Source of the DNA: Candidatus Nitrosopumilus sp.
GTDB taxonomy: Archaea > Thermoproteota > Nitrososphaeria > Nitrososphaerales > Nitrosopumilaceae
Reading direction: 5' to 3'
NCBI GenBank assembly: GCA_013911135.1
Contig: JACERO010000075.1
Location: forward strand, 1 to 64,000
Length of the DNA stretch: 64,000 nucleotides
Part shown: positions 1 through 64,000 of the stretch, in pieces
Layout: each line of letters opens with the position of its first letter
How positions within the stretch are numbered: position 1 is the first letter of the stretch
Notes under the pieces: model-generated
Told to the model about the DNA's origin: nothing
Database searches by the model: none
Seen by the model: the letters and a program-made list of their open reading frames with translations, nothing else
Position numbers and translations under genes: made by a program

Positions 1-114
1 TGGTGCAATAGTACTCCATTGAAGATCTGACATTTCTTTATGAATCATGTAAAAGATTTGAAGATGTCATTGTTAGATCTGTATTATCATCAAATGTTTA
101 CAAAATGATCTGTT

Positions 115-411
115 TTAGGATGAGTTCTTGACATCTACAACAATAAAACGTTCATTGTCTTCTTTGGGATTAGGATATGGTTTTGAAGTAACTTGCATTA
201 TTCCCATGGCTTGTCGTTCATCACCTGTATGATAAAATAAAACAAGATCATTAGGTTTCATTTCTCTCATGTGCTTTAATGCAAGATTATTATGAATTCC
301 ATCCCAGACAGTTATTTTTTCTTTTTTTAGTTGTTCAAAATTATATCCTCGTGGTCCACTAGGTTCTTGTTTTGCTAACCAATAATTTACCATTTCAATT
401 TTTTGTATCAC
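115..411 (-). CDS. EVE-domain protein, apparently C-terminally truncated
   Basis: YWLAKQEPSGPRGYNFEQL...VWDGIHNNLALKHMREMKPNDLVLFYHTG...GIMQV matches the EVE N-terminal half; the expected last ~45 aa are absent after VVDVKNSS*. Confidence 0.7.
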   Translation of the reverse strand: MIQKIEMVNYWLAKQEPSGPRGYNFEQLKKEKITVWDGIHNNLALKHMREMKPNDLVLFYHTGDERQAMGIMQVTSKPYPNPKEDNERFIVVDVKNSS

Positions 412-439
412 AGATAGATGTTTTATTGTTTTTTAATTC

Positions 440-643
440 TTGAAAATGAGATTGTTCCCCGGTTCTGACTCGCACAAGATCATTGGTATTTTAGCCAAAA
501 CCTCCTTGGGTTCTGAAACCGGGGCGCCCTTAATGTGCCATGCCTGGGTGAATTAGAAATCACTGGTATCATTACGATCGACATCATCCCAATCCGTCTG
601 CATGGTTGCTCTTAGGGCATACAATGGTCTACTTGGTCAAATA
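440..643. ncRNA. Candidate structured non-coding RNA between pheT and the EVE gene
   Basis: GC-rich spike in an AT-rich intergenic region. Complementary arms: CCCCGGTT...AACCGGGG, and GCATGG...CCATGC with flanking GCCCT...AGGGC. Strand not determined. Confidence 0.4.
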
Positions 644-2269
644 TTAACCAGGTAGTTTTATTTCAAAGGAAACTATCAGTTCTCTAAGCTTAAAGTTGTC
701 TTTAGTAGATTTACTAATTTCACCAATAATTCCGATAACTTTTCCATCAACAGTGATGTTTGCAACATGTCCATTTTCAAAAGTTGGGTGAGTGGTAGTT
801 TTAGTTTCACAAGTTTTTCCAAATATGGATTGAATAATAGATTGTAAAACAGATTTCATCTCGCTAAAGTTTGCATCTTTATGAGAGCTTGTTGCACAAA
901 GATGAGTTTCTTCAGTTACAGAACTTGTTTTATTAAAAATAGTTCCTATCTCAAATAATTTTTGAGGATATGATTCATGAATATTTTTTGCCAAACTATC
1001 AATTAATCCTGGAAATAGTGAATCTCTAAGAATAGTATGTTCGAGACTTTTGGAATCTAAAACTGAGACAATTTTTGATGAATCTCTTTTTGTATTATCA
1101 TAAAGAATTCGTTTGCTAGTTAAGCTAGAATTTAGAGCTTCCATATAGCCTAATCCAGTCATCATAGAAGAAATTGATTGTAAACTAATTGAGATGGGGT
1201 GTTTTTGACCAAGTGTTTGAGAAGGGGATAAGGTAGGTTCAAGATTTTGGATTCCATATCCTAAAGCAACTTCTTCTACCAAATCCATTGATCCGAAAAT
1301 ATCAAATCTATATGCAGGAATTATACAAATGATATTTTTACCTTTAGTTGATGCATCTAGTCTAGATTTTTTCAATGATGAAATAATCTTTGAAGCATTA
1401 AGATTCAAACCAAGGGTTTGATTGATCAAGGAAGAGTTAACAGATATTTTCTTTTGTGCAAGTTTTGGTGAAGAGTTTTTTGCACCAGAAATTTGAACTG
1501 ATTCTAAAGTAAAACCTGCACTTTGTAAAATAGTTGCAACAACTGAAAGCATATCTTCAGCATCCTCTTTATTGATTCCAGTTACCTCAACAAAGAGATT
1601 TTTTGTTTTAGTTGTAATAGTAGTTATTGCTGCATTAATTATTGGAGGAAAAGAAACTGTTTTTTGATTTGCATCTAAAATTAGAGGTATTTTGGGTGAA
1701 TTCCCGAGTATAGAACCATAATCTTTTCCCACATCAGTATCTTTAAGAATCTCAGAAATTGAAAGTTCTTTTTCAGAGGTTAATGGAATGAATTTGTGAT
1801 TTCTATTTGTGGTTGTGTAAACTAAAGGAAATGAGATTGTGTCCAAGTCATGTATGCCTATTGATGATTTTTTTCTCTTTCTTCCTATTCTAAAATGAAG
1901 ATCTTCTTGCATTGTCATAAATTGTTTAATTGTTCTATCATCAATTTTTCCATTTGTTGCAACAATTCCAGTTACAAAAGGACGAATTTTTGATACTTCA
2001 GATTTTACAGAAATTTTATACTTGTTTGATTTTTTGACACTCAGTTTAATTGCTCCAGTTTTGATTCCAAGTAATCCTTGCAATCCCAATGCAATTCCAA
2101 AATCAGTTGAATAATCAGGTCTGTTTGGGCTGTATTCAATTCTGATTAGGTCTTTGTTTTCTGATTCAATATCTAATCCAAGAAATGGTAATGAATCAGA
2201 AATTTGCTTTTTTGTAACTTTGCCAACTAATTTTTGAAGGCGTGTATATGATAATTCAACTACTGGCAT
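644..2269 (-). CDS. pheT: Phenylalanine--tRNA ligase beta subunit
   Basis: 541 aa; archaeal PheT pattern (RIEYSPNRPDYSTDFGIALGLQG; YRFDIFGSMDLVEEVALGYGI); overlaps pheS. Confidence 0.95.
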   Translation of the reverse strand: MPVVELSYTRLQKLVGKVTKKQISDSLPFLGLDIESENKDLIRIEYSPNRPDYSTDFGIALGLQGLLGIKTGAIKLSVKKSNKYKISVKSEVSKIRPFVTGIVATNGKIDDRTIKQFMTMQEDLHFRIGRKRKKSSIGIHDLDTISFPLVYTTTNRNHKFIPLTSEKELSISEILKDTDVGKDYGSILGNSPKIPLILDANQKTVSFPPIINAAITTITTKTKNLFVEVTGINKEDAEDMLSVVATILQSAGFTLESVQISGAKNSSPKLAQKKISVNSSLINQTLGLNLNASKIISSLKKSRLDASTKGKNIICIIPAYRFDIFGSMDLVEEVALGYGIQNLEPTLSPSQTLGQKHPISISLQSISSMMTGLGYMEALNSSLTSKRILYDNTKRDSSKIVSVLDSKSLEHTILRDSLFPGLIDSLAKNIHESYPQKLFEIGTIFNKTSSVTEETHLCATSSHKDANFSEMKSVLQSIIQSIFGKTCETKTTTHPTFENGHVANITVDGKVIGIIGEISKSTKDNFKLRELIVSFEIKLPG

Positions 2270-3648
2270 TTTCTAGCATTCCTTAACCAACTCAAATTGT
2301 TATTGTAAAATTCTCTCACATCATCAAGACCATACTTTAGCATTGCAATTCGTTCAATACCGCCTCCCCATGCCAAAACAGGTTTAGTGATTCCAAGAGG
2401 TTTAGTTACTTCTGGTCTGAAAATTCCCATTCCAAATAGTTCAACCCATTTTCTTAATCTTTCATTATACACCATAGTTTGTAATGATGGTTCGGTATAT
2501 GGAAAAAATGTTGGCCAGAATTTTATTTTTGTAATTCCAATTCGTTTGTAGAATTCTCTTTGAATTCCCATTAAATTTCTCAGATTAGCATCTTTTCCTA
2601 CAACAACTCCTTCAATTTGATTAAATTCTACAAGATGTTTGTAACTAACCTTTTCATTTCTAAATACACGTCCTAATGAAAAAACTCTTGCTTCATCAGG
2701 CTTGGTTTCAGCTAGATGTTTAATTGTAACACAAGTAGTATGAGTTCTTAGAACCATTTTTCTTGCTTCATTGATATCCCAATGATATCTCCAATTCTTT
2801 TTGTGGGATTCAGAAACTTTTCTAATTTGTTCTGGTGTTGCAATTTTTTTAGCAGAAATTCCATCTAGATAAAAGGTATCCTGTAATTCTCTTGCAGGAT
2901 GATCTTGTGGAGTAAATAGAGCATCAAAATTCCAAAAGCTTGACTGAGACATGTTTCCATTGATTTCTGAGAAACCTAATGTAACGAATATTTCACGAAT
3001 TTCATCAATAGTGTCTTTTAATGGATGAGTTCTTGCAGCAAAAACTTCAGGTACTTTTGCTTCTACATCTATTTCCCCAGAAGACTCTGAAAGTTTTATT
3101 GATTTTGCAGAATCAGTTAAAGAAATTTCTTTGGTCTTAACTACATCTTCAATTATAAAATCAGGTCTTTTCAAAAGTTCTGATAAATCATTTTTATCAA
3201 TTTCATCTTTAGATAATTTGTTGTTTCCAATTTGTTTGAGAGTTTTTTCACCAGGAAGTTCTAAAGGAGAATTTTTAAGCAAAATTTGATCAGAAGATGC
3301 CTCAACCCAATTATTTTTTCTAGACAATCCTATTGCGGGTCCAAAAATAGGTCCAAGTTCTTTTTGTAAATCAGATAATTTTTTAGAACCATTCTTTAGC
3401 AAATCTAGTAATCGTCTCTCAGGGAGTCCTTTTTGAAAAGATTCAATGCCATTTTTACCTAAACTAATGATGCTTGTTTTAGATTCATTGACAATTGCCA
3501 GATCTTTTAGTTTAAGCCATTCAATTCCTCGTCTGATTTGATCTGGTAAAAGTTTTGTAGATTTTTCAAGGGTCTCAGGAGTTTGTTTTGGATTATCTTT
3601 TAGAGAAATGATAATTTTTTTTTCAATTTCATGAAAAACTTGTGACAA
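2260..3648 (-). CDS. pheS: Phenylalanine--tRNA ligase alpha subunit
   Basis: 462 aa; class II aaRS motifs (RTHTTCVTIKHLAE, FRNEKVSYKHLVEFNQIEGVV, GITKPVLAWGGGIERIAML). Confidence 0.95.
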   Translation of the reverse strand: MSQVFHEIEKKIIISLKDNPKQTPETLEKSTKLLPDQIRRGIEWLKLKDLAIVNESKTSIISLGKNGIESFQKGLPERRLLDLLKNGSKKLSDLQKELGPIFGPAIGLSRKNNWVEASSDQILLKNSPLELPGEKTLKQIGNNKLSKDEIDKNDLSELLKRPDFIIEDVVKTKEISLTDSAKSIKLSESSGEIDVEAKVPEVFAARTHPLKDTIDEIREIFVTLGFSEINGNMSQSSFWNFDALFTPQDHPARELQDTFYLDGISAKKIATPEQIRKVSESHKKNWRYHWDINEARKMVLRTHTTCVTIKHLAETKPDEARVFSLGRVFRNEKVSYKHLVEFNQIEGVVVGKDANLRNLMGIQREFYKRIGITKIKFWPTFFPYTEPSLQTMVYNERLRKWVELFGMGIFRPEVTKPLGITKPVLAWGGGIERIAMLKYGLDDVREFYNNNLSWLRNARKCQ

Positions 3649-3698
3649 CAGTAAAAGTTCGAAAAAGACTTTTTAAACCTTAACCTAAGTCAGATTGA

Positions 3699-4811
3699 AT
3701 GTCAGCTGATGACTTTATTGTAACTCCTTGGCATGTTGAAGGGGATATTGATTATGATAAATTGATCAAACGATTTGGTACTGAGAAGATTTCTTCAGAA
3801 CTACAAGATAGAATCAAGAAAATTACTGGTGAAGACCATTTCATGCTTAGAAGGGGTATTTTCTTCTCTCATAGGGAAATGAACCGAATTCTTGATGATT
3901 ATGAAAAGGGTAACAAATTCTTTCTATATACTGGAAGAGGTCCTTCTGGTCATACTCATATTGGACATCTAGTGCCCTGGGTTTTTGCAAAATGGTTACA
4001 AGAAAAGTTTGATGTTAACATGTATTTTCAATTAACAGATGATGAAAAGTTTTATTCAAAACCCAATCTAACATTAGAAGAAACTGGGAAATTTGCATAT
4101 GAGAATGCATTAGACTTTATTGCATTAGGTTTCAAACCAGAAAAAACAAAAATTATTATCAACACAAGAAATATTCAAACGCTTTATCCAATTGCAGCAC
4201 AAGTAGCAAAGAAAATTAACTTTTCAAATACAAAAGCAACATTTGGATTTACAAATGAAACGAATATTGGTATGATTTTTTATACATCATTACAATCTGC
4301 ACCATGTTTTATTGAAGATAAACCAGTTTTAATTCCGTTAGGAGTAGACCAAGATCCTCACTTTAGATTAACAAGAGACATTGCACCAAAGATTGGAAAA
4401 CCAAAACCTGCATTAATTCACAACATAATGATTCCAGGATTGGAAGGACCTGGCGGAAAAATGTCAGCATCTGATGAAAATGGAACAGTATACACAACTG
4501 ATGCACCAAAAATAGTAAAAAAGAAAATTAACAAATATGCATTTTCAGGAGGACAACCAGATATTGAACAACATAGAAAGCTTGGAGGAAATCCAGATAT
4601 TGATGTATCATATCAATATCTCAGAATATTTTTTGAACTAGATGACAACAAGTTAAAGACAATCTATGAAGATTACAAATCTGGAAAATTACTCACAGGA
4701 GAACTAAAAGCAATTTTAATTGAAAAAATTAACGATTTTCTTGCAATTCATCAAGAAAAAAGAGAAAAGGCAAAAGACAAGATAGAACAATTTCTTTTTG
4801 AGAATAAATGA
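3699..4811 (+). CDS. trpS: Tryptophan--tRNA ligase
   Basis: 370 aa; GPSGHTHIGHLVPW HIGH-like motif and GGKMSASDENGTVY KMSAS motif. Confidence 0.95.
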   Translation: MSADDFIVTPWHVEGDIDYDKLIKRFGTEKISSELQDRIKKITGEDHFMLRRGIFFSHREMNRILDDYEKGNKFFLYTGRGPSGHTHIGHLVPWVFAKWLQEKFDVNMYFQLTDDEKFYSKPNLTLEETGKFAYENALDFIALGFKPEKTKIIINTRNIQTLYPIAAQVAKKINFSNTKATFGFTNETNIGMIFYTSLQSAPCFIEDKPVLIPLGVDQDPHFRLTRDIAPKIGKPKPALIHNIMIPGLEGPGGKMSASDENGTVYTTDAPKIVKKKINKYAFSGGQPDIEQHRKLGGNPDIDVSYQYLRIFFELDDNKLKTIYEDYKSGKLLTGELKAILIEKINDFLAIHQEKREKAKDKIEQFLFENK

Positions 4812-5089
4812 AAATTAGTATTGTATGTGATGACGAATATGAGGCTAAGAAACTTGCCAGTTTAATTTTCATAAAGGAGGGTAAAGAAACTTACATCACA
4901 TCAATTCTTAATGTGATTGAAAATGAATTGGTGATTTCATTGAAGGATAAATCTGCTCACAGTATTGTACTAAAAGATAAAGCAAATGTTGAGAAATTTG
5001 CGGATTTTATTCAATCAGTAATTGATAAAGAGCACAAGCTAGTTTCCACTAAAATTTTAGAACACAGTATAGAAATTGTGAAAGAGTGA
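4808..5089 (+). CDS. Hypothetical small protein, overlapping the trpS stop
   Basis: 93 aa; ATGA overlap with trpS suggests co-translation; weak Pcc1-like beta/alpha pattern only. Confidence 0.6.
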   Translation: MKISIVCDDEYEAKKLASLIFIKEGKETYITSILNVIENELVISLKDKSAHSIVLKDKANVEKFADFIQSVIDKEHKLVSTKILEHSIEIVKE

Positions 5090-5091
5090 AT

Positions 5092-5184
5092 TTAGAGTGA
5101 ATTTAGAGTAAACACAGCATATACTGCTACTATTACAACCATAGCAACTAGAGAAATTCCCATTGCTTTAGAGTCGCCATCCAT
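5092..5184 (-). CDS. Single-TM microprotein (30 aa), not in the supplied ORF list
   Basis: Manual translation MDGDSKAMGISLVAMVVIVAVYAVFTLNSL*: acidic N-terminus plus one hydrophobic helix. Confidence 0.5.
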   Translation of the reverse strand: MDGDSKAMGISLVAMVVIVAVYAVFTLNSL

Positions 5185-5246
5185 GATTCGATTTCAAAAT
5201 TATTATTATTAAAGTGTTAATGAATTCTCAAAGATGATTTTAGAGA

Positions 5247-5996
5247 TTATCTAGGAAAATATTTACTCTTTTTTGACTTTGGTCTGTCTTCTGTTCGTTT
5301 TGAAATAGGTTCTCTAATTTGATTACAATTTAAGCAAAATACCTTTAATTCTTCTCTAGCAAGATCTGGTGCTGAAATATATTTTCCCCATGAGGCAGAA
5401 TCGCCACCACGGCCAGAATTATCAGAAGTGACATTTCCAGAAATTGGACTTATTCCTAATGCTCTTTCATCCTTGAAACCACAATTAGAACAGATTTTTC
5501 CACCTAAAATTTCATATAATTTTTCTTTGATAGTTTCATAAAATTTGTCTGAACCATTTGCAAAGAAACTCTCTTGTTTTCTCAAAAATTTATCACTTCG
5601 CGGCTTACTAGATCTAGAATTATCTCTACGAGATTCTCGTCTAGATGAAGATCTTGAACCTCTATCATCTCTGGAATATCTGTCATTTCCTGAATCTTGT
5701 GGTTTGTTTTGTCTGAAACAATCACTACAGTATACTGGTTTGTCAGTTCTTGGAACAAATGGAACTTGACATTCAGTGCCGCAATCAGCACAAGTTACAG
5801 TTGTAGATTCTCTTCTATCATCTCTGGAATATCTTGAACCTCTATCATCTCTGGAATATCTTGAACCTCTATCATCTCTGGAATATCTTGAACCTCTATC
5901 ATCTCTGGAATATCTAAAAGATCTAGATGGTTCGTTATCTTGTCTAGTATCTCTTCCAGATCTTTTTCTATCAGAATACCTTTTGTAAAGTTCCAT
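5247..5996 (-). CDS. Arg/Ser/Asp-repeat protein with CxxC...CxxC zinc ribbon and a C-terminal CxxC...CxxC domain
   Basis: RYSRDDRGS tandem repeats; TCADCGTECQVPFVPRTDKPVYCSDCF; CSNCGFKDERALGISPISG...VFCLNCNQIRE. Confidence 0.8.
   Translation of the reverse strand: MELYKRYSDRKRSGRDTRQDNEPSRSFRYSRDDRGSRYSRDDRGSRYSRDDRGSRYSRDDRRESTTVTCADCGTECQVPFVPRTDKPVYCSDCFRQNKPQDSGNDRYSRDDRGSRSSSRRESRRDNSRSSKPRSDKFLRKQESFFANGSDKFYETIKEKLYEILGGKICSNCGFKDERALGISPISGNVTSDNSGRGGDSASWGKYISAPDLAREELKVFCLNCNQIREPISKRTEDRPKSKKSKYFPR
5814..5915. repeat. 27-bp tandem repeat, ~3.8 copies, coding for (RGSRYSRDD)n
   Basis: Unit tctatcatctctggaatatcttgaacc at 5814, 5841 and 5868, with a partial copy at 5895. Confidence 0.9.
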
Positions 5997-6067
5997 ATCT
6001 GGAGAATTTCAAACTTATTGGTTATAGATACCTTGACTTTGTTTTGTGCCTAGAATAAAAAATCTCA

Positions 6068-6397
6068 TCAAACTAGAGATTTATCCATTTCAACTGATAG
6101 TATCTCTTGAACTTTGAGAAAATATAGCTTTGTAGAGCATGGCATTGCATCCAAGTTATTGTCAACTGCAATCATAAAGTATCTGACTGCACGTTTTGAA
6201 ATATCCAAATTAAATTTCATTGTAAGTACAGGATCTTGATGAACTTTAATTTTATCTTGAAGCCAAGGAGGTGCCATTTCAATTGTTTCTTTGATAATTT
6301 TCTCATACCAAAATGAGAGATTTTGAGGTTGTAATCCCTGCTTCAGATTTGAGACATCAGTATCAATTACTTTCATCATGTGATTGATGATTCCCAT
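6068..6397 (-). CDS. Hypothetical protein
   Basis: 109 aa ORF with ordinary composition, no recognised motif. Confidence 0.6.
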   Translation of the reverse strand: MGIINHMMKVIDTDVSNLKQGLQPQNLSFWYEKIIKETIEMAPPWLQDKIKVHQDPVLTMKFNLDISKRAVRYFMIAVDNNLDAMPCSTKLYFLKVQEILSVEMDKSLV

Positions 6398-6452
6398 GAG
6401 GCTTGATTCTAGAATTTTGTTTTATTCCAATTACTCAAAGTTAGACAAGCTG

Positions 6453-6926
6453 TTAGTCAATTGATAACAAGTTTCCCTCTGCGTCAATTTCAGAATTTTT
6501 GATTCGAGTTGTAGATATTCTTTTACCGTCTTTTGCCAGAAACATTGGAACCGTTATAATTTTCACAGGAGATAATTTCTTTTCTGCTCGAAGTTGGTTT
6601 AGAACTGTACCTTGATTACTTTTTTCATCACTAACTACCAATGCTTTTACTTCTTTCTCTAAAACAGCAGGTCCAAAATCATTGTCAAGTTTACTAATTT
6701 GAAATGAAGAGTTTGGAAATTCTTTGGAAATAACTTGTGTTAAATTTTCGAGTCGCTTTTCATATTTGTTAATTGGTAGTTTTCCTTTTTTTTCAGCAAG
6801 TTCATCACTAGTCAATCCAATGATTACTTTATCAGAAATAGCAAATGCATTTGAAAGTAAAGTTAGATGACCTCTATGAATTATGTCAAATGTACCACCA
6901 GTGGCAACAAGAGAGAATTCAGACAT
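6453..6926 (-). CDS. coaD: Phosphopantetheine adenylyltransferase (archaeal type)
   Basis: ATGGTFDIIHRGHLTLLSNAF nucleotidyltransferase motif and ISTTRIKNSEID C-terminal motif. Confidence 0.9.
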   Translation of the reverse strand: MSEFSLVATGGTFDIIHRGHLTLLSNAFAISDKVIIGLTSDELAEKKGKLPINKYEKRLENLTQVISKEFPNSSFQISKLDNDFGPAVLEKEVKALVVSDEKSNQGTVLNQLRAEKKLSPVKIITVPMFLAKDGKRISTTRIKNSEIDAEGNLLSID

Positions 6927-6997
6927 GCAAATGTATTGATTTCTTTGAAAATAAATGTCCTGTTTTAGAGATATGTCTGATATTAAATTATTTTATG

Positions 6998-7567
6998 TTA
7001 ATTTGAAATTATCATTGTTCCTTCTGTAATTAGGAATTGAATTGCACTAATAAATTCGGCATCTGAAGAATTTCCATCTACCCAAGTACTTGCAGTGAAT
7101 TTAATCCATGATGAAATTTTTCCACTAGTTAATTTCTGTTCCATAGATGTAGCACCATTAGAATTTATCACAAATGACATTTTTTCTACTGTTGCTTTTG
7201 AACTTCCATATTGAGCTTTGACTATAAATTCCCCATCAAAGAATTTCTCATTTAGTATTATGCTATGTAAGAATGTACCATCAGTATCGACTGAAGTTTT
7301 TTGAGTTAGAATAAAGTTATTACTAGAATCAAAAATCGAAATTCATAAATTTCTATCTTCATCATATTTGTTGACACTACCAGAAAATGTTATTGTGTCT
7401 CCAAGATCATATGATTCATTTTCAGAGTATATCTCTACAGTGTAATTGTTAGCACTGCTCTGTTCAGGAGGTCCGCCATAACCGAAAGCCTGAGATCCTA
7501 ATGATGATACGATAAATAGAGACATTACAGTAATAATGAAAATTGTGTTAAATCTCTTAATTGGCAC
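6998..7567 (-). pseudogene. Secreted Ig-like/Cna-B-like protein interrupted by an in-frame TGA
   Basis: ORFs 7343..7567 (signal peptide) and 6998..7180 share a frame. Translation continues ...YDEDRNL*ISIFDSSNNFILTQKTSVDTDGTFLHSIILNEKFFDGEFIVKAQYGSSKATVEK MSFVIN... across the TGA at 7343-7345. Confidence 0.75.
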
Positions 7568-7635
7568 TCATTACAGCAGATTCTTTTTGAATTTAAATGG
7601 TGTGTGATTTTTTGAGATATATTTTGATTTTAAAT

Positions 7636-8748
7636 CTAGGTTACAATAATTAGAACAAAAGGACCACGTTCTGCTATTGGAACATTGTTTTTATCCCAAA
7701 CAAATGTTTCAATGAAAAATAATCCCTTTTTTTCTGGAATCCAGTCTATGCTTTGAGTTTCCAATCCTGTCCCAATGAATCGTCCATCAAATTTTCCAAT
7801 ATACTCAACATAAGGCATTTCTCCAGACTCTTTGATTTGTACATAATAGGTATATGCAGTTTCGTCAGATTCTTGATCTGCTGCAAACTGTATCAAAGTT
7901 TTACTTTTTATGTTAACAGTTGAATCTACTGGAATTTCAGATAATTTGTTTCCCATTGTATCTTCTACACTAACATCAGAAATTATTACTAATTTTGTAT
8001 GGGCTTGAGAAGGAGAAATTGCTATATCAACAAAATCAGAATAAAAAACACTAGATTCTGCAAATAACAAAAAACCTACAGCTCTTGAATCAATTTTCTC
8101 ATCAAGATCAAAAGTAACCTCAGTGTTTAGTTCCATATTACCAAGTTCTATTGTAGAGACTCCAAGTATTCGTGGTGGCTCAAAGCCATCATAGAAAGCA
8201 AGATGAACTTTAGTATCAGCACTTGGAGCTCCTCCATTTTGCAAAACTCCAGAAAATTGTAATGTGGAACCTAAAAAGACCTCAGTAGAAAATACTGTAA
8301 GTTCCTTTGACTTTGATGTTGAAGAATCAAATCCTAAAAGAGATATGGATGCCTGAGTGATGTTAGGATTTGGAGTATCAGAACGTATAGCAAATGGAGA
8401 TTGTCCATTAGGAGGAATCACTTGGAGTGTGGTATAGCCAACTAGGGCTTCTAATGGAGTAGAATCAAAATCATCAAAAAAGTTCACTTGAATTCTAACA
8501 TTAGTTACAGGAGTTAGTGAATTGGTGTTTTCAACTACCCCAACTACAACGGTATATCCCTCAGAATCATGATATACAAAAGGAGTTTCATTTTGTAGGG
8601 ATACAGACAGTGTGGGAGCATTGTCTGAATATTCTTGAGAGAATGCTTGTGAAAATGGAACTAGGAGTAAAATCAAAAAGGCACTTAAAACAAGTTTCTG
8701 CATACAGATTTCTTTGAGATAGTAGTTTAATTTCGTGTAACATATCAT
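7636..8748 (-). CDS. Secreted protein with FxLYD-like beta domains
   Basis: Signal peptide (MQKLVLSAFLILLLVPFSQAFSQ); VVGVVENTNSLTPVTNVRIQVNFFD pattern. Confidence 0.7.
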   Translation of the reverse strand: MICYTKLNYYLKEICMQKLVLSAFLILLLVPFSQAFSQEYSDNAPTLSVSLQNETPFVYHDSEGYTVVVGVVENTNSLTPVTNVRIQVNFFDDFDSTPLEALVGYTTLQVIPPNGQSPFAIRSDTPNPNITQASISLLGFDSSTSKSKELTVFSTEVFLGSTLQFSGVLQNGGAPSADTKVHLAFYDGFEPPRILGVSTIELGNMELNTEVTFDLDEKIDSRAVGFLLFAESSVFYSDFVDIAISPSQAHTKLVIISDVSVEDTMGNKLSEIPVDSTVNIKSKTLIQFAADQESDETAYTYYVQIKESGEMPYVEYIGKFDGRFIGTGLETQSIDWIPEKKGLFFIETFVWDKNNVPIAERGPFVLIIVT

Positions 8749-8832
8749 ATAGTGAACAAGAAAGGTAACTACGTTTAACCTAGTCTACACTATCATATGA
8801 AATAATAAAAAGAGATTAAAAAGATGTAAGTT

Positions 8833-8934
8833 CTATTTTCTCTTTGCGGTAATTGCTATCCAGTAAATCAAACCTGGTGCTAAACCAACAATGAGCGGAA
8901 TAAATACGGGCCATCCATCTGCTGCGCTTGTCAT
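8833..8934 (-). CDS. Single-TM microprotein (33 aa), not in the supplied ORF list
   Basis: Manual translation MTSAADGWPVFIPLIVGLAPGLIYWIAITAKRK*: one TM helix with a basic tail. Confidence 0.55.
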   Translation of the reverse strand: MTSAADGWPVFIPLIVGLAPGLIYWIAITAKRK

Positions 8935-9010
8935 AGAGTAAAACCGAAACTTATCCTATTTAAATCCATCCAGCAGTCTGAAATTCAGCATAGATCGAAG
9001 ATGATAAAAG

Positions 9011-9084
9011 TGGACCGGACGGAATTCGAATCCGTGACCCCCCGCGTGCAAGGCGGGTATACTACCAGGCTATACTACCGGCCC
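9011..9084 (-). tRNA. tRNA-Ala (TGC)
   Basis: Acceptor GGGCCGG/CCGGTCC; anticodon arm CCCGC-CTTGCAC-GCGGG; T-arm GGATTCGAATTCC. Confidence 0.93.
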
Positions 9085-9164
9085 ATACGAAGAATGATTA
9101 ATCTGTGGATTTTAATTGTTGTCTTCTTGACAAGAATTTTATTTGAAAACAAGATAGTTTCTAC

Positions 9165-9719
9165 ATGGTACTTTTAGAATCACAAGTCAAACTAAAAGCA
9201 GGAGATATTGCACCTGATTTTGAATTATTAGGAATTGATGACAAAAAACATTCGCTAAATGATTATGGTAATTTCAAAGGAATTCTAGTAATTTTCATGT
9301 GTAATCATTGTCCATATGTTAAAGCAAAAGTTGATGCATTAAATGAGCTCTATGAAAAATTTGGAAAAGAGATTGCCATCATAGGAATTAACAGTAATGA
9401 TTCTACTGATTATTCTGAGGATAGTTTTGATGCTATGAAACAAACAGCAAAAGAGAAAGGATTTGGATTTGATTATTTGGTAGATGAAACACAAGAGGTA
9501 GCCAAGAGATATGGTGCAATGTGCACTCCAGACCCATTCTTGTTTAATAGCCAAAAACAGCTAGTTTTTCATGGAAGAATTGATAATGCCATGAAACCTG
9601 ATGATGCAGCTACAGAAAAGACAATGATTAACAATACGCAAAAATTATTGTCAGGTGAAAAAATTGAAAAGGATTTTGATCCGTCAATTGGCTGTTCAAT
9701 CAAGTGGAAAGAAAATTAA
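9165..9719 (+). CDS. Thioredoxin-family/AhpC-TSA redoxin
   Basis: LKAGDIAPDFELLGIDDKKHSLNDYG...VIFMCNHCPYVKA. Confidence 0.88.
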   Translation: MVLLESQVKLKAGDIAPDFELLGIDDKKHSLNDYGNFKGILVIFMCNHCPYVKAKVDALNELYEKFGKEIAIIGINSNDSTDYSEDSFDAMKQTAKEKGFGFDYLVDETQEVAKRYGAMCTPDPFLFNSQKQLVFHGRIDNAMKPDDAATEKTMINNTQKLLSGEKIEKDFDPSIGCSIKWKEN

Positions 9720-9752
9720 ATTTAAATGACTCTTGCCTAGAGAATTGTTCGT

Positions 9753-9827
9753 GGGCTCGTAGCTCAGCTTGGCTGGAGCGTTCGACTGATAATCGAAAGG
9801 TCATGTGTTCGAATCACATCGGGCCCA
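9753..9827 (+). tRNA. tRNA-Ile (GAT)
   Basis: Acceptor GGGCTCG/CGGGCCC; anticodon loop CTGATAA; T-arm GTGTTCGAATCAC. Confidence 0.93.
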
Positions 9828-9836
9828 TTTTGTCAT

Positions 9837-10730
9837 TTATTTCATATTTTCAGATACTGTTTGAGACCATTGTAGAATATCCTCAAATTTTTCAGAAAAT
9901 AGATCAGAATCAATTTTAGTCTTTTTGGATGTACTTCCACAAAGTGCCAATTTCATATGTTTTCCAGATTTTTCTTTAATAGGATTAATAGCATCTGCAA
10001 AAAAGTTCAGACCTTCATCAGTTTGTGAGAATACAACTACTATCAAAATTCCTGGTTTTTGTTTCCAAACTTTTCCAATTAATTTTTGAAAATCAAGATC
10101 AAACAAGACATTGATTACAGAAGACATATCACCTAAGTGAGAAACATTCCAGCCATCAGAATGATATGCAGATGATGCGGCTTCAGAAAACAAGAGACTT
10201 TGAGTATCAGAGGATATCACAACTACATTCTTTTTTGGATCCAAGTCAACTTGAAGTTGATTAAAGATTTGAAGAGATTTTGAAATGGTTGTTCTGAGAA
10301 GATTTTGCTCAGATGTCCCAATCTTGCCATCATCATACAAATTCTTGACAGAATTAATGGCAGGTAAAATTGCTTCAAGTATCAAACGATTTACTGTTGC
10401 TCCAGAATGCAGACAGTTACGAATTAGAGAGTAAACTTGGTCTTCAGAACCTTTGAGTAAATAATTAAGATACTTGGGAGTTATTTTGAAATAATCATCA
10501 GGAAAGTTGTAAGATTCTTGTCCGGGTTCTAAAAACCATAATGTAATGTTTCCAATATTTTTTTGTCGGAGTAATCCTTCAACTGCAAAAACCTTGAGAT
10601 ATTTTCCCATAGTAATTCGATTGACATTCATTTTTTCAGAAATCTCAACTCCAGACATTCCAGTCTTAGAAGCAGCCAAAGTCAAAATCAGTTTTTTTCT
10701 AATTTCTTCAGTTGAATAGCCTCGACCCAT
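9837..10730 (-). CDS. HTH regulator with C-terminal B12-binding-like (cap plus Rossmann) region
   Basis: N-terminal wHTH (MSGVEISEKMNVNRITMGKYLKVFAVEGLL); C-terminal VVVISSDTQSLLFSEAASSAYHSDGWNVSHLGDM resembles cobalamin-binding domains but has no DxHxxG. Confidence 0.6.
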   Translation of the reverse strand: MGRGYSTEEIRKKLILTLAASKTGMSGVEISEKMNVNRITMGKYLKVFAVEGLLRQKNIGNITLWFLEPGQESYNFPDDYFKITPKYLNYLLKGSEDQVYSLIRNCLHSGATVNRLILEAILPAINSVKNLYDDGKIGTSEQNLLRTTISKSLQIFNQLQVDLDPKKNVVVISSDTQSLLFSEAASSAYHSDGWNVSHLGDMSSVINVLFDLDFQKLIGKVWKQKPGILIVVVFSQTDEGLNFFADAINPIKEKSGKHMKLALCGSTSKKTKIDSDLFSEKFEDILQWSQTVSENMK

Positions 10731-10875
10731 AGTGCTTTTTGATTAAGGTATTGTATAAAGACTAATTTTCATAGATGGAACGCCTTAACGGGAGTCTTCC
10801 CATCCAAAGCCATGTGAGGTAGTACATAATTATGATAAATTTGGTATCCATCAAATATTACTGAATCTTTTGTTT

Positions 10876-11148
10876 TTACTTGTAGATCATTACAGGTTCC
10901 AACATCCAAGTTGGCTCATTACTTTCCACAAACGTTCTTCCCATTCTAGTACATTGTTCCAATGTGATTTTTCCACATTCGAATTTTTCTTCATACCAAA
11001 AACCGCCAAAAGATTCACAAGACTCTTTGGATAGTGTCAAAGCCTGTTTATCCTCAATTGCTGAGGGGAAAACTAACAATACTACAAATACAATAATGCC
11101 AATTGGAATCGCGACTAATAACAGGTTACGGTTTGCAGACATAGACAT
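10876..11148 (-). CDS. Small membrane-anchored protein
   Basis: 90 aa, N-terminal TM helix, four Cys in the soluble part. Confidence 0.6.
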   Translation of the reverse strand: MSMSANRNLLLVAIPIGIIVFVVLLVFPSAIEDKQALTLSKESCESFGGFWYEEKFECGKITLEQCTRMGRTFVESNEPTWMLEPVMIYK

Positions 11149-11225
11149 TCCATAATTTTAGACATTAAAAGTAATATTGTTATATTTTATGTCCCGACCA
11201 AAAACACGAAGAAAATGTTCCATCA

Positions 11226-11681
11226 ATGAAACAGTACCTTCAAAATAAAACATTATATACTTGGGTACCTTATTGTACGGTAAGGGAAAGTAAATTGCCA
11301 AAAGCAGGATTCAAATCAATTACCGTTTCAGAGACTGTTTATGATAAATTCCATGATGTCTTTCTAAAGAGCAAAGACGACCTTGCAATGAAAGGTGTCA
11401 ACAGCTTTTCAGGTTATGTAACTTACATGTTAGAGGAGATGATGCAAAAGGACAAGACCTTTGCAAGATATGCTCCAAAGATTGAAAAAATTTCTGTAGA
11501 TGATGATCGTGTAATACTAAAAGATAATATCAAAAATAGAATTGCAGAAGTTGCAGTTCAGAAAGGAGAACTATTCTGCCAGCTTTGTGAAGAAAAAGAT
11601 TGTGTACATGTTGGCTTTGTGTTTTCACTGCCAGATGTTTACGAAGTTCTAAACGCTAGAGGAATCAAACATCCAAAATAG
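11226..11681 (+). CDS. Hypothetical protein with SWIM-like zinc motif
   Basis: FCQLCEEKDCVHVGFVF near the C-terminus; N-terminal FKSITVSETVYDKF resembles ribbon-helix-helix; true start may be internal. Confidence 0.6.
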   Translation: MKQYLQNKTLYTWVPYCTVRESKLPKAGFKSITVSETVYDKFHDVFLKSKDDLAMKGVNSFSGYVTYMLEEMMQKDKTFARYAPKIEKISVDDDRVILKDNIKNRIAEVAVQKGELFCQLCEEKDCVHVGFVFSLPDVYEVLNARGIKHPK

Positions 11682-11686
11682 AGTAA

Positions 11687-11808
11687 TGGAGGAGGCGGGA
11701 TTTGAACCCGCGAACTCCTGAAAGACAGGATCACCCATTATTTGATCTTAAGTCCTGCATGTCCAAAAGCACCAAGTGCTTACTTTGGCCAGGCTTGATT
11801 ACTCCTCC
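11687..11808 (-). tRNA. tRNA-Leu (TAA) with two introns
   Basis: Acceptor GGAGGAG/CTCCTCC; T-arm GCGGGTTCAAATCCCGC; anticodon CTTAAG^A. Introns inferred at 11761-11782 (22 nt) and 11732-11746 (15 nt); mature length 85 nt. Confidence 0.88.
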
Positions 11809-11900
11809 AAAGGAGTAAAAATCTGTGTGAAATTTAACAGTTTAGAGAGTTTGAGACAAGGCTGAAGAATTATAAGGATTTTCTACAGGGGTAAATTCAT

Positions 11901-11974
11901 GCTTCGGTAGCTCAGTCTGGTAGAGCGTTACATTGGTAATGTAAAGGTCACGGGTTCAGATCCCGTTCGAAGCT
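11901..11974 (+). tRNA. tRNA-Thr (GGT)
   Basis: Acceptor GCTTCGG/TCGAAGC; anticodon loop TTGGTAA; T-arm CGGGTTCAGATCCCG; discriminator T. Confidence 0.92.
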
Positions 11975-11975
11975 T

Positions 11976-12836
11976 CTAATAATTTTTAATCAATAACTCA
12001 AAGTGTCCAGTTCTCTTTTTAGAGTTGGAGTTAATTGAACGATTAGCCTGAATCTTTCTTACTTTCCAGGGTTTCTTTGCAAACATATCTGCAACTTCTT
12101 TAGAATCAGAATTTGACAAAAGAACCCGACATCCCTTTGAATCTAATTTCATACAAAGCTCTGATAGTCTACTCAAATCATCCAATGTAAAATTCTTGTT
12201 TGTGTAACTAGTAAAGTTGGCAGTTTGGCTAACTGGTTGATATGGAGGATCAAAGTATACAAGATCTCCTTTTTTGGCATCTCTTAGAACTGCCTCAAAA
12301 TCACGGCATTTTATTGAAACTCTACTTGATTGGAAAATATCACTAACAGAACGAAGATTCTCCTCATTTACAATATTTGGATTTGTGTACTTTCCTAGAG
12401 GTACGTTGAATTTTCCTTTGCTATTAACGCGATACAATCCATTGAAACAAGTCCTATTCAAAAAGAGTAATCTTGATGTCTTTTCAATTTCGCTTCTAGG
12501 GTTAGTATCTCGAACAGAGTAATAGTAAGATTTTGAATCTTTTTGATAATTTCTTTCATGATTCTTTAGAGAACTGATTAGTTCATCAATTCTGTCTCGA
12601 ATAGTAGTATAGGCCAATACCAAGTCAGAGTTAAGATCAGAGATGTTACATTTTTGCCCATTTCGCTCAGTTAGGATATGAAACAGTAATGCACCACCAC
12701 CTAGAAACGGCTCATAATAGGTTCCAAATGTGTTAGGTAAATTTTCATTAAGAATTGGAATTAGTTGACGTTTTCCTCCAGCCCATTTTACAAATGGTTT
12801 TGGAGTTCCAAGAATTTGGCGATAGGTCTGTTTCAA
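11976..12836 (-). CDS. Dam/D12-class N6-adenine DNA methyltransferase
   Basis: PFVKWAGGKRQLIP (motif I), YYEPFLGGGALLF, VYFDPPYQP (DPPY motif IV). Confidence 0.93.
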   Translation of the reverse strand: MKQTYRQILGTPKPFVKWAGGKRQLIPILNENLPNTFGTYYEPFLGGGALLFHILTERNGQKCNISDLNSDLVLAYTTIRDRIDELISSLKNHERNYQKDSKSYYYSVRDTNPRSEIEKTSRLLFLNRTCFNGLYRVNSKGKFNVPLGKYTNPNIVNEENLRSVSDIFQSSRVSIKCRDFEAVLRDAKKGDLVYFDPPYQPVSQTANFTSYTNKNFTLDDLSRLSELCMKLDSKGCRVLLSNSDSKEVADMFAKKPWKVRKIQANRSINSNSKKRTGHFELLIKNY

Positions 12837-13024
12837 TAATGACTATTGCAAAATTCATTATCACTGAAAGACATAAAATAATTTGATCACGAACTAACTT
12901 TTTTCTAGTCACACAATAGCTTAAATACAAATTTTGTAAATTTCTAAAATTTAGGAAAAATTGAGATCACAATTTTAGTTTAGAATACTCTAAGGGGAAA
13001 TAATAAAATGAAAAGGTTGGATTT

Positions 13025-13675
13025 TTAGTCCCACTTTGACCAAGCGGCCATCCATCGGTACGTCCAAGTGTTAAGTTTAACACCCAACGCAGCCATCGTG
13101 ACTGACAATACTGCACCGGCACCGGCACCCAGCGCTACTGGACTGTTATAGAACTTTCCTACCTGCGGTTCTATCGGTGTCATGTATGGTGGTAATGTTG
13201 GTCTCGGATATTTGAACGCCGTTTCAAGCGGGTCTGCTACTGTTATCAGGTTTACCATGTTAAACAACGGTAATGACATTCCTACCAGTACGCCGCCGAA
13301 CAGTATCAAGGAGTGCTTGTTCTTCTTTGTTGCCCAGTAAACCAAGTCCAATAGCATTGCTGATGGTAGCCAAACTGGAGTTACAATGAAGTCATATGGA
13401 TATCCTAGTGAAAACCATGCACCTTTTGCTATCCATGTGTATACTGTCATAATTAGAGCGTAGTACGTCGCTGTACCTGGAACACCTGTAAACGTTAGGT
13501 AATAACATGCACCTACTACAAGCATCAACGTTTGCGATATTGAAAATACCGTAAATGAAGTCCAAGCCCAATCGGTATAGAAAATGTAGTCTCCTGCATT
13601 AATTGTTAACAGTGTAGAGTTAACTGCAACTACTACTATGAATAAGTAGTGTGTACATCGTCTTAACCAGACCAT
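13025..13675 (-). CDS. amoA: Archaeal ammonia monooxygenase subunit A
   Basis: 216 aa; characteristic AmoA sequence MVWLRRCTHYLFIVVVAVNSTLLTINAGDYIFYTDWAWTS... Confidence 0.98.
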   Translation of the reverse strand: MVWLRRCTHYLFIVVVAVNSTLLTINAGDYIFYTDWAWTSFTVFSISQTLMLVVGACYYLTFTGVPGTATYYALIMTVYTWIAKGAWFSLGYPYDFIVTPVWLPSAMLLDLVYWATKKNKHSLILFGGVLVGMSLPLFNMVNLITVADPLETAFKYPRPTLPPYMTPIEPQVGKFYNSPVALGAGAGAVLSVTMAALGVKLNTWTYRWMAAWSKWD

Positions 13676-13695
13676 ATCCTGTAGAATAAGGGGTC

Positions 13696-13710
13696 AGTAT
13701 ATAAAATTAT
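13696..13710 (-). promoter_or_regulatory. Putative TATA box of amoA
   Basis: AATTTTATATACT on the minus strand about 25 nt upstream of the amoA start; consistent with a short or absent leader. Confidence 0.5.
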
Positions 13711-13786
13711 TGAGTATAATTCAGATCGATATATTAATTTTAAAGTAAAATTAAAAAGAAATGTGACTGAAGGGGTTTCCTTCTAG

Positions 13787-14149
13787 TTACCAACCAACGT
13801 ACATTGATACGAAAAGTACGAATACAACTGAAGCAGCTATACTGCCACCAACTATACCATTACTATTCTTGTTGGAACCTTCTTCCATGACTTTAACACA
13901 GAAGATGTAACCTATTGCCTCAATGATTGCAAGTACGATGAATGCAAAGTGACCACTTGCTGTTGGATATGCCCAAGGATAATAGAAATATCCTGCTGCT
14001 GTTCCAGCTGCAGTTGCAAATATTGCTGCCCAGTATGAAATAGTTATCATACCAGTCATGTTTTCAACGCGTCGTCCAATCATTCGTTCTACATCAGCAC
14101 TTGATGCTCCACCAGCGCCGCCAGAACCGAATCCTTTAGGAAGAGTCAT
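13787..14149 (-). CDS. amoX: AmoX (archaeal AMO-cluster membrane protein)
   Basis: 120 aa, three hydrophobic helices, located between amoA and amoC. Confidence 0.88.
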   Translation of the reverse strand: MTLPKGFGSGGAGGASSADVERMIGRRVENMTGMITISYWAAIFATAAGTAAGYFYYPWAYPTASGHFAFIVLAIIEAIGYIFCVKVMEEGSNKNSNGIVGGSIAASVVFVLFVSMYVGW

Positions 14150-14267
14150 TATGGATTTATTCTAATGCAGAATCCTTTTAAATCTTTCTTAGGCTGCAGG
14201 TTCTAAAACGATCTAAATCAGATTCAAAATAATGAAAGAGAAAAAAGTGTGCTATTGCACTTTTTGT

Positions 14268-14843
14268 CTATGGAATTGATCTGCTGTACAATTTGCCTTC
14301 TAAGGCCATCTTGTACATCTCTGCAATATACGGATTCTCACCTGGAGTCTCTGCACCTAGTTCTACGAGTCTAGCATATACTCTGACTACGTATGCAAGT
14401 GCACCCATGAATGCAACTACTACACCCATGTTAAACATCCAGTGATTTGGAACCGAAAATATTTCTTCTACAAACCAGAAATGCCACATCTCATTGACTC
14501 CAATTGTAAACATAGTTGCAAGGTAACCAAGGATGGTCATCTTCAAACCTGTGTTCATTGAATTATTTGGACCTCTGAGAATTGGTATTTTTCTATCATA
14601 GATTGCTGCTGCTCCCCATCCAAGTGGTAATGTAATGAAGTGGGAATACAACCACCAGTGTGCTGGAGTAAATGCACTATCTCTGATAGAAGTCTGATGT
14701 AGAGAACCATCAACGAAGTTATCTACTTCGACTGATGCTGCAGTAGATCCCATAGCAATAACGATGAGCCAGACTTTCTTTAGTCTCTGGATCTCAACTT
14801 CTTTTGGGATTAATGCGGGCATCTGTGCCATGGTATTAATCAT
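14268..14843 (-). CDS. amoC: Archaeal ammonia monooxygenase subunit C
   Basis: MAQMPALIPKEVEIQRLKKVWLIVIAMGSTAASVEVDNFVDGSLHQTSIRDSAFTPAHWW; likely start at 14831. Confidence 0.97.
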   Translation of the reverse strand: MINTMAQMPALIPKEVEIQRLKKVWLIVIAMGSTAASVEVDNFVDGSLHQTSIRDSAFTPAHWWLYSHFITLPLGWGAAAIYDRKIPILRGPNNSMNTGLKMTILGYLATMFTIGVNEMWHFWFVEEIFSVPNHWMFNMGVVVAFMGALAYVVRVYARLVELGAETPGENPYIAEMYKMALEGKLYSRSIP

Positions 14844-14987
14844 GTAAATTCGGAATATAAAGTAAGAGTTTTGAGAGTAGTATATTTTTGTGAAATTATT
14901 TATAAAATCTTTGGAAAATTTTGAAAATACTTAATTTTAAATAGTTTAAAATAGAAATAATTTTAATATTTTTTTACCACTTTCGTT

Positions 14988-15007
14988 GTTAATCATCAAT
15001 GATTAAC
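14988..15007. promoter_or_regulatory. Inverted repeat GTTAATCAT-CA-ATGATTAAC in the amoC/amoB divergent region
   Basis: Perfect 9-bp arms with a 2-bp spacer, between divergent amoC (start 14843) and amoB (start 15088). Confidence 0.6.
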
Positions 15008-15087
15008 ATCCTGTTAGATATCGATCCTCGTTATGAAGGTAAAACATATAACGACGTGCACTATCTTTCTGAATATTAGGGATAAAT

Positions 15088-15657
15088 ATGGTCAAAAAAA
15101 AGATTCTCGTATTTGGACTAGCTGTTGTACTTGCCCTAGGAACTTTAGGTTTCAACTGGGTTGAATCCATTCTTCCAACTGCAGATGCACACGGTGTCCA
15201 AGCACAACTCCAGAGTCGTTTCATTAGAATTGAAGATGAAACCTTTAACAGACAATCCCTCCAAACTGGCGAAACCTTGACACTTCAAGGAACACTAGTC
15301 AGTCTTGTAGAAAGAGACCTAAGAGGATGGTTATCTATTTTCTCAGAATCTACTAATGCTGGAAACAGATGGGAGATGTTGGCAAGAGATCCACCAGGAA
15401 ATGTCTTTGATATTTCAGGAAATGCTATCATCGAATATTCACTATCTGCTAAAGCACTTGAAGCAGGTGTTTACCACGTACACACCCAACTCAATGTAGC
15501 AAAAGTAGGTCCAGGACTTGGTCCAGGTCAAACAGTTGTCGTTGAAGGAGATCCAATAATCAAACCAATTCCATATACCAATATCGCATACCAATCAATT
15601 ATCATTGGTGTTGGATATGTAATCACGTTTGCAACACGACCCTGGCAAGTAATTTAA
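15088..15657 (+). CDS. amoB: Archaeal ammonia monooxygenase subunit B
   Basis: 189 aa; signal/TM plus cupredoxin-like domain (HGVQAQLQSRFIRIEDETFNRQSLQTGETLTLQGTLVS). Confidence 0.97.
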   Translation: MVKKKILVFGLAVVLALGTLGFNWVESILPTADAHGVQAQLQSRFIRIEDETFNRQSLQTGETLTLQGTLVSLVERDLRGWLSIFSESTNAGNRWEMLARDPPGNVFDISGNAIIEYSLSAKALEAGVYHVHTQLNVAKVGPGLGPGQTVVVEGDPIIKPIPYTNIAYQSIIIGVGYVITFATRPWQVI

Positions 15658-15809
15658 ACAACCAACCTTTTCTTTTCATTTTCTAAGTAATCGTTATGAT
15701 TATCATATTTTTCAAATCATTTTTTTATTGAAGAAAATTATGATAGATTAGTTATACTCAATCTCACATAAGAGAAAGGACTTTAAGGAATCCATCTAAA
15801 GTCATCACT

Positions 15810-16334
15810 ATGATTTGGCCTGGAATGGGTGATCCTACAAAACGTAAGAAAATACTAAAGTTTCTAGGAATAACTGCAATTATTGCAATGTCTGTAGGTG
15901 CAGGAAGTAGTCTGCTTCAAGGTCAATTTAGCCAAAATGATCCTCTCAAAGTCTGCATTAATGATAGGGAAACTCCATACAAAATCAAGGCAACATTGGA
16001 GTTGATAGTTGATGGCAAGAAAGCAGACATTCCAGCTAACATTGGATTAACTGATGGAGAATGTCATAGAACCATGTATACGTTATCTGATGATGGAACG
16101 ATTTATGCAGAATGGGAAGAAGAATATCCATTTCAGATAGGCCACTTTTTGTGGATGTGGGATTTCCCACTAAGAGATATGGATCAGAGTAAATCAACTA
16201 TGTATGTTAATGATAAAGAATCACCACATTTCATCAACCATCCATTACAAGATGGATATCACTACAAAGGAGTATTTACCTCAAAGGCATATGATGAATC
16301 AAAAGACAGTGATTTCCTTCCACCAGAAAATTAA
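15810..16334 (+). CDS. Membrane-anchored extracytoplasmic protein adjacent to amoB
   Basis: 174 aa, N-terminal TM, soluble C-terminal domain. Confidence 0.75.
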   Translation: MIWPGMGDPTKRKKILKFLGITAIIAMSVGAGSSLLQGQFSQNDPLKVCINDRETPYKIKATLELIVDGKKADIPANIGLTDGECHRTMYTLSDDGTIYAEWEEEYPFQIGHFLWMWDFPLRDMDQSKSTMYVNDKESPHFINHPLQDGYHYKGVFTSKAYDESKDSDFLPPEN

Positions 16335-16432
16335 AAGTTTCAGACTTTGTAAAAAATCAAATTTTTTAAAAAATTAAAGTAGAAAATATTCAACTAAAGG
16401 ATTCTAAAATAATGAAAAGAAGAAAAGAGATT

Positions 16433-16702
16433 TTACCAGTATTTACCGTTGTCTGGAATCAGACCAATACCTTCTCTTTCAAAGTGTCTGTCCAACTCGT
16501 CGACCCATCTCTCACGATTGTCTTTGTAAGCCCAGCCGTGTACACGTAACCAGAATGAGATAATTCCAAGAAGGAATACTGTGAACATAATGGTTCCGAA
16601 GATGTAAATCATTACATCATAGAATAATGGATCATAGTTTGGTCCTAGTTGTCCTGTTATTGATGACAGGATGCTTAGAAAAGTACCTACAATAGGAATC
16701 AT
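16433..16702 (-). CDS. Small membrane protein of the amo neighbourhood; candidate accessory AMO subunit (AmoY/AmoZ-like)
   Basis: 89 aa with two hydrophobic helices; position beside amo; assignment not verified by alignment. Confidence 0.5.
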   Translation of the reverse strand: MIPIVGTFLSILSSITGQLGPNYDPLFYDVMIYIFGTIMFTVFLLGIISFWLRVHGWAYKDNRERWVDELDRHFEREGIGLIPDNGKYW

Positions 16703-16808
16703 AATATTTTGGCTCTATTTGTGCGATATATACATTTCTTTTACAATCACAAAGTGTGAGATCAGTATTCACTAAAGATGACTAATAAAATAAGAGAAAA
16801 GTGAGAGA

Positions 16809-17141
16809 TTATCCTCTACCCATTGCTGCGTATTTGCCAGATCTTCCTCTAAGGAATAAGGCTCCTGCCATACCACCAAAGATTGCAGCTGAAATAGCTG
16901 CTGCTCCAAATACACCATCTACGCTAAGAACTGGAGTTCCTGAACCAGATCCTGGATTTGCTTCGGCAGATTCAATTCTTCGACGTTGTAATTCGAGTGC
17001 TTCTTCTAGTGTGTATGTTCCAGTTTCGCCACCTGAACCAACGTTACCCATGTATTGTGCAAATGCTACTGTGTTATCTGCATAATAACCCATGGTGAAT
17101 ACAGCAACTAACATTGCTGCGAAAAGTACTTTTGTATTCAT
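16809..17141 (-). CDS. Small secreted/membrane protein of the amo neighbourhood; candidate accessory AMO subunit (AmoY/AmoZ-like)
   Basis: 110 aa; signal-like N-terminus, Gly-rich linker, C-terminal TM helix. Confidence 0.5.
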   Translation of the reverse strand: MNTKVLFAAMLVAVFTMGYYADNTVAFAQYMGNVGSGGETGTYTLEEALELQRRRIESAEANPGSGSGTPVLSVDGVFGAAAISAAIFGGMAGALFLRGRSGKYAAMGRG

Positions 17142-17254
17142 ATCGATTTACCTGTTCGTTTTGAAGTCAAGTACATATTTAACTTTTATTCTGAACTCCA
17201 ATTTTTGATATAATGTACGAGATCAGTATAAGTAACGTTTAATTTTGTTCTTAA

Positions 17255-17716
17255 ATGAGCCGAATCATGGGACGAATGCATACACATAGACATGGAAAAT
17301 CACATTCTATTAGACCAACAACATTACGTGCACCTTCTTGGGTAACACTTAGTCCCAAAGAAATTGAAGAATTAGTTATAAAATACACAAAAGAGGGATT
17401 AACTCCTAGTCAAATTGGAATTAAATTAAGAGATCAGCACTCAATTCCTCTAATCAAACCAATTACCAAAAAAAGCATTGGTGAGATTCTAGAAGAAAAT
17501 GATTTGAAAGCAGAGATGCCAGAAGATCTTGAAAATATTGTCAAAAAAGCAGTAGGTCTTCAAAAGCACCTCAAAGTAAACAAGGGAGATAATAGAAATG
17601 TTAGATCTTTGGAATTAATTGAAGCCAAAGTTCACAGATTATCTGTCTACTACAAAAGAATAGAAAGAATTCCTAAAACCTGGAAGTATAAATCCGTGGT
17701 TGCTCAACTAGAGTAA
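17255..17716 (+). CDS. rps15: 30S ribosomal protein S15 (S13e type)
   Basis: MGRMHTHRHGKSHSIRP...TPSQIGIKLRDQHSIP...DNRNVRSLELIEAKVHRLSVYYKR. Confidence 0.96.
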   Translation: MSRIMGRMHTHRHGKSHSIRPTTLRAPSWVTLSPKEIEELVIKYTKEGLTPSQIGIKLRDQHSIPLIKPITKKSIGEILEENDLKAEMPEDLENIVKKAVGLQKHLKVNKGDNRNVRSLELIEAKVHRLSVYYKRIERIPKTWKYKSVVAQLE

Positions 17717-19137
17717 TGACAAAATCACTTGATGAGTCACTTTCATTTTTTAAAGATAAAGTTACAGATTGTATAAAGTCTAAAAAATCAATTTTTGTCA
17801 CAACCCATATTGATTGTGATGGACTTACATCTGGAAGTATTATTACCAAAGCTCTAATCAGAGTAGGTGCCAAATGTACGGTTAGAACATCAAAAGAATT
17901 TAATAAAAAAGTAGCAGAGTCTTTCAAAACAGATTCTCGAGATTTTCACATAGTGACAGATTTGGGAGGAGGTTTTGCAAAGGATCTAAATGAATCCTTA
18001 GGAGATAATTGGATGGTTTTAGATCATCACCAGATTCCAGAAGAAGAGTTGGATGATCAAAATGTCATCAATGCTTGGAAATATGGAATTGATGGAGGAG
18101 TTGAGATTTGTGCAGGTGGCATGGCATATCTTGCATCAATGGCACTTGATGAGAAAAATTCAGATTTGTCTGCTATTGCAGTTGTTTCTGCATTAGGGGA
18201 CAGACAAGATCAAGGAGAAAGAAAGTCATTTACAGGTAAGAATTTTGAGATTGTTAATACTGCCAAAGAACAGGGTTTGGTAGATATTGATTTGGATTTA
18301 TTACTAGTAGGAAGAGAAACAAGACCACTTCCTGATGCTTTGGCATTTACTTCACAACCATTTATCGAAGGTTTAACATGGAATAGAGATGCATGTCTTT
18401 CTCTTCTAAATTCATCAGGAATTCAGTTAAAGGATGAAGGGAGATGGAGAGTTCCAGCAGAACTAAATGAGGAAGAAAAAAGGCTAGTAATTGAATCAAT
18501 TACTAAATTTACTTCTGGAAAAAATGCTACTGAAATCATGTCAGAATTAATTGGTTATACCTATACATTTCCAAGAGAGGACAAGCGAAGCTTCTTGCGA
18601 GATGGAAGGGAATTTTCAACTATGCTAAACTCATGTGGAAGAATTAATCATTCAGGTGTTGGAATGGCAATATGCATGGGAGATAGAAATAAGATTCTAA
18701 GAGAAGGTGAAACCATTCTGACAGAATATAGAAAGAAAATTAGAGAATATATGAATATTTTATCAAATGAAAGATGGAGAATTTCAGAAAGCGAAACTTG
18801 TGTTATGGTGAATGGTGAAGATATAGTACCAGAAACAATGACTGGAACCATTTCATCATTAATTGCAGGATCTCCAAAAAATGCTGGAAAAATTGTAATT
18901 TTGAGAACCAAGGCTGAAGAAAATACTATAAAGTTTTCATCAAGAAAGTCCTATAGTTGCAAATCTGACATCAATCTTAGTGAATTAATGAGAACAGGTG
19001 CTGAGAAATTTGATGGTATTGGAGGAGGTCACAATGCAGCAGCAGGAGCAAAAATAACTAAAGACAAATTGGATGAATTTCTAAAGTATTTGGAAGTAAA
19101 TGTCATTAACGTGTCAAGTTCAGGTAGTTCTCAATAA
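17716..19137 (+). CDS. DHH-family phosphoesterase (archaeal RecJ-like)
   Basis: THIDCDGLTSG; DLGGG; VLDHHQIPE; C-terminal DHHA1 GGGHNAAAGA. Confidence 0.93.
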   Translation: MTKSLDESLSFFKDKVTDCIKSKKSIFVTTHIDCDGLTSGSIITKALIRVGAKCTVRTSKEFNKKVAESFKTDSRDFHIVTDLGGGFAKDLNESLGDNWMVLDHHQIPEEELDDQNVINAWKYGIDGGVEICAGGMAYLASMALDEKNSDLSAIAVVSALGDRQDQGERKSFTGKNFEIVNTAKEQGLVDIDLDLLLVGRETRPLPDALAFTSQPFIEGLTWNRDACLSLLNSSGIQLKDEGRWRVPAELNEEEKRLVIESITKFTSGKNATEIMSELIGYTYTFPREDKRSFLRDGREFSTMLNSCGRINHSGVGMAICMGDRNKILREGETILTEYRKKIREYMNILSNERWRISESETCVMVNGEDIVPETMTGTISSLIAGSPKNAGKIVILRTKAEENTIKFSSRKSYSCKSDINLSELMRTGAEKFDGIGGGHNAAAGAKITKDKLDEFLKYLEVNVINVSSSGSSQ

Positions 19138-19342
19138 CATATCAAAAGAAAAGGCAGAAACTGTCAAAAAAACATTAGAACCTGATAATGTAAATTTTCC
19201 AGAAGGATTGAGTCTTTATGTTGAAAATATTGATAACAAACTAGTTTTTAATTTTGAAAGTAAGGATAACATGAAACACCTTATTGGAACAATTGATGAA
19301 GTATTAGAGCATGTCCAGGTTGCACTAAAGGTAATTGAATAA
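19100..19342 (+). CDS. pcc1: KEOPS complex subunit Pcc1
   Basis: 80 aa; KTLEPDNVNFPEGLSLYVENIDNKLVFNFESKDNMKHLIGTIDEVLEHVQVALKVI; overlaps the DHH gene and abuts serS. Confidence 0.8.
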   Translation: MSLTCQVQVVLNNISKEKAETVKKTLEPDNVNFPEGLSLYVENIDNKLVFNFESKDNMKHLIGTIDEVLEHVQVALKVIE

Positions 19343-20607
19343 TGTTAGATCCTAAATTAATCAAAGAAAAATCACAAATTATTCGTGACATGCTCAAAGT
19401 AAGGAATGTGGATTTTGATTTAGATGCATTAATAGAGTTTGAACAAAAAAGGCGCGAATTCATAATTAAAACTGATGAATTAAGAAAAAAGAAAAATCAA
19501 GTAGCTTTAGAGATTTCGCAAAAAAAGAAGGATGGTAAAGATGCATCATCAATTTTAGTTGAGATGAAAAATGTCTCAGTTGAACTTACAAAATTAGAAT
19601 CAGAGCAAGAAAGTATTGAAAATACGTATTCGAAATTGGCATTAACAATTCCAAATCTCGTTGATAAATCAGTTCCAATTGGGGCAGATGAAAGTGCTAA
19701 CAAAGAGATAAGAAAATGGGGAAGTATTCCAAATTTTAATTTTAAAATAAGTGACCATATTGATATTTCTGAAAATTTAGACTTGGTAGACTTGGAAAGA
19801 GCAGCAAAAGTTGCAGGAGCCAGATTCTATTATCTAAAAAATGATCTAGTAAGATTAAACCAATCACTAATTCACTATGCATTAGATTTTCTTGCAAAAA
19901 AAGAATATTCTCTTGTTCAGCCACCATACATGATTAATCGAGAATCAATGGAGGGCGCAGTGATTGCTGATGATTTTGAAGACGTAATCTACAAGGTTGA
20001 AGAAGAAGATCTATACATGATTGGAACATCCGAACATGCTATGGCAGCAATGCACTCAAAAGAAATCATTGAGGGAAAAGATCTGCCCATAAGATATGCA
20101 GGTGTCAGTCCATGTTTTAGAAAAGAAGCAGGGGCACATGGAAGAGATCAGAAAGGAATTTTCAGAGTACATCAATTTGACAAAATTGAACAATTTGTAT
20201 TTTCTAGACCAGAAGATTCTTGGAATGAACATGAAAAAATGCTAACACTTGTTGAAGAATTTTATCAAAAATTAGAGATTCCACACAAAGTAATGCTGCT
20301 ATCTACTGGGGATATGGGAAAAGTTTCAGCAAAGACTTATGATATTGAAGCATGGATGGCAGGACAAAATGCCTATAGAGAAATTGTTTCATGTTCAAAC
20401 TGTTTAGATTATCAAGCAAGAAGATTGAAGATCAGATTTAGGGATAAAACAAATGAAGATACACAATACGTACACACACTTAACAGCACTCTTGTTGCTA
20501 CAACTAGAGTTCTAGTATCCATAATGGAGAACTTTCAAACAAAGGATGGACACATTAGAATCCCTCAAGTTTTACAGAGTTACATGGGAAATCAGAAAGA
20601 GATCTAG
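19342..20607 (+). CDS. serS: Serine--tRNA ligase
   Basis: YTVQPPYMI-type motif, MIGTSEHAMAAMHS, CFRKEAGAHGRDQKGIFRVHQFDKIEQF. Confidence 0.96.
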   Translation: MLDPKLIKEKSQIIRDMLKVRNVDFDLDALIEFEQKRREFIIKTDELRKKKNQVALEISQKKKDGKDASSILVEMKNVSVELTKLESEQESIENTYSKLALTIPNLVDKSVPIGADESANKEIRKWGSIPNFNFKISDHIDISENLDLVDLERAAKVAGARFYYLKNDLVRLNQSLIHYALDFLAKKEYSLVQPPYMINRESMEGAVIADDFEDVIYKVEEEDLYMIGTSEHAMAAMHSKEIIEGKDLPIRYAGVSPCFRKEAGAHGRDQKGIFRVHQFDKIEQFVFSRPEDSWNEHEKMLTLVEEFYQKLEIPHKVMLLSTGDMGKVSAKTYDIEAWMAGQNAYREIVSCSNCLDYQARRLKIRFRDKTNEDTQYVHTLNSTLVATTRVLVSIMENFQTKDGHIRIPQVLQSYMGNQKEI

Positions 20608-20647
20608 TAACATACCCTTATATTTTGGATTTAAAGGTCGATAATAA

Positions 20648-21259
20648 TTGGCACGTAGAAAAGGTCGTACTAAAGACAAGTGGAGAGAAAAACGCTGGGT
20701 TACAGTAAATGCACCAGAATCATTTAATGTTGTCCCAATTGCTTATGTTCCAATTACAGATGATGAAAATGCAGTAGGTAGAGTTTTAGAAGTAACACTT
20801 TATGATATTCTAAAAGGAGATCCTTCACAACATCAATACAAAATGTATTTCCAAATTGACAAGGTTGATGGTGATAAAGCATCAACAATTTTCAAGAGAT
20901 TTGAGTATTCAAAAGAATTTTTACGTAGTTTAGTTAGACGTGGTTCATCAAAAATTAATTTTATTATGGATATCAAAACAAAAGATGGATACATCTTTAG
21001 AGTAAAAGTAATTGCCCTAACCCATAGACAGTTAAACACATCTAGACAACATGCTCTGAGATTAATTGTAAGAGACGTAATTAACAAGACAGTTCCAGAA
21101 ATGACAGTTGAACAATTTGTCCAAGCAACTTGTTACAGTAAAATAAATTCAGATATCATGGCAGCATTCAAGAAAGTTATTAGAGTAAGACATGTAGGTC
21201 TTGAGAAAGTAAAACTCATTAGAACTGCAGACAAAGAAACAATATTACTTGAAGCATAA
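20648..21259 (+). CDS. rps3ae: 30S ribosomal protein S3Ae (S1e)
   Basis: RKGRTKDKWREKRWVTVNAPESFNVVPIAYVP...; TTG start. Confidence 0.94.
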   Translation: MARRKGRTKDKWREKRWVTVNAPESFNVVPIAYVPITDDENAVGRVLEVTLYDILKGDPSQHQYKMYFQIDKVDGDKASTIFKRFEYSKEFLRSLVRRGSSKINFIMDIKTKDGYIFRVKVIALTHRQLNTSRQHALRLIVRDVINKTVPEMTVEQFVQATCYSKINSDIMAAFKKVIRVRHVGLEKVKLIRTADKETILLEA

Positions 21260-21285
21260 ACAACTAAGATTATTCTTTTACAATC

Positions 21286-21714
21286 ATGATTGATAAGATA
21301 GAAGTATCAATTGATGTAATTATTCATGCAACTGAAGACATTTCAAGAATATTCCAGTCTTTTGAAGAAATATTAGATCTAAAAAAAGATGATTTCACAA
21401 TTCATGAAACCACAGGACATTTCGATAATCCAATAATTATGTTAAATGCAGAAATTGTAAAAAAAGAGGCTCAAAATTTCATGAAGAAACTTTTAGGATT
21501 TTTATCAATTGAGCAAATCAATGAATTAATTGAAGAAATTGAAGAAAGAACAATAGATTCAAGATTTCATATGAGATTAGACAAGCAAGAACTAATGAAA
21601 GGAAATCTTGCATTTGGAGAAAAAGAATCAATAAAAATAAAAATTCACACACCAATTTACAACAAAAAAAATACTGTTAAAACATTTACAGAAATTTTTC
21701 AAATTGCCAACTAG
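21286..21714 (+). CDS. RNA-binding-type protein (COG1325-like)
   Basis: 142 aa; KIEVSIDVIIHATEDISRI...DSRFHMRLDKQELMKGNLAFGEKESIKIKIHTPIY. Confidence 0.75.
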   Translation: MIDKIEVSIDVIIHATEDISRIFQSFEEILDLKKDDFTIHETTGHFDNPIIMLNAEIVKKEAQNFMKKLLGFLSIEQINELIEEIEERTIDSRFHMRLDKQELMKGNLAFGEKESIKIKIHTPIYNKKNTVKTFTEIFQIAN

Positions 21715-21744
21715 ATTAAATAGGAATAACAGAATTATTCAATT

Positions 21745-21815
21745 TGGGAATGAGGAAATAATAGCCGCTCCAGTCTGAGCGAAAGCCTTGAAGACGCCGC
21801 GACGAACCGACCCCA
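21745..21815 (+). ncRNA. Candidate C/D-box-like sRNA
   Basis: TGGG/CCCA terminal stem; C-like ATGAGGA (21750), D' CTGA (21775), C' TTGAAGA (21788), D-like CCGA (21807), then an ATTTTT run; GC-rich intergenic spike. Confidence 0.4.
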
Positions 21816-21905
21816 TTTTTGAATCGATCATGAAATTTTGTTTAAAAAATTCTATGCATTTTATCAGTGTATTATTTTAAATACGGATAGACAAACCTCA
21901 TTATC

Positions 21906-23363
21906 GTGGCAGATTATGATGTTATAATTGCAGGTGGAGGTTTAGCAGGTACAATTACAGCTCAATCTATCTCTCACTATTCAAATCAAAACCTAAAGAT
22001 TTTGGTTGTTGATAGAAATACAGAATTTTTACCAGGTAGAAAATCATTGGCAGGTTGGGTATGTGGAGATGCATGTTCCAAAGAGGCAGTAAATTTTATG
22101 TCAAATAGAATTAAAGTTGAATGGACCAAACCAGAAATCGAACATGATGTAAAAGGTGTAATGGCATTTTCCCCAGACAGAGAAACCGCAATTCCATTTG
22201 ATGGAGATGGATTCATGTTAAATCGTCAAAAGCTACCTGAAATTCAAAATGAAAGATGTAGAAAAATTGGAATTGAGTTTGAATATGAGATTAATCTTAC
22301 TGGTCTAATTTATGATGGTCAGCAAGTAGTTGGAATTCAAGGAATTGATAACAAAACAAAACAGCCTTTTAAGAAAACATCAAAAATTGTAGTTGATGCA
22401 ACAGGAGTTACATCTACGCTCAGAAATGGACTTCAAAACTCAACAAAAGTAGAAAAAAGAATCGACAGAAAAGATTTGGAATCTACAGGTAGATACATTA
22501 TGTATTTTGATCAAGGACAAAAAGATCTTACAGAATTTGATCCGGATTATTGTATAATTCATTTAGATCAAGATATTGCACCAGGCGGATATGGATGGGT
22601 ATTTCCAAAAGGAGATAACAAAGTTAACATTGGTTTAGGAGTTGAGAAATCATTTTTGGATAAAAGAAACAAAAGGTTAGGTAAGAAAGACAATGTAGCA
22701 TCATTAATGAAAGAATATCTTGAAAGAAACAGAGCAATTAAAAATTCAAGATTATCAGAAGATCCTGAAGACATTAACAATAATTCTGGAGTGTTCCAAG
22801 TTTCAGTTAGAAGACAAAATGATTGTATGGTATCTGGAGGATACATGTTAGTTGGAGATTCTGCATGGATGCCAAAAGCAATTGATGCAGGCGGAATAGG
22901 ACCAGCGTTAATTGCAGGAACAATTATTGGAAATAATGTATCTCAAGCAATAGAAGCAAATGATACTTCAGAAGCAAATCTTTGGCAATACAATCTTGAC
23001 TTTATCAAAGAATATGGATACAAAACTGCAGGTCTTGAACTTTTTAGAGGATTAGTACAACAAATGACTAACGAACAAATCAGTTATGGAATGAAACACT
23101 TTTTGGGAAATCTTGATGTTGAATCAATCAGCAAAGGTGAGCATCCAGACTTTTCAGGATTAGGAAAAATTGGTATGATAATTAGAGGTGCGATGAATAA
23201 GACAGTTGCAAAAGCACTAAAATATACATCAGAACAAAACCAATGGTTAGTTGAACATTATAATAATTATCCAAAAGATCCATCAGGTTTTGATGAATGG
23301 AACAAAACATTTCATCAGAGATTTGGTGAAGCAGTTACAAAAGTAGAAGCTTTTGATACATGA
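21906..23363 (+). CDS. Geranylgeranyl reductase family FAD protein
   Basis: YDVIIAGGGLAGTITAQSIS; GRYIMYFDQ; GYGWVFPKGDNKVNIGLGV; GYMLVGDSAWMPKAIDAGGIGPALIAG. Confidence 0.88.
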   Translation: MADYDVIIAGGGLAGTITAQSISHYSNQNLKILVVDRNTEFLPGRKSLAGWVCGDACSKEAVNFMSNRIKVEWTKPEIEHDVKGVMAFSPDRETAIPFDGDGFMLNRQKLPEIQNERCRKIGIEFEYEINLTGLIYDGQQVVGIQGIDNKTKQPFKKTSKIVVDATGVTSTLRNGLQNSTKVEKRIDRKDLESTGRYIMYFDQGQKDLTEFDPDYCIIHLDQDIAPGGYGWVFPKGDNKVNIGLGVEKSFLDKRNKRLGKKDNVASLMKEYLERNRAIKNSRLSEDPEDINNNSGVFQVSVRRQNDCMVSGGYMLVGDSAWMPKAIDAGGIGPALIAGTIIGNNVSQAIEANDTSEANLWQYNLDFIKEYGYKTAGLELFRGLVQQMTNEQISYGMKHFLGNLDVESISKGEHPDFSGLGKIGMIIRGAMNKTVAKALKYTSEQNQWLVEHYNNYPKDPSGFDEWNKTFHQRFGEAVTKVEAFDT

Positions 23364-23494
23364 TTAATACAAAAACTCACTTTTGAAATTAAAGAAATCT
23401 TTGGAAAATTACTGATTAAATCAAATTCTAGGCTCAATCCAGGGGATTCAGCTACCTTTTTGGGGATGAAAATGGACGCAGTTAGATGTGGAAA

Positions 23495-24880
23495 TTAATT
23501 TAATTTGGTAATATCACGAGGAAAGAAAAGATCTACAAACCAATCAAGACCTACCCTAATTCGTTTTTCCATTACTGGAAGAGTTGACAAATAGTATTGT
23601 TTCCACACAAACCAAGCTGCAAATCCAGTTAGATTAACCCCAAGCATCTTTGCCACTCCATCGCGTTTTCCAATTTTTGCCATAGAGCCTTTTGATGAAT
23701 AATCAAAGATGGTGAATTTTTTACTTCCATGAACTGAAGATATCAGATTTTTTGATACGATCTTTGCTTCCCTTATTGCGTGTTGGGCAGTTGGAGGATA
23801 TGGTTGGTTTTGAGAATCCAAAATGTATGCACAATCTCCCAATGCAAATACATTTGGATATTTTGATAATCGTAGATATTTGTCAACTATCAATCTACCA
23901 GATTTATCATGTTCAACATCAAGAGATTGAACAAAGTCCTGAGATTCATTGCCACCAGCCCATATCAACATGGAATAGTGCAATGAATTATCACCACTGA
24001 GAAATACTTGTGAAATATCAGCATCTGTTACTTTGGTATTGTAAATTATATTTACACCAGATTTTTCTAAAGACTTTGCAGCATATCTTCCAAGATTTCC
24101 AATTTCAGGTAAGATATGATCCCTTGCTACAATCAAACTTACTCGAATGGAATCAGATTCAATGTTTCGATAATATTTCTCAGCTGATTCATGAATAAAC
24201 TCATTTATTTCTCCTGTAGTTTCTACGCCAGAAAAACCACCTCCTACTATAACAAATGATAAAAGTTGAGCTTGTTTTGAAATCTCTTGTTGATCAGCTA
24301 ACTCTAATTGTTTGATAATCTGATTTCGAATAATACTAGCATCCTGCAGAGATTTAATTGTAACAGAGTATTTCTTTAGATTTTCATTTCCAAAAAATCC
24401 AGTTTTAGTTCCAGCTGCAATTATCAGATAATCATATTCTAGTTTTGTGTTACCACTTTCAGTATTAATTGATACAGATTTTTTATCCAAATCAATATGG
24501 GTTACTTTGGCTTGATAGAATCTAGCTCTTTTGCAGAAGTTTCTAATAGGTGTAGCGATATGACGTGGTTCAATAGTACCAGTTGAGAGTTCTGGTAGCA
24601 TAGAAGTGTGAAGGAAAAAATTATTTTCTGAGACAATAAAGATGCTAACATCAACATTATCTTGAAATTGTTTCTGAATTGTGTTTAGTACTCCAACTCC
24701 TGCATATCCACCACCAACAATGAGGATTTTTTTCATTAATGGAGATGGATTTTCATGTACATGTTCCTGATGATGTTTCCATGTTTGAAGTTTTGAAAAC
24801 TCAATGTCACATATTCTACACAAGTAATTGGCCCCCATTTTACGTGTAAAAAGTGATGAAATTATACCCAAAGCCCCCAA
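23495..24880 (-). CDS. Type II NADH dehydrogenase-like FAD oxidoreductase with N-terminal C2H2 zinc finger
   Basis: LCRICDIEFSKLQTWKHHQEHVHE followed by MKKILIVGGGYAGVGVLNTI; SFVIVGGGFSGVETTGE; NVFALGDCA. Confidence 0.85.
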   Translation of the reverse strand: MGALGIISSLFTRKMGANYLCRICDIEFSKLQTWKHHQEHVHENPSPLMKKILIVGGGYAGVGVLNTIQKQFQDNVDVSIFIVSENNFFLHTSMLPELSTGTIEPRHIATPIRNFCKRARFYQAKVTHIDLDKKSVSINTESGNTKLEYDYLIIAAGTKTGFFGNENLKKYSVTIKSLQDASIIRNQIIKQLELADQQEISKQAQLLSFVIVGGGFSGVETTGEINEFIHESAEKYYRNIESDSIRVSLIVARDHILPEIGNLGRYAAKSLEKSGVNIIYNTKVTDADISQVFLSGDNSLHYSMLIWAGGNESQDFVQSLDVEHDKSGRLIVDKYLRLSKYPNVFALGDCAYILDSQNQPYPPTAQHAIREAKIVSKNLISSVHGSKKFTIFDYSSKGSMAKIGKRDGVAKMLGVNLTGFAAWFVWKQYYLSTLPVMEKRIRVGLDWFVDLFFPRDITKLN

Positions 24881-25401
24881 ATGATATGCATAATCAATGA
24901 GTTGAACATTTGACTAACAAAACTACGTTCAATTTCTTGAACTGCTTCAACATATGACATTTGTGGATTAATTTCAGATAATATCTGAGCTGTATTTGGA
25001 CCAAGTAATAATTGAGTCACTGGAATTGCAAAAACAACAAAGACCACAATTCCTGCAATCATTCCATAAACAAGTCCTGTAGTAATCTTTGAGAGATTAA
25101 ATTTGATTACTTTGTGTAACAAAATGCCCGTGACAATTCCAATTGTTGTTGCAACAAAAATATGCAGTAAAAATCCTACAATAGGTTCTGTGGAATTTAC
25201 AACTTGAGCTAACACCAATAAAGTTACAAGATATGATGAATCTCCAATCAAATCCAAAAATATTCTTGGTAGATGCATAGTAAATGCACCAATAATTGAG
25301 CCAATTGCTACAAAAAATACTTCTTTTTTTAGAGAGAAATTAACTCGTGGTTTGTAATTCTTTTGTGTTAATTCAGATTGATTTTTGTTTGGCTGTTCCA
25401 A
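24862..25401 (-). CDS. Multi-spanning membrane protein
   Basis: 179 aa, about four hydrophobic segments. Confidence 0.65.
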   Translation of the reverse strand: MEQPNKNQSELTQKNYKPRVNFSLKKEVFFVAIGSIIGAFTMHLPRIFLDLIGDSSYLVTLLVLAQVVNSTEPIVGFLLHIFVATTIGIVTGILLHKVIKFNLSKITTGLVYGMIAGIVVFVVFAIPVTQLLLGPNTAQILSEINPQMSYVEAVQEIERSFVSQMFNSLIMHIIWGLWV

Positions 25402-25436
25402 ACTATATTCACCTTATTTGGAACCATTTAAAATGG

Positions 25437-26194
25437 TCACTTGAGTGTCGCTTCAGCAAAGTATACGCCAAACAATTTACAATAAACTACAGCTGTGTTA
25501 TAGAATTCTAAATCCGTATTTTCAGGCAACTCATAATTTTAATTACCTGAACTACCCTTTAGATTACCCAAGTTAATTCCATTTTTTACGTCCCCATCTG
25601 GTGCAATGTAAACAAATAGATCTGGTCCATTTGTTACTGTAAAGTCTTCAAATCTTAAGTAGCTGGTACCATCTTGCACATCAACTATTTTTGCTATTCC
25701 TTCTCCACTATGTCCAGCCAATCCTACAAACTCTCCCATTTTCATCATAGAGTCACCAGATTCATCCATCATCTCTTCTGATACAGAAGTTGTAGTTTCA
25801 GCTGCTTGTGACATCACTTCTTTGGCATCTGTCATTATTTCCGCACGTTCTTTGTCCATCATTGCATCTGTTTTTTCTATTGTTCCCAAACCTCGACTTT
25901 CAAGTTTCATAGCGGTAGATGAAGTACAACATGCTGCTTTTCCTGAGGAACGCATTACCAAATCAATCCTGCATTACACACAACATCCTTACCATCAACT
26001 CCCATTGACATTTGTTTATTTGGTAAATACATTGAGCTTTCTCCCATTTCATTTATCTCCCTCATCATCATGGCTTTTCCCATCTCCTCAGCGTTTACTG
26101 GCAAATATGATATAGCAATTATAGCAGTTAATGCAAAAACAAAAAACAGTGACATTTTAGAATTTTTCATAGTCAATAAATCATTGTTAAACAT
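25437..26194 (-). pseudogene. Secreted DM13-domain (electron-transfer type) protein broken by a frameshift and a nonsense codon
   Basis: Signal peptide ORF 25955..26194 joins the +/-1 frame of 25539..25961. Beyond the TAA at 25539 the same frame reads NYELPENTDLEFYNTAVVYCKLFGVYFAEATLK*, the expected DM13 C-terminus. Confidence 0.75.
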
Positions 26195-26301
26195 TTAACA
26201 TTTTTTCCATTTTAATTCTAAAATTTCATTTAGCTTCAGTTAGTGAAACATGTGAAATTAGATCTAATATTAAATATTGTTTAAATCAATGAAAACGTAC
26301 T

Positions 26302-27093
26302 TTGGAAATACAATATCTAGATTGGAATAATTCAAATCAAATTCTGAATAAAGCATATGAAGCTGGTCTTTTTGTGCTCATTATAGGGCCAAAAGGAACT
26401 GGAAAAACATCTTTGGTGAGAGATTTTGCAGAAAATAAGAGTATCAATCTAGAATCCATTAATTTTAGTCTAAGAACTAGAGAGAGTCATCTTATTGGCA
26501 CAAAAACACTGACAGATGGAACTGTGAGTTTTGATGAAGGAATTTTGATTAAATCAATGAAAGAAGGAAATATGCTTTACTTGGATGAAATTAATTCAGC
26601 CGAAGCAGATGTTTTACTCAGACTTGATGAAGCGTTAGATGATAGAAGACAGATTGTGTTAAAGGAATCAACTGGAGAAGTAATCAAAGCAAAAGAAAAC
26701 TGGTTTGTAATTGCAACTATAAATCCATTAACACATAGTGGAACAAAGGAACTCCCACCACAAATACTAAGTAGATTTCCAGTACGAATTAGATTGGAAT
26801 ATCCACCAGAAAATATAGAATTAGAAATTATAAAAAAATATGTTACTGGAGAACACGAATCAGAAATAATTCAAGCAATTAAACTAGCAAACATATTAAG
26901 ACAAGCTGCTGCTGTTGAAGAATTATTTTATTCTCCTAGCTTGAGAGAAACTATTGCATTTGGAAAATTGTTGGGTAAAGGAATGTCTTCAAAAGAGGTA
27001 GCATATTTTGTTTTTGGAAATGTTTACACGCAATGGGGAAACATAGAATATCAAAAAGTAAGTGACATCATTACGTCAATGTTTGGTAATTAA
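26302..27093 (+). CDS. MoxR-family AAA+ ATPase
   Basis: LIIGPKGTGKTSLVRDFAE Walker A; GNMLYLDEINSAEADVLLRLDEALDDRR Walker B; NWFVIATINP sensor. Confidence 0.9.
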   Translation: MEIQYLDWNNSNQILNKAYEAGLFVLIIGPKGTGKTSLVRDFAENKSINLESINFSLRTRESHLIGTKTLTDGTVSFDEGILIKSMKEGNMLYLDEINSAEADVLLRLDEALDDRRQIVLKESTGEVIKAKENWFVIATINPLTHSGTKELPPQILSRFPVRIRLEYPPENIELEIIKKYVTGEHESEIIQAIKLANILRQAAAVEELFYSPSLRETIAFGKLLGKGMSSKEVAYFVFGNVYTQWGNIEYQKVSDIITSMFGN

Positions 27094-28656
27094 ATGCAAA
27101 CAATTCAACTTCAAAATGAATCAATAGTAGAGATTGGTACTTTTCTTGTAAGAAGATGGTCTGAAGAAGATAAAATGATTATTGGAATCTCAGATAAGAT
27201 GGAAACCAGAACAAGACTCAATGAAAAAAAAGTAATCATAACACCACTTGAAAAAAGAATTGGTAATGATTTTCAAAAATATCGACAATTTAGAACATCA
27301 TTGTGGTATGAAGCAATGAGAACAAAATTTTGTAAAAAGATTCTCAGTAATGATCATGCATTTGGGTTTATTCTCAATACAATGGAAACACAAAGAGTTG
27401 AGCAATTAGGCAGAAAAATTTGGAAAGGAATGGATGATGAAATTATCTTCAATTATGCCTATATGCTTGTAGCAAGACCACAACTAAACACAGTTTATGG
27501 AAATGCACGAATTGTAGAGGCGTTTTATCAATATTTCATGTTTGGTGCAATTAAAGGAGAAATTCAATCTAGTCATTTTGAGAAAATTAAAAAAGCAACT
27601 GTATTTGCAAAAAAAAATGTCAACAAAGCAATTGAGGAAAATTATGATACTGATTGGCTTGAAAAAAATGTAAGTGAGATAGTCAAGATTTTAGATATTG
27701 ATTCACTACTTACAATACCGATATCTTTACCTTTTATGAAAGCTGGAATGGCATTAAATGAAGAAGAATTATTAAAAATTCTAAAAATAATTTCTAAAAA
27801 CAAAGAAGGAGATTTTGGTTCAGCTAATTCTGCATCTGTATTAAGAGGGGATAATATCTATGAGGAATATCAAGTATTACTTGATGAAAACAAAAAAATG
27901 GAAACCAAAGGATTAAGTCCAGAAGCAATAGGAATTCAAATTCCATCTACAAAAAATGTAAATGAAACCACAATCTATGATATGAGTTTGATTAATAGAT
28001 TAAAAATAAAATTTAAGGAATGGAAATATGGATGGAAAGAACAACATCAAAGATCTGGAGATGAGTTTGATGAAGAAAATTACATTGAAGGTCATGAACC
28101 ATTTTTCATAGATGTTAAAAAATCCATTAAAACCAAAATTGTAATTTTGTTGGATCATTCATCAAGTATTGCATCAGATGCTCTAGAATACAAAAAAGCA
28201 ACTCTAGCACTTTGTGAAGTTTTAGCTTTTCTTAAGGTAAAATTTGCAGTATATGCATTTAGTACTCAAAACAGATCAGTAGTTTGTTGGTCTATAAAAA
28301 AAGACAATGTAAAATGGAACAATATCACTGCAAAACGATTAACACAGATCGTTGCCAATGGATCAACCCCACTAGCGGAAGTATATGATAAAATGTTTCC
28401 AATGTTACAATCAAAAAGACCAGATATTTTTTTGACATTAACAGATGGCGAGCCATCAGATCCTGATGCTGTAAGAAATATGACAAAATCACTCAAAGGA
28501 TTAGGTATCAATATGGTAGCTTTAGGCTTGGGTCCAAATACGATAAGGGCTACTACCATAGCAAATAATCTCAGACATTTAGGATATGAAAAAACCATGG
28601 CAGTTAGTAGATTAAATGATATTCCAAGTAAAGTGATTAGTATTTTAGAAGGATAA
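27094..28656 (+). CDS. VWA-domain protein, partner of the MoxR ATPase
   Basis: KIVILLDHSSSIASDA MIDAS-like motif, NGSTPLAEVYDKM, LTDGEPSD; directly follows the MoxR gene. Confidence 0.9.
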   Translation: MQTIQLQNESIVEIGTFLVRRWSEEDKMIIGISDKMETRTRLNEKKVIITPLEKRIGNDFQKYRQFRTSLWYEAMRTKFCKKILSNDHAFGFILNTMETQRVEQLGRKIWKGMDDEIIFNYAYMLVARPQLNTVYGNARIVEAFYQYFMFGAIKGEIQSSHFEKIKKATVFAKKNVNKAIEENYDTDWLEKNVSEIVKILDIDSLLTIPISLPFMKAGMALNEEELLKILKIISKNKEGDFGSANSASVLRGDNIYEEYQVLLDENKKMETKGLSPEAIGIQIPSTKNVNETTIYDMSLINRLKIKFKEWKYGWKEQHQRSGDEFDEENYIEGHEPFFIDVKKSIKTKIVILLDHSSSIASDALEYKKATLALCEVLAFLKVKFAVYAFSTQNRSVVCWSIKKDNVKWNNITAKRLTQIVANGSTPLAEVYDKMFPMLQSKRPDIFLTLTDGEPSDPDAVRNMTKSLKGLGINMVALGLGPNTIRATTIANNLRHLGYEKTMAVSRLNDIPSKVISILEG

Positions 28657-28682
28657 TTTATTAGAATTAAGGAGAAAAACTT

Positions 28683-30218
28683 TTGGAAGAAACCAATATT
28701 GATAACGTACTGCTTGAGCGCTTTGAGCAAGAGATATGGAATAAAATTCCACATTTAGAAGAAGGCAAAGTAATCAATGCAACACCACTAATTGATCTTA
28801 CTAGTGATTTTAAGGAATGTGCAAAAAATCTTTACAAATTAGATATTTCATATTTGGACTTGAAAGTATATGGAAAATTTGATTCTAACTTGATATCGGG
28901 TTCAATCAAAATCAGACCTGCCATTTACATTATGCATGATGCAATTAAAACAGGAAAACTGAAGAGTGATCAAACAATAATTGAAGCAACATCAGGAAAT
29001 TTTGGAATTGCTCTTGGTCAAATGTCAAAACTAGGATTGACTGTTGTTTCTCTTGTTTCAAGAAAATTACAAGAAGGAGTCTTTAAGGAATTAAGAAATG
29101 AAAATATTCGCATAATGGATCTAGATATGGATATTTGTCCTGCTTCCGGAATGAAAGATAGTGATGCTGATGTGTTAAAAGCAACTGCGGGAAACGTACG
29201 CTCTCAATTAGCTGAATTGGGTTTTGATCCTACAAAATTTGATGAGTCTATTGAGGAAATTGAAAAACTATTGGCTGCAGAAGATATTATTAATCTAGCA
29301 AAACTAATTTCAAAAATTTATGGTTGTTTTTGTCCAGAACAATACGATAATGAATTAAACATTGATGCTCATAGAACAATTACCGCTGTAGAAATTGATC
29401 AGCAATTACATGAAAATGAAGATTCATTAGAAGACTACAGATTAGTTTGTTCCTTTGGAACTGGAGGCACATCTGGTGGATTAAGTAAATACATGAATGA
29501 AAAATATGGGAAAAAGGCAATACATGTAGTATTTCCATCAGCAGGTCAAGATGTTGCAGGAATCAGAACGAAGGCTAAAGCAGAGGGATTAAAGTTGTAT
29601 AATCCAGATGCATATGCTGCTGAACATGAGATAGATTTTGGACAGGCTAAACATTTGCTAAAATTTTTTGTAGATAAGAGTCACAATATTGGTGAAAGTA
29701 CAGCACTTGCACTATACACAGTATTAGAAATGGTAAGTGATGGCGATAAAGGAAAATTCATAGTTGTAGTTGCCGATGGTATAGAAAAATATAGAAAAAA
29801 TCTAGAGGCAATGTTCAAGAATCAGCGTATTCAAGTTTCATTGGATGAAGCAGCAGCTAGTGTTCAAGATTATGATAAAATAATATGGGTCCATCCTCAA
29901 TATACTCCAAAAGAAGCAGGAATTGAAATGATTGCTAAATCTTTAGGAATAGATAAAGAAAAAATTGCAATCCCAAAAGCAAGTACTATCAATGAATTAT
30001 TATCAACACAGCAAATTCCAGAAGAGCTTAGCAAAGAACTAGATGGTTCTAAAGGTAAATCATTACTAATTTGCATGGCTGGAAATACATCATTAATGAC
30101 TGCTCAAGTTCTTGCAAGCAAAGGCATAGTAACTGAAAGCTTGAATGGTGGAATAACAAATTTGCCTGAAGGAATTGGTAAAAATCCTGGGAAATTTATT
30201 AAAGCAGCTACTGAATGA
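28683..30218 (+). CDS. PLP-dependent cysteine synthase/threonine synthase-like enzyme with C-terminal rhodanese-like domain
   Basis: SGSIKIRPA (PLP Lys), EATSGNFGIALG, SFGTGGTSGGLS; C-terminal SLLICMAGNTSLMTAQVLASKGIVTESLNGGITNLPEG. Confidence 0.8.
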   Translation: MEETNIDNVLLERFEQEIWNKIPHLEEGKVINATPLIDLTSDFKECAKNLYKLDISYLDLKVYGKFDSNLISGSIKIRPAIYIMHDAIKTGKLKSDQTIIEATSGNFGIALGQMSKLGLTVVSLVSRKLQEGVFKELRNENIRIMDLDMDICPASGMKDSDADVLKATAGNVRSQLAELGFDPTKFDESIEEIEKLLAAEDIINLAKLISKIYGCFCPEQYDNELNIDAHRTITAVEIDQQLHENEDSLEDYRLVCSFGTGGTSGGLSKYMNEKYGKKAIHVVFPSAGQDVAGIRTKAKAEGLKLYNPDAYAAEHEIDFGQAKHLLKFFVDKSHNIGESTALALYTVLEMVSDGDKGKFIVVVADGIEKYRKNLEAMFKNQRIQVSLDEAAASVQDYDKIIWVHPQYTPKEAGIEMIAKSLGIDKEKIAIPKASTINELLSTQQIPEELSKELDGSKGKSLLICMAGNTSLMTAQVLASKGIVTESLNGGITNLPEGIGKNPGKFIKAATE

Positions 30219-30222
30219 TATT

Positions 30223-30678
30223 TTGAAATGTCTATCAGTATCACAACTATTTGCAGATTTAATAATATCAGGTAAAAAAATTATTGAGTTAAGAAATTGG
30301 AATACAAATTTTCGAGGAGAATTTTTGATTCATGCTCCAATTAAAATTAGAACTGAAGATTGCAAGAGATTAAAAATAAATAAAAAATTAGTTACAGGTG
30401 CAATCATTGGCAAAGCAGAACTTTATGAAGTGAAAAAATATAATTCAGTAAAGGGAATAAAAACAGATCAAAAATTTCATTTAGCTTCAAAAAATTTTCG
30501 TGATAAAACGTTTGGATTTATGTTAAAAAATGTAAAATCATTTAGAATTCCAATTCCATGGAAGGGTCAGTTAGGATTCTTTGAGGTCGACTTGCCTAAA
30601 ACAAAAATCAAAAACAAGGAGATAGTGACAGATATCATTGATGAAGAATATCGTTACCAATGGATTGGACATCATTAG
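30223..30678 (+). CDS. ASCH-domain protein
   Basis: KCLSVSQLFADLIISGKKIIELRNWNTNFRGEFLIHAP; TTG start inferred (supplied ORF starts at 30175). Confidence 0.75.
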   Translation: MKCLSVSQLFADLIISGKKIIELRNWNTNFRGEFLIHAPIKIRTEDCKRLKINKKLVTGAIIGKAELYEVKKYNSVKGIKTDQKFHLASKNFRDKTFGFMLKNVKSFRIPIPWKGQLGFFEVDLPKTKIKNKEIVTDIIDEEYRYQWIGHH

Positions 30679-30710
30679 AAAAACCTGAATTTCCGGAAAA
30701 TACTTGACTA

Positions 30711-30720
30711 GTATATATAC
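30711..30720 (+). promoter_or_regulatory. TATA box of the TBP gene
   Basis: GTATATATAC about 24 nt upstream of the TBP ATG. Confidence 0.6.
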
Positions 30721-30743
30721 AGGGCTATTTAAAGACCCATATT

Positions 30744-31304
30744 ATGCCTCAAACAAAACCAATTGTTAGTGTTGAGAACGTAGTTGCATCTGCATCAGTT
30801 GACCAAAAACTTGATCTAATTGAAATTACAAAAAAATTTCCAGATACTGAATATCACCCAGAACAATTTCCTGGACTTGTTTTTAGATTAAAGGTACCTA
30901 GAACTGCAACTTTAATTTTTAGAACAGGAAAGATGGTATGTACAGGAGCTAAATCTGAAGATATGTCAATTAAAGCGGTAAACACAGTAGTTCAAAAACT
31001 AAGAAAGGGAAAAGTAAAAGTAAAAAAAGATGCAGTAATTACAGTTCAAAATATAGTAGCTGCAATTAATCTTGGTGGAAAAATTCACTTGGAAAAAGCA
31101 GCAAGAACATTACCAAGAAGTATGTATGAACCAGAACAATTTCCTGGACTTATTCATAGAATGCTAGATCCAAAAACTGTGATATTGTTATTTGCATCAG
31201 GAAAATTAGTATGTACAGGAGCTAAAAAAGAATCAGATGTTTATCGTTCTGTTCACAACTTGCATTCATTATTAGAAGAAAAAGATCTAATGATTTATGA
31301 ATAA
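30744..31304 (+). CDS. tbp: TATA-box-binding protein
   Basis: Two direct repeats (YHPEQFPGLVFRL...GKMVCTGAKSEDMS / YEPEQFPGLIHRM...GKLVCTGAKKESD). Confidence 0.97.
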   Translation: MPQTKPIVSVENVVASASVDQKLDLIEITKKFPDTEYHPEQFPGLVFRLKVPRTATLIFRTGKMVCTGAKSEDMSIKAVNTVVQKLRKGKVKVKKDAVITVQNIVAAINLGGKIHLEKAARTLPRSMYEPEQFPGLIHRMLDPKTVILLFASGKLVCTGAKKESDVYRSVHNLHSLLEEKDLMIYE

Positions 31305-31340
31305 TAATTTTTCTAAATTTTAATATATCAGAAAATTAAA

Positions 31341-31562
31341 TTGACTGAAGACATTTTTGAAAAGGAAAAGATCAAATTAACTCCTGAAACAGGATTTGAT
31401 TTAGTTGGATTAGATTATTTTGCAGACTCTGAAAACCAATTGTATCTAGTCGAACATTTTGAAATGTATCAAGATGCTTTGAATGCTAAAAAAGAGCGAA
31501 AAAATCAAGACGAATATTTTATTTTATATAAAGATGCAGGAGGAAAGTTTTTCTGTAGATAA
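31341..31562 (+). CDS. Hypothetical protein
   Basis: 73 aa ORF, TTG start. Confidence 0.5.
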   Translation: MTEDIFEKEKIKLTPETGFDLVGLDYFADSENQLYLVEHFEMYQDALNAKKERKNQDEYFILYKDAGGKFFCR

Positions 31563-31632
31563 ATCAGAAAAATAGTTTAACTTTACTAAATTTCACAAAC
31601 TCTCTTATCATCAAGTTAAAAATTCCAAAATT

Positions 31633-32220
31633 ATGGTAAATGAAACAAATGAATTGATTGATACCCTATACGAAAAAGAGAGTCAAATTCATTCGGATCA
31701 TAATACTAAACAAATTATCCGTAAAAGCCCAAAGGCAAAATATCAGATTTTTGACGAGTTAGAATTTACTCGTGGAAGAGAGGTCTTAGGTAACCTAATT
31801 GTACATGGAATGATAGCTTCTGGTGGAACTGATATTGATTGGCTTATCGAACACAGAGGAGGTTTTATCATCTTAGAATTCAAGGGATTTCATAATGATA
31901 AGATCAATATTCCAAAAGGCCAAATGATAGCATATGAAAAATTACATGAAAAGTTAAATCAATCAACAAAATGTTTTCTTTATGTTGTAGGATGTGATGA
32001 CATTGATTTTTCAAATCCAGATTCAACAATATGGATTTTTGAGATGACTCAATGGAAAACAGGAGCAATTCCAAAAAATAATAGGGATATTTATGATGAA
32101 AGTTCAGGTAAACAAAACAAATTCATAGTTTATCGTGAACATATGGAAGAGATTAGTGTAGAGAAGCTTAGAGATATAGTTGATTTACATTGGAAAGAAT
32201 TTGAAAAAATTATGCAGTAA
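31633..32220 (+). CDS. PD-(D/E)XK-like nuclease-fold protein
   Basis: SGGTDIDWLIEHRGGFIILEFKGFHNDKINIPKGQMIAYEKL: D...ExK core followed by a GQ...Y helix. Confidence 0.55.
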   Translation: MVNETNELIDTLYEKESQIHSDHNTKQIIRKSPKAKYQIFDELEFTRGREVLGNLIVHGMIASGGTDIDWLIEHRGGFIILEFKGFHNDKINIPKGQMIAYEKLHEKLNQSTKCFLYVVGCDDIDFSNPDSTIWIFEMTQWKTGAIPKNNRDIYDESSGKQNKFIVYREHMEEISVEKLRDIVDLHWKEFEKIMQ

Positions 32221-32899
32221 ATGAAAATGTATTTGATTTTGTTTCTACACCGTTGTCTATGTTAATTGTATAAGTACCAGAACTTTCCCATCCTGGACCT
32301 CCGGCAATGGCTAATGTTGAATATCTTCCATCACTTTTTATAGAAACTTGTTCTGTCCATACAAGTTCATTGTTTTTATTTTCAATTGAGAGATTTACAG
32401 TTCCAGAAGTATCAGATACACCACTAATTGAAATTATATCTTTTGTGTCATAGGATGATAAATCGGTTTGAATTGATAATGTATCTGAAATTAGATTAGG
32501 TGATGTTACATCAGAAATGCCACTAAATGAAGCAGCTACTGCAATAATTATTACTAAAGCGACACCACCAATACCCAGCATCAATTTTGAATTTTTTGAA
32601 TTAGAAGATAAAATCCGTTGAGGTAGAGCAGATTGAAATGTTTGAATTTGTTGAATTGATGGTGGTTCTGGGATAACAACATCTGGAACTATTGGTGTTT
32701 CTTCAACAGATGTTTGAGTTTGAACTACTTCTGGTCTTCTTCCTAGGTGTTTTTCTGCTAATTTTGTGACATAATTTCTTTCATAATTACTAATGAGTTC
32801 ATCGTTTTCACATGCCCTACAAATTTGCTTTAAAATTCTGTCATCTCCAAAGTCTTTGTCTAAAAGAGCCTTTACATCATCAAGCAATGAATCAGTCAT
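32210..32899 (-). CDS. Membrane-anchored protein with extracellular beta domain
   Basis: Internal TM (LMLGIGGVALVIIIAVAASF) followed by Ig/Big-like region. Confidence 0.65.
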   Translation of the reverse strand: MTDSLLDDVKALLDKDFGDDRILKQICRACENDELISNYERNYVTKLAEKHLGRRPEVVQTQTSVEETPIVPDVVIPEPPSIQQIQTFQSALPQRILSSNSKNSKLMLGIGGVALVIIIAVAASFSGISDVTSPNLISDTLSIQTDLSSYDTKDIISISGVSDTSGTVNLSIENKNNELVWTEQVSIKSDGRYSTLAIAGGPGWESSGTYTINIDNGVETKSNTFSFTA

Positions 32900-33010
32900 G
32901 TGTGTTTTCTCTCCTATTGATTATTTATGAATTCCTTGTTTAAGATTACTAATGATTTCTTTTTGAAAAAAAACTGATTTAATTCAATTTTTTGAATAAA
33001 TCACCAAAAT

Positions 33011-33187
33011 CTATTTTGAATAGATTTTTTGGGCTTGTATAATGACTGTTCTGATGTAATCCTTTGCAGTAGAATCAGAGACACCCATTTGTTTGGCTCT
33101 TGTATAGAGATCATTTTCTTGAGGATTTATCAAATAATACTTCAAAAGATAGTTTAGTCTATGAGATCTTTTTTCATCACTTTTCAT
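33011..33187 (-). CDS. Small HTH-like protein
   Basis: 58 aa from internal Met: MKSDEKRSHRLNYLLKYYLINPQENDLYTRAKQMGVSDSTAKDYIRTVIIQAQKIYSK. Confidence 0.55.
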   Translation of the reverse strand: MKSDEKRSHRLNYLLKYYLINPQENDLYTRAKQMGVSDSTAKDYIRTVIIQAQKIYSK

Positions 33188-33306
33188 AATTTTCCTTTTT
33201 TTTAACACTAAAAAGGTCAGAGGATTATGAAATAACCAATTACTCAAGTGTATCATCAAATTCGAATAAGAACATATGATCTTTTTTAAACAATAGTAAA
33301 AAAGAA

Positions 33307-33654
33307 ATGAAAATGAAACGAATTGAGGCAACTATACAAACAGATAAGGTGTCTATTGTTTCGAATGCAATTAAAGATAAAGTAGGAGGTTTCACAAGAA
33401 TGGATGGTGATGGACGTGGTTCTGGAAAAAGACATACTATTAGATCAGGAAGAGGAACAGAAACTATTGAAGCTGAATACAACAAGGTATCAACTATATC
33501 TACAATAGTGGATGACGATAAAGTAGAATCAATAATCTCTATCATTGCAGATGCTGCTGGCACTGGAAATAGTGGGGATGGAGTTATAGTCGTAACCAAT
33601 GTCGAGAGTGTTCTGAATATTGCATCAAAAAAGAGTGGTTCTGAAGCCCTCTAA
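33307..33654 (+). CDS. P-II family signalling protein (GlnB/GlnK-like)
   Basis: MKRIEATIQTDKVSIVSNAI...GRGSGKRHTIRSGRGTETIEAEYNKVSTISTIVDDDKVESIISIIADAAGTGNSGDGVIVVTNVESVLNI. Confidence 0.88.
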   Translation: MKMKRIEATIQTDKVSIVSNAIKDKVGGFTRMDGDGRGSGKRHTIRSGRGTETIEAEYNKVSTISTIVDDDKVESIISIIADAAGTGNSGDGVIVVTNVESVLNIASKKSGSEAL

Positions 33655-33709
33655 TCATTTTCTTGTATCAAATTAAAGAACACAATATCATTTGATTTAT
33701 AATAATTCT

Positions 33710-33773
33710 ACTGAGAGGTTAACTACTCCTCTCAGTGCTGTATCCCTTTGGGGGACATGTTTTTTGAAGGGAT
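33710..33773. ncRNA. Tandem stem-loops downstream of the P-II gene
   Basis: ACTGAGAGG-ttaactact-CCTCTCAGT (33710-33736) then ATCCCTT...AAGGGAT (33742-33773). Confidence 0.45.
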
Positions 33774-33818
33774 GCATTGTATTACAATCTGAGTATAAAA
33801 GCAAAGGATTTTGAAGAA

Positions 33819-34058
33819 TTATTGTTGTACTTCAATTCCCATTAATGTCAGAGTTGATCTAATTTTTGGAATTTTCCTAACCTTCCAGGTAATAGTCTCG
33901 CGTAGTGTTTCTACTTGACCAGATTCTACTTTAGCCAAGATATCATATGCGCCAAATGTACCATGTACTTCAACAACTCCTTCAATCGATTTTAGTTCTG
34001 ATATTACTGCCTCTTCAGAACCTAGCTCACAGTTTATGAGAACATAAGCTGTTGCCAA
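33819..34058 (-). CDS. Stand-alone Lrp/AsnC ligand-binding (RAM) domain protein
   Basis: 79 aa; AYVLINCELGSEEAVISELKSIEGVVEVHGTFGAYDILAKVE. Confidence 0.88.
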   Translation of the reverse strand: MATAYVLINCELGSEEAVISELKSIEGVVEVHGTFGAYDILAKVESGQVETLRETITWKVRKIPKIRSTLTLMGIEVQQ

Positions 34059-34198
34059 TTATGATTCAACTCCTATTTTCATATAGAAAATGTCATCTTG
34101 AAATATATAAGAATAATTTAATTTACTTTAAAATCCAATAACAATTTTGGTTAAATCATAAACAAATGTAAAGTAATATGCAACAATTTGATAAATTT

Positions 34199-35161
34199 TT
34201 AAGATGGTGTATATGCATTGTTCATAATTTTCTCAAGTTCTTCAATATTTTTTGAAAAAGTAATTTTTGAACGTAATTTAGAACCACCTTGCATACCTTT
34301 TGTAAATCTGATTGCTTGACTCTTAATATTTGCAAATTTGATTTTGTAGTGATTTGTAAGATGCAAATAATCAAAAAATGAGTCTAGACGATCTTTGAAA
34401 GAGTATTCATTGTAAGTGTTAGTTTTGAGATAATCGTTTATTTGCTCAAACAAAAATGGATTTCCCATTGCACCACGGCCAATCATTACATAATCACATC
34501 CAGTCTCATCAATCATAGTTTTAGCATCTTCAGGAGTTGTAATATCACCATTTCCAACAATTGGGATGCTGGATATTTCCTTAAGTTCCTTAATCATTTT
34601 CCAATCTGCAGTTCCAGAATAACCTTGATTAACAGTTCTAGGATGAAAAGTGATCATTTGAATTCCTTCATCTTCTGCAATTTCAGCAATTTCCCTAAAG
34701 AGAAATTTACTAGCATCTGTTACCCCAGAACGAATTTTCAGGGTTACAGGTTTTTTCACAGCATTAACAAGAGTACTGAATATTTGTTGAGTTAGATTAA
34801 CTTCTTGTAAAAGAGCACCACCTGCCATTTGTTGAGTAATATGTGGTGCAGGACATCCCATGTTATAGTCAATAATATCAAAATAAGGTTCTACAATTTT
34901 TGCAGCTTTTTCTAATGCAAAAAGATCAGAGCCAAATAACTGAACTGAGAGAGGACGCTCTTGCTCGGAATATTCAATAAATTCTTGGATTGTTTTAGTA
35001 TCTCCTTTGAGTTGTTTTTCTTTTGCAATAATTTTATGAATGTTAGTAAATTCAGTAACAACAAGACCAGCACCCTTTTGTTTACATTGTAAACGAAGTG
35101 CAGGATCACTTACCCCTGCCATTGGAGCCAAAAATGCCCTACTAGAAAATTTTGGAAGCAT
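34199..35161 (-). CDS. dus: tRNA-dihydrouridine synthase
   Basis: FLAPMAGVSDPALR; DYNMGCPAP; KIRSG; GNGDITTPEDA; GRGAMGNPFLF. Confidence 0.93.
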   Translation of the reverse strand: MLPKFSSRAFLAPMAGVSDPALRLQCKQKGAGLVVTEFTNIHKIIAKEKQLKGDTKTIQEFIEYSEQERPLSVQLFGSDLFALEKAAKIVEPYFDIIDYNMGCPAPHITQQMAGGALLQEVNLTQQIFSTLVNAVKKPVTLKIRSGVTDASKFLFREIAEIAEDEGIQMITFHPRTVNQGYSGTADWKMIKELKEISSIPIVGNGDITTPEDAKTMIDETGCDYVMIGRGAMGNPFLFEQINDYLKTNTYNEYSFKDRLDSFFDYLHLTNHYKIKFANIKSQAIRFTKGMQGGSKLRSKITFSKNIEELEKIMNNAYTPS

Positions 35162-35222
35162 AAGATAAGTCTACAATCCGAATATATTTACTATATCAAA
35201 AATTTATGCAAAAAATGTTGTA

Positions 35223-37394
35223 TTAGTTATCTGGACAGCCATCATCGTCTCTATCTCCATCATAATCTTCAGGATCAAGAGGACATGAATCCTCATCATT
35301 AATGATACCATCTAAATCATCATCATGGACAAATCTCTGTTGTTCTGGAGCAGTATCTGGGCAGCCGTCATGATCATTGTACTTGTTCCATGTTTCAGGG
35401 CTTGTTGGACAGGAATCAAGGGTATCATAATATCCATCACCATCAGAATCAATATTTGTAGGTGTTGTAGACTCTGCTGCTAACACATCTGGGCAACCAT
35501 CCCAATCCAAGTATCCATTAAAGTTCTCTTGCTCACCAATGCATGCATCCCATCTATCATCTATACCATCAGTATCAACATCTGCAAAGATGTAAGATGA
35601 AGTAATAGAATCAGTTGAATCAGGGCAACCATCTTCATCTTGATAAAAGTTGTAAGTTTCAGATTCTAGTGGACATGCATCCATTGTATCTAGAATACCA
35701 TCCATATCAGAATCAAGTGTAAATACAAATTTATCAGGACAACCGTCATCATCTAGGAATCCATTGAATGTCTCTGGTTGGTTTGGACACAAGTCTAGAA
35801 TATCTGGAATCCTGTCACCATCAGTATCAGCAGTAAGTTTGTTGTCTGCTACAAAATCAGGACAGCCGTCTTCATCTTGGAATCTATTGTATGTCTCTCT
35901 AGCATAAGGACATTCATCCACATCATCAGTGACTCCATCAAAGTCAGTATCTCCAAAGGAATCATAAGCTAAGGCATCAGGACAGCCATCTTCATCTTGG
36001 AATCCGTTGTATCTTTCAGCTAATGTTGGACATTGATCTAAATGATCTTGGATTCTGTCATAATCAGAATCAATTAAAGCATTAGATGCTGCACCAAGTA
36101 CATCGAAACATCCATCCCAATCTAGGAATCCATTATAATTTTCAGGCTCGTTTAAGCATTGATCCCATCTATCATCAATTCCATCACCGTCAGTATCTGG
36201 GAAAGTGTATGTTGAATCTATTGTATCAACAGAATCAGGACATCCATCGTCATCTAGGAATCTATTGTAAGTTTCAGATTCTAGTGGACATGCATCCATT
36301 GTATCTAGAATACCATCCATATCAGAATCAAGTTTAGGATCAAAGCTATCAGGACAACCGTCATCGTCTAGGAATCCATTGAATGTTTCTGGTTGGTTTG
36401 GACACAAGTCTAGAATATCTGGAATCCTGTCACCATCAGTATCAGCAGTTAATTTATTGTCATATATAGAATCAGGGCAGCCATCTTCATCTTGTAATTT
36501 ATTGTAAGTCTCTTTAGCATAAGGACATTCATCCACATCATCAGTGACTCCATCAAAGTCAGTATCTCCAAAGGAATCATAAGCTAAGGCATCAGGACAG
36601 CCATCTTCATCTTGGAATCCGTTGTATCTTTCAGCTAATGTTGGACATTGATCTAAATGATCTTGGATGCTGTCATAATCAGAATCAATTAAAGCATTAG
36701 ATGCTGCACCAAGTACATCGAAACATCCATCCCAATCTAGGAATCCATTATAATTTTCAGGCTCGTTTAAGCATTGATCCCATCTATCATCAATTCCATC
36801 ACCATCAGTATCTGGGAAGAGATAAGATGAAACAATAGAATCAGCAGTGTCAGGGCAACCATCGTCATCTAGATCTAAGTTGTAAGTTTCAGGTTCTAGT
36901 GGACATGCATCCATTGTATCAGAAATGCCATCTTGATCACTATCTATTAAAATAAAGACATCATCAGGACAGCCATCTTTATCATCAATGCCATTGAATG
37001 TCTCTGGTTGATTTGGACATAAATCCAGATAATCAGGATAATTATCACCATCAGAATCAGCAATACCTTTTCCATCAACAGGTGATAAATCAGGACAACC
37101 GTCTTCATCTTGGAATTTATTGTAAGTTTCCTTTACAGTTGGACATTGATCTAGATGATCTTGTATTCCATCAAAGTCTGCATCATACCATGGAACAAAG
37201 TCTGCAGGACAGCCATCTATGTTGGTACCATATTGTGGATCATAGTCTTCAAGAAGATTAGGACATTGATCTAAATCATTTGGTACTCCATCACCATCAG
37301 AATCAATAACTTCAGTTGCATAAACACTACCTGGTAACATACCAATGGTAGAAGTAAGTAAAAGTAAAAATCCTAAAAGATATTGTTTTTTCAT
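35223..37394 (-). CDS. Secreted thrombospondin type-3 (calcium-binding) repeat protein
   Basis: Signal peptide, then many DxDxDGxxDxxDxCP...DxDGCPD units. Confidence 0.93.
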   Translation of the reverse strand: MKKQYLLGFLLLLTSTIGMLPGSVYATEVIDSDGDGVPNDLDQCPNLLEDYDPQYGTNIDGCPADFVPWYDADFDGIQDHLDQCPTVKETYNKFQDEDGCPDLSPVDGKGIADSDGDNYPDYLDLCPNQPETFNGIDDKDGCPDDVFILIDSDQDGISDTMDACPLEPETYNLDLDDDGCPDTADSIVSSYLFPDTDGDGIDDRWDQCLNEPENYNGFLDWDGCFDVLGAASNALIDSDYDSIQDHLDQCPTLAERYNGFQDEDGCPDALAYDSFGDTDFDGVTDDVDECPYAKETYNKLQDEDGCPDSIYDNKLTADTDGDRIPDILDLCPNQPETFNGFLDDDGCPDSFDPKLDSDMDGILDTMDACPLESETYNRFLDDDGCPDSVDTIDSTYTFPDTDGDGIDDRWDQCLNEPENYNGFLDWDGCFDVLGAASNALIDSDYDRIQDHLDQCPTLAERYNGFQDEDGCPDALAYDSFGDTDFDGVTDDVDECPYARETYNRFQDEDGCPDFVADNKLTADTDGDRIPDILDLCPNQPETFNGFLDDDGCPDKFVFTLDSDMDGILDTMDACPLESETYNFYQDEDGCPDSTDSITSSYIFADVDTDGIDDRWDACIGEQENFNGYLDWDGCPDVLAAESTTPTNIDSDGDGYYDTLDSCPTSPETWNKYNDHDGCPDTAPEQQRFVHDDDLDGIINDEDSCPLDPEDYDGDRDDDGCPDN
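35594..36830. repeat. 615-bp tandem in-frame duplication inside the TSP3 gene
   Basis: Nearly identical DNA at offset 615 (e.g. cattcatccacatcatcagtgactccatcaaag at 35911 and 36526). Confidence 0.85.
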
Positions 37395-37403
37395 TTTATG
37401 AGA

Positions 37404-39842
37404 CTAAGGGTCTGGACAGCCGTCGGTATCTCTATCACCATCATAATCCTCTGGTTCTAAAGGACACAAGTCATAGTCATTGATAATATTGTCTAAATCA
37501 GCATCATGTTTGTATCTTGATTGTTCTGGAGCAATATCTGGACAACCATCATCGTCATTGTACTTGTTCCAAGATTCTTTTTCATTTGGACATAAATCAA
37601 TCTCATCATTTATGCCATCTTCATCACTATCAATTGTAATATTTCCAGTTGGCATGACATCAGGGCAACCGTCATAATCAACATATCTATTCCAAGTTTC
37701 GTTTTGTTCTGGACACATATCCATCACATCTGGAACACCATCACCATCAGAATCAGGTTGAGTATCATCAACATCTGGACAGCCGTCATCGTCTTGGAAT
37801 CCATTATAGTTTTCAGCAACTAGAGGACAATCATCATAGACATCATTAATGCCATCATTATCAGAGTCAACTACAAATGATTCGGATATGAAATCTGGAC
37901 ATCCATCATCGTCTTGATATCTATTGTAAGTTTCTTTAGCAGTTGGACACACATCAATAGCATCTGGTAATCCATCCAAGTCACGATCACTCTTTAAGAT
38001 GTACTCATCCGGACAGCCATCTAAATCAAGAATTCCATTATATGTTTCTGGTTGATTTGGACAGTGATCTCTGTAATCATTAATTCCATCATTGTCGGTA
38101 TCTGGAGTTTCTTTATTATCTGCTACAAGGTCAGGGCAACCGTCATCGTCTTGATATCTATTGTAAGTTTCTGGAACTAATGGACATTGATCTGACTCAT
38201 CAGGAATTCCATCAAGGTCTGAATCAGTATCGGTAAAATAAGGAGGAATGTCTGGACAACCGTCGTCATCTTGGAATCCATTGTAACGTTCTCTGTCAAG
38301 AGGACATTGATCTACTGAATCTAAAATACCATCAAAGTCTGAATCAGATTCTGATGGGTTGTCAGGACAACCGTCAGCATCTTGATATCTATTCCAAGTT
38401 TCTGCAGTTGTAGGACATTGATCTAATGTATCTCTAATTCCATCATTATCAGAATCTGAAACTAGAACATCAGGGCAACCGTCTGTATCTTGATAGTTAT
38501 TATACACTTCTGGTTCTAGAGGACATTTATCTTTCAAATCAGAAATTCGATCACCATCAAAATCTAATTCTGAAAATTCAGAAATAGTATCAGGGCAACC
38601 GTCGTCATCTTGGAATCTATTGTAATTTTCTTTAGCAATTGGACATTGATCTAGATTATCAGGAATTCCATCCAAGTCACGATCACTCTTTGAGAAATAA
38701 TCATCTGGACAGCCATCTCTATCTAAAATACCATTAAATGTTTCTGATTCGTTTGGACATAAATCTACATAATCATTAATTCCATCACCATCAGTATCTG
38801 GAACTTCACTAGTATCACTAAGAAAGTCAGGGCAACCGTCATCGTCTTGATATCTATTGTAAGTTTCTGGAACTAATGGACATTGATCTGACTCATCAGG
38901 AATTCCATCAAGGTCTGAATCAGTATCGGTAAAATAAGGAGGAATGTCTGGACAACCGTCGTCATCTTGGAAGCCGTTGTATCTTTCAGGATCTAAAGGA
39001 CATGCATCATCAGCATCCATAACTCTATCACCATCTATATCATTTAATGTACCAGTAAATGATGGAAGTAAATCTGGACAACCGTCATAATCAGAAAATT
39101 TATTGTAAGTTTCTGCATTATTAGGACAAATATCGAATTGATCTGCTATTCCGTCACCATCTTTATCATCAAATGAAAAATTTAATTGAACATCAGGACA
39201 ACCGTCTGTATCAAGATAACCATTATACACTTCTGGATCGTTTATGCATAAATCAATGTTATCTGGAATACTATCATTATCTGTATCAGCAAAAGAATAA
39301 CCTGGAACAGAATCTGGGCAACCGTCATCGTCTTGGAATCTATTGTAATTTTCTGCACTCAGTGGACATGCATCTACAGGATCTGGAACTCCATCTAAAT
39401 CGCGGTCACCTGCACCAAAATCATCTGGACAACCATCTCTATCTAAAACACCATTGAATGTTTCTGGTTGATTTGGACATGAATCTCTTGTGTCGACAAA
39501 ACCATCACCATCAGAATCTGGTAATCCACCTGCTCCACCTTCAGAGATACTATCAGGACAACCGTCATCGTCTTGGAATCTATTGTAATTTTCTCTGATA
39601 TTTGGACATTGATCTAAATGATCTTGTATTCCATCATAGTCTTCATCATACCATGGAACAAAGTCTGATGGACAACCATCAGTAGGACCAACATAATCTT
39701 CTTGCAAATTTGGACATGCATCAACTGAATCGTCAACACCATCATTATCCAAGTCCTCAGCAGCAAAAGTGTAGTTTATAGGTATACTCGTTAATGTAGC
39801 TAAAAGCAAAACTAGGAATGATAAAGTATGGATATTTTTCAA
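37404..39842 (-). CDS. Secreted thrombospondin type-3 repeat protein (paralogue of the neighbour)
   Basis: Signal peptide, then TSP3 repeats with the same N- and C-terminal layout as 35223..37394. Confidence 0.93.
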   Translation of the reverse strand: MKNIHTLSFLVLLLATLTSIPINYTFAAEDLDNDGVDDSVDACPNLQEDYVGPTDGCPSDFVPWYDEDYDGIQDHLDQCPNIRENYNRFQDDDGCPDSISEGGAGGLPDSDGDGFVDTRDSCPNQPETFNGVLDRDGCPDDFGAGDRDLDGVPDPVDACPLSAENYNRFQDDDGCPDSVPGYSFADTDNDSIPDNIDLCINDPEVYNGYLDTDGCPDVQLNFSFDDKDGDGIADQFDICPNNAETYNKFSDYDGCPDLLPSFTGTLNDIDGDRVMDADDACPLDPERYNGFQDDDGCPDIPPYFTDTDSDLDGIPDESDQCPLVPETYNRYQDDDGCPDFLSDTSEVPDTDGDGINDYVDLCPNESETFNGILDRDGCPDDYFSKSDRDLDGIPDNLDQCPIAKENYNRFQDDDGCPDTISEFSELDFDGDRISDLKDKCPLEPEVYNNYQDTDGCPDVLVSDSDNDGIRDTLDQCPTTAETWNRYQDADGCPDNPSESDSDFDGILDSVDQCPLDRERYNGFQDDDGCPDIPPYFTDTDSDLDGIPDESDQCPLVPETYNRYQDDDGCPDLVADNKETPDTDNDGINDYRDHCPNQPETYNGILDLDGCPDEYILKSDRDLDGLPDAIDVCPTAKETYNRYQDDDGCPDFISESFVVDSDNDGINDVYDDCPLVAENYNGFQDDDGCPDVDDTQPDSDGDGVPDVMDMCPEQNETWNRYVDYDGCPDVMPTGNITIDSDEDGINDEIDLCPNEKESWNKYNDDDGCPDIAPEQSRYKHDADLDNIINDYDLCPLEPEDYDGDRDTDGCPDP

Positions 39843-39979
39843 TGCTAAAATTACCTTGGGGATCCAGTTATTAAACCTCGCTCTAGAATCGACTCAAAAT
39901 TGTAACAAGTTTTAAGAAAAATTCTATGATGGACAAAAAACACGATCAATTTAAGTAAACAAAAACTAGAATAGAATTC

Positions 39980-41008
39980 ATGAGTTGCTCTGGTGAAACA
40001 GTTGAAGAAGAAGATCGTTTAATTCAGATAAAACCTGCAATAGCTAAGCAATTAAAAAAAGCAAAGTATGGAATTGCGGATCATGCTACAGTGGCATTAT
40101 GTCATTGGACAAAAAAATCATTCAAACATGAAGGAAATTGCTATAAGCACAAATTTTATGGAATTTCAACTCATGCATGTATGGAGTTTTCCCCAGCTGG
40201 AATGCATTGTGAGAATCGTTGTGTATATTGTTGGAGACCAATGGAATTTTATGATTCATTAAAAATGGATCCAAAACAAGTTGCAGAACCTGAAGAGATC
40301 TTGACAAAATTGATGATTGAGAGAAAAGAACTGATCAACGGCTATTATGGAGATTCAAGAAACGATAAACAAAGATTAGATGAATCATTATTACCTAGTC
40401 ATTATGCAATTTCACTTTCTGGTGAACCAACAATGTATCCAAAGTTGCCAGAACTAATCAAATATCTACACTCACTTAAAGCAACAAAATCAACTTTTCT
40501 TGTAACTAATGGACAAGAACCAGATATGATACAAAGGCTACAAGATGAAGATGCATTACCAACACAATTGTACTTGTCAACAAACGCTGCAGACTATGAA
40601 TCATTTAAGAGAATAAACCAACCAAAATATGATGATTCATGGGAAAGATGGAATAGAACTCTTTCAATGTTAAAACATTTGAAAACAAGAACAGTTCTAA
40701 GAATTACTCTAATTAGAGATTATAATGACATAAAAGAAATGATTCCAGTTTTTGCAGAAATGGTTAGAAAAGCTAGTCCACACTTTATTGAAATAAAATC
40801 ATACATGCATATTGGTCGGTCAACTAATAGATTAGAGCATTCTAATATGTTAGAAATGGAAGAGATAAAAAATTTTAGTGAACAAGTTGCAAAACAAAGT
40901 AAGATATTTTCAGTAATGGATGAAAGTTTTGTTTCAAGAATTTCAATTTTACAAAATAATGAACGAACAATTGATCGTTATATTCCTACTTATGCAAATA
41001 CCAATTAG
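39980..41008 (+). CDS. taw1: 4-demethylwyosine synthase (TYW1/Taw1), radical SAM
   Basis: CMEFSPAGMHCENRCVYCWRP (CxxxCxxC-type cluster), HYAISLSGEPTMYP. Confidence 0.93.
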   Translation: MSCSGETVEEEDRLIQIKPAIAKQLKKAKYGIADHATVALCHWTKKSFKHEGNCYKHKFYGISTHACMEFSPAGMHCENRCVYCWRPMEFYDSLKMDPKQVAEPEEILTKLMIERKELINGYYGDSRNDKQRLDESLLPSHYAISLSGEPTMYPKLPELIKYLHSLKATKSTFLVTNGQEPDMIQRLQDEDALPTQLYLSTNAADYESFKRINQPKYDDSWERWNRTLSMLKHLKTRTVLRITLIRDYNDIKEMIPVFAEMVRKASPHFIEIKSYMHIGRSTNRLEHSNMLEMEEIKNFSEQVAKQSKIFSVMDESFVSRISILQNNERTIDRYIPTYANTN

Positions 41009-41550
41009 AAAATTTTTTCGATGCTTTGTACCTATGTGATAATTCATTTTTGTTATTTATTTCAGCAAATGTTTTTCGGGTATTTTTTGGTACAAAAATT
41101 GGATCGTATCTCCAACCTTTTCCTTTTTGTGAATACGATATAGTACCATCAAGTTTTGCATCAAAAGATTGTAGAGTGTTTTTATCACAATAGCTAATAA
41201 TAGAAACAAACTTTGCCTTTCTATTATTTTTTAAAAGATTAAGAATTCCTTTGTTTCCAATTGTTTTTAAAACATATGATGAATACGGACCTGGAAATCC
41301 ATCAAGGGAATCAATGAACAGACCATCATCTTCAATTATTATAGGTTTTTTACATTTTGAAAATGCATCTTTTGCTTTTTTTGATGCAATATCTAAGTGA
41401 ATTTGATTGAATCTCTTCTAAATCTAATTTGAAAAAACCAAGTTTTATTCCAAAAGAATCTAGAATTTTTTTTGCCTCTTGATATTTGTGATTATTTGAG
41501 GATGCAAAAAATAGATCAAGTGACTGCTGCATACCTACCACGACTTTCAA
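40986..41550 (-). pseudogene. rdgB: XTP/dITP pyrophosphatase (Ham1/RdgB) with a frameshift
   Basis: LDLFFASSNNHKYQEAKKILDSFG... in frame 1; after ~41394 the other frame reads DIASKKAKDAFSKCKKPIIIEDDGLFIDSLDGFPGPYSSYVL...RYDPIFVPKNTRKTFAEINNKNELSHRYKASKKF. Confidence 0.8.
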
Positions 41551-42151
41551 TATCTGAAACTAGTTTGGTGATTTTAATGTAATTCGTATTTCCAACAATA
41601 GATTTGTAACCAATTAAGAAATTTTTCCAAGCAGGTTCCATGATTTTTGCATGAGCACTGTTAAGAATTTCTTTGATTAATCTCAAATCAACTGCATGAT
41701 CTTCTGGTTTTATCGTATTTTGAGATAATCCAAAATCAATGACAAAAACAGTGTTTTGGAACAAAATGAAGTTTGATGTTGTCAAATCTCCATGCATTAC
41801 TCCATTTTTGTGCAATGTTCCAACTAATTTTCCAATTTCTTTTGATAATTCAATAATTTTTGATTCAGGTAAATCATGAACTGGTTTTCCAGGAATTTCT
41901 TGCATTACGATTATAGCTTTTTCTAAGTTCACAAAATAAACAAGAGGTGTTGGAATTCCAAATGACTTTACTAGAGATATAATTTGAGATTCTTTTATTG
42001 TTCTTTGTTTACGTATTTTTGAATCAAGAGAAGGATCACGATAATTTTTTATTTTTCTAATTTTGAGAATTGCTTTTGAATTTTGCCATTTAGATTGATA
42101 TATGTCAGCTTCTGCTCCTTTTTTTCTTAATTTCATTAACATTATATCCAA
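41516..42151 (-). CDS. bud32: KEOPS kinase Bud32/PRPK
   Basis: KKGAEADIY; MHGDLTTSNFILF; VIDFGLSQNTIKPEDHAVDLRLIK. Confidence 0.95.
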   Translation of the reverse strand: MDIMLMKLRKKGAEADIYQSKWQNSKAILKIRKIKNYRDPSLDSKIRKQRTIKESQIISLVKSFGIPTPLVYFVNLEKAIIVMQEIPGKPVHDLPESKIIELSKEIGKLVGTLHKNGVMHGDLTTSNFILFQNTVFVIDFGLSQNTIKPEDHAVDLRLIKEILNSAHAKIMEPAWKNFLIGYKSIVGNTNYIKITKLVSDIESRGRYAAVT

Positions 42152-42173
42152 AGGGATTCAATAAAAATTAATC

Positions 42174-42497
42174 ATGGAAGAAGGAGAGAGAAAAATAAAA
42201 CAAGAAGATTGTAGTGAAGATAATTTAAGTTCAGGAATTCTGACATTAACTAACAAGAGATTGGCATTTGATAAAACAAGAGCAAGATTGATGGATTTTT
42301 CTAAACATGTGGGTGATACTATACTGGATATTTCATTAGATGATGTAACCAAAACATGGAAAGAGGGATTACTAATAAAAAAAGTATGTTTTACTGTAAA
42401 GACAAGTAAAGATGAACAGACTTACAAGTTTGGAGTGTTCAATACAAAAAGTTGGCTCAAAAGTATTGATGAGGCAATTAATAACAAAAATCAATAA
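42174..42497 (+). CDS. PH/GRAM-like small protein
   Basis: 107 aa; GILTLTNKRLAFDKTRARLMDFSKHVGDTILDISLDDVTKTWKEGLLIKKVCFTV. Confidence 0.6.
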   Translation: MEEGERKIKQEDCSEDNLSSGILTLTNKRLAFDKTRARLMDFSKHVGDTILDISLDDVTKTWKEGLLIKKVCFTVKTSKDEQTYKFGVFNTKSWLKSIDEAINNKNQ

Positions 42498-43474
42498 TCT
42501 ACTTTAACTGAATCTAATCTCCAAGATTGCGTAACCAAAGTATCTTTGAGTAAAACACCTCGCTTGACTTGTGATTCTAAAAGCCCAGTCCAACATATTT
42601 GACTTCCACAATCTCCTGCATATTGTAATGGAACTGCAAAGAACTTACATCCATGTCGTTTACATACATCATGAAGCATTTCAGATAATCTTTTGTTAGC
42701 TGCAACACCACCTACTATCAATAATTCTTTTTTGCTGGTAAATGACAAGGCACGCTCTACTACTTCACTAATCATTGCAAAAGCAGTTTCTTGAAGTGAA
42801 TAACAGGCATCTACTTTACTTTTCTTTGCAACAGATTTTGTAGCAGACAATAAACCTGAAAAAGAAACATCATTTCCTTTTACGGAATATGGTAGTGAAA
42901 TATAATTTGAAGATGTAGATGCTAACTCTTCTATATTTTTTCCACATGGAGAAGCAAATCCAATAGATCTTCCAAATTGGTCAAGTAATTGACCCAATGT
43001 AATATCTAAAGTCTCACCAAAAACTCTCCACTGTTTGTTAAGAAATGCCAAAAGCATAGTATGTCCTCCAGATACTAAAAGCACCAAAGGATTTGTTGCA
43101 TCTGTAAGTAACTTTCCTAATTCAATATGACCAATTGCATGATTGATAGGATAAATTGGAATTTTGTAAAAAGAGGCTAAAGATCGTGCAACAACTGCAC
43201 CAACACGTAAACATGGACCTAATCCCGGACCTGCAGCATAAGAAATAAGATCCAGATCTTTGATTGTAATATTTGCCTCCCTAAGACATTCAAACAATAC
43301 TGAAGAACTATTCTCAATATGATGACGTGATGCTTCTCTTGGATGAATTCCTTCTCCTTTTGCAGGACGATAAATTTTTCGGACATCAGAAAGAATCCTT
43401 CCTTGTTTTCCTTTTTTTTCAATTATAGCACAAGAAAATGTATGTGCTGTACTTTCAATTCCTAAACCTAGCAT
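42491..43474 (-). CDS. kae1: KEOPS complex Kae1 (TsaD family tRNA t6A synthase)
   Basis: LGIESTAHTFSCAI; EGIHPREASRHH; YPINHAIGHIELGKL; VSGGHT. Confidence 0.96.
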   Translation of the reverse strand: MLGLGIESTAHTFSCAIIEKKGKQGRILSDVRKIYRPAKGEGIHPREASRHHIENSSSVLFECLREANITIKDLDLISYAAGPGLGPCLRVGAVVARSLASFYKIPIYPINHAIGHIELGKLLTDATNPLVLLVSGGHTMLLAFLNKQWRVFGETLDITLGQLLDQFGRSIGFASPCGKNIEELASTSSNYISLPYSVKGNDVSFSGLLSATKSVAKKSKVDACYSLQETAFAMISEVVERALSFTSKKELLIVGGVAANKRLSEMLHDVCKRHGCKFFAVPLQYAGDCGSQICWTGLLESQVKRGVLLKDTLVTQSWRLDSVKVDY

Positions 43475-43475
43475 A

Positions 43476-44672
43476 TTATCCCCTACTTAATGTGGATACA
43501 ATTTTGATCACATCACCATTTTTGAGTTTTTGATCACCACTGATTCTTTGTTTGGTTTTACAATCAATTGCATGTAAGAATCCCTTAGCAATATCGGCAT
43601 GAATTAAAACTGCCAAATCTTTTGCAGTAGAATCTTGTGGAAGTAATTTTGTATCAGGTAAAATGATACCATCTTTGTTGGTTAGTTTAGTTTCATCTTC
43701 TACAGGGTATACAACAATAAAGTTTAGAGAATCAAAAATAGCAGTATTTAGAATTTTTTGAACACCAGTAGATGTGATTTTAGAAAATACAGACTTTACC
43801 AAATCTAGTGCTTTTTGTTGAGGAGGTAGAATTTCTTTTCCTTCAATTATTTTAAAACCTTCATCTCCTGAAGAATAATCTACAATTCCTGCTTTTGATG
43901 CTTTTCGTAAAAGTAATTCAGTTTCGGCACTACAAGGAATTACAGGATCTGAAATTTTTTTAAGAATATCAAGATCGTGACATAGATCTGCTTTATTTGC
44001 AGCAATAATCATTGGTTTTGTATTTTTTCGTAATTCTTTAACAAAAGTTTGGATATCAGAATCTTTCCATTCTTTTGGATTTCTAGAAATAAGACCTAGT
44101 TTTTGTAACACTACATGTACTTGATAATCTTTAATGCCCAATCCAGAAAATCGTTTTGCAATACCATCAGTAAGTTTTGCTCTTTTCTGATCTATTTCAC
44201 GAGTGATCTTATCCCATTCTCTTTTGAGAATATCTGCAAACCATTGATCAAATTCATCCTGAACAAATACAACATCTTCTAGAGGATCATGTGTCCCAAC
44301 TGGAACTGATTGTCCTTGAATATCAGTACTTCCAGCAATGTCAACTACATGAATCAAAACTTCAGCTTGTCTTGCATCATCAAGAAATTGATTTCCTAAT
44401 CCCTTTCCTTCATGCGCACCCGGAACTAATCCTGCAATATCAATGAGTTTAACTGGAATAAAACGAGTGCCATTAACACATAATTCATTTTCATGTTGTA
44501 TATCAAAATATTTACATGCACAATTTGCTTTAACATAAGCAACACCTACATTTGGTTCAATTGTTGTAAAAGGGAAATTACCTGATGCAACAGGAGTTTC
44601 AGTTGCAGATGAGAAAAATGTTGATTTTCCAACATTTGCCTTACCTAGTAAACCAATTTGCAATATAGTCAA
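43476..44672 (-). CDS. OBG-family GTPase (YchF-like)
   Basis: GLLGKANVGKSTFFSSAT; IDIAGLVPGAHEGKGLGNQFLDDARQAEVLIHVVD; C-terminal TGS-like domain. Confidence 0.93.
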   Translation of the reverse strand: MTILQIGLLGKANVGKSTFFSSATETPVASGNFPFTTIEPNVGVAYVKANCACKYFDIQHENELCVNGTRFIPVKLIDIAGLVPGAHEGKGLGNQFLDDARQAEVLIHVVDIAGSTDIQGQSVPVGTHDPLEDVVFVQDEFDQWFADILKREWDKITREIDQKRAKLTDGIAKRFSGLGIKDYQVHVVLQKLGLISRNPKEWKDSDIQTFVKELRKNTKPMIIAANKADLCHDLDILKKISDPVIPCSAETELLLRKASKAGIVDYSSGDEGFKIIEGKEILPPQQKALDLVKSVFSKITSTGVQKILNTAIFDSLNFIVVYPVEDETKLTNKDGIILPDTKLLPQDSTAKDLAVLIHADIAKGFLHAIDCKTKQRISGDQKLKNGDVIKIVSTLSRG

Positions 44673-44727
44673 AAATTCAATTCTACTTATTAGTATTACA
44701 GAAATCGTTTAATGCAGTTTATCGTGA

Positions 44728-45285
44728 TTGTATAACATGTCAATTGTAATTACTGGAAATCCAGGAGTTGGAAAACACACTATTACGCAGAAAATTGCTG
44801 AAAAACTAGAACTATCTATAATTGATATTAATAACATAGCAAGAGATGCAGGATTATTTGAAAAAAATGAAGATACAAACGATGTAGATACTGTAAAACT
44901 AGAAAAAATTCTTGAGCAAAAAATTTCAGAGAAAAATGTGATTGTAGGCCATTTAGCACCTTATGTTTTAGATAAAATTATGGTAAAGACAATGATTGTG
45001 TTGAGAAGAAGCCCTTATGATTTGATCTCAGTATACAAAGAAAGAAAATACACAGATGAAAAAAGTAGAGAAAATTTAGGTAGTGAAGTATTAGGTATTA
45101 TTGCACATGATGCAATGAACAAATTCCAAGAAAAGACATTCCAAATAAACACTAGTGGTAAAAGCATTCAAGAAGTAGTAGAAAAAGTGATAACCCTAAT
45201 TTCCAGTAATATAGGTAGTGAAGAAGTCGATTGGCTTGATTTGGTTACAAAAAATAATGATTTGAAAAAATTTTTTTCTGATTGA
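44728..45285 (+). CDS. Adenylate kinase, AK6/Fap7-like
   Basis: VITGNPGVGKHTITQKIAE P-loop; VGHLAPYVL; LRRSPYDL. Confidence 0.82.
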   Translation: MYNMSIVITGNPGVGKHTITQKIAEKLELSIIDINNIARDAGLFEKNEDTNDVDTVKLEKILEQKISEKNVIVGHLAPYVLDKIMVKTMIVLRRSPYDLISVYKERKYTDEKSRENLGSEVLGIIAHDAMNKFQEKTFQINTSGKSIQEVVEKVITLISSNIGSEEVDWLDLVTKNNDLKKFFSD

Positions 45286-45304
45286 TTAAATAACGCCTTT
45301 AAGT

Positions 45305-46831
45305 TTGTGTAATTACTTGTTTGAAATTTCTAAAACTGATTTAGCAGGAAGGATAGGTACTCTATATACTAATCATGGAAAGATTGAGACACCCGCATAC
45401 ATTCCTGTTATTCATCCAGTAAAGCAAACAATACCATCAAAAAAAATTCAAACAATTGGTTTTGATTTAGTAATTACAAATGCATACATTACAAAAAATA
45501 ATTATGGTGATGAAGCTGTAAAAAAAGGAATTCATAAAATTATAGATTTTGATGGTGCAGTCATGACAGATTCTGGAGGTTATCAAGTTTTAGAATATGG
45601 AGATGTAAAAGTTTCACCACCAGAGATGGCAAATTTTGAAAAAGGAATTTTAACTGATTTTGCAATTCCGCTTGATAAGCCAACAGGATTTGGACTGCCA
45701 TTAAAAAAAGCAGAAGCATATGTTAAGCATACTCTCAAAGTTTCAAAGCAGACACTTGATGACAGTGAAGACAACGGTCAAATTTGGATTGGTCCAATTC
45801 AAGGAGGGGAACATTTTGAACTTGTTGCAAAGTCAACAAAAAAGTTGGTAGATATTGGTTTTCAGATGTTGGCTTTAGGAAGTCCAGTTGAATTTATGGA
45901 GTCATATGAATATAGATTACTAGCACAGATGATTGTAGCTGCAAAAAAACAAATGCCACATTCTATTCCTTTGCATCTTTTTGGAGCAGGGCATCCCCTA
46001 ACAATACCATTTGCAGTGGCCTTGGGATGCGATACATTTGATTCAGCATCCTACATGCTTTATGCCAAACATCAAAGATACATCACAGATGATGGTACAC
46101 GATATTTGTCTGATATTGTTATATTTCCATGTAATTGTGAAGTATGCTCAAAATATACTCCTGATGAATTACGCCAGCTTGAAGTAACTGAAAAAATCAA
46201 TCAATTAGCAATTCATAATCTCTATGCAATAAAACTTGAAGTCGATAAGGTAAAGCAAGCAATCCATGAAGGAAGATTATGGGAATATGTAATGAAAAAG
46301 GCAAGAGCACATCCTAAGTTATTTGAAATGATTGAAGTCATGACAAATAATTATGAATTTTTTAGTGTAACTACACCAAAATTCAAAGAGAAAGCTATTT
46401 TTCTATACGATAAAGAAGATCAATTTCGTCCAGAGGTTCAAGCATATCATAATATGGTTAGAAAATTCAAATCAAAGAAAAAGAAACTAGTCATCACCAG
46501 AGAGTCAAATTCAAAACCAGGATATTTGTCTCATCAATATATTGAACTAGAAAGAAAACTCAAGGGTTTTGATTCAATACAGGTATGCCAATATAACCCA
46601 CAGTTAGGATTAATTCCAATTGAGATTTCAGATATTTTTCCAGCAGCACACCATGAAACTTCTAGGATAGATTTTGATCCAAAAGAATTCTCTGTATTTG
46701 AAAAGACATGGAAAGATTTCTTTGGTAACAACAAGTTTTCAGAAATTCATTATGACAAAAATGACAAATTCTTGAAACATTTTGTAAAAACACTACCAAA
46801 AAAAATCAAAAAAAATCTTTTGTTTAATTAA
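45305..46831 (+). CDS. tgtA: tRNA-guanine(15) transglycosylase, archaeosine pathway
   Basis: TPAYIPVIHPVKQTIPSKKI; VMTDSGGYQVLEYG; IWIGPIQGG; CDTFDSASYMLYAK. Confidence 0.92.
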   Translation: MCNYLFEISKTDLAGRIGTLYTNHGKIETPAYIPVIHPVKQTIPSKKIQTIGFDLVITNAYITKNNYGDEAVKKGIHKIIDFDGAVMTDSGGYQVLEYGDVKVSPPEMANFEKGILTDFAIPLDKPTGFGLPLKKAEAYVKHTLKVSKQTLDDSEDNGQIWIGPIQGGEHFELVAKSTKKLVDIGFQMLALGSPVEFMESYEYRLLAQMIVAAKKQMPHSIPLHLFGAGHPLTIPFAVALGCDTFDSASYMLYAKHQRYITDDGTRYLSDIVIFPCNCEVCSKYTPDELRQLEVTEKINQLAIHNLYAIKLEVDKVKQAIHEGRLWEYVMKKARAHPKLFEMIEVMTNNYEFFSVTTPKFKEKAIFLYDKEDQFRPEVQAYHNMVRKFKSKKKKLVITRESNSKPGYLSHQYIELERKLKGFDSIQVCQYNPQLGLIPIEISDIFPAAHHETSRIDFDPKEFSVFEKTWKDFFGNNKFSEIHYDKNDKFLKHFVKTLPKKIKKNLLFN

Positions 46832-46865
46832 AAATAAGAAAAAAGAATGTGCTAAAAGATTCAGC

Positions 46866-47168
46866 TTATAGTGCTGCGTCTTCTGCCCAACCTTTGATGA
46901 AGACACCGTTTTTGTGAAGAGGAACTGGTTGTCCAGCAGTATAATTCATTGGTCTCATCCAAAAGATTGATTTTGTTGGGCATACACCGATGCATGCACC
47001 ATCAGAAATACATCTTTCTGGATAAAATACAAATGCTTTACCTCTCTTCCAGCCTTCAACTGGTTTTACTCTAAGGACATCTGGACCAAGAGTTGTACAG
47101 ATTTCTACACATAGTGCGCATCCGATACATCTTTGTTCATCAATGTCTGGAAGTATTGCTATTGGCAT
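46866..47168 (-). CDS. 4Fe-4S ferredoxin
   Basis: RCIGCALCVEICTTLGPDV and RCISDGACIGVCPTKSIFW. Confidence 0.9.
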   Translation of the reverse strand: MPIAILPDIDEQRCIGCALCVEICTTLGPDVLRVKPVEGWKRGKAFVFYPERCISDGACIGVCPTKSIFWMRPMNYTAGQPVPLHKNGVFIKGWAEDAAL

Positions 47169-47308
47169 AACAAAATTAAGATTGCTTGGTGACTATTTAA
47201 ACCATGATTGAAATTCATAACCCTGTTATGAAATTGATCGAGTAAAAAATACGCGCAAAAAGTAGATTTGAAGATTTAAAAAACAAAAAGATAACGTGAT
47301 TTGCACGT

Positions 47309-47521
47309 TTATTTTCTCATTGCGTCTATTTGACCAGAAGTAACCCAGTCAAGTAATTCTGCAGAAGATGGATTAAGGTCTGCTTTCTTATTCATAAGAT
47401 TGTTAACCCAGATCCAATTGAGTTGATTTAAGAGAGGTTTGTTTGCTTCGTCACCAGCACGTGTCTTAGAGACTAGTGCTTGATCTTGCAAGGCTAACCA
47501 TTCTGTATAACTTCTTCCCAT
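47309..47521 (-). CDS. Hypothetical small protein
   Basis: 70 aa ORF: MGRSYTEWLALQDQALVSKTRAGDEANKPLLNQLNWIWVNNLMNKKAD... Confidence 0.6.
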   Translation of the reverse strand: MGRSYTEWLALQDQALVSKTRAGDEANKPLLNQLNWIWVNNLMNKKADLNPSSAELLDWVTSGQIDAMRK

Positions 47522-47634
47522 GAGGATTGGATCTTAGCTTACACTAATTAAAGCTTTTGTAGATTCTATAATAGGCATAATGATCGGATTTACTTTAACA
47601 AGGTTTTAACGTTGATGAAAATTCATCTTAATTC

Positions 47635-48900
47635 TTGGATGTTAAAGTTTTAGGAGCTGCAAACGAAGTTGGTAGATCGGGTTTTTTAGTTAATTGTAAT
47701 GGAACAAATCTCTTGCTGGATTATGGAGTATTATTTGGTAGAAGAGGAACGCCTCCAGGATATCCACTTCATGTAAAACCAAAAGATCTTGATGCAATCA
47801 TAATTACTCATGCTCATTTAGATCATTCAGGAAATGTTCCATCACTTTTTGTAAGTGGAAATACTGATGTCTATGCCACACCTCCAACTTTTGATCTATC
47901 AAAGTTATTGATTGAAGATATGCTAAAAATCGAAAAGAATTCACATCCATTTGATCTGCCTGAACTAAACAATATGATGAAAAATGCTAAGGAAACTGGA
48001 TTTAAACAAAAAGTTACCAAGGGAAATGCAACTTTTGAATTAAGAGAATCAGGACATGTAATTGGAGGTAGTACTGTTTTGGTAGAATCAGAGAAAAAAC
48101 GACTTTTCTATACAGGGGATATCAAAACAAATGGTTCAAGAATGCTTAGAGAGATGGATTTGGACATTGGGGAAATTGATTTACTGATTACTGAAAGCAC
48201 ATATGCCAAAACAGAACAAAAATCTAGGAGAGAATCAGAAAAGGAGTTAATTGAATTTGCAAACGAAGTGATGGATAGAAAAGGAATATTGTTTATTCCA
48301 TCATTTTCAGTTGAACGCTCTCAAGAGATTGCATGTATTTTAAAGAGTGGAAATTTCAAACATAGAATTATCATGGATGGAATGGCACTAAAAGTAAATG
48401 AAATAATGTTTAGACATCCAAATTATCTAAGAGATCCTAAAATTTTTTCGGAGGCAATAAACAGTGCAACTGCAATAAGAGAACATGCTGAAAGAAAACG
48501 TGCAATGGGGGAACCTTGTGTAGTAATCTCACCTGCTGGAATGTTAGTTGGAGGAAATGCTGTATTTTATTTACAGCACTTGGCATTTGATGATAAAAAT
48601 GGAATTGCCCTAGTATCGTATCAAGGTAAAGGCACACCAGGTAAAAAATTACTTGAAACAGGAAAGGTATCAACAAGAGGTAAAGACGTCAATGTTTCAG
48701 CAGAGGTAAAACAGTTTGAGTTTTCAGGCCATGTAGATAGAAATGAATTGTTTGGCATGATTAAAAAAATTAAAGGAAATCCAAAGGTATGGGCAGTTCA
48801 TGGAGATTCTGAATCATGTGAAATGTTTGCTAAAGAAATTCATGAAAAATTTGGTTTAGAAACATATGCCCCTGCAGTAAATGATACAATTACTATCTAA
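47635..48900 (+). CDS. Beta-CASP metallo-beta-lactamase ribonuclease (CPSF-like)
   Basis: ITHAHLDHSGNVP; FYTGDIKTNGSRML; PSFSVERSQEIACIL; VISPAGMLVGG. Confidence 0.93.
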   Translation: MDVKVLGAANEVGRSGFLVNCNGTNLLLDYGVLFGRRGTPPGYPLHVKPKDLDAIIITHAHLDHSGNVPSLFVSGNTDVYATPPTFDLSKLLIEDMLKIEKNSHPFDLPELNNMMKNAKETGFKQKVTKGNATFELRESGHVIGGSTVLVESEKKRLFYTGDIKTNGSRMLREMDLDIGEIDLLITESTYAKTEQKSRRESEKELIEFANEVMDRKGILFIPSFSVERSQEIACILKSGNFKHRIIMDGMALKVNEIMFRHPNYLRDPKIFSEAINSATAIREHAERKRAMGEPCVVISPAGMLVGGNAVFYLQHLAFDDKNGIALVSYQGKGTPGKKLLETGKVSTRGKDVNVSAEVKQFEFSGHVDRNELFGMIKKIKGNPKVWAVHGDSESCEMFAKEIHEKFGLETYAPAVNDTITI

Positions 48901-49744
48901 AATGCAAAACAACAATGCAATAAATGTAGAAATTTCAATCAACAGTGGTCAGGTATTTCTTTGGAGAAAAAATGGAGAATATTGGGATGGGGTAAACGGT
49001 CAAGATATTCTAAGGATTGATAATTTTGGAAGCATTAAATCATATCAAAATACCAAAACAGACTTTTTTAGAAAAAAAGATAATATGGAGCAAATAATAA
49101 AGTCAATTTCAAAAGACAGTACAACTAGAAAGGCTGTAAAAAAATATCTTGGTTTAAGAATTCTCAAACAAGATCCTTTTCAATGTTTGATTTCATTTAT
49201 TGTATCTTCGAATTCTAATATTCAAAAAATAAAAACTAGTCTTGAAAAGATATCAAGAAAATTTGGAACAAAGGTAGAGTTTGAAAATCAAGAGTTTTTT
49301 TTATTTCCTACACCAAAGAAACTTGCCAAAGCATCAATTAATGAAATTAGAAATTGTGGTGTAGGATACAGAGCTAAATTTATCAAAGAAGCTGCAAATA
49401 TAATTTTTTTAAAAAAAATAGATTTTGAGAGTTTAAAAAAATCTGATTATTTTGAGACTAAGGAAAGTATTTGTTCCATTCCAGGGGTTGGGAATAAAGT
49501 TGCAGATTGCATAATGTTATTTTCATTAAACAAATTGGAGGCATTTCCATTAGATAGATGGATGATTAGAATTTTAGAAAAATATTTTTTTAATGAATTT
49601 CAACTTGAGACAAAAACAATTACAAAAAAACAATATGATATTCTTCATGATAAAATTGTAAATCATTTTGGTCCATACGCAGGATATGCACAACAATTTC
49701 TCTTTAAGATGGAAAGAGAGAATTACCAAAAAAAGTGGCTGTAA
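48881..49744 (+). CDS. 8-oxoguanine DNA glycosylase (Ogg family)
   Basis: HhH-GPD: ICSIPGVGNKVADCIMLFSLNKLEAFPLDRWMIRIL; FLWRKNGEYWDGV N-terminal domain. Confidence 0.9.
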   Translation: MIQLLSKMQNNNAINVEISINSGQVFLWRKNGEYWDGVNGQDILRIDNFGSIKSYQNTKTDFFRKKDNMEQIIKSISKDSTTRKAVKKYLGLRILKQDPFQCLISFIVSSNSNIQKIKTSLEKISRKFGTKVEFENQEFFLFPTPKKLAKASINEIRNCGVGYRAKFIKEAANIIFLKKIDFESLKKSDYFETKESICSIPGVGNKVADCIMLFSLNKLEAFPLDRWMIRILEKYFFNEFQLETKTITKKQYDILHDKIVNHFGPYAGYAQQFLFKMERENYQKKWL

Positions 49745-49777
49745 ACCCTTAAAATGGTAATTAATTGCTAAGTTTTT

Positions 49778-49852
49778 GGGCCTATGACGCAGCATGGATA
49801 GCGTGTTGGACTTCTAATCCAAAAGTCAAGGGATCGAAGCCCTTTGGGCCCG
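49778..49852 (+). tRNA. tRNA-Arg (TCT)
   Basis: Acceptor GGGCCTA/TGGGCCC; anticodon stem-loop TTGGA-CTTCTAA-TCCAA; T-arm AGGGATCGAAGCCCT. Confidence 0.9.
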
Positions 49853-49893
49853 CCTAACAAAATTATTTATTCTAATTTGGAGATGATGTTTTC

Positions 49894-50244
49894 GTGAAAG
49901 ACATAGAGTTCAAACTAAATTCAACTGACATTCATCCAAATTCTGAAATCAAAGGAACTATTTCTGTTTCATATCCAGGAAGATATGATGGAGTTGTGAT
50001 AAATACTCAGATTTTAGATTCAAATGAACACATAGTCTACAAATCATATAATGGAAAAAATATTTCACAAAATGTTTCGAGATTATTTATCAACAAAGAC
50101 GTGATGCCTGAAAACAAAGCAGAATTTATCGCACTAATTAAATTTGAACCAAAACAAGAACATGAAATAAAATTTAGAGTATCAATTATTGAGCAACATA
50201 AAGAAATTGAAAGTCAGATAATTTTTGCAAAATATTCTATCTAG
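49894..50244 (+). CDS. Hypothetical beta-rich protein
   Basis: 116 aa, GTG start; KDIEFKLNSTDIHPNSEIKGTISVSYPGRYDGVVINTQILDSNEHIVY. Confidence 0.6.
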   Translation: MKDIEFKLNSTDIHPNSEIKGTISVSYPGRYDGVVINTQILDSNEHIVYKSYNGKNISQNVSRLFINKDVMPENKAEFIALIKFEPKQEHEIKFRVSIIEQHKEIESQIIFAKYSI

Positions 50245-50702
50245 AATCTACTCTTTTCTACATTGATAGAACCAGTCATCCACGGATGTGGTTCACAGTG
50301 ATAATGGATCTCTTGAGGCTCTGTAAATAGGAATTCATAGTTTTCACCAGGTTTTACGACACCAGAAGAACCAAAGTCACCACTATATCTATCAGATGCT
50401 CTGTGATCAGGAGTTACAGTGTGGGGAGTATCATCCAAATTTTTCCAAATTACTTTGTTATTAACATTCAATAACGCATTTGCTTTATTTGGAACATAGT
50501 TCTCATTTCCTTCAATTACTGCACCTGGAACAATTTCAATGATAAGATCTTTTTCAGGATTTAAGATATGTTCAGATACAGATGGCTTTGCTAAAGATTC
50601 AGGAACATAAAATGAAGTGTAAAACACTAGGGAGACTGACATGCCAATGATTAGTGCAATTACTCCAATACCATACGCGTGGCTAGATGGAGGTGAACTC
50701 AT
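50241..50702 (-). CDS. Membrane-anchored cupredoxin (plastocyanin-like)
   Basis: NKVIWKNLDDTPHTVTPDH...YEFLFTEPQEIHYHCEPHPWMTGSI: type-1 Cu ligand set H...C..H....M. Confidence 0.95.
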   Translation of the reverse strand: MSSPPSSHAYGIGVIALIIGMSVSLVFYTSFYVPESLAKPSVSEHILNPEKDLIIEIVPGAVIEGNENYVPNKANALLNVNNKVIWKNLDDTPHTVTPDHRASDRYSGDFGSSGVVKPGENYEFLFTEPQEIHYHCEPHPWMTGSINVEKSRF

Positions 50703-52285
50703 TTTTTCAATCCTCCAAGATCGTCAGAACCAAGATTTGGATTATTTTCTGCACTAACTCCTAAATCTGCTGTAGTCTTCTGGATAGGAACTTCGTGAGT
50801 TAATTCTTTTGGTTTTTCTTGTGCAGTATCACCTTCTGGAAGTTTACTTGGTTCAGATACATCAGGTGCATCTAGTTTTGGTTTTTCTTCCTGTACAGGA
50901 ACTGGTGGGGGTGGAGGCGCATTCTTTTCCTCACTCAAAGCATATCTGTAAACATGGAAGAATGCTGCAAATACCAACAAGATTATTCCAACAAAGAATA
51001 ATGACATGTTCTTCATTCCTGTCAAAGCTGCATTATATGCTGCAATGTTTAGGAATACTTGGAATGCCAACAGTGCAATTAGTAACCAGTTAATCCATTT
51101 TTCAGAGAGGTTGATTGTTGCAACTTTCTGTGGGCCTTTACTTTTTGCAAGTTTTGATTTTCTTTCAGCTTCATTTGCAAGTTTAATCATCATGTATGTG
51201 AATCCAAATCCTAGTGGAAGCAACAATATCATTGTAGCATAGAAGAATATTGGATCAATTACCAAACGCTCTACTAATGGAATTGAGACATCAGGTGAAA
51301 TATAGAATCCCCAATATGTGGTAACCATAATCTGAGCAATACTAGTAATTCCAAATGCTGTAACTATTGGTCTTTCTCTCCATGAGAATTTTTTGTATCT
51401 ATCAATGAACGGAACAACGATAAATGCAGCAAGAAATATCAACGGCCACAGCAGTCCTGTTACAAACTTGTCATATTGAGTCCTCATGAATGCATAAATT
51501 CCTGTAAGATACCATTCAGGAACCGTTACACCTGGCGGGACTGTCGGCTCAAACTTGAATCCCATATCAATTGGAAATACACCACCTGTGATGAGAATAG
51601 CACCAGAAATTGCCATAACCATAGGGACATCAAATACCAAGAATCTTGGGAAATGAACTGCCATCAATCCTAGCATTACAATTGGTAACAAGAACACATG
51701 TTGCGCATAGAATCTTAATACAAAGTCCGAGAACCCACTACCAAGTGCCGCATCACGAATCGTCGGTCCGACAACAGGAATTGATGTAGTCAGAGACGCT
51801 GCAATACTAATTGCAAGTTCTGCTCTTTCACTAAATATAACATCATATCCAGTAAATGCTTCAAGAATAGTAACAACACCAAGAATGACACCAGTCATCC
51901 ATAAAACTTCATTTCTAATTTTGTATCGTCCACTAAAGTATTGGTAATACATGTGAAGAACAGCTAAGAGTACCATTGCATTGGAACCATGATAGTGAAT
52001 GTTTCTTATGTGAAAACCAAATGGAACATCATCATTGATGAATTGAACACTATCCCAAGCCCTATCTAAAACAGGTTGATAATAAAACATGAGTAGGGCT
52101 CCTGAAACTCCAAGAATGATAAATACAACAAAGGTAAGCATACCCAAGAATCCAAACGGACTAACAAATCTAGCAGGGAATGAAAATTTTATTGCAGTAA
52201 AGATTGTTCTATCTATTCCATCCCATACCCAGTAAATGAGGGCGACTAAGCCAGTTCTTCTTTCAAGCGAAACGGCCATATCCAA
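50699..52285 (-). CDS. Cytochrome b (b/b6 type) of a complex III
   Basis: 528 aa, multi-TM; HYHGSNAMVLLAVLHMYYQYFSGRYK and RFYAQHVFLLPIVMLGLMAVHF haem ligands; proline-rich C-terminal tail. Confidence 0.95.
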   Translation of the reverse strand: MDMAVSLERRTGLVALIYWVWDGIDRTIFTAIKFSFPARFVSPFGFLGMLTFVVFIILGVSGALLMFYYQPVLDRAWDSVQFINDDVPFGFHIRNIHYHGSNAMVLLAVLHMYYQYFSGRYKIRNEVLWMTGVILGVVTILEAFTGYDVIFSERAELAISIAASLTTSIPVVGPTIRDAALGSGFSDFVLRFYAQHVFLLPIVMLGLMAVHFPRFLVFDVPMVMAISGAILITGGVFPIDMGFKFEPTVPPGVTVPEWYLTGIYAFMRTQYDKFVTGLLWPLIFLAAFIVVPFIDRYKKFSWRERPIVTAFGITSIAQIMVTTYWGFYISPDVSIPLVERLVIDPIFFYATMILLLPLGFGFTYMMIKLANEAERKSKLAKSKGPQKVATINLSEKWINWLLIALLAFQVFLNIAAYNAALTGMKNMSLFFVGIILLVFAAFFHVYRYALSEEKNAPPPPPVPVQEEKPKLDAPDVSEPSKLPEGDTAQEKPKELTHEVPIQKTTADLGVSAENNPNLGSDDLGGLKK

Positions 52286-52868
52286 TTACTCCATTAGCAT
52301 TTACATCAAACTTTGGCGGCAAGATATATACAAATCCATCTGAGTCAAGTTCAAAATATAATTCAGCTAAAATGTTAGATGGTGGGGCTTGTACTGATGC
52401 AGGACCTACAAAAGCTGTTCCAGTTGTTGGATCATACATACTACCATGACAAGGACATTCACCTCTCTTTCTTCCTTCATCTGGCCAATATTTCCACAAA
52501 CACCAAAGATGAAGACATATCATGCTGTATGCTCTAAGAGCAGATAGATCATTTTTTGCACCACCTAATTCTTCAGGTAATCTTATGAATTGCCATTTAC
52601 GAAATGCTTCTGCATCAAGTGCAGGATTGCCAGTAGCTGGATATGTAATAACTTCAGAAAAATTAACTGGGTAAGTATTGATATTTGCATGTGTACCATC
52701 AGGTAAAATTACTGGTACTTTTTCAAGAGATGCTTGATTGGGGTTTGGCATAAAATTACCAAATGGGATAAATGGAGCAAACGCTAAACCTGTGCCTGCG
52801 GCGCCGATTAACTTTAGAAAGTCTCTTCTGGATAATCCGCCAGACTTTTTTGTCCCAAGCTCTGACAT
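52263..52868 (-). CDS. Rieske iron-sulfur protein
   Basis: Tat-like SRRDFLKLIGAAGTGLAFAP; ICLHLWCLWKYWPDEGRKRGECPCHGSMYD (CxH...CxxH). Confidence 0.93.
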   Translation of the reverse strand: MSELGTKKSGGLSRRDFLKLIGAAGTGLAFAPFIPFGNFMPNPNQASLEKVPVILPDGTHANINTYPVNFSEVITYPATGNPALDAEAFRKWQFIRLPEELGGAKNDLSALRAYSMICLHLWCLWKYWPDEGRKRGECPCHGSMYDPTTGTAFVGPASVQAPPSNILAELYFELDSDGFVYILPPKFDVNANGVIGYGRFA

Positions 52869-52913
52869 TCAGCTGACTAACTCGCCAAATTGCTTATAAA
52901 CCTTGTTCAATTA

Positions 52914-55900
52914 TTAGTTAGGTTTTATTCTAATGATGAATATGATAACAGTTCCGATCGCAGCGCCAATAACTAATCCAATAACAATTCCAAGACTAAA
53001 GGATGAATCAGAGTTACCAGAATTATTTATTGAGAGAGAATCATCAGGAATGATTTTTGTTTTAGAAATTGTGTTATAATCATTTTCTAAAATAGAATCA
53101 TTTGATTCAAACTCTGTTTCCACTTGTTCAACTTGAGAAGAAATGTTTGTAAATTTTGCTGCAAGTGTAATAGGTTCTGTTGTAGAATTTCCTCCAAACA
53201 ATGTAGAGTGTGTCAAAAGAGTGTAAGTACCAGTTTGGTTAATTGGAACATAGAGAACAGTGGATGTATCATCTTTATTTTTTACAGGAAAAAATCCACC
53301 ACCTTGACTAAAGATAGAATTACCCAACCAATCAAGAGAAGGCCATCCTAGAAAATGACCAAATACTCCAGATGGAACATTTGTTTGAACGATTTGCCCG
53401 GATGGATCCATTACAAAGACAGCTAGATTAGTATCATCAGTAATCCATGAAAGTTCAACCGCTGCTGAATTAATTGATTCATCTTGGATATCAAAATAAT
53501 ATTGTCTCCAATCTCCTGCCATATAGCGATTAGCCATATCAAATGCGCCTTTGATGTAGCCATTACCATAAAGAACATCATCACTTTGTTTACCTTTAAC
53601 AATTACAAAAGAATCATTTTGATCAACTAATTGTTTTATTACAAAAGATACTGGAGCATTTACCAAATGTTTTTCTCCTTCAAAAGTAAGAAATCCTTGA
53701 TAGACTCCAGTTTGCAAATCAGTTGGTGCAATTAATGTTACATCAATTGTAGCAATATCTTTTGGAGGTATAGTGACTGTTTGAGATTCAGGCCAGATTA
53801 CAGACCATTTTTCTTTTTGGTAATAACTTGCAGATAATGTGTAATCCATTGAGGTAGAATTCATTTTTGTATCACCCAACCAGTAAGAAAATCTTGTTGG
53901 GACAGGATATACTCCAACTAGGGGAGTTCCTTCAAATTTTTCATTGGGATCAGTAACTCTAAGTTCTTGAACAGTTCCCCAAGAGCCAGCTCTATTTACT
54001 AAAGATAATTCATCACTTGAAATTTTTGTATCATTGTTGTTATCAAGCCAATCATAAATATACAAAGAAGAGATTTTGATATCACTAGCATAGACGTCTG
54101 AAGTATCATTCATGAATGAATCAAATGGGAAATTTACATTTAGTATCATCAATGAGGAATCATCAGGAATAGGATCTGTCTCATCAAAAAATTCATCTAG
54201 AGTAGAATGGGGTTTTACATCTGAAAGTTTGACATAATTTGGAATATAGGCTCCAGATTTGTTAAGTATTGAATCTTGTTGATGTACAGTAGTTACTCCG
54301 TTAAACTCATTTTTGGCAATTAAAGATAATTTTTTTGGTATCACATTAATTTTAATTTCATTTTCAGAAGGATTAACTATAGTAAAAGTAGCAGAACTTC
54401 TTTCTCCTGGAAGTAATTGCTCTGCAAACCAACTAGTCATAGGTATAGAATTAGAAGGTAATTGAAATTTTTCAAATCCAATTGCAGTTGAATTTACGTT
54501 ATCTATTGCAGGATCTAAAAGTTTCTTGATGTTCTGATATGATGCATCATTATGTACCATAAACAATCCATCTTTTCCATTCACATAATCCAAAGCTGAA
54601 GAGACGTCAACTAATCCAGATCCTTGAGTAAATGGATCATTTTCTAGATCAGTTGCAGTAGACATTAGAATATTTTTGATTGTGAATGGATCAATGGTTT
54701 GGGATTGATTTTTCATACCTTCCATCAAAATTGCTGCACTACCAGATACGATAGGTGCAGCCATACTGGTTCCGCCAAATAAAGAAAAGGATTCAGCCTT
54801 TGAATCTTTTTTAATTTTTAAAACACTTGACGGAGTAAACCCATATGCACCTATACTCATTAAATCAGGTTTTGGATCACCAATAGAGCTAGGACCTCTA
54901 CTAGAGAAATCAACTACATCATTGTAATGAGATATTGTATTTCCAAATCTGGGTTGATCTTTGAATGGGCCATAACCTACAAATACATTATTAGTAGTTG
55001 CTCCAACTGAAATTCCAAAAGGTGATGCATTTGGTAATCCTATTGTTCCATATCCGTGTCCAGAGTTTCCGGCACTAGAAACTATTGTCACCCCTGGATA
55101 ATCATCATCTAAAGAATGAGGTGTTACAAGTACACTAAGAATCAAGGAGAGAATATCCATTCCAGGAGATGTCTTAAAGGAAGGAAATGCAGATACGCCC
55201 CAACTATTTGAAATTATATCAACTCTAGTCTTGCCTGAAAATTTCCAATCATGTTTTGTATTATCAAATCCTGCAGACCACAACCATCCATAAACTGTAT
55301 CACCAAACCATAATGCCTTCACAGGAATAATTTTTGCACCAGGAGCTACACCAGTTATAGTAAATTTTTCAGTACTGTTATAGATGTCATAAACTTCGTG
55401 TCCTCTTGAAGTAATAGATGCAGCACTGGATGTACCATGCCCCACAAAATCAGTCATCAAACCAAAAAATTCACCATCAGGATCTAATGTGGGAAGTAAT
55501 GTTCCATTGATTGCCTTTATAGTATCATCAATGTCTGCAGTTTTATCTTGCATTACTCCATAAACATCTAAAACTCGTGCACCAAATGTTCCTGCACTAT
55601 AATCATTTTTTCCATCATTGTTTGAATCATATACAAGAAATTCTTTTCCACTACCTAACACAATTGGTTTTTCATCAGTAAAATCAAAATCATATTCTGG
55701 TCGTTGACCAGCTTTCAGATCAAATCGAGTATAATCTTCCCACGAAGTACTCATATCAGGAATTATAGTATCATAAACTCCAGAAATGAATGAATCAACT
55801 ACCAATACAGGTACAACTTGTATTCGCGCTAGAGGCCCTTGTATAGCACCTTGATAAATTATACCAAGATGATATACTCCACTTTTTGATTTGATGTAAT

Positions 55901-56708
55901 TTCTGTTATCATCACCAATTTTCATATCATTAGCCAACGTTCCATTAAAAATTATTGAAGAACCTAGTTGTGGAAAAAATGAATTGTAAATTGGGATTTG
56001 ACTTCCCTTTCCACCTTGAGACACATCTAGAAAGACTCCTTGTTTTGTTACATATGCTGAAGATGTCATGTAAGATGGAATAGGTTTACTGTAATTTCTA
56101 ATAATTTCATTTTTGTCAATATATGCAAAGAAAGTTGCATTTGTTAAAATAATTCCTTGACCGTCAGGATCAAGCATTATAGGATGATTTTTCTCATCTC
56201 TAGCAAGAGAATGTTGAATGTCTAGATTAGAGAAATCAACTCCGGTATCTATAATTGCAATTGTGGTCCCATTTCCTGTAACACCATAATTTTTTTGTGC
56301 AATATCAGAGCGAGATATCTGAGCAATTCTAGATGCATCGTTTAGATCATCAGTAGAATGAAAATCTAATTGAAAATCTTCAATTACATCATATCCTTGA
56401 GAGATTAAACTTGATGCGTTCTTCTCTGAAAGTATTGTTACATAGAAAAATCCACTATCAGAATGAATTCCATACAAAGGATTGTTTTTTAAAAAATCAG
56501 AATTTTGTGAATTTGTTCCAAAAATTAGATACCGTTTAAAATTGTTTTCAGCAAAAAAGTTAGAATCAATTTGAATAATACCTGAATCAAATTCAATTTG
56601 TTTTGGCATACTTTCTTCAAAAACCATATCTCCAGGAATAAATGCATAAGAATTTGTCGCCGCAGTTAATAGCAGTATTATCGAAAAGAAAATCGCCACT
56701 TTGGACAT
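52914..56708 (-). CDS. Subtilisin-like (S8) secreted serine protease with C-terminal TM anchor
   Basis: TIAIIDTGVDFSNLD; VGHGTSSAASI; GTSMAAPIVSGSAAILME catalytic motifs; start re-assigned to MSKVAIFFSIILLL (supplied ORF starts at 56756). Confidence 0.93.
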   Translation of the reverse strand: MSKVAIFFSIILLLTAATNSYAFIPGDMVFEESMPKQIEFDSGIIQIDSNFFAENNFKRYLIFGTNSQNSDFLKNNPLYGIHSDSGFFYVTILSEKNASSLISQGYDVIEDFQLDFHSTDDLNDASRIAQISRSDIAQKNYGVTGNGTTIAIIDTGVDFSNLDIQHSLARDEKNHPIMLDPDGQGIILTNATFFAYIDKNEIIRNYSKPIPSYMTSSAYVTKQGVFLDVSQGGKGSQIPIYNSFFPQLGSSIIFNGTLANDMKIGDDNRNYIKSKSGVYHLGIIYQGAIQGPLARIQVVPVLVVDSFISGVYDTIIPDMSTSWEDYTRFDLKAGQRPEYDFDFTDEKPIVLGSGKEFLVYDSNNDGKNDYSAGTFGARVLDVYGVMQDKTADIDDTIKAINGTLLPTLDPDGEFFGLMTDFVGHGTSSAASITSRGHEVYDIYNSTEKFTITGVAPGAKIIPVKALWFGDTVYGWLWSAGFDNTKHDWKFSGKTRVDIISNSWGVSAFPSFKTSPGMDILSLILSVLVTPHSLDDDYPGVTIVSSAGNSGHGYGTIGLPNASPFGISVGATTNNVFVGYGPFKDQPRFGNTISHYNDVVDFSSRGPSSIGDPKPDLMSIGAYGFTPSSVLKIKKDSKAESFSLFGGTSMAAPIVSGSAAILMEGMKNQSQTIDPFTIKNILMSTATDLENDPFTQGSGLVDVSSALDYVNGKDGLFMVHNDASYQNIKKLLDPAIDNVNSTAIGFEKFQLPSNSIPMTSWFAEQLLPGERSSATFTIVNPSENEIKINVIPKKLSLIAKNEFNGVTTVHQQDSILNKSGAYIPNYVKLSDVKPHSTLDEFFDETDPIPDDSSLMILNVNFPFDSFMNDTSDVYASDIKISSLYIYDWLDNNNDTKISSDELSLVNRAGSWGTVQELRVTDPNEKFEGTPLVGVYPVPTRFSYWLGDTKMNSTSMDYTLSASYYQKEKWSVIWPESQTVTIPPKDIATIDVTLIAPTDLQTGVYQGFLTFEGEKHLVNAPVSFVIKQLVDQNDSFVIVKGKQSDDVLYGNGYIKGAFDMANRYMAGDWRQYYFDIQDESINSAAVELSWITDDTNLAVFVMDPSGQIVQTNVPSGVFGHFLGWPSLDWLGNSIFSQGGGFFPVKNKDDTSTVLYVPINQTGTYTLLTHSTLFGGNSTTEPITLAAKFTNISSQVEQVETEFESNDSILENDYNTISKTKIIPDDSLSINNSGNSDSSFSLGIVIGLVIGAAIGTVIIFIIRIKPN

Positions 56709-56733
56709 CAATAAATTTTCTTTGGTAGTATTA

Positions 56734-57708
56734 TTATAACTGTCTTCTTCGTGCAAGAATTGTAATTTGTAAGGCTACAATAAGTCCAATAGATGCAATA
56801 ATTGGCAACATTAATGCATTGAGTTGAGAGGAAGCTTCACTAATGAATTTTACAGAATCAGATATGGTTCCAATATTTTCATCAATTTGACTACTTGCAT
56901 ACTCTAGAGTAGTATCAAATCCTTTAATTTCAGATTTTAGATTATCAAGCTCATTTGAGGTCTCATCTAGAATTGAGTTTAGTTTAATTATTTGATTAGA
57001 AATTCCTCCAAGGTCTTGACTTAGAACATTTGTTGCAGCAGAGCCATGAGATGTTGTTCCTTGACTAAAAGCAACAACATGAAAGACATGTGTTCCTTCT
57101 TCTTTTGCAGTATAATCAACAAAGTACAATCCTTGGTGTAATACATTAAATGCATTAGCCAAAGAAATAGAACGACCAGATGGTAAATGGACATGAGTTG
57201 TTTTCAGTAACTCAGTAGGATCATTTCCAATTAAGAGACCATCACTAGTTGTTTGTACAAAAACTCGAAATGATTGATTTATCGCAGCAGTTTCAGGTGC
57301 AAAGACCAAAGTATTCACAAATCTTTCCACAGTTACATCAAGTAGTTCAGTTGTAGATGAGAACTTTACATCAATTTTTTTAGAAGCTCCATTTTGTTCA
57401 GTACTAATTACCTCAACTGTGTATGTTCCATATGGAAAATTTGTTGAGGGTTCTGGCCAAATTAACAGACCATAATTAAAAGAACCATCGAGTTCAGTAG
57501 TAATTTGATCAAATTTTGCAATTGTTTCATCAGGAGCAAAAAGTCGTATAATCAAATTTTCTTCAGATAATCCAGTTCCATAAATTTGTAGATTATGTTC
57601 AGGAGAGTAAACCTTACTGTTAGTGGATAACTCAAGTTCTGAAAATGAATTAGGAGTATTTACAAGTAGAAGAACTACCAATGCAGAAAATAAAATTTGA
57701 AATTTCAT
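56734..57708 (-). CDS. Secreted beta-domain/coiled-coil protein with C-terminal TM (SlaB-like stalk candidate)
   Basis: Signal peptide; heptad-like ISNQIIKLNSILDETSNELDNLKSEIKGFDTTLEYASSQIDENIGTI; TM LMLPIIASIGLIVALQITILARRRQL. Confidence 0.7.
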   Translation of the reverse strand: MKFQILFSALVVLLLVNTPNSFSELELSTNSKVYSPEHNLQIYGTGLSEENLIIRLFAPDETIAKFDQITTELDGSFNYGLLIWPEPSTNFPYGTYTVEVISTEQNGASKKIDVKFSSTTELLDVTVERFVNTLVFAPETAAINQSFRVFVQTTSDGLLIGNDPTELLKTTHVHLPSGRSISLANAFNVLHQGLYFVDYTAKEEGTHVFHVVAFSQGTTSHGSAATNVLSQDLGGISNQIIKLNSILDETSNELDNLKSEIKGFDTTLEYASSQIDENIGTISDSVKFISEASSQLNALMLPIIASIGLIVALQITILARRRQL

Positions 57709-57815
57709 TTTAATTAATTGTTAATAGTCTACTAGATATTACTTCTGGAAAAATTGTCTATAACTATTGTTAAGTGGGATTCAAAAAAAGAAAAAAAGGA
57801 AAGTTTGAACTAGTT

Positions 57816-60800
57816 TTAGTTTACGTTGACAGTTATACTAACTGGTGGTGATAGCGCAGTTGGATTATCAACAGACTCCCAAACAAATACAGTAGCAGTA
57901 TATGCTCCTGCTCCACTTGGTGTCCATGATACAGCTGGGCTGAATGATTGACCACTTGAAAGTGAACCTGTAATCCAGTCTAATTTGACTGTAACACCGT
58001 CACTATCCTGAACCTGTAACAAGTATGCAAATACTTGCTCTCTATCCTGACCATTTGCTAAGTCAGCAGTGAATTGTACCTGTTGGTCAACGGAAACAGA
58101 ATCTAAGCTGTTACCGAATGCATCAACGGTTCTCAAGTTAGCAGCTGGTGCTCTCTCGAGAGGTGGTACTACAGTGCCGATTAGTGTAGTGGCAGTAATA
58201 TCAAGTTCATCTGCAGTTGTGTACGGATCTGGTAGTGTATTGTCCTCATATTCTGCGGTGACAGTGTCACCTTCTGCGACTCTGAGTCTGTGACCAGATG
58301 ATTCATCGGTAGTTGTGAAGAACACAGTACCTTCGAATATTCCGGTTGCCTCATTAGTCTCAGTTACAGTAAGGTCAATACCTCCGGCGTCGGAGTCAGA
58401 CCACACGTCGACCTCGAAGTTGTCGACTGCTTCTGGATTAAAGTTCATATCTGGATCAATTACTCTTACAACACCTGTTCCGCTAGCTGGGTAACTTGCT
58501 TCTAACCATTGAGTTTCACCTATATTCCATCTGATAAGTGCTGAACCGACTACAGTTTCATCCTCTGAGAATTCAAAGGATACTGTAAGTCCGTCATCAT
58601 CATCTGTTGGTAATAGTCCATCTGTTGGACCACCATTATCAGTGGATATAAGACCTGATGCGTCACTACCAGTACCATCGCCATCTGCATCCTGTGTTGT
58701 AAATCCAGTAAGGATTACTTCACCGGTGAAGATGCCTGTGTCGGTTCCAGTTTCAACGAGTTTATAATTGTCAAGATCGAATCCTCTAGTTGAGACCTTT
58801 ATTGGGTCTGCAGCTTCGTTTCCGATTTCGTCAATTAGATCACCGTCAAAGTTGTGATCTGGAGCGACAATAGTAATGTAGACTTTATCAGTCCATGTGT
58901 AAACTTTTTGGTCAAGCTCAACAGTTGCACCGAAGTTTGAAGTAAAGAGTGTAATGTTTACATCTTCATCTTCATCACCTACATAGTCAGATCCGGATGG
59001 ACCCCAATCAGTATACTCTAATATGATTTCTTCACCTCTTTCAAGGGTATCAGAGTTTAACTCTTGAGGAATCTCGATAACAATCTGGAAGATACCAGTA
59101 CTGTCACCTGTTTCTCTAAAGTCTGTTGGTTCTGGATCAAAGGCTACTGCTGCACCGGTCACACCAAGGTTGCCCATAGTAGTGGTTGCTGCATCAGAGT
59201 CCCATTCGATCAAGTCCAAGTCATAGGTCTCAGCACCATCATTGTCAAGATCAAAGTCTGGCTCAATGAGTGTTAAGATCATGTCGGAACCGATAATGTA
59301 AACTGATTTGTCGGATTGCAATACACCGTTTCTTAGGTCAAATGTAGCAGAGTCAGTAACAGTATTTTGGTCACCTGAAGCATCAGCAGGATCAGTGTAT
59401 TCTACTTGGAGAATATCTCCTTGTAAGATACAGTAATCTTGACCTGATGCTGAGGCGGCGTCAAATCTTGCTGACTCGTTATTATCTGCAGCAGTAGTGC
59501 CATCTAGTGGTGTATATTTTGAACCACTTGGGCATGTTGCTGATGCTGGACCGTCAGTGTATCTGATAGATAGATCTAATTCGTAAATACCTGAACTTGG
59601 GTCAATTTCATCAATTGGACCAAGTTGTCTTGTAGCGGTTGGAGCATCATCACCGACGTCAAGTAAGCCGTCGAGTGCTGTTGGACCACCTGCATAACCT
59701 AGTACGACCTCATCAGAACCTCTGATAACAGAGATCTTGATAGGACCTACAGCATCACCTGTAGTACCTGTAGTGAGGGTATTAGTGGTATTTGCGGCTA
59801 TGAAATCTACACCAGCTGGGTTAATGTCAAAGTCAGGATCATTCACTCTTACGTGAATAGTTAGATCTCCACCAACAAGGGTTTCTCCTGCAGTATCGTC
59901 TAAGACGGTAAGTGCATCACCTAATCCAGTTGCGTGAACTGGGAATAAGGATCTGCCTGCTGGAGCTTCAGAAGAATTGGCAGTAAAGTCACCAGAGCCA
60001 CCAAATGGTACTGGATAAACTGTTCTATCAAGACTTACTGAGCCTGTGTTAGCGCGTACGCCTGCAGAGTCACCAACTTCTATAATTTCACCAGATGCAT
60101 CTCTATAGTCAACATAGTTGACTTCAATGTCGAGTCCGGTGGTGGTTTCTGGTACACCTGTTGTGCCTATAGCACCATCAGGTCTACACCAATCTGCTTG
60201 GATTAAGAAGCTGCCTTCAAATACACCTGTTGATGCACCCGTTTCTTTTAATGTGAATTGGGTAGCTGCGAGACCATCAAAGCCTCCAGGATCACAAGGA
60301 TCTTCATTTGTCCATTTAGCGTCGTCAAATGTAACATCAAGTAGTCTACCTTGAGAACCAAATGATAAGGTCTCCAAGTTAGTTCCACTAACTGGTGTTA
60401 CTGAGCCGTCACCAACGTCAACTCCTACTTGGTCGTTATCTACATCATCACTACCTGTGGTATCGTCGACACCAAGGTTGACAACAGTGTAAATATCGTT
60501 AAGATCAGAGTCTACGTTAAGATCTACGTCTTCTAGAGTAATAATTACAGTGTCAGCTATCTTGTATGAATCTTGATTCAGTGATACAACACCAGAATGA
60601 CTTGGAGCTGCTTCTCTATCAGAGACAGTTGTAAGTTCACCTTCTTGATCTACATCAAGATATGAAACTTGAGGTGCATCTTCATCAGTGAGATCCTCAA
60701 TTACAATGAATGATGGATCATCAGCGATTGGAGTGATATTTAAGTAGGTACTCTCATCGAAGATGTTTAGTTGGTTCACCATGACATACTCAAGGGATCC

Positions 60801-63101
60801 GATAAAGATACCTGTGTTGTCACCTGTTTCTTCAACTTCAATTCTGATGATTTGGTTTGCAATCCTTTCGGATGCTTGCACACCATCATCACTAAAGCCG
60901 AATGAGAAGAAGTCTACTACAATTGGATTAGCAGCTAAACCGTTACCATTGATAGTGGTATTACCACTTGTAACAATAGCGATACCAATTGAATTGGTAG
61001 CTGTGGTTGTAGATGTACCTTCTGTAGCACCATTGAATATGGCATCATTGACTGTTGTGTTTAAGCCTGTGAGGCTTTGTGCAGCAACATTGTTAACAAG
61101 TCCAAGAACACCTACGGTTGATGCTGTAACATTTGTACCAGCGGCGTTAATAATACCGTCAGTACCAGATGTATTCAACAAGTAAACATCATAAGTGTTG
61201 GTTGTGGATAGACTGTTAAGATCTACATTCAAGAAGTTGTGTCCAGTGAAGAATGCACCAGTTTCATCAGTGATTGTAGATGTCAAATCTGAGAATGTTG
61301 TACCTAAGTCAATGATCAATCCACTAGCAAAGTTAGTTGTGTTAAGATCAGTAGCAGTAGTGTTTGTAATGATTGCTCTTTCACTGAATGAATCAACGGC
61401 TGCTGTTGCAGTAACGTTTCTGTGACCATTACTAGCAAAAGTGTTCAAATCACCAGCGTTAGAAGAACCGGTTAAGGTAATTCCTGGCCATCCAACATAC
61501 AATACTTGTGGAGTTGAAGTGCCTTCACCCAAAGTAAATGGATCACCAGTTTCTAATGCTGGGATTATTGTTATATCTGGATTAGATACAACAAGATCTT
61601 CATCTACTCTACTGTTTTTGTTTTGATCTGCATCAACAACTTCAACGGGGATTTCTTCACCAGAATTCCATTCATCATCGATTGGTTGAATTTCAACCGA
61701 TCCATATGAGTAATCTGTATTGATAGATACTGGACTTGCGTTATAATCTATAGTTGCAGAGGTACCTTGTAAAGCACCATCAGTAATTATGAGTATAGAA
61801 GTATCAGTACTATCGTCAAAGGTGCGGAATTCACCCGTATTTGGTTCGTATTCAGTAATTGTAACTGGTTGTGTGTTACGAGCTAAACCATTATCTGCTA
61901 TACCACCAACGATACAAGTTTCTGCTGCTTGAGCATCAGAACAAGTAATCACAGTGTCCTGGTTGTCTTGAAGTGTCAAGACAGGAGTAGATACTGATTG
62001 TGCATTAGTATCTATAATCAAGACAGCATTATCTCGGATCATCATAGTTGATAATACAGGAGAGATATCGATGATACCACCTGTAATACCTGCACCTTGA
62101 ATACCACCACTTTCATCAAATACTTGATAATTTGTGGATGCTCCATCATTATCTCCTGCGGCTGTGTCAGCTGCAAGATAAGTAGAGTTGGTACCAAATG
62201 TCCAAGAGTCTTCGTCAGTAGGGTCAATATTCAACCATGTATCCCAAATGATAGCGTGAACTGCAGCACCTTGAGGATAGACTTCTCTATCGATGTCTAC
62301 TCTAGTTACTGCGTTCTCTTCATCGTCTAGCAGTTGATCAACTGTATCAAAGGTAAGTGTAACCGATTGAGGATCACCACCTTTGTCATACAGTACTTTA
62401 ACTGGACCAGTTGGATTTAGGTCATATAGTTGAATGAAAGGCCAGAAATTTACATCTCTAAGATCAATTTGACCTATGTCAGTTGCAAAGAATGTATTAA
62501 TATCCTCTGCTTCTCTGACGACATTTTCATGCAGTGTACCATTAGCTGCTGTACCACTGAATGCAGTACAGTCTGCTACTGGTGTTGTATCTTGAGCTGC
62601 GGTACCATTTACGCCTCCTGTTGCATTTGTTGCAACAGCTATTGCAACAGTTTGAGAAAATAATGCTGTATTATCATCTGAAAATATTGTGGAAGTTTTT
62701 CCACAAAATGTACCGAAGTCAAGTCCGGCAAGAGCGCCGGCTGTAGTAACACCTTCTGTTGTGGCGTCTGCAATATATGCCTGAGTTGCGTCTGCAAAGT
62801 AAGCATACCATTTACCATCTGTGCTTTGAACCATTCTAAGTTCATTGCCTCCAACGGTAACGGTTGGTTCACCTTTTGATTCATCTGTATCAATAAGAGC
62901 TGGATCAGTGACAATAACCTCAATTACTTGAGGTCCTGACATGAAATCCTGAAACCTTGAGCTTTCTGCGGAGACAAATAGGTCGGGGTTGGCTGCATGT
63001 GCGGCTGGCATAAAGCCAGGAAATGCAAAGGTCATACCACCAGCGACCATAATTGTCATTAATGTAAGACTAGTTATTTTTCGTCCTAATTCGTTATTCA
63101 T
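57816..63101 (-). CDS. Large acidic S-layer-type protein
   Basis: 1761 aa, signal peptide (MTIMVAGGMTFAFPGFMPAAHAANPDLF), many Asp/Thr/Gly-rich beta-domain repeats (ETGDNTGIFIGS / ETGDSTGIFQ / ETGTDTGIFTGE). Confidence 0.9.
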   Translation of the reverse strand: MNNELGRKITSLTLMTIMVAGGMTFAFPGFMPAAHAANPDLFVSAESSRFQDFMSGPQVIEVIVTDPALIDTDESKGEPTVTVGGNELRMVQSTDGKWYAYFADATQAYIADATTEGVTTAGALAGLDFGTFCGKTSTIFSDDNTALFSQTVAIAVATNATGGVNGTAAQDTTPVADCTAFSGTAANGTLHENVVREAEDINTFFATDIGQIDLRDVNFWPFIQLYDLNPTGPVKVLYDKGGDPQSVTLTFDTVDQLLDDEENAVTRVDIDREVYPQGAAVHAIIWDTWLNIDPTDEDSWTFGTNSTYLAADTAAGDNDGASTNYQVFDESGGIQGAGITGGIIDISPVLSTMMIRDNAVLIIDTNAQSVSTPVLTLQDNQDTVITCSDAQAAETCIVGGIADNGLARNTQPVTITEYEPNTGEFRTFDDSTDTSILIITDGALQGTSATIDYNASPVSINTDYSYGSVEIQPIDDEWNSGEEIPVEVVDADQNKNSRVDEDLVVSNPDITIIPALETGDPFTLGEGTSTPQVLYVGWPGITLTGSSNAGDLNTFASNGHRNVTATAAVDSFSERAIITNTTATDLNTTNFASGLIIDLGTTFSDLTSTITDETGAFFTGHNFLNVDLNSLSTTNTYDVYLLNTSGTDGIINAAGTNVTASTVGVLGLVNNVAAQSLTGLNTTVNDAIFNGATEGTSTTTATNSIGIAIVTSGNTTINGNGLAANPIVVDFFSFGFSDDGVQASERIANQIIRIEVEETGDNTGIFIGSLEYVMVNQLNIFDESTYLNITPIADDPSFIVIEDLTDEDAPQVSYLDVDQEGELTTVSDREAAPSHSGVVSLNQDSYKIADTVIITLEDVDLNVDSDLNDIYTVVNLGVDDTTGSDDVDNDQVGVDVGDGSVTPVSGTNLETLSFGSQGRLLDVTFDDAKWTNEDPCDPGGFDGLAATQFTLKETGASTGVFEGSFLIQADWCRPDGAIGTTGVPETTTGLDIEVNYVDYRDASGEIIEVGDSAGVRANTGSVSLDRTVYPVPFGGSGDFTANSSEAPAGRSLFPVHATGLGDALTVLDDTAGETLVGGDLTIHVRVNDPDFDINPAGVDFIAANTTNTLTTGTTGDAVGPIKISVIRGSDEVVLGYAGGPTALDGLLDVGDDAPTATRQLGPIDEIDPSSGIYELDLSIRYTDGPASATCPSGSKYTPLDGTTAADNNESARFDAASASGQDYCILQGDILQVEYTDPADASGDQNTVTDSATFDLRNGVLQSDKSVYIIGSDMILTLIEPDFDLDNDGAETYDLDLIEWDSDAATTTMGNLGVTGAAVAFDPEPTDFRETGDSTGIFQIVIEIPQELNSDTLERGEEIILEYTDWGPSGSDYVGDEDEDVNITLFTSNFGATVELDQKVYTWTDKVYITIVAPDHNFDGDLIDEIGNEAADPIKVSTRGFDLDNYKLVETGTDTGIFTGEVILTGFTTQDADGDGTGSDASGLISTDNGGPTDGLLPTDDDDGLTVSFEFSEDETVVGSALIRWNIGETQWLEASYPASGTGVVRVIDPDMNFNPEAVDNFEVDVWSDSDAGGIDLTVTETNEATGIFEGTVFFTTTDESSGHRLRVAEGDTVTAEYEDNTLPDPYTTADELDITATTLIGTVVPPLERAPAANLRTVDAFGNSLDSVSVDQQVQFTADLANGQDREQVFAYLLQVQDSDGVTVKLDWITGSLSSGQSFSPAVSWTPSGAGAYTATVFVWESVDNPTALSPPVSITVNVN

Positions 63102-63316
63102 GTTATTGATAATTTTCTTTAAAATTTGTATTTAAGCCTAATGGACGATTTGTCCACAATTTGAGAAAATATTGTGATTTTTGTAAGAAATTCCAGGTTT
63201 TTATAAAAATATTATAAAATATGGTTATAAAAATCATATTTTACCGCCTTATCTATTGTTTGATCTTTAAATTTTTCATATTTTTCATATAATTTATGAA
63301 ATTTTTACAGCCTATT

Positions 63317-64000
63317 TTACGCCTTGATCTCTTTACCGAGGAGACTTTTGTATAATGCTATTGCATCAGCCTCATCTTTTGAGCCTACCACAACAGCAGA
63401 TCCCTTTTTCATAAAACTAACAGAGAGATCATTTGTTTTCATGGATAATCCCAGAGTACCTTGATTCTCAACTATGAATCCCTTTTCTTTTGCAATTGTA
63501 ATGACACCATTTACATTAAGATCAAATGTTTCAGTTGGAGTAATCGAATAAGTTCGCTTGCCACGATTTCGTCCACATAATTCTTCTAGAATTAATTCTT
63601 CTTTTGGTACAACTTCAAGTTTACCTGTTCCACAAATTGGACATTCATCAGCTCTGAATGTTCTTGTACTGTTAAAGTCAAGATTTTCTAAATCAATGTG
63701 TAAAATTCTTTCAGACAGACTAGGTTTTTTTCCAATAATAATTTTTACAGCTTCTGCAACTTCAATTCCTCCAACAATTGAAAGTATTGATGGATGTACT
63801 CCTTCAATACTACATGTTGGCATTGTGTCTTCATCTAATTCAGGAAACATACAAAAGTAACATGCACTTTGTTTTGGTAAAACTGTAAATGCTTGTCCTG
63901 AAACTCCAACTGCAGCTCCTGTTACAAATGGAATATTAAATTGAACACATGCTTTGTTTAATGCATATCTAGCATTGACACTATCAAGTGCATCAATTAC
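63317..64000 (-). CDS. E1-like ThiF/MoeB/HesA-family adenylyltransferase (5' end outside window)
   Basis: Manual extension to the window edge: VIDALDSVNARYALNKACVQFNIPFVTGAAVGVSGQAFTVLPKQSACYFCMFPELDEDTMPTCS. Confidence 0.9.
   Translation of the reverse strand, partial: VIDALDSVNARYALNKACVQFNIPFVTGAAVGVSGQAFTVLPKQSACYFCMFPELDEDTMPTCSIEGVHPSILSIVGGIEVAEAVKIIIGKKPSLSERILHIDLENLDFNSTRTFRADECPICGTGKLEVVPKEELILEELCGRNRGKRTYSITPTETFDLNVNGVITIAKEKGFIVENQGTLGLSMKTNDLSVSFMKKGSAVVVGSKDEADAIALYKSLLGKEIKA

Follow-up and report, generated by a model that had tools for sequence, protein, structure and literature searches.

A tRNA-Leu(UAA) gene of Nitrosopumilaceae with one intron in the D-arm and one at position 37/38

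The stretch of 64,000 nucleotides analysed here (the window) carries what is almost certainly a working, single-copy tRNA-Leu(UAA) gene, the transcript of which contains two introns cut by the archaeal splicing endonuclease. One intron interrupts the 3′ side of the D-stem and the other occupies the canonical site behind the anticodon. The host, with a genome of 1.71 Mb, is an ammonia-oxidising archaeon, since the genes for archaeal AmoA, AmoC and AmoB lie at 13025-15657 of the window. An essential tRNA of an abundant group of ammonia oxidisers is invisible to common gene finders unless both introns are excised. Furthermore, a non-canonical intron that is confined to one isoacceptor yet order-wide, together with a clade in which both introns have been lost, constitutes a natural experiment on the retention and loss of archaeal tRNA introns.

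Gene anatomy and intron motifs

The first-pass annotation had proposed a minus-strand gene from which removal of segments of 22 and 15 nt leaves an 85-nt class II tRNA; the sequence, the coordinates, both removed segments and the product proved exact to the base (Table 1). The discriminator A73 lies at 11687 and CCA is not encoded, and the anticodon TAA is found at 11750-11748. In exon 1, the 5′ strand of the D-stem (ATC) corresponds to nt 10-12 (11799-11797) and the D-loop CCAA to nt 20-21; the T-arm of exon 3 reads GCGGG-TTCAAAT-CCCGC. The position of intron 1, 23/24, was numbered backwards from the anticodon. The D-stem (ATC/GAT), the anticodon loop (CTTAAGA), the variable arm and the T-arm are formed only once both introns are out. 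In the spliced form all stems are intact, and the product has the long variable arm, 3-bp D-stem, TAA anticodon and A73 of a class II tRNA-Leu(UAA). That removal of intron 1 restores the D-stem, as had been claimed, is borne out by ARAGORN, which folds the spliced form as tRNA-Leu(taa). A Leu(TAA) pattern run over the host genome, which is 98.6% complete, gave a single match, the present gene.

Table 1. Positions of the tRNA-Leu(UAA) gene, its parts and its neighbours in the window
Feature	Position	Strand	Description
pre-tRNA-Leu(UAA), whole gene	11687-11808	-	122 nt; mature 85 nt
Exon 1	11783-11808	-	acceptor 5′ strand, nt 8-9, D-stem 5′ strand, D-loop, A22, G23
Intron 1	11761-11782	-	22 nt, TAAGCACTTGGTGCTTTTGGAC; between nt 23/24, D-stem 3′ side
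Exon 2	11747-11760	-	A24, T25, G26, anticodon stem 5′ CAGGA, loop CTTAAG
Intron 2	11732-11746	-	15 nt, ATCAAATAATGGGTG; canonical 37/38
Exon 3	11687-11731	-	A38, anticodon stem 3′ TCCTG, variable arm, T-arm, acceptor 3′ strand, A73
tRNA-Thr(GGT)	11901-11974	+	divergent neighbour of tRNA-Leu(UAA)
D12-class adenine DNA methylase (PF02086)	11976-12836	-	directly adjoins tRNA-Thr(GGT)
151-aa protein gene	11226-11681	+	converges on tRNA-Leu(UAA); no Pfam match

Most relatives within the family, and some genomes of sister families, have retained tRNA-Leu(UAA) and tRNA-Thr(GGT) as neighbours. The place of the D12-class methylase is likewise conserved in most of the family relatives examined, and the 151-aa gene lies beside tRNA-Leu(UAA) in almost all of those fetched.

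Intron 1 has a 4-bp central helix between CCAA of the exon and TTGG of the intron, 3-nt bulges cut at AG^T and AC^A, and an inner, intron-side helix of 6 bp (AAGCAC/GTGCTT). This pairing exceeds chance: among 200,000 shuffled versions of the 22-nt segment, just 8 reached four central and six inner pairs. On the exon side of the 3′ bulge, the helix consists of one pair (19-25) in 86 of 87 precursors, and the D-arm intron does not take the strict hBHBh′ form, in which both flanking helices are present. Because there is no exon-side helix beyond this single pair, the motif is filed as the relaxed hBH type rather than a full bulge-helix-bulge (BHB), and its cleavage would therefore rely on a tolerant enzyme. 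The earlier description of an almost ideal BHB thus stands for the central and intron-side helices but not for the exon side. The ViennaRNA fold of the precursor, in which the 22-nt insert is a stable hairpin, contains a central helix of 5 bp, in which the bulge is displaced by one base and the pairs are as many as in the 4-bp register. This 5-bp register was rejected, as relatives unable to form the extra pair (e.g. L013, L014) favour the register with 4 bp.

The central helix of intron 2 (CTTA/TGGG) is built on the anticodon loop, and two of its four pairs are G-U. Its exon-side helix is the intact anticodon stem; the intron-side helix is absent, with just a short loop past the central helix, so that the strict hBHBh′ form is not found here either and intron 2 is of the HBh′ type. 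All four central pairs form in 74 of the 89 precursors scored. The second intron had been described as lying at the canonical 37/38 site with a weaker BHB, and the two G-U pairs and the missing inner helix agree with this.

Comparative test of the splice points

Sequences fetched from relatives were parsed with the intron boundaries held at a constant distance from exon anchors. In 83 distinct intron-bearing precursors, the predicted frame allows every one of the 249 D-stem pairs (10-25, 11-24 and 12-23 in each) to form, compared with 170 or 197 when the frame is shifted by one base and 120 when the precursor is read unspliced. No shifted splice pattern gave a better D-stem, and other splice frames for intron 1 were rejected on this one-base shift test. 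The pairs appear in compensatory forms (G-C or A-T at 10-25, T-A or C-G at 11-24, C-G or A-T at 12-23), with at least one double change for every D-stem pair; the 83 precursors are related rather than independent, so independent compensatory events are fewer than the counts suggest. The motif of intron 1 is conserved as well. Its central helix forms four of four pairs in 79 of the 83 distinct relatives and three of four in the other four precursors, and a contiguous inner helix is missing in five of the 83. A 4-pair central helix accompanied by at least two inner pairs was present in 69 of 83 relatives versus 18 of 16,600 shuffles. The inner helix covaries, with GC, AT, CG and TA all occurring at its third pair; the loop is variable, and the intron measures 13-25 nt in the relatives.

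Three other explanations were weighed and rejected. It is very improbable that the D-arm intron is a recent insertion of a mobile element. Such an origin is proposed in a passage of PMC3293823 for the 24/25 intron in tRNA-Thr of Caldiarchaeum, which provides a precedent in a related lineage, and a D12-class adenine methylase gene adjoins the neighbouring tRNA-Thr. This methylase, however, is kept in synteny and is not an integrase, and the intron occupies the same position in most family genera and in several families of the order; moreover, no D-arm intron was found in any tRNA-Leu other than UAA in 20 genomes sampled across the order. Even less credible is the idea that only the 37/38 intron is spliced and that the 22-nt hairpin stays in the mature tRNA as a D-arm insertion. 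The hairpin is stable in the predicted fold and a D-loop extension would be tolerable in principle, but its retention would prevent formation of the D-stem, and yet the three pairs are kept, with compensatory changes, in 83 of 83 precursors. In addition, the insert almost always offers TTGG opposite the exon CCAA, its length varies over the range given above, and it is missing at the same locus in one clade. Finally, a pseudogene or decaying copy, with an intact tRNA-Leu(UAA) elsewhere in the genome, would account for the failure of standard finders to report the gene, but has next to no probability given that this is the sole Leu(TAA) pattern match in a nearly complete genome, that its stems are intact after splicing, that one locus is kept across the family, and that no Leu codon is used more often in the window than UUA (TTA, 33% of Leu codons in 42 ORFs).

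Splicing endonuclease, proposed pathway and visibility to gene finders

The host genome contains two PF01974 genes. The alignment of the 178-aa product with crenarchaeal endonuclease subunits of solved structure spans its full length, and the Tyr/His/Lys positions are conserved in it; the 199-aa product aligns with the Methanocaldococcus enzyme, with the histidine missing. As judged from these alignments, the two would fit a catalytic alpha and a structural beta subunit of an (alpha-beta)2 enzyme, and they are predicted to assemble and to cut the tRNA-Leu(UAA) precursor. Thaumarchaeota are reported to have alpha2-beta2 endonucleases that accept relaxed motifs, and the relaxed hBH and HBh′ motifs have been described for archaea with enzymes of this type (PMC4090602; PMC7714728). 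Taken together, the comparative evidence and the two putative endonuclease subunits make splicing of both introns by the archaeal endonuclease, as originally suggested, the best-supported reading of the gene.

According to this model of two-intron splicing, CCAA in the D-loop of the precursor would be base-paired to TTGG, close to the 3′ terminus of intron 1, which would itself close as a hairpin; below the anticodon stem, CUUA of the anticodon loop would likewise be paired to UGGG in intron 2. In each bulge the (alpha-beta)2 endonuclease would cleave after the second base (AG^U and AC^A for intron 1, AG^A and UG^A for intron 2), and the exons would be joined by the tRNA ligase RtcB, which is expected in archaea. 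The D-stem would form for the first time after exon joining, and the mature tRNA would read UUA. The analysis shows the anatomy of the gene, comparative support for the two splice points, the pair of endonuclease subunits and the distribution, whereas transcription, cleavage, ligation and splicing order are inferred.

The gene was expected to be missed by default tRNA finders. ARAGORN reported four tRNAs in the window, the pre-tRNA-Leu(UAA) not among them, and the Rfam tRNA model run on the window likewise did not detect it. When the unspliced precursor was submitted alone, ARAGORN found no gene, even when introns were allowed. Removal of intron 1 alone yielded a gene only under that setting, with the anticodon mis-called (aag), and with both introns removed ARAGORN returned tRNA-Leu(taa) and the complete cloverleaf was restored. 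The expectation thus holds for ARAGORN and Rfam, but the archaeal mode of tRNAscan-SE 2.0 applies as standard a BHB model that was trained on introns of Thaumarchaeota (PMC8450103). Since the two introns hide tRNA-Leu(UAA), tRNA counts will be wrong for such genomes unless they come from tRNAscan-SE 2.0 run in archaeal mode.

Distribution and loss of the introns, and related systems

The combination of a D-arm intron with a 37/38 intron, which the first-pass annotation had considered uncommon, is instead the normal state of tRNA-Leu(UAA) throughout the family and in much of the order. A gapped tRNA-Leu(TAA) pattern matches 192 of 251 family genomes and 20 of 22 genera, with no matches for a reversed-pattern control, and both introns are present in nearly all of the matches listed for the family (20 genera). 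The sister families f10, f11 and f12, together with part of f3, likewise have both. Several f3 genomes have the 37/38 intron only; one f9 genome (G285, L039) has the D-arm intron only, which at 13 nt (AGGGCTCTTGGAT) is the shortest seen, and its 37/38 intron is absent. Looser patterns applied to complete matchless genomes added G053, G248 and G250 in the family and, in f11, G316, in which the D-arm intron is longer. For the genomes still without a match, the cause may be gaps in the assembly, variant sequences or genuine absence. The nine genomes that belong to the class but lie outside the order showed no clear D-arm intron at 23/24. Both introns are inherited and not recent insertions. In another order of the class, Leu(UAA)-like genes of two genomes (L125 in G340 and L134 in G339) carry insertions that do not parse at 23/24 and are possibly introns at other positions.

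Sixteen genomes of the window's genus have a tRNA-Leu(UAA) with neither intron. Their gene (L061-L065 and 11 further) also differs in nt 22, which is changed from A to C, and in the pair 27-43, changed from C-G to T-A. Among the five fetched, the 151-aa gene flanks tRNA-Leu(UAA) in 5 of 5, and tRNA-Thr and the adenine methylase lie on the other side in all four whose stretch reaches that far. The intron-free gene keeps the same neighbourhood, and the introns were therefore lost in place. Because no one-intron intermediate was seen within the family, the sequences suggest a single event in which both introns were lost via a copy of the mature tRNA. We also entertain a wider proposal, which is speculative and in our judgement unlikely, that the 23/24 intron is functional and has for this reason stayed at a single site, in a single isoacceptor, ever since the common ancestor of much of the order, and that it disappears only along with the 37/38 intron, when the gene recombines with a mature-tRNA copy. 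The function might, for example, be to delay formation of the D-arm until the transcript is processed, or to bar the integration of elements. The idea of loss by recombination is prompted by the intron-free clade of 16 genomes.

The tRNA-Leu(UAA) introns belong to a kind of archaeal tRNA intron that is already known, and non-canonical introns of Thaumarchaeota are documented. Archaeal pre-tRNAs with two or three introns, D-arm positions and 37/38 included, have been described (PMC4090602; PMC3218864). The tRNA-Pro(UGG) of Pyrobaculum islandicum, with introns at 25/26, 37/38 and 56/57 (PMC4090602), resembles the present gene in that short introns, a non-canonical one in the D-arm or stem and a canonical one at 37/38, are combined in one pre-tRNA, but it is a different tRNA, from another phylum, and the position used here is 23/24. 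Like the multi-intron pre-tRNAs of that study, the tRNA-Leu(UAA) precursor has relaxed hBH/HBh′ motifs that an alpha2-beta2 endonuclease is expected to cut; whereas introns of Thermoproteales spread between tRNAs (PMC4090602), the set found here is stable across much of an order. With tRNAscan-SE 2.0, 107 non-canonical introns were counted in Thaumarchaeota (PMC8450103), of the same phylum and intron class as the present one; the main text of that paper does not name tRNA-Leu(UAA), but the set very probably includes its D-arm intron in sequenced Nitrosopumilus genomes. In the related lineage of Candidatus Caldiarchaeum subterraneum, multiple introns were reported for tRNA-Leu(UAA) and a 24/25 intron for tRNA-Thr(GGU) (PMC3293823). 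The likeness lies in D-arm introns within the genome and in the same isoacceptor having more than one intron; for tRNA-Leu(UAA) the comparison covers the number of introns. Our literature search found no paper naming the tRNA-Leu(UAA) intron pair in Nitrosopumilaceae, which may well be listed in GtRNAdb or in supplementary tables. Possibly new are the order-wide age of intron 1, its limitation to the UAA isoacceptor and the fact that one clade has lost both introns in place; deep conservation, the single isoacceptor and the in-place double loss are the most interesting part of the finding.

Other tRNA genes of the same genome also appear to be interrupted. By inspection, tRNA-Tyr, tRNA-Leu(CAA), tRNA-Ser(GGA) and tRNA-Glu(CTC) (L042, L043, L044 and L053), which lie on other contigs, have apparent 37/38 introns, the D-arm intron being absent from tRNA-Leu(CAA). 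In a tRNA-Met(CAT) gene outside the window (L041; contig C41 of G000, about 81838-81952, plus strand), the anticodon stem is apparently interrupted at 30/31 by a non-canonical intron of 40 nt (CCAG^TTCG...GGCAAT^ACTCATAATCTGG), with a candidate central helix, TGCC/GGCA, identified by eye.
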